In this document: positions 1 to 22,310 of the stretch, in pieces | Numbering within the stretch: position 1 is the first letter of the stretch | Layout: each line of letters begins with the position of its first letter | Source: a virus | IMG/VR virus record: IMGVR_UViG_3300027816_000438 | Coordinates: 1 to 22,310 of that record | Strand: one strand, 5' to 3' | DNA length: 22,310 nt | The notes under the pieces: generated by a model | Databases searched by the model: none | Told to the model about the DNA's origin: nothing | What the model saw: only the letters and a program-made list of their open reading frames with translations | Made by a program: the position numbers and the translations under genes

Positions 1-567
1 AAAATTCCAATTCTTTTTATTAGAATGCGATACTTGCCCGTAATCGACTAATGGATAAAAATACCCCATACCGCTTGCCGTTGTCCCCGATGCTTGTTCC
101 CACGAATTAACAATGTTATTGTAACTCCAAGCGTGGTCGTATTGAGAAAAATCTAAATTTTCAAGCTTCTTTATTCCTAATGCATTGACAAAGCCACCCA
201 ATTCGCCAAATACAACACATTCGTATTCTATTGTACCGCGGTCGATTGTTATTTCTAATAGGCGGATAACACCTTTGAAGATTTGTATTTTATCTACATA
301 AATAACACACTTTGCTGATTTGAATGCGTTAAAGTTGTAACCCACATTATCTTCGAGAGGGTTATAGAAATTGGCGTTGTTAAAGTCGAATATGTGACCA
401 AATAGTTTGTTGTTGACTGCATTTCCGGGCAGAATAATTGTTTTTGAAAAATTAGTATTGCGCGAAGCAAAATCAGTAACATCATCTATTGCATACGTGA
501 ACTCGGAAGATAAATCTTCGCTTAAATCTAACCTATTATCTTCTATAAAAATTTCGGTATTTATCAT
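1..567 (-). CDS. Tail-associated structural protein, N-terminal part (runs off left edge)
   Basis: The reading frame opens with ATG at 567 and stays open to base 1, giving 189 residues of an incomplete protein. Its ATG overlaps the TGA of the upstream gene as ATGA (564-567), so translational coupling is likely. The N-terminus contains a stretch reading roughly 'TDFASRNTNFSKTIILPG' followed by 'NKLFGHIFDFN', which I associate with large tail or baseplate proteins of Bacteroidota phages. That link is from memory of the family style, not from a search. No signal peptide or membrane segment is visible. Its place as the last visible gene of the terminase-tail operon supports a virion role. The exact function is unknown. 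Confidence 0.6.
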   Translation of the reverse strand, partial: MINTEIFIEDNRLDLSEDLSSEFTYAIDDVTDFASRNTNFSKTIILPGNAVNNKLFGHIFDFNNANFYNPLEDNVGYNFNAFKSAKCVIYVDKIQIFKGVIRLLEITIDRGTIEYECVVFGELGGFVNALGIKKLENLDFSQYDHAWSYNNIVNSWEQASGTTASGMGYFYPLVDYGQVSHSNKKNWNF

Positions 568-1766
568 CGATATTGTGAATTGATTTGATAAGCTACGTCG
601 ATATCTAATTCTAAATTAAAGGTCTTATCCGCAAAGCGTTTCTTTTCTTGCCAGCTTGTTGTTGAAATATTAACAGGCACGTATTGGCTACCTCTTTGCA
701 AATAAACTTCGGGCGAAGCAATTAACTCTTTCAGCCAGTTGTAATCTGTAAAGTTTACCCAATCGCTGATTAACTTATAGGTTAACTTTTGTTTTGTTGT
801 GAAAGGAATAGAACCACCATATAAACGCCCATACGCATCGACCATATCCATTGCCGTTGTTGCACTTTCGTATTCGTATTGTAAACGCTCGAAAGATTGA
901 CGCTCAATGCTTCGGCTTTGCCTATTCACTAATGTAAAATGAAATGTTTCATACCCGCCAACGGAATTAAGAAAATGCAAAGGGATAACATCATATTGCG
1001 TACACGAAAGATTAACACGGATAACATCGGTTTGCACACCCGCAATCTTTGCTTTTACGTCATAGTAAGTCGTGGCTTCGCCTATAATTTCACTACCCAA
1101 ATAATTATTTATCGCTAAAGGCGAAATATCAATTAATGCATAATCTTTCCACGATTGTGTTGCGCCCGTATAGTTTGTCGAAGTTGCACCATTTACGCGT
1201 GTGATATCTAAGGAAATGTTCTTGCTTGTGTTTTCTGTATCACTCAAAAATGAGGTGTAAAGTTTTCCTGTACCTAAAAGGCTTTTAGGAAACTGAACTT
1301 GCGTTTTATCTCTATTGGTTAAATAAAAACCAGCGTAAGCCGTATCGTATTTTGTAGGGGTTAAAAAAGCATCCGACGTTGGGTTGTATAAATAATCTTG
1401 CACATAGTTGTAAGCGGTTGCGGATTGCGTTTGTAGGTTAGTGTACGTTGTGCCACCATATTCTTCGCCAAACTTAACTTGATAGGAAACGTAAATATCC
1501 GAACCCGTATAAGCAAACGCTGTTGAACCTGTTGGCTTAAAATAAGAGTTCCAATAATCACGCACAATCGGTGCTACATTAAATATTCCTTTTTCGCTTG
1601 CTGGTTGTGGGAATGACTTTAATCTTGCTACCAAATTACTATTCACGTAAATATCGCATACGTATTTGAAATTCGTTTGTGCCGTGTTTGTTGAAGTCAC
1701 TACAAAGTATAACGCCCCGTGAAGCGAACTATACGATACGGGCGAACTATTGATTGTTATTGCCAT
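564..1766 (-). CDS. Phage tail or baseplate-like structural protein, 400 aa
   Basis: A complete 400-residue protein rich in Ser, Thr, Tyr and Asn with alternating hydrophobic residues, as expected for a mostly beta-strand virion protein. There is no signal peptide, membrane segment or enzyme motif. The ATG at 1766 lies 20 bases inside the upstream gene and the stop shares four bases with the next gene, so it belongs to a tightly packed operon with the tail genes. The family is not one I can name. Position downstream of the terminase and chaperone genes, and next to a larger tail-like protein, suggests a distal tail or baseplate component. Function is inferred from composition and context only. 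Confidence 0.55.
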   Translation of the reverse strand: MAITINSSPVSYSSLHGALYFVVTSTNTAQTNFKYVCDIYVNSNLVARLKSFPQPASEKGIFNVAPIVRDYWNSYFKPTGSTAFAYTGSDIYVSYQVKFGEEYGGTTYTNLQTQSATAYNYVQDYLYNPTSDAFLTPTKYDTAYAGFYLTNRDKTQVQFPKSLLGTGKLYTSFLSDTENTSKNISLDITRVNGATSTNYTGATQSWKDYALIDISPLAINNYLGSEIIGEATTYYDVKAKIAGVQTDVIRVNLSCTQYDVIPLHFLNSVGGYETFHFTLVNRQSRSIERQSFERLQYEYESATTAMDMVDAYGRLYGGSIPFTTKQKLTYKLISDWVNFTDYNWLKELIASPEVYLQRGSQYVPVNISTTSWQEKKRFADKTFNLELDIDVAYQINSQYR

Positions 1767-2418
1767 CTTGTCTAATTAAAATTCTTATATCTTGTCCTAA
1801 TATTTTACTTACTGCCGATGTGAAGTCATCCCCGAATATTGAATTAACTGCGTTATCAAAATATCCTGTCTTTCTCAATCCTTTCTTTTTTATCCCTCTC
1901 GCTACCGCGTAAGCTAAACTTTTTTGATTTTTAGATTGGCTTACCATTGTAGATAGCGATTGTCGTTTGGCTTGTCTTTTGGTTAATGCCACGTCGCCAC
2001 GAACGTTATTCCTCTTTATCCAAGAAAGAATATTTGCTTGCATAGCTTTTCCCACGCCTAACGTCTTAAACGAATACGGCGAATTTGGTGTACCTGACTT
2101 AACACCTTTAACCCCTTTATTTACGAAGTCGTAGTATTTAGCAGCCTTAGAGCCAGCAGGGTAACCCATCGAAATTGAATACGTACCACCTTGCTTGATT
2201 AAATCGCCCGCACTAATATCGTCACTCAAAGCACCTGTATCGCTTATGCCTAAAACCTCAATATTCTCTTTTACTTTAAGAACAAAGTTAGCGGCTGAAG
2301 CAATTAGCAATCTTTCTAAAAAGGGCAACTCATTCAAATCGGTTTTCGTTGCACCTAATCGATTAAGCAATCCCTCGTCTAAAAGTTCGGCTTGTAATTG
2401 TTTAATACTTTTTGCCAT
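1747..2418 (-). CDS. Neck or tail-completion-like structural protein, 223 aa
   Basis: The protein of 223 residues has a helical N-terminal half, then a segment reading 'DTGALSDDIS' followed by 'YSISMGYPAGSKAAKYYDF'. A pattern of a free-end or tapered surface, a conserved small-residue strand and a glycine-rich stretch is typical of HK97-gp10-like neck or tail-completion proteins, but the match is loose. The C-terminal 80 residues are very basic (many Lys and Arg), which may reflect DNA or scaffold contact. The ATG at 2418 overlaps the end of the upstream tail-chaperone frame by 17 bases. I see no enzyme motif. The assignment to a structural role is firmer than the exact role. Confidence 0.5.
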   Translation of the reverse strand: MAKSIKQLQAELLDEGLLNRLGATKTDLNELPFLERLLIASAANFVLKVKENIEVLGISDTGALSDDISAGDLIKQGGTYSISMGYPAGSKAAKYYDFVNKGVKGVKSGTPNSPYSFKTLGVGKAMQANILSWIKRNNVRGDVALTKRQAKRQSLSTMVSQSKNQKSLAYAVARGIKKKGLRKTGYFDNAVNSIFGDDFTSAVSKILGQDIRILIRQDGNNNQ

Positions 2419-2665
2419 ACACTTTCTTTAATTGCTCGGCTTCATATTCGCCTTTCGCTTTAAGGTAAGCAAGGTCATTAAGGTATTGAAGTGTAGGGAT
2501 TTCATATGTTTGTTCCAGCGTGACCTTTTCGAGTGCAGCAACCAGCTCGGTTTGGTATATCCATCCATAGTATCGCATAAAGTTTGATACACCGCCTCGG
2601 CTTGATAACGGCTCATCTTCTTCGACATTTCCGCTATCAAATAATCCTTCGAACTCTTTATCCAA
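2402..2665 (-). CDS. Tail chaperone C-terminal (T-type) extension, reached by -1 frameshift
   Basis: This frame lies -1 to the short chaperone frame and has natural protein composition: 'RYYGWIYQTELVAALEKV', then 'EIPTLQYLNDLAYLKAKGEY'. A G-W-I/Y segment followed by a helical 'L.dLaYlKakgEye' end resembles the T part of G/GT-type chaperones. It has no ATG at its open start: the first usual start is TTG at 2665, and an ATG occurs only 30 codons in. A -1 slip on the T9 run at 2682-2690 would join residues 1-162 of the short form to 93 residues here, giving about 255 residues. The stop at 2402 overlaps the next gene by 17 bases. A homopolymer sequencing or mutational indel would give the same picture. 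Confidence 0.6.
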   Translation of the reverse strand: MDKEFEGLFDSGNVEEDEPLSSRGGVSNFMRYYGWIYQTELVAALEKVTLEQTYEIPTLQYLNDLAYLKAKGEYEAEQLKKVYGKKY

Positions 2666-3168
2666 TTTCTGTATACTTGATAAAAAAAAACCACGCTTCC
2701 GAGAATTGCCGTGATAGGTGCTTCGAGCATATCCTGCGCATAATCTTCGTGCCTGCTTGCATCGTACTTATCTAACTTCCACCCGAACAAAGTTTTCTTC
2801 ATCGGCATAACCATACAGGCAGCAATCTTGTGCAGGTTTCCGTTTACATCTTGGCTGAAGTGCTTTGTTTCGATATAACGTGCCGCTGGTATCTTGCGCA
2901 CGTCATAAATGCACTTATATTTTCTGCCGTTTATCTTTATGTAAGATTGGGGTTCGGGTTTGATTTCCTCGTGGATGAACTGAATAGATTTGAGTAAAGG
3001 GTTCAAATCTTCGATTGGCAAGCTATCAATCTCGTTCTCGGTCATACGAGTACAAATCGCTGCCGACTGAATTGCAAGGTCTAACTCATTTAATTCCTTA
3101 GATTTAAGGAACAAGTCGTTAAGTTGCTGCCATTGAAATACGGATATGTCTTTCCAATTCATATCCAT
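2428..3168 (-). CDS. Tail assembly chaperone-like protein, short (G-type) frame, 246 aa
   Basis: The N-terminus ('NWKDISVFQWQQLNDLF', then 'IDSLPIEDLNPLLKSIQFI' and 'SYIKINGRKYKC') follows the pattern I know from tail assembly chaperones of many tailed phages: a W-x-D-I start, a helical middle and a K-I-N-G-x-x-Y strand. These proteins bind the tape measure protein during tail assembly and are absent from the mature virion. A run of nine T at 2682-2690 (codons 160-163) forms a U-UUU-UUU slippery site in this frame, and the -1 frame is open from there to 2402. The last 35 or so residues of this frame are rich in Lys, Arg, Leu and Trp and look like the shadow of the other frame. It begins 43 bases after terL. 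Confidence 0.6.
   Translation of the reverse strand: MDMNWKDISVFQWQQLNDLFLKSKELNELDLAIQSAAICTRMTENEIDSLPIEDLNPLLKSIQFIHEEIKPEPQSYIKINGRKYKCIYDVRKIPAARYIETKHFSQDVNGNLHKIAACMVMPMKKTLFGWKLDKYDASRHEDYAQDMLEAPITAILGSVVFFYQVYRNWIKSSKDYLIAEMSKKMSRYQAEAVYQTLCDTMDGYTKPSWLLHSKRSRWNKHMKSLHFNTLMTLLTLKRKANMKPSN
2682..2690 (-). other. Slippery T9 run, candidate programmed -1 frameshift site
   Basis: On the minus strand the codons GTT TTT TTT TAT contain nine consecutive T. The heptamer T-TTT-TTT is in the correct register (X XXY YYZ) of the upstream frame for a simultaneous -1 slip of both tRNAs. Both frames remain open past this point, the upstream one for about 85 codons and the -1 frame for 93 codons. 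The lambda G/GT pair is the precedent for such a site in a tail chaperone. I did not identify a clear downstream pseudoknot by eye. Confidence 0.5.
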
Positions 3169-3211
3169 AAATAGAGAAAAGCCTATCAGTTGTAAAGGAT
3201 TGCTTGACTAC

Positions 3212-4363
3212 TCAGGCGAAGGAATATTTTCCCTGCCCTGTGTTTCGGGTGTAGTGATGCCAAGCCAATGCCAGAGCCATTACGCAATCATCGTGAAAGC
3301 CTTGCGGTGCTGAATACCGAACCCCCGTTGCGGTGTATTGATACTCGAATATTTCAAGTTCTTGGGTTATATGCCCTTCGGGAAAGGTTATCTTTCTTTG
3401 TTGGATAGCCGATGCCAAACCTTCCATAAGTTGCTGCTTTGAGGTTGAGGTAAACTTAAACCCACTTACAGGCAAGCCTTCTCTTTGTAAATCTTCGAAT
3501 ATCGGGTCGCCTGCTCCTGTTGAATCGATTAACGTAGGCACTTTGGGTAGGTTGCCGATAACTTGCTTTGTCTGCCGCCAATCCTTTTGAAATCTGTCAA
3601 AATAGCTAACTGAGCCGTTCTTATCCAATCCTACGATAACGGTATAGTCAACTGACTTCGCCAAATCGATACCAAACGCAATAGGAGGCTCGTGGCTGGC
3701 TTCAAACGTACATTGCTTGATATACATACTCCCGAACGGATTAGAGGCATTTTCGGCAGGATTAGCCATATATTCCTGTTCGAATACGACTTCGGGTAGC
3801 TGAAGCCTTGCATCATCAATCTCTGTCTTGTCTATGTGTGGATTGTCGTAGGTCGTAAACTTGAAGGATTGCCAATCTTGCTCGCCACCTTTTAGGAATA
3901 AGGAATAAAAGTAGTTCTTGCCTTTAGGGGTTGAAATAAATAAGGCTCGCCCTTTGTAATCGGTTAAGGTAGGTCGAATAGAATTAAGCCAGCCGTTTTC
4001 AAGGTCAGGGATAAACGAGGCTTCATCAATAACCCCGAAGTGAAACTTGCGACCTCGTAGGTTATCTAAGCGTTCGCCTGTAAAGAAATACACCGCACCG
4101 CCATTTGGGAACTTGATAGATAGTTCCGACTTGTTAGCTTCAAAAGGTATGGCTTTGGTTAATTGGTCAAAAAATACTCGAGCAAGATTATAGGTAGGAG
4201 TAACGTAAAATACCTGCTTGCCTTGTAAGGCATTAACTATTATTTCTATTTGAGAAAGTTCCGACTTACCGAACCTTCGCCCCGCCATAACCACTCTAAA
4301 CCTTGCTAAACTATCAAGGATTGCTTGTTGGTTTGTATGTGGTGTGGGCAGTTCAATCCTCAT
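3212..4363 (-). CDS. terL: Terminase large subunit (packaging ATPase-nuclease)
   Basis: TerL powers DNA translocation into the procapsid and cuts the concatemer. The 383-residue protein has Walker A 'GRRFGKSE' at 28-35, Walker B 'VIDEAS' at 111-116, and the coupling motif 'LFISTPKGKN' at 141-150. The RNase H-like nuclease domain follows, with Asp233 in 'GIDLAKSVD', Asp280 in 'LIDSTGAGDP' and 'HDDCVMALA' at 357-365, so all expected acidic residues are present. It is shorter than the 450-550 residues of many terminases but both domains are complete. The ATG at 4363 overlaps the end of the small subunit gene by four bases (ATGA). Oddly, the next gene is a tail chaperone rather than a portal. Confidence 0.97.
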   Translation of the reverse strand: MRIELPTPHTNQQAILDSLARFRVVMAGRRFGKSELSQIEIIVNALQGKQVFYVTPTYNLARVFFDQLTKAIPFEANKSELSIKFPNGGAVYFFTGERLDNLRGRKFHFGVIDEASFIPDLENGWLNSIRPTLTDYKGRALFISTPKGKNYFYSLFLKGGEQDWQSFKFTTYDNPHIDKTEIDDARLQLPEVVFEQEYMANPAENASNPFGSMYIKQCTFEASHEPPIAFGIDLAKSVDYTVIVGLDKNGSVSYFDRFQKDWRQTKQVIGNLPKVPTLIDSTGAGDPIFEDLQREGLPVSGFKFTSTSKQQLMEGLASAIQQRKITFPEGHITQELEIFEYQYTATGVRYSAPQGFHDDCVMALALAWHHYTRNTGQGKYSFA

Positions 4364-4722
4364 AGAATTGTTTTGCCATTTACAAATACTACCTCAATCC
4401 TGCTATCGCTTTGCACTTGTTGCGTTTCTTTTGGCTTTCCGTAAACCCTTGTTAATAAAGTTTCTACCGAATATAAAGAACCTTTCTCTAAACTCTTACG
4501 CATCGCATTGGCAATTGTCTTTTCCAAGATTGTAGCCTTTGGATTATCCCAAACCTCTTTCAATTCATCCACACCCATTTGCAGCATTACTTGAATAGTA
4601 TCATTAATCTCTGATAGCTTGTAACCTTGCTCTCTAAGTAGCGTTACATACTTCTTAGGTCTGCCATTTGGGTTTGCCACTTCCCCTTTCTTAAAGGGTT
4701 TTAAGTTTTGTTCGTTTGCCAT
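4360..4722 (-). CDS. Terminase small subunit-like protein (DUF5681-type N-terminus)
   Basis: This 120-residue protein begins with a 'FKKGEVANPNGRPKKY' segment, the hallmark basic G-R-P-K motif of DUF5681-type proteins, followed by helices. The C-terminal part has 'VETLLTRVYGKPKET', a signature I associate with small terminase subunits in Bacteroidota phages. The small subunit recognises the packaging site and hands DNA to TerL. It sits directly before terL with an ATGA overlap, which supports the call more than the sequence alone does. The start at 4722 is the first ATG and leaves nine bases after the upstream stop. Confidence 0.75.
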   Translation of the reverse strand: MANEQNLKPFKKGEVANPNGRPKKYVTLLREQGYKLSEINDTIQVMLQMGVDELKEVWDNPKATILEKTIANAMRKSLEKGSLYSVETLLTRVYGKPKETQQVQSDSRIEVVFVNGKTIL

Positions 4723-4731
4723 TTCTCTCTA

Positions 4732-5178
4732 TTACTTCACTATTTCCGTGCCACAATTCGGACACAAATTAACTTCTGTCTTTGTATTGTCTTTTTGTTT
4801 TATATCTTCATCTAAATCGAGTATATCTAATCCCCAATCTTCGAGTTCTTGCGGAAACCAATTGTTAGCCAGGTCGTTCCAATCCCATTCTCCATAACCT
4901 ACATTGTCCTTGATGATAAATTCCTTTTGTTGTTCTTCGGTTAGGTTTGATGCTTTAATGATAGGTATCTCTTTCAAGCCTGCTTCTTGGCAAGCCTTTA
5001 ACCTCATATTACCACCCAACACAATCATATCATCATTGACTACTATCGGTCTAATCTCAAGCATCTGTGGAAACCCTTGGATTGACTTTACCAATTTTTG
5101 GAACTTATCATCCTTTATTATTCTCGGATTGTTAGGGTTCGTACGAACCTTGTTTATGTTTACTAACTCTGCTTTCAT
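4732..5178 (-). CDS. ParB/Srx-fold domain protein with C-terminal Cys pair
   Basis: The first 90 residues match the ParB nuclease-like domain: 'NPNNPR', 'RPIVVNDDMIVLGGNMRLKA' (positions about 43-62, with the conserved G-G-x-x-R) and 'KEIPIIKA'. The next part, 'FIIKDNVGYGEWDWNDLANN', is the linker usually seen between a ParB domain and a DNA methyltransferase domain in phage proteins. Here no methyltransferase follows; instead the protein ends with 'CPNCGTEIVK', half of a zinc ribbon. ParB-fold proteins bind or cleave nucleotides or DNA; in phages they are often next to terminase genes. It overlaps the upstream glycosyltransferase by four bases. The partner and reaction are unknown. Confidence 0.85.
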   Translation of the reverse strand: MKAELVNINKVRTNPNNPRIIKDDKFQKLVKSIQGFPQMLEIRPIVVNDDMIVLGGNMRLKACQEAGLKEIPIIKASNLTEEQQKEFIIKDNVGYGEWDWNDLANNWFPQELEDWGLDILDLDEDIKQKDNTKTEVNLCPNCGTEIVK

Positions 5179-5798
5179 AGAATAACGTAATTATTTGTAG
5201 ATTGATATTTGGCAGTTTCTTGCGCCCATAGTTTATCGCACTTGCTTAACCCTTCATCTTTCATCCTTCGGTAAGGTGTGTCTTGCCCTACATCGTGTCC
5301 TATATGCTCCGACCTCATACCGCCTAAATAATAATTCAAGTGTCCTGTTTGTGTTAATCTAAAGCAATAGTCGCTATCCTGCATTCCATATGGATCATAC
5401 ACCTCATTAAACTTTCCTATCGTTTCAATTGCTTTCATCGGTATTAACACATTGCCAAATACCATATTGCTAATATGTATTGGGATATCGTTTACATAGC
5501 TTCTATCTTGCAAACCCTCTACGCAATGTATCCCACAAGTTCCCGTATTAGGAATAGCATAAGCCGCCTCTACCATTCTGGATAACCAATCATCGGGCAT
5601 CAAAATATCGTTTGCCATTACTACAACCGCATCGTATTGATAACTCCTACTGATTCCATAGTTGATGGCTCTTGCTATGCCTTTCATCTCAACCTCAACA
5701 AAGTCAAAATGAAACCCTGCATTAGAGAAGTTTACATTCTTAACCCTTTGGGTGTGTTCCTTTCTTTCGTAGTTTAGTAAAATTACATTAACGAGCAT
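5175..5798 (-). CDS. GT2-like (GT-A fold) glycosyltransferase
   Basis: The 207-residue protein has a nucleotide-binding N-terminal strand 'VNVILLNYER', a 'NYGIS' helix start near residue 47, and 'VVVMANDILMPDDWLSRM' near residues 57-75, where N-D replaces the usual D-x-D metal motif. The later segment 'FNEVYDPYGMQDSDYCFRL' is the typical acceptor/catalytic acid region (E/D-D-x-D-x-x-x-R) of GT2 enzymes. It would transfer a sugar from an NDP-sugar, but the acceptor cannot be read from the sequence. It overlaps its neighbours on both sides, and lies close to an LpxA-like acyltransferase and a GT-B enzyme, so these probably act on one glycan or surface target. Confidence 0.85.
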   Translation of the reverse strand: MLVNVILLNYERKEHTQRVKNVNFSNAGFHFDFVEVEMKGIARAINYGISRSYQYDAVVVMANDILMPDDWLSRMVEAAYAIPNTGTCGIHCVEGLQDRSYVNDIPIHISNMVFGNVLIPMKAIETIGKFNEVYDPYGMQDSDYCFRLTQTGHLNYYLGGMRSEHIGHDVGQDTPYRRMKDEGLSKCDKLWAQETAKYQSTNNYVIL

Positions 5799-6264
5799 TG
5801 CTTCCTATTTCTTTTACAGGCACTCCTGCGTATTTATAGTGAGGTCTTAAAATAGATTTCTTTCCTACGAATGCCGATGCGCCAATCATACACCCTTCGG
5901 GTATTCTTACCTTTTGATGTAACACCGCATTCATTCCTAAGTTGCAATTCTTTTCGATTATTGCTAACCCACCGACTTTAGCACCAGCACTCAATGTAAC
6001 ATTCTCGGCTAAGATAGCATCGTGCGCAACGTAAACGTGCTTCATTAGGTAACAACCCTTTCCGATAATCGTTCTTCTTTGCGTGCCACTATCCACCGTA
6101 ACAAAACCCGTTAACCTTGACCCCGACATTATTGTTACTAACCCCTCGCAATCTTCGTACCCTTTCCATTCTGGAGGCGCACCTATTACACAATATGCAC
6201 CGATATAAACATTGGGTTCGATAATCACATTTGGGTAGATAATAGCGGTAGGATGGATATACAT
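5788..6264 (-). CDS. LpxA-like left-handed beta-helix acyltransferase
   Basis: The protein of 158 residues is made of hexapeptide repeats (for example 'IIYPNVIIEPNVYIGAYCVIG') that form a left-handed beta helix. A 'KHVYVAHDAIL' segment (His76, His81) lines up with the 'AHIAHDC' catalytic region of UDP-GlcNAc O-acyltransferase LpxA, and 'GMNAVLHQKVRIPEGCMIG' matches the LpxA 'GGMTAVHQ' turn. It lacks the helical C-terminal domain of bacterial LpxA, so it is shorter (158 against about 260). It probably acylates or acetylates a nucleotide sugar or surface glycan. It is flanked by two glycosyltransferase genes. Its start codon shares one base with the preceding stop (TAATG). Confidence 0.85.
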   Translation of the reverse strand: MYIHPTAIIYPNVIIEPNVYIGAYCVIGAPPEWKGYEDCEGLVTIMSGSRLTGFVTVDSGTQRRTIIGKGCYLMKHVYVAHDAILAENVTLSAGAKVGGLAIIEKNCNLGMNAVLHQKVRIPEGCMIGASAFVGKKSILRPHYKYAGVPVKEIGSNAR

Positions 6265-6428
6265 TAGTTCATCATTTTTAGATAGTCAATTTCAAGACCT
6301 TCCTTGCCCTCGATAATTCCTTTCCTTTCGATTGTGTTTATTATATCCCTTATGAGCCTTTCCTTTTCTTCGCTTGCCAAATGTTTGCTTTCCAATAGTT
6401 CCTGATTTAGCCATAACTCAACGACCAT
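6264..6428 (-). CDS. Small hypothetical protein, 54 aa
   Basis: The 54-residue product starts with 'MVVELWLNQELLESKHLAS' and is charged and helical throughout, with many Glu and Lys. A longer frame opens further upstream (to 6509), but its extra N-terminus lies entirely within the 45-residue gene at 6418-6555, is very basic and looks like a shadow. I therefore choose the ATG at 6428, which overlaps the upstream gene by 11 bases. The stop overlaps the next start by one base. No family is recognised. Confidence 0.5.
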   Translation of the reverse strand: MVVELWLNQELLESKHLASEEKERLIRDIINTIERKGIIEGKEGLEIDYLKMMN

Positions 6429-6555
6429 TTTTCTTTTTGAATTTACCTTGTGCGAGTATCGCCTTATATGCTTTGTCGGCTTTTTCTTTTGTTTTAAAGA
6501 CACAAGCACCGCTACCGATGCGCCACTTGCCGTTTTTACATTTTAATACTGGCAT
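6418..6555 (-). CDS. Small basic protein, 45 aa
   Basis: The product begins 'MPVLKCKNGKWRIGSGACVF' and continues 'KTKEKADKAYKAILAQGK'. This K-x-x-I-G then T-K-x-K-A-x-x-A-Y-x-A-x-L-A pattern recurs as a small module in tailed-phage proteins, either alone or at the end of larger ones; its function is not known to me. It has two Cys near the N-terminus and a lysine-rich end that could bind nucleic acid. It overlaps the end of the GT-B gene by 20 bases and the next gene by 11 bases. It is too short for routine gene finding but the composition and the ATG position support it. Confidence 0.6.
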   Translation of the reverse strand: MPVLKCKNGKWRIGSGACVFKTKEKADKAYKAILAQGKFKKKNGR

Positions 6556-7540
6556 ACAATTGTTTTCTTTTCTCGTTTACCTTAAATAAGCTAAAGTTTG
6601 TAACTGCCCATTCGAATAGTTGCAAACCTTTCTCTTGCCTATAAATAGCATCTTCGGCAACTTTTTTAATCTCTTTGTACCAATCACTTTGATAGTTAAC
6701 CTCTATCATTGGCGAGTTGAGATATGGCTCAACGTGGCTACCTATTACGGGAATTTTCTTTGTGGCTGCTTCTAAGAGTTTAAGGTTTGACTTCATTGAG
6801 TTGAACCTCGTTGCCCTTAGCGGAACGATAGAACAATCCGCATCGTTATAAAAGTTCATATACTCCGTAACGGGTAAAAACCTTTTAACATCGCCTAACT
6901 TTAATCCGCAAGTAAAATTACTTATCATCCGATGCCAGATGTGAGCTGAACCCTCGCCTCTATCATCAAAGCCACACAATTGAAAATGCACTTTGTTTCT
7001 AAGTGAATTATCCGAACCGACTTTCTTAAAAGGGAATTGAATAATCTTGATATCTTCTTCGTGCGTTATCGAACCCGTATAAACAAACTTAATCTTATCG
7101 GTGTATTCTCTTACATCGGTAAATTGGTCGTTACCATAAGGCAAAGCATTTGGTAGAATAGCAACATTAGAGTTCAAAGGTCGTATCTCATTCCATAGCT
7201 TTTCATTAGTGCAAGTAACTAAATCGGCAATCTTTATGTGATTGATAATTTCTTGTGTGGGGTAGACACTTGCTAATATGTGCGAACTATCCAATATCCA
7301 ATAATCATCTATATCGCAAATAATCTTAAAGCCATACTTATCTCGCTTCTCAATTAGGGTTTCCAAGGTAGTGCCAGGAATAAAGCGATTGAAGATTACA
7401 AGGTCAAAATTTTCCTCTAATACCTCATCGGTCAAGGCATCGGTAAACATCGCATAGGTCTTTTCCAAATAATAAATTGGCAACATTAGCCGATGATAGC
7501 CGACACCAGAGTTAGGTGCAGTTAATACAAGTATTCTCAT
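6536..7540 (-). CDS. GT-B fold (GT4-like) glycosyltransferase
   Basis: The protein of 334 residues shows a Rossmann-like start 'MRILVLTAPNSGVGYHRL', an acidic 'CDIDDYW' motif near residue 96-102, and 'VTCTNEKLWNEIR' followed by 'VAILPNALPYG', the linker region between two Rossmann domains. The second domain has 'KFVYTGSITHEEDI' and the nucleotide-sugar binding end 'SNLKLLEAATKKIPVIGS', equivalent to the E-x7-E helix of GT4 enzymes. A sugar transfer role is secure; donor and acceptor are not known. It is the longest gene of the sugar-related group placed between the sigma-like gene and the terminase. Confidence 0.88.
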   Translation of the reverse strand: MRILVLTAPNSGVGYHRLMLPIYYLEKTYAMFTDALTDEVLEENFDLVIFNRFIPGTTLETLIEKRDKYGFKIICDIDDYWILDSSHILASVYPTQEIINHIKIADLVTCTNEKLWNEIRPLNSNVAILPNALPYGNDQFTDVREYTDKIKFVYTGSITHEEDIKIIQFPFKKVGSDNSLRNKVHFQLCGFDDRGEGSAHIWHRMISNFTCGLKLGDVKRFLPVTEYMNFYNDADCSIVPLRATRFNSMKSNLKLLEAATKKIPVIGSHVEPYLNSPMIEVNYQSDWYKEIKKVAEDAIYRQEKGLQLFEWAVTNFSLFKVNEKRKQLYASIKM

Positions 7541-7821
7541 TTTTTTGGTCTGCCTCGCTTTTTTTGCACTTCTGGTTGTGATTGTTCATTTTGCACTTTA
7601 GGTTGTGCAGCTAATTCAAATAAAGTAATCAATCTTTTAAGCATATCGAAAACACAACTACCACACCAATAAGTAAGGACAAATTGAGCATCTAAGTATT
7701 CGCGATACATTCTTTCGTACTCGCCTAAAACATCAAAAGGAATGTTTCGAGTAAAACCAAGTTTGACCGACTCAAAATTTATTATGTGTTGTTGACAAAA
7801 ATCAATGTCTTTTTGATTCAT
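7537..7821 (-). CDS. Hypothetical protein with AT-hook-like C-terminus, 94 aa
   Basis: A 94-residue protein of unknown family. The body is helical with aromatic residues ('EYERMYREYLDAQFVLTYW') and two Cys close together (C-G-S-C). The C-terminus is a low-complexity Gln/Pro/Lys tail ending in 'KKRGRPKK', an AT-hook-like G-R-P core that could bind the minor groove of AT-rich DNA. It overlaps both neighbours (four and 20 bases). No function is proposed. Confidence 0.6.
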   Translation of the reverse strand: MNQKDIDFCQQHIINFESVKLGFTRNIPFDVLGEYERMYREYLDAQFVLTYWCGSCVFDMLKRLITLFELAAQPKVQNEQSQPEVQKKRGRPKK

Positions 7822-8059
7822 ATAAATTGGTTAAAAAGTTTCTAAAAAATGGCGCAATAACTCCAGCACCAAACATACATAACATAGCTTCGGTTGCCAA
7901 TAAAGGAAGGATATAAAGAATTAAACCTACCCAAGCAGTCAGGCAAAGTGTACAATTAAACGGCTTAAAGTTTAGTTTCCACTTTTGCGGAAAGTTGTTT
8001 TGTACGATAAAATAAAAGCTAAAGAAGTTAGCCGCTAAGATGACTTCAAAGATTTTCAT
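7802..8059 (-). CDS. Small membrane protein with Cys-x-x-Cys, 85 aa
   Basis: The protein of 85 residues has two hydrophobic segments, at about residues 4-20 and 42-70, separated by a basic loop 'KWKLNFKPFNCTLCLTAWVG'. The 'KPF.C..C...W' pattern at the entry of the second membrane segment is familiar from small inner-membrane proteins of phages (similar to DUF1360-type). Function is unknown; a role in membrane metal binding or superinfection exclusion would be guesswork. It overlaps the sigma-like gene upstream by 14 bases. Confidence 0.65.
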   Translation of the reverse strand: MKIFEVILAANFFSFYFIVQNNFPQKWKLNFKPFNCTLCLTAWVGLILYILPLLATEAMLCMFGAGVIAPFFRNFLTNLYESKRH

Positions 8060-8549
8060 TATTCCTGATTTTATATTTCATTAATATTTTGGCTTTGCGT
8101 ATTGTCTTAATCAATGACCGATAAGGTATGTTAGTTTCTCGACTAATTGCTAAAAGATTTTTGCCATTGCTGGCATAAAGTTTTAACAATTCCGCTTCGT
8201 ACCAATGCAAAATACCTAATCCGTTTTCAAGTTTGTTTAAAAGTTCTTCATTGTAATCCTCTTTTGGTATATCGTAAGTTAATGGAATTTCCTGATAGAT
8301 TTGCCGAAATTTTTTGTAAAAGTTGCTTCGGTCGCTTTTAGCCATATTTAGAATAGTGCGAACAATAAAGTACTTTAAATACCCGCCATCGTACATTTCA
8401 AATAGCTTGACCTCATCCATCTCACATAAGACAAGAAATACCTCTTGCCGCAAATCATCCTGCAAATCGTACGGCTGCATTTTACCGATAGCATTGTTAA
8501 TATCTCTACTGAGATACATTTCTTGTATGATGAAATCACGTTTATTCAT
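8046..8549 (-). CDS. Sigma-70-family-like transcription factor, 167 aa
   Basis: The protein has a region-2-like helical part ('DLQDDLRQEVFLVLCEM', then 'YLKYFIVRTILNMAKS') and a region-4-like helix-turn-helix at the end ('LLAISRETNIPYRSLIKTIRKA'). This matches small sigma factors of Bacteroidota phages and ECF-type proteins. As the first gene of the minus-strand operon that leads to terminase and tail genes, it could switch on late transcription. I chose ATG 8549 ('MNKRDFIIQE'); an in-frame ATG at 8576 would add nine residues and cannot be excluded, since neither has a Shine-Dalgarno sequence. Confidence 0.75.
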   Translation of the reverse strand: MNKRDFIIQEMYLSRDINNAIGKMQPYDLQDDLRQEVFLVLCEMDEVKLFEMYDGGYLKYFIVRTILNMAKSDRSNFYKKFRQIYQEIPLTYDIPKEDYNEELLNKLENGLGILHWYEAELLKLYASNGKNLLAISRETNIPYRSLIKTIRKAKILMKYKIRNNENL

Positions 8550-8576
8550 TGAAAAACACCATCTAATATAATACAT

Positions 8577-8827
8577 ATTATTTCTCTTATTATTTTTATT
8601 CTTATCCTTCTTCTTATTATTATAGGGTATCTGGTAGAGTATGAAATACCTACCCTATACCTATCAAATGGGCTATTTTCACAAAATTATTTACTTTATA
8701 ACTAATTGATTTTCAATAATTAGAAAGAAATCTAAAAAAAACTTCAAAAAAGTCAAATAAATATTTTTTTATGTACAGAACAAGTTTGATATTTGTTATC
8801 GAAACAACGAACAAAAAACAAAAAACT
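8577..8827. promoter_or_regulatory. Divergent intergenic control region
   Basis: About 250 bases separate the sigma-like gene on the minus strand from the first early gene on the plus strand. The region is very AT-rich with T-rich and A-rich tracts and contains the inverted repeat at 8621-8659 and an imperfect palindrome at 8702-8723 (CTAATTG / CAAT-A-ATTAG with one extra base). It must hold the start signals of two opposed operons. I did not find a convincing Bacteroidota promoter (TTTG, 19-21 bases, TAnnTTTG) on either strand; a lone TAATTTTG occurs on the minus strand at 8682-8689 without a matching upstream box. Confidence 0.6.
8621..8659. promoter_or_regulatory. Inverted repeat, candidate operator
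   Basis: A perfect nine-base inverted repeat TATAGGGTA (8621-8629) / TACCCTATA (8651-8659) encloses a second, inner repeat GGTA (8633-8636) / TACC (8647-8650), offset by three unpaired bases. No T-tract follows in a terminator arrangement and no gene reads into it from outside, so an operator for a repressor or activator of the divergent operons is the better reading. Confidence 0.55.
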
Positions 8828-9058
8828 ATGAAACCTCAGACAAATACTTACAGAATTTATGATAGTATGGGTAGAAAAACAGAGATTTTAATTTTAGCAT
8901 CAAACATTAAAGATGCTTGTAAAGAAGCTAAAAAGAGAGAAGCTGAAATTGGCTCATCCTTTTACAAAGTCAAAAGATGCTATACAGGTGGAGTTAAAGG
9001 ACAACAATAATTTATATTTATTTAATCAAAAACAAAAACTATGAAACCGCAAACAAAA
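8811..9058 (+). repeat. Duplicated leader and first codons of two adjacent genes
   Basis: The A-rich leader and the first codons (M-K-P-Q-T) of the gene at 8828 (copy 8811-8844) are almost repeated in front of the gene at 9041 (copy 9027-9058): both read CAAAAA..ACTATGAAACC followed by a CA-rich codon run. The following sequences differ, so only the leader and start were copied, or were selected to be alike. Confidence 0.55.
8828..9010 (+). CDS. Small early protein, 60 aa
   Basis: The first plus-strand gene, starting 'MKPQTNTYRIYDSMGRKTEI'. An in-frame ATG further up (8771) would add 19 residues, but the ATG at 8828 is preceded by the same A-rich leader and followed by the same first codons as the next gene (9041), so I choose it. 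The product looks like a small beta-alpha fold ('LILASNIKDACKEAKKREAE') with a basic end. Such small proteins often lead early operons and act on host functions; no family is recognised. Confidence 0.65.
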   Translation: MKPQTNTYRIYDSMGRKTEILILASNIKDACKEAKKREAEIGSSFYKVKRCYTGGVKGQQ

Positions 9059-9124
9059 TTATTCATTGCCCTTTTGGTTATTTGCTACATTGTTGGTAAA
9101 TTACAAGACCAAATCTCTCTTTAA
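9041..9124 (+). CDS. Tiny membrane protein, 27 aa
   Basis: A 27-residue product, 'MKPQTKLFIALLVICYIVG' plus a short polar tail, with one hydrophobic segment at about residues 7-19. Start, leader and first five codons (M-K-P-Q-T) copy those of the preceding gene, which supports real translation. Membrane location is likely; function is unknown. Confidence 0.5.
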   Translation: MKPQTKLFIALLVICYIVGKLQDQISL

Positions 9125-9143
9125 TCTTAAAAACTAAACACCG

Positions 9144-9332
9144 ATGAAAATCAAAATCACAAACCAAAAAGACACAAAAGAAAGTCGTATCAATGATTTA
9201 AAACTTCGATTTAACCACCACCTGATATCGGAAGATTTATATCATTCAGCTTTGAAATATTTAAAACAAAACAAAACAATAATTTATTATACTGATATCG
9301 ATGGTGTTGTTCATAGCATCAAACATTCTTAA
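9144..9332 (+). CDS. Small early protein, 62 aa
   Basis: The 62-residue product is basic and polar, starts 'MKIKITNQKDTKESRINDLK', and ends with a beta-rich part 'IIYYTDIDGVVHSIKHS'. A middle helix 'FNHHLISEDLYHSALKYL' resembles a small SHOCT-like helical module (L-x-x-G/S-x-I-T/S-x-E-x-Y/F) but I am not sure of it. The leader CTTAAAAACTAAAC just before the ATG is shared with other early genes. Confidence 0.6.
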   Translation: MKIKITNQKDTKESRINDLKLRFNHHLISEDLYHSALKYLKQNKTIIYYTDIDGVVHSIKHS

Positions 9333-9362
9333 AAATATTATTAATCCTTAAAACTAAACACG

Positions 9363-9593
9363 ATGAAAATCCAATTAAACTTCTCAGCCGAAACCGCAAA
9401 TTACTTATTAGAAAACCCTACTTCACTTTTCAAAGTTGAGTTCGTAGGTGCAAATGCAACAACAGGGGAAATCACTTTAGAGTTCGATGCAATCAAAACC
9501 GAATGGCTTGCAATGGGGTTATTCCTTGCTGGTCAATCTTATACTATGAAACAAGTAAAATCTTTATTCAATGCGAACCGTATACCCGCCTAA
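9363..9593 (+). CDS. Small early protein, 76 aa
   Basis: The 76-residue product starts 'MKIQLNFSAETANYLLEN' and appears to have two beta strands, an acidic middle and a hydrophobic helix 'WLAMGLFLAGQSYTM'. No family is recognised. The leader CTTAAAACTAAAC lies six bases before the ATG, as in the neighbouring gene. Its end overlaps the next tiny gene by 23 bases. Confidence 0.65.
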   Translation: MKIQLNFSAETANYLLENPTSLFKVEFVGANATTGEITLEFDAIKTEWLAMGLFLAGQSYTMKQVKSLFNANRIPA

Positions 9594-9660
9594 CCCGCCA
9601 AAGGACTTTAACGAGTGGATTAAATATATCTACTCACTACTAAATACTCCGTGTCGTTAA
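9571..9660 (+). CDS. Tiny proline-rich protein, 29 aa (tentative)
   Basis: A 29-codon frame from ATG 9571 to TAA 9660 reads 'MRTVYPPNPPKDFNEWIKYI' and a short end. Composition (P-P-x-P-P-K-D-F, then an amphipathic helix) is natural rather than random, and the ATG falls within the end of the preceding gene, as in most junctions here. The frame is too short for certainty. Confidence 0.35.
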   Translation: MRTVYPPNPPKDFNEWIKYIYSLLNTPCR

Positions 9661-9689
9661 GGAGTTTAATCTGCAACGAATTAGAAAAG

Positions 9690-9724
9690 GGGGGAGGTTC
9701 TTATGGGTTATGGTCGCCTCCCCC
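9690..9724 (+). repeat. GC-rich hairpin
   Basis: GGGGGAGG (9690-9697) and CCTCCCCC (9717-9724) form a perfect eight-base stem around a 19-base loop, in an otherwise AT-rich region. No T-run follows, so it is not a standard intrinsic terminator for the plus strand. It lies 20 bases before the ATG of a tiny membrane protein and may shape that mRNA leader or end the upstream transcript. Confidence 0.5.
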
Positions 9725-9744
9725 TAATACTAAAAACCAAACTT

Positions 9745-9825
9745 ATGATTTCAATAATTATCGTTTGCTTGCTTATCTTAGCTTGTCTTTTTTTACTCGC
9801 TATACTATACACTTTAAAAAACTAA
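9745..9825 (+). CDS. Tiny membrane protein, 26 aa
   Basis: The product is almost entirely hydrophobic ('MISIIIVCLLILACLFLLAI' then a short basic end), a single membrane segment with a Lys-Asn C-terminus. An in-frame ATG 14 codons upstream exists inside the hairpin loop, but the chosen ATG follows an A-rich leader like those of other early genes. Its stop is three bases before the ERF gene. Function is unknown. Confidence 0.5.
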   Translation: MISIIIVCLLILACLFLLAILYTLKN

Positions 9826-9828
9826 ACT

Positions 9829-10428
9829 ATGTTAGCAAAAATTCAATCGCTTGTTAAAGCACCCAAAGGGCAATTTAACAAATTTGGTAACTACAAATAT
9901 CGCTCTTGCGAGGATATCGTTGAAGCCGTTAAACTCGTAATTAATCCGCTTGGCTTTTATCTTACCCTAATGGATGAGATTGTGTTAATCGGCAATAGGG
10001 TTTATGTAAAGGCAACCGCTACGCTTTCGAATGGCGAGCAAACGTATACGACTACCGCCTATGCAAGAGAAGAAGAAACCAAGAAAGGAATGGATGGCGC
10101 ACAAGTAACAGGTGCAGCCAGTTCCTACGCTCGAAAGTATGCACTTAACGGATTGTTCGCTATCGATGATACAAAGGATGCCGATGCCACAAATAACCAC
10201 GATACACCAACGGAACAAGAGAAAGTATTATTAACCAATTTAATGTTAGATACTGACCTATCTGCTACCGAAGCAAAGTCGGCTTTAACTGCGATTACTA
10301 ATTGTTCCGATTACAAAACGTACCAAGCTATTCAGCATCGCCTTGAAAACAGAAAGAAGCCAATCGACCAAATCGTTAATCCTACTCAAAAGGATATTAC
10401 TAACCACCTCAAAAAATCAGTAAAATGA
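9829..10428 (+). CDS. erf: ERF-family single-strand annealing protein
   Basis: ERF proteins anneal complementary single strands during phage recombination and genome circularisation. The 199-residue product has the ERF signature: an N-terminal 'LVKAPKGQFNKFGNYKYRSC' followed by 'NPLGFYLTLMDEI', then the core 'GAQVTGAASSYARKYALNG' with 'FAIDDTKDAD' at about residues 87-117. The C-terminal part (residues 118-199) is variable and ends in a basic helix. It overlaps the next gene by four bases (ATGA). SSB-like and NinG genes downstream complete a recombination module. Confidence 0.93.
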   Translation: MLAKIQSLVKAPKGQFNKFGNYKYRSCEDIVEAVKLVINPLGFYLTLMDEIVLIGNRVYVKATATLSNGEQTYTTTAYAREEETKKGMDGAQVTGAASSYARKYALNGLFAIDDTKDADATNNHDTPTEQEKVLLTNLMLDTDLSATEAKSALTAITNCSDYKTYQAIQHRLENRKKPIDQIVNPTQKDITNHLKKSVK

Positions 10429-10898
10429 ACATTACTACCTACACCGATTTAAGCCTATTTGAAACCTCAAAAGCGGAACGCTTATCATTTGCCCAATCGG
10501 TCATAAATAGCGCAAAGGATGGCTTAATAAGCCCCTTAAAGCTACACTTGCAGGTTAAGTGCTTAGAAGATTTGATTAAGCAAATAACAAGCAACCCCGA
10601 CTATAAGGAACTAACCTTAGATGAAGCCTATAAGTACGGCAAAACATTTGAGCAATACAATGCCAAATTTGAGATTAAAGAGATGGGTGTTAAATACGAT
10701 TTTGCGACTTGTGGCTGCCCGATAATGAATGACCTATTATCTCAGCAAGAGGAATTAACTAAGGCTATAAAAGAGCGAGAAAAGTTCCTAAAAACTATCC
10801 CACCGCAAGGATTAGAAACCTTAATTGAAGATGAAGTCGTTACTCTATACCCTCCGCAAAAAACATCAACCACCTCAATAAGCGTTAACCTAAAATGA
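10425..10898 (+). CDS. Recombination-module protein with coiled coil, 157 aa
   Basis: A 157-residue acidic and helical protein. Residues about 23-75 and 103-125 ('LLSQQEELTKAIKEREKFL') are predicted by eye to be amphipathic helices, and a Cys-x-Cys occurs in 'FATCGCPIMND'. I recognise the layout as a protein often found directly after annealing or exonuclease genes in phages of this group (host-nuclease-inhibitor-like or unknown), but I cannot name the family with confidence. It overlaps both neighbours by four bases, so it is co-translated with ERF. Confidence 0.6.
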   Translation: MNITTYTDLSLFETSKAERLSFAQSVINSAKDGLISPLKLHLQVKCLEDLIKQITSNPDYKELTLDEAYKYGKTFEQYNAKFEIKEMGVKYDFATCGCPIMNDLLSQQEELTKAIKEREKFLKTIPPQGLETLIEDEVVTLYPPQKTSTTSISVNLK

Positions 10899-11134
10899 AA
10901 CAAGGTAAAACGGAACTACCCATCCTTATCAATGGGGTAACAATATTGGTTATTATTCGCTGGTGGTACACACCAGAAATAAGACCAACCTTCAATGATC
11001 CGTATGGCGAGCCTTATGATTTTACTTATGAGATTATTTGGCACAACGCACCGGATGAAATCAGCGAAGAAGAATTGATGGATCAAATAGATGGAATTGG
11101 TATATTTGAGATAATGGAATTTAATAACCCTTAA
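10895..11134 (+). CDS. Small acidic protein, 79 aa
   Basis: The 79-residue product has an N-terminal beta hairpin ('ILINGVTILVIIRWWYTP'), a Pro-rich middle and an acidic C-terminal half ('APDEISEEELMDQIDGIGIF'). It could be a small DNA-mimic-like or protein-binding factor, but this is only from charge. It overlaps the preceding gene by four bases and no family is recognised. Confidence 0.6.
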   Translation: MKQGKTELPILINGVTILVIIRWWYTPEIRPTFNDPYGEPYDFTYEIIWHNAPDEISEEELMDQIDGIGIFEIMEFNNP

Positions 11135-11144
11135 AACGACAGAA

Positions 11145-11273
11145 ATGCTAGCAAACATCCAAAAGGTCGGTAACTCGTACAGAGTACGGGTGCAGAAAAA
11201 CGGCAAGCGTGTAAGTAGAAATTTCACGAGCCGAAAGCAGGCATTGGAGTTCCGTAAGAAACTCGGTGTTTAG
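11145..11273 (+). CDS. Orphan Arm/AP2-type DNA-binding domain protein, 42 aa
   Basis: The 42-residue product, starting 'MLANIQKVGNSYRVRVQKNG' and ending 'SRKQALEFRKKLGV', looks like the three-strand-plus-helix Arm-site binding domain found at the N-terminus of tyrosine integrases (also called AP2-like). The usual SAM-like and catalytic domains are absent and no integrase frame follows. It could be a free-standing DNA-binding protein, as seen in other phages, or the remnant of an integrase. A CTTAAAAC leader element precedes it. Confidence 0.6.
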   Translation: MLANIQKVGNSYRVRVQKNGKRVSRNFTSRKQALEFRKKLGV

Positions 11274-11280
11274 TAATGGT

Positions 11281-11347
11281 AACTCGGTTGGTGTAATTGG
11301 TAGCACCTTTCTTAGAAAACGAGCAGGTTCGAATCCTGCACCGAGTT
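11281..11347 (+). tRNA. tRNA-like gene with a shortened anticodon arm
   Basis: The acceptor arms ACTCGGT (11282-11288) and ACCGAGT (11340-11346) pair perfectly, and one more A-T pair at 11281/11347 is possible. T8 (11289), A14, G18-G19 and A21 fall in the standard positions around a D stem GTG(T)/(G)CAC. The T arm GCAGG-TTCGAAT-CCTGC (11323-11339) is canonical. Between D arm and T arm only about 16 bases remain instead of 22-23; they can form a mini-hairpin TTTC-TTA-GAAA. No normal seven-base loop with a T33 and closed five-base stem can be drawn, so no anticodon can be assigned. No CCA is encoded. Confidence 0.6.
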
Positions 11348-11374
11348 CTTTCTTTAACTTAAAACAAAAACAAA

Positions 11375-11629
11375 ATGGAAAAGAAAATCTACTGCGGAAG
11401 CGGTAAAAAGCGAAGCGACAATTGGATTAGTGCAACTATCAATCTCGACAAGATTAAAGAACACATCCAAGAGTACAACGGAAGTAAGTTTATCAAAGTA
11501 AACATTAACTTAAAAGCCGAGCCTGACCAATACGGTAAAGACGTTGCTATTACGATTGATACTTGGAAGCCAGAAGAAAAATCTAAATTCACACACGATA
11601 ATACTCCACCCGCTGACTTACCCTTCTAA
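11375..11629 (+). CDS. Small single-stranded-DNA-binding-like protein, 84 aa
   Basis: The 84-residue protein starts 'MEKKIYCGSGKKRSDNWISA', has a beta-rich core ('KFIKVNINLKAEPDQYGKDV') and ends in 'PPADLPF'. The acidic-proline tail ending D-L-P-F mimics the D-D-I-P-F tail by which SSB recruits partner proteins. Together with its place between ERF and NinG, this suggests binding of single-stranded DNA in recombination. It is shorter than classic SSB (about 110-180 residues) and I do not see a complete OB-fold signature. Its stop and the ATG of ninG share one base (TAATG). Confidence 0.65.
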   Translation: MEKKIYCGSGKKRSDNWISATINLDKIKEHIQEYNGSKFIKVNINLKAEPDQYGKDVAITIDTWKPEEKSKFTHDNTPPADLPF

Positions 11630-12006
11630 TGGCAAAGCTAACCCCACTACCCAAGCTACTAAAGAAAGCACAAGCGATATATAATGCCCACATCAGAGAA
11701 CGTGATGAAAAGTTAGGTTGTATCTCTTGCGGTGGCGAAGTACAACAAGCAGGGCATTATTTTTCGCAGGGGCAACACTCCGCTTTACGATTCGGATTAC
11801 CTCACACTTTAGCCTATCACAATACTAATGGGCAATGCATTAGGTGCAATATGTTTCTGCACGGAAACCTAATTAAGTACCGACAAGGCTTAGTCAATAG
11901 GTTTGGCGAAGATTATGTAAGGGAATTAGAAGCCGAGGCAGAAAACAATCGCTTAAAGAAATGGAGTAGGGATGAACTTGAAATCATAATTGAAACTTAT
12001 AAATAA
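11629..12006 (+). CDS. ninG: NinG/Rap-like recombination nuclease
   Basis: NinG of lambda promotes phage recombination as a structure-specific nuclease. The 125-residue protein has the family landmarks: 'GCISCGG' (Cys31, Cys34), 'QAGHYFSQG' with the conserved G-H, 'SALRFGLPH', then 'NGQCIRCNMFLHGNLIKY' (Cys70, Cys73) and 'RFGEDYVRELEAEAE'. The four Cys form a zinc site in an HNH-like fold. It is somewhat shorter than lambda NinG (about 200 residues), lacking the basic N-terminal extension. It is the last gene before the sharp change to AT-rich DNA. Confidence 0.9.
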   Translation: MAKLTPLPKLLKKAQAIYNAHIRERDEKLGCISCGGEVQQAGHYFSQGQHSALRFGLPHTLAYHNTNGQCIRCNMFLHGNLIKYRQGLVNRFGEDYVRELEAEAENNRLKKWSRDELEIIIETYK

Positions 12007-12011
12007 ATAAT

Positions 12012-12284
12012 ATGAATATTTTAGAAAAGGCAAATGAAATAGTTAATTTAAGGTCAGAAGAAAAAGAAAGACAATATGGTAGTTTTTCAGAAGGAATGGT
12101 AAACGCAGCGAATTTATTTAATTGCTTAACAAATAATAAATATAATATAAAACCAGAAGACATGTATATGTCAATGGTTGCATTAAAATTAAGCAGACAG
12201 GCATTTAATCATAAAGAAGACAATCTTCTAGACTGTGTTGCATATTTAGCTGCACTTAATAACTATATAAATGAAAAAATATGA
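12012..12284 (+). CDS. DUF6378-like (MazG-related helical) protein, 90 aa
   Basis: The 90-residue protein begins 'MNILEKANEIVNLRSEEKER' and continues 'QYGSFSEGMVNAANLF', 'MYMSMVALKLSRQAF', 'NLLDCVAYLAALNNYI'. The order 'R-x-x-Q-Y-G-x-F', 'M-x-x-x-K-x-S-R' and 'D-x-x-x-Y-x-A' is what I know of DUF6378 phage proteins, an all-helical group thought to be related to nucleotide pyrophosphohydrolases. It is the first gene of the AT-rich cassette, starts six bases after ninG and overlaps the next gene by four bases. A role in the nucleotide pool would suit the cassette, but activity is not shown. Confidence 0.65.
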   Translation: MNILEKANEIVNLRSEEKERQYGSFSEGMVNAANLFNCLTNNKYNIKPEDMYMSMVALKLSRQAFNHKEDNLLDCVAYLAALNNYINEKI

Positions 12285-13153
12285 AAAAAGGTATTATAGG
12301 GATATTAAATAACCCAGCTACATCAATAAATTCGCACTCTAGTGGTATGGTAAATATAGTAAAAAACTTATTTGATGCCGATATATTATCAGAAACAGAT
12401 AATTGGGATAATTATGATCAATTAATAATTTATCATGGTCCTAATTTTAAAAAGGGTGTATTTAATATTATAGGAGGTATAAATGATGGCGTAAAAAATA
12501 GATGCAATAAATTAATAAATTATAAAGGATTAATTAAGTCATTAGACGGTTTTCAATTTATAGATTTTATTAATAAAAGAAAATTAAATTACTCATATAA
12601 TAATATGTTTGAAGAAATAGAATTACCTGAAAAAAATAATATAATTATTGGTGATTCCCATTCAATATCGGCATGGTTTAATAAAGAATACACAATAAAA
12701 AGAATTGATGGCAAAACATTATATGGTTTTTTAAAATTAAACTATGATTTATCAAATTATGATAAAAAAATTATATATTTTGGAAATATAGATATAAGAT
12801 TCCACATATGCAGATTAAATAATCCAGAACTAGAACTAAATTTATTAATAGATAAATATTTAAATTATTGTCATAAATACAATTGTGAAATAGTTAATTT
12901 ATTACCTATAGAATCTGAATCAAGAAAAATACCTGGAACTGGATTGTATAAAGGAGAAAAGTATTTTGGATCAATGCAACAGAGACAGGAATTAGTTTAT
13001 ACATTTAATAATTCTATAAATAATTCAGGTTTAAAAACATATAAGTGGCCAGAAAAATGGTATAATAATATAGATTATTATGAAAATAATGTTATGGAAC
13101 CAAAACAATCTGTACATATTAGACCGAAATATTATCAAAAAAATTTAATATGA
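12281..13153 (+). CDS. SGNH-hydrolase-like protein with an unknown N-terminal domain, 290 aa
   Basis: Residues 1-110 form an alpha/beta domain I cannot name ('GIIGILNNPATSINSHSSGM' at about 4-23 and 'YHGPNFKKGVFNIIGG' at about 51-66). Residues 120-285 look like an SGNH hydrolase: 'IIIGDSHSIS' with Ser126 as block I, 'YFGNIDIR' (Gly168-Asn169) as block III and 'SVHIRP' (His279) as block V; the usual Asp three residues before the His is not there, with Glu273 nearby. SGNH enzymes act on esters or transfer acyl groups. In this cassette it may process an intermediate or decoration of a modified base, but that is inference. It overlaps both neighbours by four bases. Confidence 0.6.
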   Translation: MKKGIIGILNNPATSINSHSSGMVNIVKNLFDADILSETDNWDNYDQLIIYHGPNFKKGVFNIIGGINDGVKNRCNKLINYKGLIKSLDGFQFIDFINKRKLNYSYNNMFEEIELPEKNNIIIGDSHSISAWFNKEYTIKRIDGKTLYGFLKLNYDLSNYDKKIIYFGNIDIRFHICRLNNPELELNLLIDKYLNYCHKYNCEIVNLLPIESESRKIPGTGLYKGEKYFGSMQQRQELVYTFNNSINNSGLKTYKWPEKWYNNIDYYENNVMEPKQSVHIRPKYYQKNLI

Positions 13154-14115
13154 ATATAAATCCTATACTATTAGACGCCTTAGATGAATATCATGAAAAG
13201 AGTTTATTAATGCAATCATTTTATTATGATAAAAATTGCATCATAAAATCAGAAGAAGAATTAAAATACTTGATCGATGATGATTTGATTTTTCATGTTC
13301 CTATATATGATATGCTAGATAGGAAATACGCAGCGTTTTCTTCTTTTTTAGAAGCTATTGATAAAAAACACAATGATCCAAAAGGAAATGGTATTAGATT
13401 TCAAGATCATAAAATTACAGAAGAAATAGACAAACTTATGTTATTTTATTTATTTAGGTTATGTGGATCAGGTATTGATTATAAACCAGGTTCACATGGT
13501 TTTGGTAATTTTTGGATAGTTAATAGTATATTAAATAAAAAATATACAACATCTTATTGGTTAGAAGATTTACCACAAAATAAATTTAGTAATAATTCTG
13601 GTTATTTATTACCTCAATTTTCTATAGGTTTACGAAATTTTATATTAAAATATAGCGTTGAATTGGTTAATGAATTATATAGATATATAAAAAATGGTAA
13701 TATTAATATTATAGACTTTGTAAATCATGGAAATAAATATTTAAACGAATTAGGTTTTAAAAAGCAAAAATTTGTTTTAAGTGCATTTGCCGCTGATATT
13801 GCTGAATATTTTCCTAATTATATTAATAGACAGAGTATGATATTTCCGGGGACTAATGCTCAAAAATGTATAAAAGCAATATTTGGTAAATGCAATCACT
13901 TAGAGGCGATACAATTTTTGGCTAATAGGTATAATTCTGTTCCATACAGTGTTGAAGATTCTAGATTATGCGATCCAATAAGATATTTTTTAGATTACCA
14001 ATCAAAGTATCATATAGCAAAAAATAATAACATAGTTTATAAAAACAACTCTAAATTAAAAAAAATATGGAGCAAACAAGAATACCAAAATTTTCAATCA
14101 CTTCTTCGCAAATAA
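13150..14115 (+). CDS. DNA-hypermodification-associated protein, aGPT-Pplase-like (HhH-glycosylase fold), 321 aa
   Basis: The protein is almost all helical. Landmarks are 'LMLFYLFRLCGSGIDYKPG' at 96-114, 'GFGNFWIVNSIL' at 117-128, 'LGFKKQKFVLSAFAADIAEY' at 201-220, 'MIFPGTNAQKCIKAIFG' at 230-246 and 'SVEDSRLCDPIRYF' at 267-280. I associate this layout with the alpha-glutamyl/putrescinyl-thymine pyrophosphorylases (aGPT-Pplase, amino acid:DNA transferases) described from thymidine-hypermodified phages, which displace a pyrophosphate on a base and attach an amine. The call is from pattern memory and is moderate. Its neighbours, a PLP enzyme and a synthase-family hydroxymethylase, are the usual company of that family. 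Confidence 0.45.
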   Translation: MNINPILLDALDEYHEKSLLMQSFYYDKNCIIKSEEELKYLIDDDLIFHVPIYDMLDRKYAAFSSFLEAIDKKHNDPKGNGIRFQDHKITEEIDKLMLFYLFRLCGSGIDYKPGSHGFGNFWIVNSILNKKYTTSYWLEDLPQNKFSNNSGYLLPQFSIGLRNFILKYSVELVNELYRYIKNGNINIIDFVNHGNKYLNELGFKKQKFVLSAFAADIAEYFPNYINRQSMIFPGTNAQKCIKAIFGKCNHLEAIQFLANRYNSVPYSVEDSRLCDPIRYFLDYQSKYHIAKNNNIVYKNNSKLKKIWSKQEYQNFQSLLRK

Positions 14116-14924
14116 ATAAAGATAATATTTATACAAAAGAAGAATATCTTGAGATGGTTGATAATTTTGAAAGTAGTTTTGACAAACCAGTAGAAGAAAA
14201 TTACAATGGTATTAGAGTAATAAGAGAAGATTTAATTTATGTAGGTTCAAAAGCTAGAGCTGGAGAATATCTAATAGCTAATTGCAAATCAGATAAAATA
14301 GTGTATGTTCAACCAAGATATGGCTTCGCTGGTATTTCTCTTACCAATTTATGTAAAAAATACAATAAGAAGTTGATTTTATTTATGCCTTCTAGTAAAA
14401 TTATATCCGAACATCAGGCTTATTGTATTGAACAGGGTTGCGAATATTATTTTTATAGGATTGCGGCAATGCCTAATTTAAATAATATAGCTAAAAGATG
14501 GTCAGAAGAAAATAATGCATATTTCATTCCATTAGGTTTAAAACACCCATTAGTTACAGCAATGATAATCAAAACGGCATCAACAATAAAAGAACCTAAA
14601 AGATTTTGGACAGCCGTATCAACTGGTGTTTTAAATAGAGCGCTACAAATAGCTTGGCCTAATTCAGAGGCTTTCGGTGTCGCTGTTTCTAGAAATATTA
14701 AAGATGGAGAAAAAGGAAGAGCAAATATGATTTCTCATTATAGAGATTTTCATCAAGATTCATTAATATTGCCTCCATTTCCAAGTGCTAAAAACTATGA
14801 TGCTAAAGTTTGGGAATATTTAAAAGAGGGTGATCTATTTTGGAATGTAGCAGGAGAAATAAAATCAAGTATAAATAAATTAAATATTAAATCACAAAAA
14901 AACTGGAAAAATGAAACTATCTAA
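14067..14924 (+). CDS. PLP-dependent enzyme, fold type II-like, 285 aa
   Basis: The segment 'YVGSKARAGEYLI' (residues 58-70) matches the Schiff-base lysine region of tryptophan-synthase-beta-type PLP enzymes, making Lys62 the likely PLP lysine. 'PRYGFAGISLTNLCKKYNKK' followed by 'LILFMPSSK' mirrors the S-x-G-N-H-x-x-x-x-A ... MP stretch of the small domain, with N-H replaced by F-A. 'AVSTGVLNRAL' (183-193) is a plausible phosphate-binding loop. In thymidine-hypermodified phages PLP enzymes remodel the amino acid attached to the base, for example by decarboxylation; a like role here is inferred. The ATG at 14067 overlaps the upstream gene by 49 bases; a later ATG (M30) is also possible. Confidence 0.7.
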   Translation: MEQTRIPKFSITSSQINKDNIYTKEEYLEMVDNFESSFDKPVEENYNGIRVIREDLIYVGSKARAGEYLIANCKSDKIVYVQPRYGFAGISLTNLCKKYNKKLILFMPSSKIISEHQAYCIEQGCEYYFYRIAAMPNLNNIAKRWSEENNAYFIPLGLKHPLVTAMIIKTASTIKEPKRFWTAVSTGVLNRALQIAWPNSEAFGVAVSRNIKDGEKGRANMISHYRDFHQDSLILPPFPSAKNYDAKVWEYLKEGDLFWNVAGEIKSSINKLNIKSQKNWKNETI

Positions 14925-15213
14925 TGAGTTTGATGACATCAGACAATGGGCAAAAGAAAGAGGAATATATGAAAAAGGGGATCCTAAAACACAACTTTTA
15001 AAATTAATCGAGGAAACTGGTGAATTATCAAAAGGAATACTAAAATTAAATCAAGAAGAAATTGTTGACGCAATAGGGGATTGCGTTGTAGTTTTAGTTA
15101 ATTTGTCAGAATTATGCAAATTGAATTTTGAAGATTGTGTAAATTCAGCATTTGATCAAATAAAAAATAGAAAAGGAGAAATGAAAAATGGAACATTCGT
15201 TAAGAGCATATGA
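14911..15213 (+). CDS. MazG-family nucleotide pyrophosphohydrolase
   Basis: The 100-residue protein has the MazG metal-binding motifs: 'KLIEETGELSKGI' (E-E-x-x-E at about residues 33-37) and 'IVDAIGDCVVVLVNL' (E-x-x-D near 50-58). These hydrolyse (d)NTP to (d)NMP and pyrophosphate. In the cassette it could remove canonical dCTP or dTTP, or feed dCMP/dUMP to the hydroxymethylase three genes downstream. It overlaps the preceding gene by 14 bases and the following gene by 26. It is one of three pyrophosphohydrolase-like genes in the window. Confidence 0.85.
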   Translation: MKLSNEFDDIRQWAKERGIYEKGDPKTQLLKLIEETGELSKGILKLNQEEIVDAIGDCVVVLVNLSELCKLNFEDCVNSAFDQIKNRKGEMKNGTFVKSI

Positions 15214-15559
15214 TTCTAATTACTTTGGTTCTAAGTTAAATTATTTCGTATCTAATTATTGTAAAAAAACAATGGTTGTCAATAATATCGACATGATTAT
15301 TAATGATTATGAAAATAAAATAATTTCGTTAATAGAAAGCAAACATGACAAGGAACCAGTAAGAAAGGGTCAAAAATTAACATTAACAAAATTAAGGCAA
15401 ATATTACCAAAAAAACAAGATGGTTGGACTATAAGAGTTTTAGTAATAAGAGGTAATTATCCTTATGATACCGCAACTTTAGAATCAATAGATGGAACTT
15501 ATAAGAAACAAGTTAATAAAAATGAATTAATAAACTTTTTAAATGGTAAATCAATATAA
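15188..15559 (+). CDS. Small PD-(D/E)XK nuclease-like protein, 123 aa
   Basis: The 123-residue protein has 'NNIDMIINDYENKIISLIES' with Asp35 and then E50-x-K52 in 'IIES-KHDKE', the D...ExK layout of the PD-(D/E)XK nuclease fold, followed by a helix ('GQKLTLTKLRQIL') that often carries a further active-site Gln. A C-terminal beta part ('TIRVLVIRGNYPYDTATL') fits the fold. The family appears in phages as uncharacterised proteins. It may cut host or unmodified DNA, or take part in recombination; neither is shown. It ends in a one-base overlap (TAATG) with the hydroxymethylase gene. Confidence 0.55.
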   Translation: MEHSLRAYDSNYFGSKLNYFVSNYCKKTMVVNNIDMIINDYENKIISLIESKHDKEPVRKGQKLTLTKLRQILPKKQDGWTIRVLVIRGNYPYDTATLESIDGTYKKQVNKNELINFLNGKSI

Positions 15560-16206
15560 TGTATTATAAAAAATTTAATAATGCCCAAGAAGCATTTGAA
15601 TATTATTATGACTTAATCAATAACTATGGAATTTTTGTTAATAATACAAAAGTTCTTTATAATGTAGGTTTTGATATTTTAAACCCAATGGATAATAAAA
15701 TAGAAACAGTATGGAGAAAATGGAATAAAGATTATGCAGATTATGAATGGAATTGGTATTTAAATGGTAACAATAATGCTGAAGAAATATCTAAAAAAGC
15801 AAAAATATGGAAAAACATGATGGATGAAAATTGCAACGTTAACTCAAACTATGGATATCAGTGGAGAAGGAATAACCAACTAGATAAAGTAATAGAATTA
15901 TTAAAAAAAGATAATACAACAAGAAAAGCATCTATTTCACTATATGATGGAAAAGAAATAGATTTGTATAAAAAGGATACAATATGCACTTATGCAATTA
16001 ATTTTTATATTTTAGAAAATAAATTAAATATACAGGCATTAATGAGAAGTAATGATTTGGTATATGGATTTTGTAATGATCAATATTGTTTTTCTAAACT
16101 TCAAGAATTAGTTGCTAATGAGTTAAAGATAGATATTGGAACATATTTTCATTACTCTTGTAATATGCATATATACGAAAAACATTATAATTTAAAAAAT
16201 AAATAA
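15559..16206 (+). CDS. Thymidylate-synthase-family nucleotide hydroxymethylase, probably dCMP-specific
   Basis: The C-terminal 120 residues align with E. coli ThyA without gaps: Cys143 (catalytic, ThyA Cys146), Arg163-Ser164 (ThyA Arg166-Ser167), Asp166, His204 and Tyr206 (ThyA His207, Tyr209), with the same spacing (20 residues Cys to Arg, 30 from the base-reading position to His). ThyA Asn177 is Asp174 here, as in T4 dCMP hydroxymethylase, where it selects cytosine over uracil. 'NYGYQWRRNNQ' and 'NTTRKASI' are the other family landmarks. The enzyme would put a one-carbon unit from methylene-THF on C5 of dCMP (or dUMP), giving a 5-hydroxymethyl nucleotide. At 215 residues it is short. Confidence 0.8.
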   Translation: MYYKKFNNAQEAFEYYYDLINNYGIFVNNTKVLYNVGFDILNPMDNKIETVWRKWNKDYADYEWNWYLNGNNNAEEISKKAKIWKNMMDENCNVNSNYGYQWRRNNQLDKVIELLKKDNTTRKASISLYDGKEIDLYKKDTICTYAINFYILENKLNIQALMRSNDLVYGFCNDQYCFSKLQELVANELKIDIGTYFHYSCNMHIYEKHYNLKNK

Positions 16207-16207
16207 C

Positions 16208-16648
16208 ATGAATACACACGAACAAGCCAAACAATTAGTAGAAAAATTTTGTCAATATTATAATTTAGAACCTAAGAATTTAAAACGAAAATCTGCATAT
16301 CCTTTAAAAGTTATTATTAAAAATGGAACTTATGTTAATACAGCATCAATAAGAATGTCATTAGGATACTTTTTATTTATGCATTTCCCTTTACGAATTA
16401 AAGAAGTAGCAGTAATGGTTGGCTATGCTGATCACTCAACATTAAGTTCTCAACGTAAACAAATCACATCGTATATAAAAAATAACGATAGCTACTTTAT
16501 GCCTTATTATGCAAAATTATATAACTTAGCGAAAGAACTCGGGATATCAACTGAATACCAAAGAGCCTGTACTCAATCAATTCCTTTTATGCGTTACGAA
16601 AGCGATGCTTCATTTTTAGAAAATATAAAATACTATGAAAATGCCTAA
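16208..16648 (+). CDS. DnaA C-terminal-like DNA-binding protein, 146 aa
   Basis: Residues 48-92 carry the DnaA domain IV-type helix-turn-helix: 'SIRMSLGYFLFMHFPLRIKE' followed by 'VAVMVGYADHSTLSSQRK', where D-H-S-T-(V/L) is the DnaA-box recognition signature. There is no ATPase domain. Such small proteins are common in phage replication modules and probably bind an origin. The gene is AT-rich at its start and near flank composition at its end, so the boundary of the cassette falls inside it. It overlaps the next gene by 14 bases. Confidence 0.75.
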   Translation: MNTHEQAKQLVEKFCQYYNLEPKNLKRKSAYPLKVIIKNGTYVNTASIRMSLGYFLFMHFPLRIKEVAVMVGYADHSTLSSQRKQITSYIKNNDSYFMPYYAKLYNLAKELGISTEYQRACTQSIPFMRYESDASFLENIKYYENA

Positions 16649-17255
16649 GCGATTTACTGACACCGACATTTGGGAAAAAGAATGGTTTATGTCTCTATCC
16701 CCAACCGATAAATGCTTAGTCAAATATGTAAGAGATAAATGCGACCTTGCTGGAATTTGGAAACCTAATTACACCTTAGCATCTTACGTTATTGGCGATA
16801 AAGTCGATGAAAAAAGATTAGTTAGTATTGATAACGGAAAGCAATTTGAGGCTTTGCACGATGATAAAATACTCTGCATTGACTTTGTACGCTTTCAATA
16901 TGGAACGGAACTAAACCCAAGCAGTCCGATACATAGAAAAGTTATTGATATTCTCTCTCGTTATGATATAGAACACGAAACAAAGAATGTAATTGCTCGT
17001 GGGTTTGTTAAGCCAACCATTGATGATATTAAGGAAGAAATGATGAATAAGTGGGATGAAAAGAACGCAACGTATCAAGCCAATAGATTTTATGATTACT
17101 ATGAAAGCAATGGATGGTTCGTAGGTAAGAATAAAATGAAATCCTGGAGGCACGCAGTATCCGGATGGATGGCACGCACAAAGATTGAACCCACACAAGA
17201 AAGCATCGCACATAAACTTGAACTAATAGGAAACAAAAAATTTAGCGAACTATGA
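16635..17255 (+). CDS. Replisome organiser/helicase-loader-like protein, 206 aa
   Basis: The N-terminus 'MPKRFTDTDIWEKEWFMSL' with 'KCLVKYVRDKCDLAGIWKPN' is the winged-helix start of phage replisome organisers (DnaD-like and Rep-O-like proteins), and the middle reads 'ILCIDFVRFQYGTELNPSSP'. These proteins melt the origin with DnaA-type partners and help load a helicase. The C-terminal part ends in a helix pair ('WRHAVSGWMARTK'). Two starts three codons apart are possible (16635, 16641). Position directly after the DnaA-like gene supports the call; overlap at the end is four bases. Confidence 0.75.
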   Translation: MKMPKRFTDTDIWEKEWFMSLSPTDKCLVKYVRDKCDLAGIWKPNYTLASYVIGDKVDEKRLVSIDNGKQFEALHDDKILCIDFVRFQYGTELNPSSPIHRKVIDILSRYDIEHETKNVIARGFVKPTIDDIKEEMMNKWDEKNATYQANRFYDYYESNGWFVGKNKMKSWRHAVSGWMARTKIEPTQESIAHKLELIGNKKFSEL

Positions 17256-17788
17256 GCAACCCAGCATTTGATTACCTAAGACAATTTAAAAAGATAAGCG
17301 ATGATACCGAAGCATTGGTAACTAAGTTTATCAAAAAGAAATATCCCGAACTTGGAATGAATGAACTCGTACAAATATTTGAAAACGGCATTGCAGGTGA
17401 GTACGGTAAGATTTACTCTGCTGACCCCGAAACGATTTTGGATTGGATTAGAAAACACATTACAAACAAAGGGCAGCAAAGAAGCTACTACGAACAACCC
17501 TTACTTACGGCTGATGTTTCAATGTACGATAATCGATACCCCGAAAAGCAAGAGGATTGGAATAAAGAAGTAAACAAAGCATTCACTTCGTTTTTGAATG
17601 GCATAAGTACAGCACAGATGCATCCGCATATTTACGATAGACTTATGGTCGATAGTAAAATACCTTTAAATGCATATCTTAAACATTACACGAATGATGT
17701 AACAATAGCCAAGCAACAAACATTGAAGGATTATTTTTCTACCTGTAAAGATAAGGGTTTTACTTACATTTATTTTATTAAGCAATGA
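17252..17788 (+). CDS. Replication-associated protein, 178 aa
   Basis: A helical, mostly polar protein of 178 residues with 'GMNELVQIFENGIAGEYGKI' near residues 34-53 and 'ETILDWIRKHI' following, a layout I know from uncharacterised proteins next to replisome organisers in Bacteroidota phages. No catalytic motif or membrane segment. It overlaps its neighbours by four bases on each side, so it is co-translated with them. A helicase-loading or primase partner role is possible but unproven. Confidence 0.55.
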   Translation: MSNPAFDYLRQFKKISDDTEALVTKFIKKKYPELGMNELVQIFENGIAGEYGKIYSADPETILDWIRKHITNKGQQRSYYEQPLLTADVSMYDNRYPEKQEDWNKEVNKAFTSFLNGISTAQMHPHIYDRLMVDSKIPLNAYLKHYTNDVTIAKQQTLKDYFSTCKDKGFTYIYFIKQ

Positions 17789-18096
17789 ACGCAGCCGACA
17801 AATTAAAAGTATTCAACGAGATTACTAATCATTCATTCGTTGAAATAAGCCTTACATATGCTCGTAATTACGAGAAGAACCCAAAGGCATTTATCAGCGC
17901 ATATAAACAATATAACTCAATCCGTTTGGTGTGCGATTGGATTGTGTACACCTATAAGTACATTGGTGCGTTCGATGAATGCAAAGCACTTGGTAAAGAT
18001 TTTACCGAATGGGCAAGCAGGCAAGACGTTGATGATAAACACAAAACCAATTTAGCAAACATTATGCTTATCATTTATTCAATCTTAAAACAATGA
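17785..18096 (+). CDS. Small hypothetical protein, 103 aa
   Basis: A helical protein of 103 residues ('IRLVCDWIVYTYKYIGAFDE' in the middle, a charged end 'ASRQDVDDKHKTNL'). No family is recognised and there is no motif to suggest activity. It overlaps both neighbours by four bases and belongs to the replication gene string. Confidence 0.55.
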   Translation: MNAADKLKVFNEITNHSFVEISLTYARNYEKNPKAFISAYKQYNSIRLVCDWIVYTYKYIGAFDECKALGKDFTEWASRQDVDDKHKTNLANIMLIIYSILKQ

Positions 18097-18296
18097 AATG
18101 CAAGAAATGTAAAGAAAGCAAACCGCTTGAGGAATTTGCTTTATTCAAAGGTTACAGAAACAAAGAATGCAGGGTATGCGCAAAAGGGTCAAGCACTTTC
18201 TTTTTGCATCCCGAAAGTTTTTACAATCTATTAGTAGGGCAAGAGGAATGGCGGCATATGTACTTCGAAAGAACGATAACCACCAGAAAGAAATAA
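18093..18296 (+). CDS. Small zinc-ribbon protein, 67 aa
   Basis: The N-terminus has 'MKCKKCKESKPLEEFAL', then 'NKECRVCAKGS': two C-x-x-C pairs (Cys3/Cys6 and Cys26/Cys29) that form a zinc ribbon of the HNH-associated 'C..C....l..F....' type. The catalytic part of an HNH nuclease does not follow. It may bind DNA or a protein partner. It is the last gene of the plus-strand operon, and its stop codon at 18294-18296 directly abuts the stop of the opposing gene. Confidence 0.65.
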   Translation: MKCKKCKESKPLEEFALFKGYRNKECRVCAKGSSTFFLHPESFYNLLVGQEEWRHMYFERTITTRKK

Positions 18297-18548
18297 TTAC
18301 TTCAATTCAACGTAACGGAAACCCATCTGCCACATAAACCTGGCGGTCTTGCTGCTTTCTTTGAGAACCTTTGTTTCCGACCAATCAGGATGCTTCAAAT
18401 GAAAATGCTCGTGCAATAGGTAAAGCATATACCTGTACCCTCTTAATCTTTCGTCTATTTCCATCGTGTTTTCTTCGGTATAAGCAATGCCGTAGGCTCG
18501 CTCTTTGCCTAACTTACGATGAACTACTTGGTGTACTTTCTTCGGCAT
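18297..18548 (-). CDS. HExxH mini-metallopeptidase-like protein, 83 aa
   Basis: The 83-residue protein has 'YMLYLLHEHFHLKHPDW' at about residues 40-56, with HEHFH fitting the H-E-x-x-H zinc-binding motif of metallopeptidases (SprT-, M48- or ImmA-like). A possible third ligand is Glu62 or Glu63 downstream. It is much smaller than known peptidases, so it may be a binding relic rather than an enzyme. It is the last gene of the minus-strand operon and overlaps the upstream gene by 35 bases. Function is unknown. Confidence 0.6.
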   Translation of the reverse strand: MPKKVHQVVHRKLGKERAYGIAYTEENTMEIDERLRGYRYMLYLLHEHFHLKHPDWSETKVLKESSKTARFMWQMGFRYVELK

Positions 18549-18744
18549 AAAAATTAGAGGTGTAAATTTCTTGTATTCCTATATGGATAATGTAAAGCGA
18601 CATTTTACGAATCATACGAACCAACTCCTTTTCTTCTTCATCAAGCATTGCATAGTCGTATTCCGTTAGCGCATTAAGCGCATTGGTACAAGCAGCAATA
18701 TCCTCGTGCGGTGTAATGTTTAGCGGTTCGATAACATCTTCCAT
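18514..18744 (-). CDS. Small acidic hypothetical protein, 76 aa
   Basis: An acidic helical protein of 76 residues ('DYAMLDEEEKELVRMIRKM') with a low-complexity C-terminus (T-P-S-S-S-S). The Ser-rich end falls in the overlap with the following gene. No family is recognised. Its ATG and the upstream stop share a base (18744). Confidence 0.5.
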   Translation of the reverse strand: MEDVIEPLNITPHEDIAACTNALNALTEYDYAMLDEEEKELVRMIRKMSLYIIHIGIQEIYTSNFYAEESTPSSSS

Positions 18745-18938
18745 CAGTAATCGGTTTTAATACGAGGTATGCCCTTTCTTCTTGAAAACTCAATAATATC
18801 CTTTTCTACTTCGGCTCTTGATTGCTTTCGGTATTTATCACAAAGAGGCTCGAGGATGCTCAGTTTCTCCACGGGTGTTAATACCTTCATCATTTCTTGA
18901 ATCTGCTTTTTGATAATCGGAATGTCTTTGTGCGTCAT
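18744..18938 (-). CDS. Small hypothetical protein, 64 aa
   Basis: The 64-residue product starts 'MTHKDIPIIKKQIQEMMKVL' and continues as charged helices ('AEVEKDIIEFSRRKGIP'). The frame is open 13 codons further up, but those residues would lie in the end of the MazG-like gene, so the ATG at 18938 is chosen. The frame upstream carries a different reading of the same DNA (18838-19113), and one of the two ends must be dispensable or the result of an indel. Confidence 0.55.
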   Translation of the reverse strand: MTHKDIPIIKKQIQEMMKVLTPVEKLSILEPLCDKYRKQSRAEVEKDIIEFSRRKGIPRIKTDY

Positions 18939-19113
18939 AAATAGTTTGTATTTTTTCGAGATATAAAATTGCGTCAAGTAATTCTTCTTTCAAATGCTGA
19001 ATCCACTCACTCAAAGATAGGTCATTCCTATCCATAGTTGTTCCGTATTTCTTAAAACCGCGTTCTTCGCGTTCGATAAACTCGGCAAAAACTTTCGCTA
19101 ATAGTTGGCTCAT
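18838..19113 (-). CDS. MazG-like/pyrophosphohydrolase-related protein, 91 aa, possibly frameshifted end
   Basis: Residues 10-56 read 'EFIEREERGFKKYGTTMDRN' then 'LSEWIQHLKEELLDAILYL', the E-R-x-x-K-Y-G-x-T-x-D-R ... E-W-x-x-H-x-x-E-E-x-x-D-A pattern of phage proteins related to nucleotide pyrophosphohydrolases. Such proteins normally end soon after 'DAILYLEK'. Here 36 further residues overlap the next gene by 101 bases and look random. One extra A in the A6 run (minus strand, 18951-18956) would give a stop at 18935 that overlaps the next ATG as ATGA, the junction type usual in this genome. Confidence 0.6.
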   Translation of the reverse strand: MSQLLAKVFAEFIEREERGFKKYGTTMDRNDLSLSEWIQHLKEELLDAILYLEKIQTIYDAQRHSDYQKADSRNDEGINTRGETEHPRASL

Positions 19114-19826
19114 TTTGAATGATATTTTCCGCAGTCGTTACATTGATACTGAATGTGCTTCATTCCCGCGGCGGTTATTCGTGTTTTGCTTATCTTTACA
19201 TTGTTCGAGCCACACTCGGGGCAGCTTCTTTTATCGCCTGTTTCCTTTACTCCATAATTAAATTTAGGCGTATCGTGCAACCTTAGTTCTTTGTGTACTT
19301 GTTCCAATAACTTAACATCCTGCTTGCAGTATTCAATCATTCGCGCCATTGACTTTTCGCACTTATGCAACACGATATCTTTCCACAAATTAAAGTCGGT
19401 CTTAATCTTCTTGCCTATGCCCAAGAAAGAAGCAATGTAATCCAGCCTATTTGAATTGAAACGAAACTGCCTACGCGAAAGTTTAAGAGTATCAATCGTG
19501 GTGTACTTAGGGAATAGGTCAACCCTATGATACAGGCATCTTGTCCGTATCCAAGGCAAATCAAATTTATCGCCATTATGCCCGACTAATTCATCAGCTT
19601 CGTTAGCGACCTTGATAAACTCTTGTAAAAGTTTTTTATCAGATTGGTTCTTATCCCAACTTAGAGCGTGAACTTGTCTATCATCTTCCCACTTGTAACA
19701 GATACAAATAATTGCTCGTTCTTTGATGATATTCGAGTAGTCGATTTTTTGTTTGTAGCCAGCCGACCAAAACAAACCGATATTGGGCGATGTTTCAATA
19801 TCGAAATAGAGCCGCTTTCGTTTCAT
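19110..19826 (-). CDS. DEDD-type 3'-5' exonuclease with C-terminal zinc ribbon, 238 aa
   Basis: The protein has the RNase-H-like exonuclease motifs: 'LYFDIETSPN' (Exo I, Asp and Glu), 'ELVGHNGDKFDLPWIRTR' (Exo II) and 'MIEYCKQDVKLLEQVH' (Exo III). Between them, 'TTIDTLKLSRRQFRFNSNRL' and 'LGIGKK' match the exonuclease domain of family B polymerases and YprB-like proteins. The last 45 residues have C-P-E-C-G and C-N-D-C-G, a zinc ribbon for nucleic acid binding. No polymerase domain follows. The ATG at 19826 ('MKRKRLYFDIE') is chosen over 19865, which would add 13 residues in the end of the endolysin gene. Confidence 0.85.
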   Translation of the reverse strand: MKRKRLYFDIETSPNIGLFWSAGYKQKIDYSNIIKERAIICICYKWEDDRQVHALSWDKNQSDKKLLQEFIKVANEADELVGHNGDKFDLPWIRTRCLYHRVDLFPKYTTIDTLKLSRRQFRFNSNRLDYIASFLGIGKKIKTDFNLWKDIVLHKCEKSMARMIEYCKQDVKLLEQVHKELRLHDTPKFNYGVKETGDKRSCPECGSNNVKISKTRITAAGMKHIQYQCNDCGKYHSK

Positions 19827-19848
19827 ATATGTAGATAGGTATTGATGA

Positions 19849-20319
19849 CTATTTTGCCAACTCAAAGTGCATCCAGTCGTAATCTTTCTCTACTCCATAC
19901 GAAATAAAATCATTCGCGTAAAAAATATCTATCATTGCTTTGTAGTCGGGTTTACTAAATTGTGCAATAGGTTTCTTAACTCGCAAGCCATTACGGGCAG
20001 GGTCAAGGTCTATGGCTACACCCCAAGCGTGCCTACTCCAACGGGTTTTAGAACCTCGCATCGTTCTCACATTTACACACCCACCGAATAGGTCAATGCC
20101 TAATCGTTGTAGTTCAGTCAATCCGTAGTGGCTTAAAAGTTGTGTAAATAGGTTCGTAAAGCTATCGGCAGCAAGTTCGTGGCATTGCATCTTTTGAACC
20201 TTGACTTTTGTATCCCAAGCTATCCGCATTGGGTAAGGCAAAGCAATTATCGTAAAGTTATCGGGGTTGCCAGCCGTTCCGTATTTGCTAATTATTTGAG
20301 CATCGGTTAAGAGTGCCAC
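19849..20319 (-). CDS. Endolysin, M15 (VanY/D,D-carboxypeptidase-like) peptidase
   Basis: M15 peptidases cleave peptide bonds of peptidoglycan stem peptides and serve as endolysins. The 156-residue protein has 'SRHAWGVAIDLDPA' (S-x-H-x-x-G-x-A-x-D, zinc ligands His and Asp) at about residues 98-111 and 'DYDWMHFEL' (second H, catalytic E nearby) at the C-terminus. There is no signal peptide, so release to the periplasm would depend on the holin-like protein encoded two genes upstream. It overlaps the upstream spanin-like gene by 13 bases. Confidence 0.9.
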   Translation of the reverse strand: MALLTDAQIISKYGTAGNPDNFTIIALPYPMRIAWDTKVKVQKMQCHELAADSFTNLFTQLLSHYGLTELQRLGIDLFGGCVNVRTMRGSKTRWSRHAWGVAIDLDPARNGLRVKKPIAQFSKPDYKAMIDIFYANDFISYGVEKDYDWMHFELAK

Positions 20320-20771
20320 GCTATTAGTTTTAGTAAAGGTTTATAGAGTAGTCGAATCGAAATAGCCACAATCAGTAAAATAAGCCATTTTAAGCGGTTA
20401 TTTGCCTTAGCCTTATATTCCTCGGTCTTTTCGGTTTGAACGGCTAATTTAGCCTCTAATAGCCTTATACGGGCATTATCCACCACGACCGACTTAATCG
20501 TATCACGGATAGTAATGGTTTTGAGTATCTTTTTGGTAATTGTTAAGGGTTTATCCTTAAACTCTGTCAACCGAATGGTATCGGTATTTAACTCGAAAAT
20601 GGTATCGGTCTGGTAAGTGGTGTCGCTTTTAGTTTGGATGATAGTATCGTTTGCGCAATATCCTGAAGCCACTACATACTTAGCGACCTCATCGAATTTT
20701 TCCCTATCCCGCAAAACCTGCTTCACAGGATTACAGGAAAGCAAAAGCAAACTAATCAGTAGTATCCTCAC
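20307..20771 (-). CDS. u-spanin-like lipoprotein with C-terminal membrane segment
   Basis: With a GTG start at 20771 the product begins 'MRILLISLLLLSCNPVKQVL', a lipoprotein signal with Cys13 after a L-L-S lipobox, which would anchor it in the outer membrane. The middle is polar and beta/coil-forming (D-T-I-I-Q-T-K, T-D-T-I-F and similar repeats). A membrane segment 'WLILLIVAISIRLLYKPLL' lies near the C-terminus. This one-chain outer-plus-inner membrane layout is that of a unimolecular spanin, which fuses the membranes in the last step of lysis. A longer frame opens at an ATG at 20843 but lies in the upstream gene. The start overlaps that gene by 20 bases. Confidence 0.7.
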   Translation of the reverse strand: MRILLISLLLLSCNPVKQVLRDREKFDEVAKYVVASGYCANDTIIQTKSDTTYQTDTIFELNTDTIRLTEFKDKPLTITKKILKTITIRDTIKSVVVDNARIRLLEAKLAVQTEKTEEYKAKANNRLKWLILLIVAISIRLLYKPLLKLIAWHS

Positions 20772-20952
20772 TAAAGAAGTTTGAAATGAACTTGCCAATA
20801 ACGGCAACAACCATAATAATCGTACCCGCGAGTGGATGCCCATTTAAAATAACTACCGATGCACCAAACGTGCCAGCGGCAGCCAAACTATCCCCGAACA
20901 CTCTTATTCGTTTCGGAGTAGGCTCGAAATAATGCTTGAAGCCTATTTTCAT
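20752..20952 (-). CDS. Holin-like small membrane protein, 66 aa
   Basis: The 66-residue protein has a polar start ('MKIGFKHYFEPTPKRIRVFG'), then 'DSLAAAGTFGASVVILNG' and 'LAGTIIMVVAVIGKFISNFF', two moderately hydrophobic segments separated by a short G-H-P turn, and an acidic end. Location next to spanin-like and endolysin genes supports a holin role, but the first segment is weakly hydrophobic. It overlaps the upstream gene by four bases. Confidence 0.6.
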   Translation of the reverse strand: MKIGFKHYFEPTPKRIRVFGDSLAAAGTFGASVVILNGHPLAGTIIMVVAVIGKFISNFFSEDTTD

Positions 20953-21167
20953 TCTCTGTCTTGTTTGTTCTGTAATTGAATTGAAAGTTGATTTAATTGA
21001 TTAGCAATCGTGTCTAACTTTCTTGAAATCTGGTCATCTTGCTTTTCTACAACGTGAACCCTAATTTCTAATTCTTTCAATTTCAAAGAAACCTTTACAT
21101 AGATGCCAATCAAGCCACCTATGATTAAGATGGCTTGACCAGCGATAAAAATTAATACGTTCGTCAT
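20949..21167 (-). CDS. Membrane-anchored coiled-coil protein, 72 aa
   Basis: One N-terminal membrane segment ('VLIFIAGQAILIIGGLIGIY', residues 4-23) is followed by an uninterrupted helical coiled coil ('DDQISRKLDTIANQLNQL'). This is a common layout for lysis-region proteins of unknown function (some act as holin partners or Rz-like proteins). Overlap of four bases with the next gene and with the previous one. Confidence 0.65.
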   Translation of the reverse strand: MTNVLIFIAGQAILIIGGLIGIYVKVSLKLKELEIRVHVVEKQDDQISRKLDTIANQLNQLSIQLQNKQDRE

Positions 21168-21574
21168 TTCGAATCTATCAAACTGAATAATGCAGGGTAG
21201 TATTCATCCGTTTCCACACTTTCAAGGTGTTCTAATTTGAGGTCTGCACCCCAAAGTTCACTAACGTTGATTTCCTTTTCAGCCGTTAGTAAATCCAAAT
21301 GCTCTTTGTTAAAGTCGGCAATCTTCTCTTTTGGTATTTCAATCATACCATCGTTTTCTTCGCCAAACTTTTTGAAAAGTTCATTCTTAGCTTCCTCATA
21401 AAGTTTCAGTTCTTCACTTACCACTTTGTTTAGTCGCTGCAAATAAACCTTCGTTTTCAAAGACATTTTTTGCTTTAACATTCCTTGCGTGAGTACTTCG
21501 GTACTTTCCCCTTGTCTTGTTACTCCGTTAAGTTCGTAATAGAGGGCGATTACTTCGTGTAGTTTCAAATTCAT
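21164..21574 (-). CDS. Hypothetical helical phage protein, 136 aa
   Basis: An all-helical acidic protein of 136 residues that begins 'MNLKLHEVIALYYELNGVTR' and contains 'SLKTKVYLQRLNKVVSEELK'. The layout is similar to the DUF1617 family of small phage proteins, which sit near tail fibre and lysis genes, but I cannot confirm the match. No enzyme motif or membrane segment is seen. Confidence 0.55.
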   Translation of the reverse strand: MNLKLHEVIALYYELNGVTRQGESTEVLTQGMLKQKMSLKTKVYLQRLNKVVSEELKLYEEAKNELFKKFGEENDGMIEIPKEKIADFNKEHLDLLTAEKEINVSELWGADLKLEHLESVETDEYYPALFSLIDSK

Positions 21575-21593
21575 AGGTTTTATTTTAAATAGA

Positions 21594-21866
21594 TTATTCT
21601 TCTGTTTTTACATAATCGCCTGTGATAGTCAGGTTCAATGTATCGGCTATCCATTCCCAAGCCGTTTCATCTTGTTCCCAATTTTCATAGGCTGCGCCAT
21701 CCATTGTAAGATTGCCTTGTGCAAGGGTTTCCTGCGCATCACTCAAAAGTGAATAGTAAAAAGTTGCGTTAGAATCAAGTACGACACTAACCGCATAAGC
21801 ATTAAGGATTGTCGCTTCCTTAGTTTCGCCATTTGCCCAAATGGTAACGGGTTGAATTGTTTTCAT
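21594..21866 (-). CDS. Small tail-region protein, 90 aa
   Basis: An acidic beta-rich protein of 90 residues ('TIQPVTIWANGETKEATILN' followed by 'FYYSLLSDAQETLAQGNLTM') with a Trp-rich C-terminal half. Proteins of this size and composition follow tail fibre genes in related phages; a structural or fibre-assembly role is possible. Start ATG at 21866 lies two bases after the fibre stop. Confidence 0.6.
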   Translation of the reverse strand: MKTIQPVTIWANGETKEATILNAYAVSVVLDSNATFYYSLLSDAQETLAQGNLTMDGAAYENWEQDETAWEWIADTLNLTITGDYVKTEE

Positions 21867-21868
21867 TA

Positions 21869-22310
21869 TTAATCGTTTGTTGTTTTTGCGTGAAGATAAT
21901 ATGTTGTTCCGTTTACTTCTACTTCAATAGTTCTGTTCGGTGATGTAGGGGTAACCGCTTGTACTGAGCCGAGTTTCCAAGTTTGTGCTACACCACCAGC
22001 AGGACTTGATGTTTTAATTTCCCCACCCTTAAATACAGTAAACTGTGGGATGCCGCCTACTTGTAGGTCTAATAAGTAAGCATTTGCACCCGAAGTGGTG
22101 TTTGTGATGTTTAACTTGATAGCCGTAGGGTTTCCTGTGGTATTCCAAGTTCCAGCTAAATCAATTAAAGATTGAGCATTTGAACCTGTCAGGGAAGTTC
22201 CAGTAACGGCTAAACCTACTTGGTTGTCATCAGGGTCAATAGTAACCTTGCCAGCCAAGGTAGTAGTTCCTATTCCTACATTGCCTGATGTTGAGCCAAA
22301 GATTACATCT
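21869..22310 (-). CDS. Tail fibre protein, C-terminal part (runs off right edge)
   Basis: The frame stays open from the right edge of the window to the stop at 21869, so the 146 visible residues are the end of a longer protein. It contains 'SGNVGIGTTTLAGKVTIDPD', a glycine-, threonine- and valine-rich repeat style (N-V-G-I-G-T) typical of phage tail fibres and receptor-binding proteins, and a fibre-tip-like beta-rich end 'TIEVEVNGTTYYLHA'. An internal TTG could be mistaken for a start. It would make host contact. It is followed by small tail-region genes and then the lysis genes. Confidence 0.7.
   Translation of the reverse strand, partial: DVIFGSTSGNVGIGTTTLAGKVTIDPDDNQVGLAVTGTSLTGSNAQSLIDLAGTWNTTGNPTAIKLNITNTTSGANAYLLDLQVGGIPQFTVFKGGEIKTSSPAGGVAQTWKLGSVQAVTPTSPNRTIEVEVNGTTYYLHAKTTND

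Follow-up and report, generated by a model that had tools for sequence, protein, structure and literature searches.

The cassette and its distribution

The window analysed here, meaning the whole stretch of DNA, comprises 22,310 nt (positions 1-22,310) of IMG/VR record IMGVR_UViG_3300027816_000438 and is a fragment. A DNA-level comparison of the window with catalogued phages gave no match. Seven open reading frames, all of which an earlier note on this DNA had placed correctly, lie in a row on one strand:

G1, 12012..12284, + strand: DUF6378 protein of 90 aa (Pfam PF19905, E 8e-13)
G2, 12281..13153, + strand: core gene, SGNH/GDSL-fold enzyme (phrog_13881, E 1e-37; predicted fold)
G3, 13150..14115, + strand: core gene, divergent all-helical protein (predicted fold only)
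G4, 14067..14924, + strand: core gene, fold-type II PLP enzyme (phrog_7093, E 2e-36)
G5, 14911..15213, + strand: MazG-type pyrophosphohydrolase (PF03819, E 2e-7; phrog_1992, E 8e-37)
G6, 15188..15559, + strand: small accessory protein with a PD-(D/E)XK-like motif (recognised by eye)
G7, 15559..16206, + strand: hydroxymethylase of the thymidylate synthase (TS) superfamily, dCMP-type by its specificity residues (PF00303, E 8e-25)

The Pfam values confirm what had been called DUF6378, MazG and TS family members from the sequence alone. Overlaps of four bases or one base, described for the whole row, are found at three of the six junctions, and the other three overlap by 49, 14 and 26 bases. The cassette has a GC content of 25.0% against 37.8% in the remainder of the window, and every other 4.2-kb stretch of the window is less AT-rich. 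The block is thus distinct from its surroundings, as proposed, and both hand counts given for it (27 of 60 at 11701-11760 and 7 of 60 at 12841-12900) are exact. AT-rich cassettes also occur in loci L003 and L012, and the mean difference in this comparison of cassette and flanks is -0.012 over 61 loci, making AT-richness a trait of the lineage and not of the cassette in general. Its confinement to this lineage fits a recent transfer of the cassette into this phage.

Over 160 further viral sequences carry the gene set (164 viral stretches are related to G3), while a search for G3 in 84,980 genomes, made for host assignment, found none. G2, G3 and G4 form a core that is uninterrupted and co-directional in all related viral loci with sequence available. 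G2 is present in 77 of 81 loci (in L006-L008, L013 and L014 it was detected by profile and six-frame searches) and G4 in 80, and all gaps are contig ends. G1 is accessory (70/81 loci), and the MazG gene G5 occurs in 36 of the 81. G6 lies outside the core because it has no profile match and is found in only four of the 81 loci, all close relatives. The earlier listing of the SGNH protein and the nuclease as extras therefore stands for the nuclease (15188-15559), which is incidental; the SGNH protein is obligately paired with the transferase-fold protein. Frequent neighbours are genes for a dCMP deaminase (46/81 loci) and a dUTPase (35/81). Another neighbour in many loci, of about 540 aa, was once guessed to be a symporter; this guess was dropped, and its sequence resembles, by eye, the GroEL chaperonin.

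The hydroxymethylase and the core proteins

Among solved relatives of G7, the CMP hydroxymethylase MilA matches best and T4 dCMP hydroxymethylase comes fourth. Alignment places equivalents of the catalytic Cys146, Asp169 and Asp177 in G7. The MetaGPA study identified an Asn-to-Asp change at position 177 as a dUMP/dCMP switch that is enriched on modified-cytosine contigs (PMC8670742). The residue is Asp in all 72 readable relatives of G7 and also in two other hydroxymethylase lineages that adjoin G2-G3-G4, whereas it is Asn in 18 of 18 hydroxymethylases beside genes of the type found in phage M6. These specificity residues strongly support a dCMP-type enzyme. Since the hydroxymethylase appears to be dCMP-type, cytosine, not thymine, is most likely the base targeted.

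The assignment of G4 to the fold-type II PLP enzymes is weak by Pfam (PALP, 7e-4) and firm by PHROG 7093. In a profile-profile comparison G4 matched the family of gp52, the PLP enzyme of Pseudomonas phage M6 (E 2e-10, probability 96.8); nothing else crossed between profiles in that comparison except two TS-family sets. The putative PLP-binding Lys62 is present in 85 of 85 readable members. By these comparisons G4 is a relative of gp52, which is encoded beside an amino acid transferase.

G3 has no significant sequence match in Pfam, PHROGs, NCBIfam, PADLOC or PDB sequences. Its AlphaFold model (pLDDT 89.9), searched with Foldseek against the predicted models of BFVD, matched an ADDT-domain protein named 'Amino acid:DNA transferase' (E 3e-11, TM 0.75/0.64). 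Four other named members of this fold group match less well, among them an aGPT-Pplase of clade 1 and the phiW-14 HMUDK_hel, and the group also includes, by name, putrescinyl/glutamyl transferases. Against the PDB, Foldseek gave nothing significant for G3, the weak matches including DNA glycosylases. Thus, by its predicted model, G3 belongs to the amino acid:DNA transferase/aGPT-Pplase/HMUDK-helical fold group as a divergent member, and it is through the fold that the original aGPT-Pplase-like label is confirmed. The Pfam ADDT profile (PF18724) did not match the G3 records at E values up to 10, with M6 gp51 recovered as a control, and profile-profile comparison of G3 with the ADDT and HMUDK_hel sets gave no signal. 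The latter test is underpowered because ADDT and HMUDK_hel also give no signal against each other. As G3 has no detectable sequence or profile similarity to either, the evidence for its proposed reaction comes from the predicted fold and from gene context. The earlier note had asked whether profile matches place 13150-14115 and 14067-14924 in unrelated families, and the outcome does not speak against hypermodification.

G2 is predicted to combine an SGNH/GDSL fold with an N-terminal alpha/beta extension of about 110 aa. Its model (pLDDT 92.9) matches GDSL esterases in Foldseek (E 2e-4, probability 1.00), which upholds the SGNH-like call at the level of the predicted fold. The SGNH/GDSL signature is complete in block I (Ser), block III (Asn) and block V (His), with conservation of the GDSH serine in 85 of 88 sequences, GNIDxR in 82 and the S-V/L-H motif (SVH histidine) in 77. 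The Asp usually found three residues before the catalytic His is absent from G2, and Gln276 is invariant in the alignment (A1).

HMUDK was said to be missing from the window. This holds, and neither the 5-hmdU DNA kinase (PF18748) nor its helical partner (PF18723) was found in any of 29 viral records of up to 162 kb, which may themselves be fragments; the positive control, phage M6, was detected. A search of the nearest relative with a longer sequence (34.9 kb) for a Walker A gene resembling a nucleotide kinase found only the terminase.

Proposed pathway and its alternatives

The conserved core, the ADDT-like predicted fold of G3, the relationship of G4 to M6, Asp177 and the absence of HMUDK together point to a 5-hydroxymethylcytosine (5-hmC) pathway of amino-acid type, which is apparently undescribed. 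The cassette probably makes hypermodified cytosine in phage DNA by way of 5-hmC and amino-acid-type attachment. An undescribed base hypermodification pathway, as first proposed, is thus supported and still the best reading, amended in its base, in the wider absence of HMUDK and in the roles of the SGNH protein and the nuclease. G5, possibly with G1, would trim the dCTP pool, G5 acting as a dCTP/dNTP clearing enzyme and G1 possibly being related to the nucleotide pool. G7 would convert dCMP to 5-hydroxymethyl-dCMP, which would be phosphorylated further to the triphosphate (a host kinase may do this) and incorporated into DNA. G3 may then exchange the hydroxyl group of DNA-borne 5-hmC for an amino acid, which G4 could reshape, most likely by decarboxylation to an amine-bearing cytosine. 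G2 would either activate the 5-hmC hydroxyl or acylate or deacylate the product. Activation, substituting for the absent 5-hmdU-type kinase, is the first guess, held tentatively and at somewhat less than even chances. It is weakened by G2 homologues that adjoin sugar-type genes in phage 25 or occur in Tenacibaculum phage PTm1 together with a cytosine enzyme resembling the 5-hydroxy-dCMP type. What the final base and the donor are and what G2 does are inferences. No kinase or other enzyme for activation was identified, and G2 is without the Asp that normally precedes the catalytic His by three residues; both points count against this explanation. The modified base would shield phage DNA from host nucleases.

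Cytosine might instead carry a group other than an amino acid, with G3 transferring a polyol or polyamine and G4 making or recycling the donor. This is unlikely, even with a sister gene set in which G2 is accompanied by a myo-inositol-phosphate synthase and by a transferase that is HMUDK_hel-like (scoring above the Pfam cut-off), and with the putrescinyl/glutamyl names in the fold group, because G4 accompanies G3 in all loci with sequence and its relative gp52 adjoins an amino acid:DNA transferase. M6-like thymidine hypermodification with an unusual hydroxymethylase would account for the three kinds of part in common with M6, and the neighbouring dCMP deaminase and dUTPase would feed dUMP. T4-like hmC phages, however, also carry a dCMP deaminase and a dUTPase/dCTPase, and Asp177 in three hydroxymethylase lineages and the absence of HMUDK, HMUDK_hel and ADDT from every record searched make this reading very improbable. 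A handle of 5-hydroxycytosine, with G2 and G3 acting on an aryl hydroxyl and not on hydroxymethyl, has a similarly small chance. Some Asp177 enzymes of the TS superfamily are reported to produce 5-hydroxy-dCMP, and 5-hydroxy-dC is the reported product in the RB69 phage group (PMC13390438); the pairing in PTm1 points the same way. G7 and its relatives, however, retain Asp169 and Gly173 like T4 gp42, and the RB69 protein has lost both. A toxin, defence or general nucleotide-metabolism island without DNA modification is extremely unlikely: MazG, DUF6378 and PALP domains are found in a wide range of settings, but PADLOC gave no match on the cassette, and the obligate G2-G3-G4 linkage and its association with a hydroxymethylase argue against it.

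Comparison with known systems

As far as we found, thymidine is the only nucleoside on which a PLP enzyme together with an amino acid transferase is known to carry out hypermodification, and no description of such decoration on cytosine was found in the literature. The nearest counterpart is Pseudomonas phage M6, which we take to be a thymidine hypermodification system and which encodes ADDT (gp51), PLP (gp52), radical SAM (gp53), HMUDK (gp54), HMUDK_hel (gp55) and TS-family (gp58) proteins. The adjacent pair gp51-gp52 corresponds to G3-G4, and both systems include a TS-superfamily hydroxymethylase. The handle is on uracil in M6 (Asn177) and, judging from the sequence, on cytosine in the cassette (Asp177). 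The cassette lacks HMUDK, HMUDK_hel, a Pfam ADDT and radical SAM, adds an SGNH enzyme, and its G3 cannot be aligned to ADDT by sequence. If the cassette acts on 5-hmC without a recognisable kinase, it would represent new enzyme chemistry on DNA and possibly a source of new 5-hmC reagents.

T4-type glycosylation of 5-hydroxymethylcytosine shares with the cassette a dCMP hydroxymethylase, a dNTP pyrophosphohydrolase and a 5-hmC handle (putative here), but the cassette has transferase-fold and PLP enzymes in place of a glucosyltransferase. In the 5-hmC carbamoyltransferase system (described by MetaGPA, with similar genes in Bacteroides phage BF503P1), one BF503P1 hydroxymethylase shares 52% identity with G7, which suggests that the same enzyme subfamily feeds both systems. 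That system has a TobZ-like carbamoyltransferase where the cassette has G2-G3-G4, and Pfam detected no carbamoyltransferase domain of this kind in any of the seven proteins of the cassette. The CmoA-CmoX-CmoY system (5-carboxymethylcytosine-glycine) likewise joins an amino acid to cytosine in phage DNA, as proposed here, but it derives a carboxymethyl handle from Cx-SAM via a C5-methyltransferase homologue and uses ATP-dependent amide ligation; none of its enzymes is in the cassette.

The Aeromonas T4-like phages 44RR, 31 and 25 encode gp42 dCMP hydroxymethylase and a G2 homologue, and differ in that no G3 or G4 homologue was detected. Wherever a record from Aeromonas or Stenotrophomonas has a G2 homologue, it has gp42 too, which is in line with a cytosine pathway. 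In 44RR, G2 is fused to an HMUDK_hel-like domain within ORF233c and lies beside a symporter, and in phage 25 the neighbours are a UDP-galactopyranose mutase and a glycosyltransferase-like gene. It is possible, though doubtful, that the cassette is the first amino-acid-type 5-hydroxymethylcytosine hypermodification and that G2 is a kinase-free activator with which several cytosine pathways begin. If so, these pathways would differ only in the group attached: an amino acid (G3-G4), inositol (an HMUDK_hel-like transferase with myo-inositol-phosphate synthase or, in 44RR, with an importer) or, in phage 25, a sugar. As a marker, G2 provides a lead on what phages 44RR, 31 and 25 attach to hydroxymethylcytosine, a question posed in PMC2993671.

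Cassette organization and conserved core

The seven ORFs called at 12012-16206 of the window (G1 to G7) all run in the same direction, and their successive junctions overlap by 4, 4, 49, 14, 26, and 1 bases. Profile searches placed G1 in DUF6378, G5 in MazG, and G7 in the thymidylate synthase (TS) superfamily. G4, the PLP enzyme, matches phrog_7093 (E 2e-36), the PHROG matches of G2, an SGNH-fold protein, are solely to uncharacterised families, and no significant family match to G3 or G6 was found in the profile searches. A NinG-like gene flanks the block on one side, and on the other lies a gene whose helix-turn-helix matches are weak. Its GC content is 25.0% compared with 37.8% elsewhere in the window; both hand counts of GC in the earlier note were exact on recount. 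Over 61 related loci, the GC of G2-G4 minus that of the surroundings averages -0.012. Since there is no general AT-richness of these genes in relatives, the contrast seen here points to recent transfer into the window's lineage. The window is an IMG/VR viral record 22,310 bases long; no DNA-level relatives of its 10-20 kb part were found among catalogued phages. Next to the terminase, the window also carries (4732-7540, minus strand) a ParB-like gene, two glycosyltransferase-like genes, and one left-handed-helix acyltransferase-like gene, which might decorate DNA or the virion.

When viral contigs were searched with G3, 164 relatives were found, of which 80 were kept; the window brings the total to 81 loci, in which gene presence was scored by six-frame profile search. 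G2 is present in 77 loci, and in the remaining four G3 starts no more than 55 bases from the contig end; G4 is present in 80, the sole exception being a contig that stops one base past G3. Wherever they are present, G2, G3, and G4 lie on the same strand. Other genes are found less often, partly due to short contigs: G1 (70/81), G7 (63), dCMP deaminase (46), G5 (36), dUTPase (35), and G6 (4). The core of the cassette is thus G2-G3-G4, and the nuclease-like G6 is incidental.

The target base

The substrate of these hydroxymethylases depends on residue 177 in E. coli numbering, Asn specifying dUMP and Asp specifying dCMP (PMC8670742). Asp177 occurs in 72 of 72 readable G7-family sequences and Asn177 in 18 of 18 hydroxymethylases adjoining M6-type genes (M6 being a thymidine-hypermodifying Pseudomonas phage), counts that represent related sequences rather than independent events. 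T4-like gp42 proteins also carry Asp177. So do hydroxymethylases of other lineages that accompany all or most of the core in L167, L175, and L176 and, separately, in L007 and L008, which with the G7 family makes three lineages in agreement; the L167 enzyme is 23% identical to G7, no nearer than that of M6. The best solved relatives of G7 are the CMP hydroxymethylase MilA and, in fourth place, T4 dCMP hydroxymethylase. In the alignment, G7 keeps Asp169 and Gly173, both lost in the RB69 homologue; RB69-type phages are reported to produce 5-hydroxy-dCMP (PMC13390438). Together, Asp177, these relatives, and the two retained residues indicate that G7 likely makes 5-hydroxymethyl-dCMP. In Bacteroides phage BF503P1 (L085 3640-9669), two dCMP-type hydroxymethylases, one of them 52% identical to G7, are encoded together with a TobZ-like carbamoyltransferase and a P-loop protein resembling dNMP kinases.

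The SGNH-fold protein in other phages

The G2 model (pLDDT 92.9) matches GDSL/SGNH esterases in structure search (prob 1.00, E 2e-4). GDSH, GNID, and a C-terminal His are conserved, Gln replaces the usual triad Asp, and an alpha/beta extension of ~110 residues lies at the N terminus. Among catalogued phages, G2 homologues were found in 38 records from Aeromonas, 2 from Stenotrophomonas, and 3 from Tenacibaculum. Every one of those from Aeromonas and Stenotrophomonas is in the gp42 list as well; Aeromonas records listed with gp42 but lacking G2 are fragments of 5-7 kb.

In Aeromonas phage 44RR (L082 6408-10388), a sodium:solute symporter gene directly precedes ORF233c, a fusion of G2 with a domain akin to HMUDK_hel, the helical partner of 5-hmdU DNA kinase (HMUDK); the symporter could bring in whatever group is placed on hydroxymethylcytosine. 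In L164, L165, L169, L170, and L174 (MAG and viral contigs), a free-standing HMUDK_hel-like domain lies near G2; in L170 and L174 this domain scores above the Pfam cut-off, and both contigs also encode myo-inositol-phosphate synthase (PF01658). The set, in which the HMUDK_hel-like protein would be the transferase, has a dCMP-type hydroxymethylase in some, though not all, loci and suggests a sister pathway putting inositol on cytosine. A C5-cytosine methylase-like gene (PF00145 in L170) often comes after the set. In gp42-bearing Aeromonas phage 25 (L086 2776-6047), three consecutive genes, for UDP-galactopyranose mutase, a glycosyltransferase-like protein (identified by eye), and a G2 homologue, suggest galactofuranosyl cytosine. 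This recurrence with different putative groups suggests that G2 performs a step common to several cytosine pathways. Tenacibaculum phage PTm1 has a G2 homologue together with a TS-superfamily protein (L214, PTm1 122900-124200) whose RB69-like active site (RSNN...LD) marks it as possibly a 5-hydroxy-dCMP synthase, arguing against a G2 step specific to the hydroxymethyl group.

A candidate cytosine pathway and its relation to thymidine systems

The G3 model is good (mean pLDDT 89.9). Among viral structures, the named entry that it matches best (E 2.8e-11, TM 0.75/0.64) is titled "Amino acid:DNA transferase domain-containing protein". Less significant matches are to a second amino acid:DNA transferase (ADDT)-domain protein, to a pair of aGPT-Pplase clade 1 proteins, and to the helical HMUDK protein of phiW-14. 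An ADDT-type fold is therefore well supported by the model, in agreement with the aGPT-Pplase-like call made from sequence, and amino acid transfer is its putative reaction; no sequence model reached G3 in profile or profile-profile searches.

None of HMUDK (PF18748), HMUDK_hel (PF18723), and ADDT (PF18724) was detected in the searched viral records that carry the cassette, which extend up to 162 kb; M6, the positive control, was recovered each time. A P-loop kinase, which could be an hmdCMP kinase, adjoins the Asp177 enzyme in five related records; in the closest relative longer than the window (34.9 kb), no such gene was found. Two records with the cassette encode small P-loop proteins resembling APS kinase (L225:1056-1526 and L017:8105-8608), which are possible hydroxyl kinases. 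Phages of Erythrobacter and Microcystis (L083 and L084) encode distant homologues of G4 (29-32% identity) that are fused to or adjoin ParB-like domains and are annotated as DNA modification methylase.

The cassette very probably encodes cytosine hypermodification and, with somewhat less assurance, one that uses an amino acid. The phage DNA would contain 5-hmC, to which G3 would transfer an amino acid that G4 would then trim; G2 may carry out activation or acylation. No description of this gene combination was found in the literature searched, a claim of novelty limited to that literature, which did not include the main thymidine hypermodification papers.

The PLP enzymes of thymidine hypermodification work on the amino acid once it is attached, decarboxylation being one example. 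The lysine expected to bind PLP is invariant among G4 relatives, and the G4 family matches the M6 gp52 family in profile-profile comparison (E 2e-10, 96.8%); the other cross-comparisons were silent except for the TS-family pair. M6 gp51 (Pfam ADDT) adjoins gp52 as G3 adjoins G4. Thus both systems pair an ADDT-type protein, by fold in the case of G3, with a neighbouring PLP enzyme, whereas the G7 family carries Asp177 and the M6-type hydroxymethylases carry Asn177.

Follow-up and report, generated by a model that had tools for sequence, protein, structure and literature searches.

The window analysed here, a stretch of 22,310 nt from an uncultured phage (IMG/VR record IMGVR_UViG_3300027816_000438), encodes a thymidylate synthase-family protein which, judging from its active-site residues, is very probably a dCMP 5-hydroxymethylase. 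Upstream of it lies a three-gene cassette resembling DNA hypermodification cassettes of the aminoacyl type. The hydroxymethylase itself is of a known kind, and its pairing with such a cassette is new. The phage probably builds a heavily modified cytosine not yet described, although an earlier mention of this gene combination is possible. The features of the region are given in Table 1.

Table 1. Features of the hydroxymethylase region in the window, with the basis of each assignment.
Feature	Position	Strand	Basis
DUF6378 protein, conserved hydroxymethylase neighbour	12012..12284	+	PF19905, 7.9e-13; in 65/80 loci
SGNH-fold enzyme (GDSH...GNID...SVH)	12281..13153	+	44RR ORF233c homology (tblastn, alignment); AF2 model
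Amino acid:DNA-transferase / aGPT-Pplase-like protein, DNA-glycosylase (AGOG-like) fold	13150..14115	+	AF2 model
Fold-type II PLP enzyme, homologous to phage M6 gp052	14067..14924	+	phrog_7093, hhalign, blastp
MazG-like nucleotide pyrophosphohydrolase, candidate dCTPase feeding dCMP	14911..15213	+	PF03819, 2.3e-7; 45/80 relatives
123-aa protein without assigned function; many relatives have dCMP deaminase there	15188..15559	+	No Pfam match; gene orders
Predicted dCMP 5-hydroxymethylase, thymidylate-synthase family, 215 aa	15559..16206	+	PF00303, PDB sequence matches and residues
Codon of Ser96, two before Tyr98 (T4 Ser94)	15844..15846	+	Ser in 80/80
Codon of Asp140, three before Cys143 (T4 Asp145, water-activating)	15976..15978	+	Signature in PMC6400193
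Codons of catalytic Cys143 and Thr144 (E. coli Cys146, His147)	15985..15990	+	Alignment
Codon of Asp174, base-reading residue (E. coli Asn177, T4 Asp179)	16078..16080	+	Alignments; conserved 80/80

The open reading frame of the predicted hydroxymethylase begins with ATG and its translation falls in the thymidylate synthase superfamily, matching PF00303 at 7.6e-25 (88 bits against a cut-off of 24.3) and phrog_160 at 4.6e-38. The best sequence matches in PDB were the CMP 5-hydroxymethylase MilA (1e-15) and T4 dCMP hydroxymethylase (2e-12), and ordinary thymidylate synthases were also found among the matches. In alignment with E. coli ThyA, E63 of the window protein corresponds to E58, W84 to W80, Y98 to Y94, C143 to C146, R163-S164 to R166-S167, D166 to D169, H204 to H207 and Y206 to Y209, while D174 occupies the position of N177. 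The catalytic set of the superfamily (E58, Y94, C146, R166, D169, H207 and Y209) is complete. Direct counting gave the same spacings in both proteins, with 20 from Cys to Arg, 31 from Cys to position 177 and 30 from position 177 to His. The original prediction, which placed Asp174 at Asn177 of ThyA and the remaining catalytic residues at unchanged distances, was thus confirmed by alignment and count, and its statement that T4 dCMP hydroxymethylase has Asp in that place is borne out by Asp179 of T4 gp42.

Residue 177 is the published determinant of base choice. Asn at this position reads uracil and Asp reads cytosine, as known from mutagenesis cited in PMC8670742 and structural discussion in PMC5175136 and PMC6400193; these papers also bear out the earlier claim that the Asn-to-Asp change in thymidylate synthase shifts the preference from dUMP to dCMP. 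A metagenomic study found the strongest association with modified DNA at positions 177 and 147 (PMC8670742). Asp177 is common to T4 gp42, 44RR gp42 and MilA. ThyA has Asn177, and so do the synthase-family proteins encoded by the phages SPO1, M6, ViI and phiW-14, whose DNA contains 5hmU or thymines derived from it (PMC6449724); the SPO1 gene is annotated as dUMP hydroxymethylase. With Asp174, the window protein possesses the residue of the cytidylate hydroxymethylases (dCH/CH) and not the Asn of SPO1-type dUMP hydroxymethylases. Its Thr144 stands at position 147, where T4 gp42, 44RR gp42 and MilA also have Thr, and the enzymes of SPO1, M6, ViI and phiW-14 combine Asn147 with Asn177 and are without Trp80. 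The window protein and T4 gp42 have the motif MRSND.V.GF.ND in common, and the deoxyribose pair Ser167/Arg126 of the T4dCH type is present as Ser164 and Arg122. The type of reaction is indicated by a published hydroxymethylation signature, made up of an Asp at position -3 from the catalytic Cys and a Ser at position -2 from the catalytic Tyr (PMC6400193), which the window protein shows as Asp140 and Ser96 in the T4dCH manner. The signature is kept among the relatives described below (Asp in 79/80, Ser in 80/80). Asp before Cys also occurs in SPO1-type enzymes, and ThyA has Leu there. After H207, 11 residues follow in the window protein, compared with 57 in ThyA and 30 in T4 gp42, leaving no C-terminal folate lid. 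The signature and the absence of the folate-sealing tail together predict dCMP hydroxymethylation, and since hydride transfer is disfavoured without the lid, the product would be 5-hydroxymethyl-dCMP.

A scan of viral contigs yielded 80 relatives of the hydroxymethylase, 46-100% identical to it. Asp177, Ser167 and W80 were each found in 80/80, and the occurrence of Asp177 in all the relatives fetched as well as in T4 gp42, 44RR gp42 and MilA indicates that it is not a chance feature. Position 147 is Thr in 54 and Asn in 26 of them. The 26 Asn147 proteins, which also have Asp177, form a subclade (L058, L061, L074, L077 and relatives; ARSIDLVYGFCND), and in many of its members an extra gene without assigned function is situated inside the cassette. 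As a sequence feature shared with SPO1/M6-type enzymes, Asn147 in this subclade counts against the dCMP hydroxymethylase reading. The phylogenetic tree supported the clade of the window protein at 97/99, apart from the clade of T4 and 44RR gp42, while the deep branches were weak. The tree gives no supported joint placement with T4 gp42, and the predicted function is argued from residues rather than from orthology. The closest match in an isolate was that of Bacteroides phage BF503P1 (51% identical). BF503P1 (L001:5110-5916), L052 and L059 also possess a second synthase-like protein with Asp177 in which Glu58 is changed to Leu or Met and Trp80 to Tyr; in L052 and L059 its gene adjoins a carbamoyltransferase gene, and it is possibly an altered paralogue. 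No named phage matched the region by megablast. Positions 7559-18173 of the window (10615 bases) match IMG/VR contig 3300032050_001497 (L006) without a difference, which makes the latter a second record of the same virus.

The genes around the hydroxymethylase are partly conserved. DUF6378 was found in 65/80 of the relatives, MazG-like and dCMP deaminase genes in 45/80 each and dUTPase in 33/80; hhalign of DUF6378 against the MazG-like cluster showed no relation. Some relatives carry decorating enzymes near the hydroxymethylase gene. L040 has a T4-type alpha-glucosyltransferase (PF11440, 1.9e-15), an enzyme shown in T4 to act on 5hmC, and L041 has a TET-associated glycosyltransferase (TAGT; PF20691, 7.8e-14), a kind of enzyme which also acts on 5hmC. 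L059 has a carbamoyltransferase (PF16861, 7.5e-27) with homologues in L052 and L060, and such an enzyme acts on 5hmC (PMC8670742). The presence of these 5hmC decorators supports cytosine independently of residue 177. Elsewhere in the window, an LpxA/NeuD-like hexapeptide acyltransferase (5788-6264) with adjoining glycosyltransferase-like ORFs was found on the minus strand between 5175 and 7540, near the terminase genes.

The first gene of the cassette encodes a protein whose AF2 model (pLDDT 85.6) matched SGNH esterases at Z up to 12.8. Its GDSH, GNID and SVH motifs are conserved, and it has a homologue in the N-terminal part of ORF233c from Aeromonas phage 44RR. The second protein gave an all-helical AF2 model (pLDDT 87), which shares the fold of an ADDT-domain protein in BFVD (E 7.7e-10, TM 0.75) and more weakly matches phiW-14 HMUDK_hel and aGPT-Pplase1 proteins. 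In PDB, the model matched AGOG-type DNA glycosylases (AGOG Z 8.7) and a queuine-salvage enzyme at Z 8 to 9, values modest for a helical protein, and no solved amino acid:DNA transferase was among the structures listed. No Pfam family was matched above the cut-off, including PF18724 (ADDT) and PF18723 (HMUDK_hel), and so the protein is called ADDT/aGPT-Pplase-like and not a member of the superfamily. Sequence searches likewise gave no match for tblastn of this protein and of one relative against named phages, for its profile in 11 named phage records, or for hhalign of the profile against the single sequences of M6 gp051 and the C-terminal part of 44RR, and a scan of genome contigs found no relative of the family. 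The earlier point on aGPT-Pplase holds by fold. The third protein, a PLP enzyme, matched phrog_7093 at 1.7e-36 and M6 gp052 by hhalign (95.6%) and blastp (1e-5); in M6, gp052 adjoins the genes of the amino acid:DNA transferase and the 5-hmdU kinase. In thymine systems the hydroxymethyl is phosphorylated first (PMC6449724). The 5-hmdU kinase domain PF18748 had no match in 17 records, one of them of 136 kb, although virus records may be fragments.

The cassette is exchanged for another gene in close relatives. In L007, L008, L010 and L011, whose hydroxymethylases are 89-90% identical to that of the window, the DNA alignment with the window ends at 12279-12289 and restarts at 14908, and one SAM methyltransferase gene replaces the three cassette genes exactly. 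This methyltransferase is of 250 aa (L007:1859-2608, L008:1859-2608, also in L010 and L011) and could methylate the hydroxymethyl of 5hmC. Of the 54 loci that reach 3 kb or more upstream, 24 have the cassette, 19 the methyltransferase, none both and 11 neither (Fisher p 3e-7, relatedness not corrected). This pattern suggests that the decoration module is swapped while the hydroxymethylase core stays constant. As these loci had been chosen by their hydroxymethylase, a second test was anchored on the families of the first two cassette proteins in viral contigs. It gave 138 loci, several of them overlapping fetches of the same contigs so that the counts are not all independent, and 115 had a synthase-family gene. 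The Asp type was present in 112/115, the remainder having only fragments short of position 177, and the Asn147/Asn177 type of SPO1 and M6 was found in none of the 115. The 8 distinct Asn177 proteins in these loci all resemble canonical ThyA (His147), and every phage that encodes one of them also has an Asp enzyme. Canonical ThyA (His147, Asn177) stood beside the Asp enzyme in 12 loci, overlapping fetches included, and the Asp enzyme is not needed for dTMP in a phage with its own ThyA.

These results bear on three other activities of the enzyme. It may be a dUMP hydroxymethylase as in SPO1, M6 and ViI, with the cassette decorating thymine as in M6. The resemblance of the PLP and transferase components to thymine-hypermodification parts and the dUTPase (33/80) and dCMP deaminase (45/80) genes beside the relatives would suit this, but the Asn177, Asn147 and missing Trp80 of the SPO1, M6, ViI and phiW-14 enzymes, the 0/115 count for their type in cassette loci and the 5hmC glucosyl- and carbamoyltransferases of the relatives make it improbable. 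Methylation of dCMP to 5-methyl-dCMP is still less probable; an Asn-to-Asp mutant of thymidylate synthase does methylate dCMP (PMC8670742), but the window protein has the Asp140/Ser96 signature, has Met in place of Trp83 and shows no C-terminal lid of the kind that closes off thymidylate synthase. Preference for the ribonucleotide CMP is the least probable of these, for although MilA was the top PDB match by sequence, its ribose determinants are Ala176/Lys133, against Ser164 and Arg122 here as in dCMP enzymes. The original prediction of a dCMP and not a dUMP hydroxymethylase is supported by residue 177, Thr at 147, Asp before Cys, Ser before Tyr and the Ser/Arg pair, along with the known 5hmC-decorating enzymes adjoining the relatives' genes.

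From these residues, folds and co-occurrences we infer the substrate, product and incorporation of the modified nucleotide and the order and chemistry of the cassette steps. Cys143 would attack C6 of dCMP, with the cytosine bound and protonated by Asp174 and the one-carbon unit delivered by methylene-THF. Water activated via Asp140, Ser96 and Tyr98 would then attack the exocyclic methylene to give 5-hydroxymethyl-dCMP, which would be phosphorylated to the triphosphate and enter the DNA instead of dCTP, the MazG-like enzyme being a possible dCTPase. After replication, the cassette would couple an amino-acid-derived group to the hydroxymethyl of 5hmC and remodel that group, a decoration which would protect the phage DNA. 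We lean towards cytosine as the target of the cassette. The alternative in which the enzyme is correctly assigned but the cassette has a target other than cytosine in DNA, leaving 5hmC as the final base, appears unlikely, though clearly less so than the other activities weighed above; this judgement concerns the cassette step only and overlaps with that on the preferred explanation. It would agree with the negative search for a priming kinase domain in the 17 possibly fragmentary records and with a transferase call made from a predicted fold at ~20% identity. Against it stand the strict exclusion of cassette and methyltransferase at the same place (24 and 19 loci, 0 with both), the near-exclusive pairing of the cassette with the Asp-type enzyme and the DNA-glycosylase fold of the second cassette protein. 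For the preferred target, 5hmC in DNA, we tentatively propose that in this phage and hundreds of uncultured relatives 5hmC receives an amino-acid-derived group without the help of a kinase; the SGNH enzyme would have a part in activating or trimming the hydroxymethyl, and the glycosylase-fold transferase would attach the group. A related route may operate in T4-like Aeromonas phages that have no glucosyltransferases. The SGNH enzyme would, as a speculation, be a candidate for an alternative step to hydroxymethyl phosphorylation.

Among the known systems, T4 gp42 is of the same family as the window protein and shares with it Asp177, Thr147, Asp before Cys, Ser before Tyr, Trp80 and the MRSND.V.GF.ND motif, but it belongs to a separate clade and has 246 aa against 215, the C-terminus of the window protein being shorter. 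The CMP hydroxymethylases MilA and BcmA also hydroxymethylate cytosine nucleotides, and MilA shares Asp177 and Thr147, but it has the Ala/Lys ribose pair where the window protein has Ser/Arg. The thymidine hypermodification systems of M6, ViI and phiW-14 (ADDT, 5-hmdU kinase, PLP enzyme) resemble the window in the M6 gp052-homologous PLP enzyme and the ADDT/aGPT-Pplase-like transferase fold. The window differs from them in its Asp-type rather than Asn-type synthase and in the added SGNH enzyme; the 5-hmdU kinase domain was not found in the 17 possibly fragmentary records. A metagenomic dCMP hydroxymethylase with a 5hmC carbamoyltransferase (PMC8670742) likewise has Asp177 and an adjoining decoration enzyme; the window has the SGNH-transferase-PLP cassette instead, and carbamoyltransferases occur in the relatives L052, L059 and L060. 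Amino-acid-type DNA hypermodification is known from thymine. A cassette of this type tied to a dCMP hydroxymethylase leads one to expect a new kind of cytosine in phage DNA and yields testable gene sets. ORF233c of Aeromonas phages 44RR and 31 is homologous to the window SGNH enzyme in its N-terminal part; in 44RR (L106:6001-8388) the SGNH family domain belongs to a single long protein of 795 aa whose C-terminal part has a weak resemblance to HMUDK_hel, with a match below the cut-off. Such SGNH homologues occur in Aeromonas T4-like phages which have gene 42 and no glucosyltransferase (tblastn; PMC2993671), and in 2010 the decoration of hmC was left open for gene 42 phages without glucosyltransferases such as Aeromonas 44RR, 31 and 25 (PMC2993671). 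Proteins of the 44RR ORF233c type are candidates for hmC modification in Aeromonas phages, and may account for the decoration of hydroxymethylcytosine in 44RR, 31 and 25, if it is decorated there at all.
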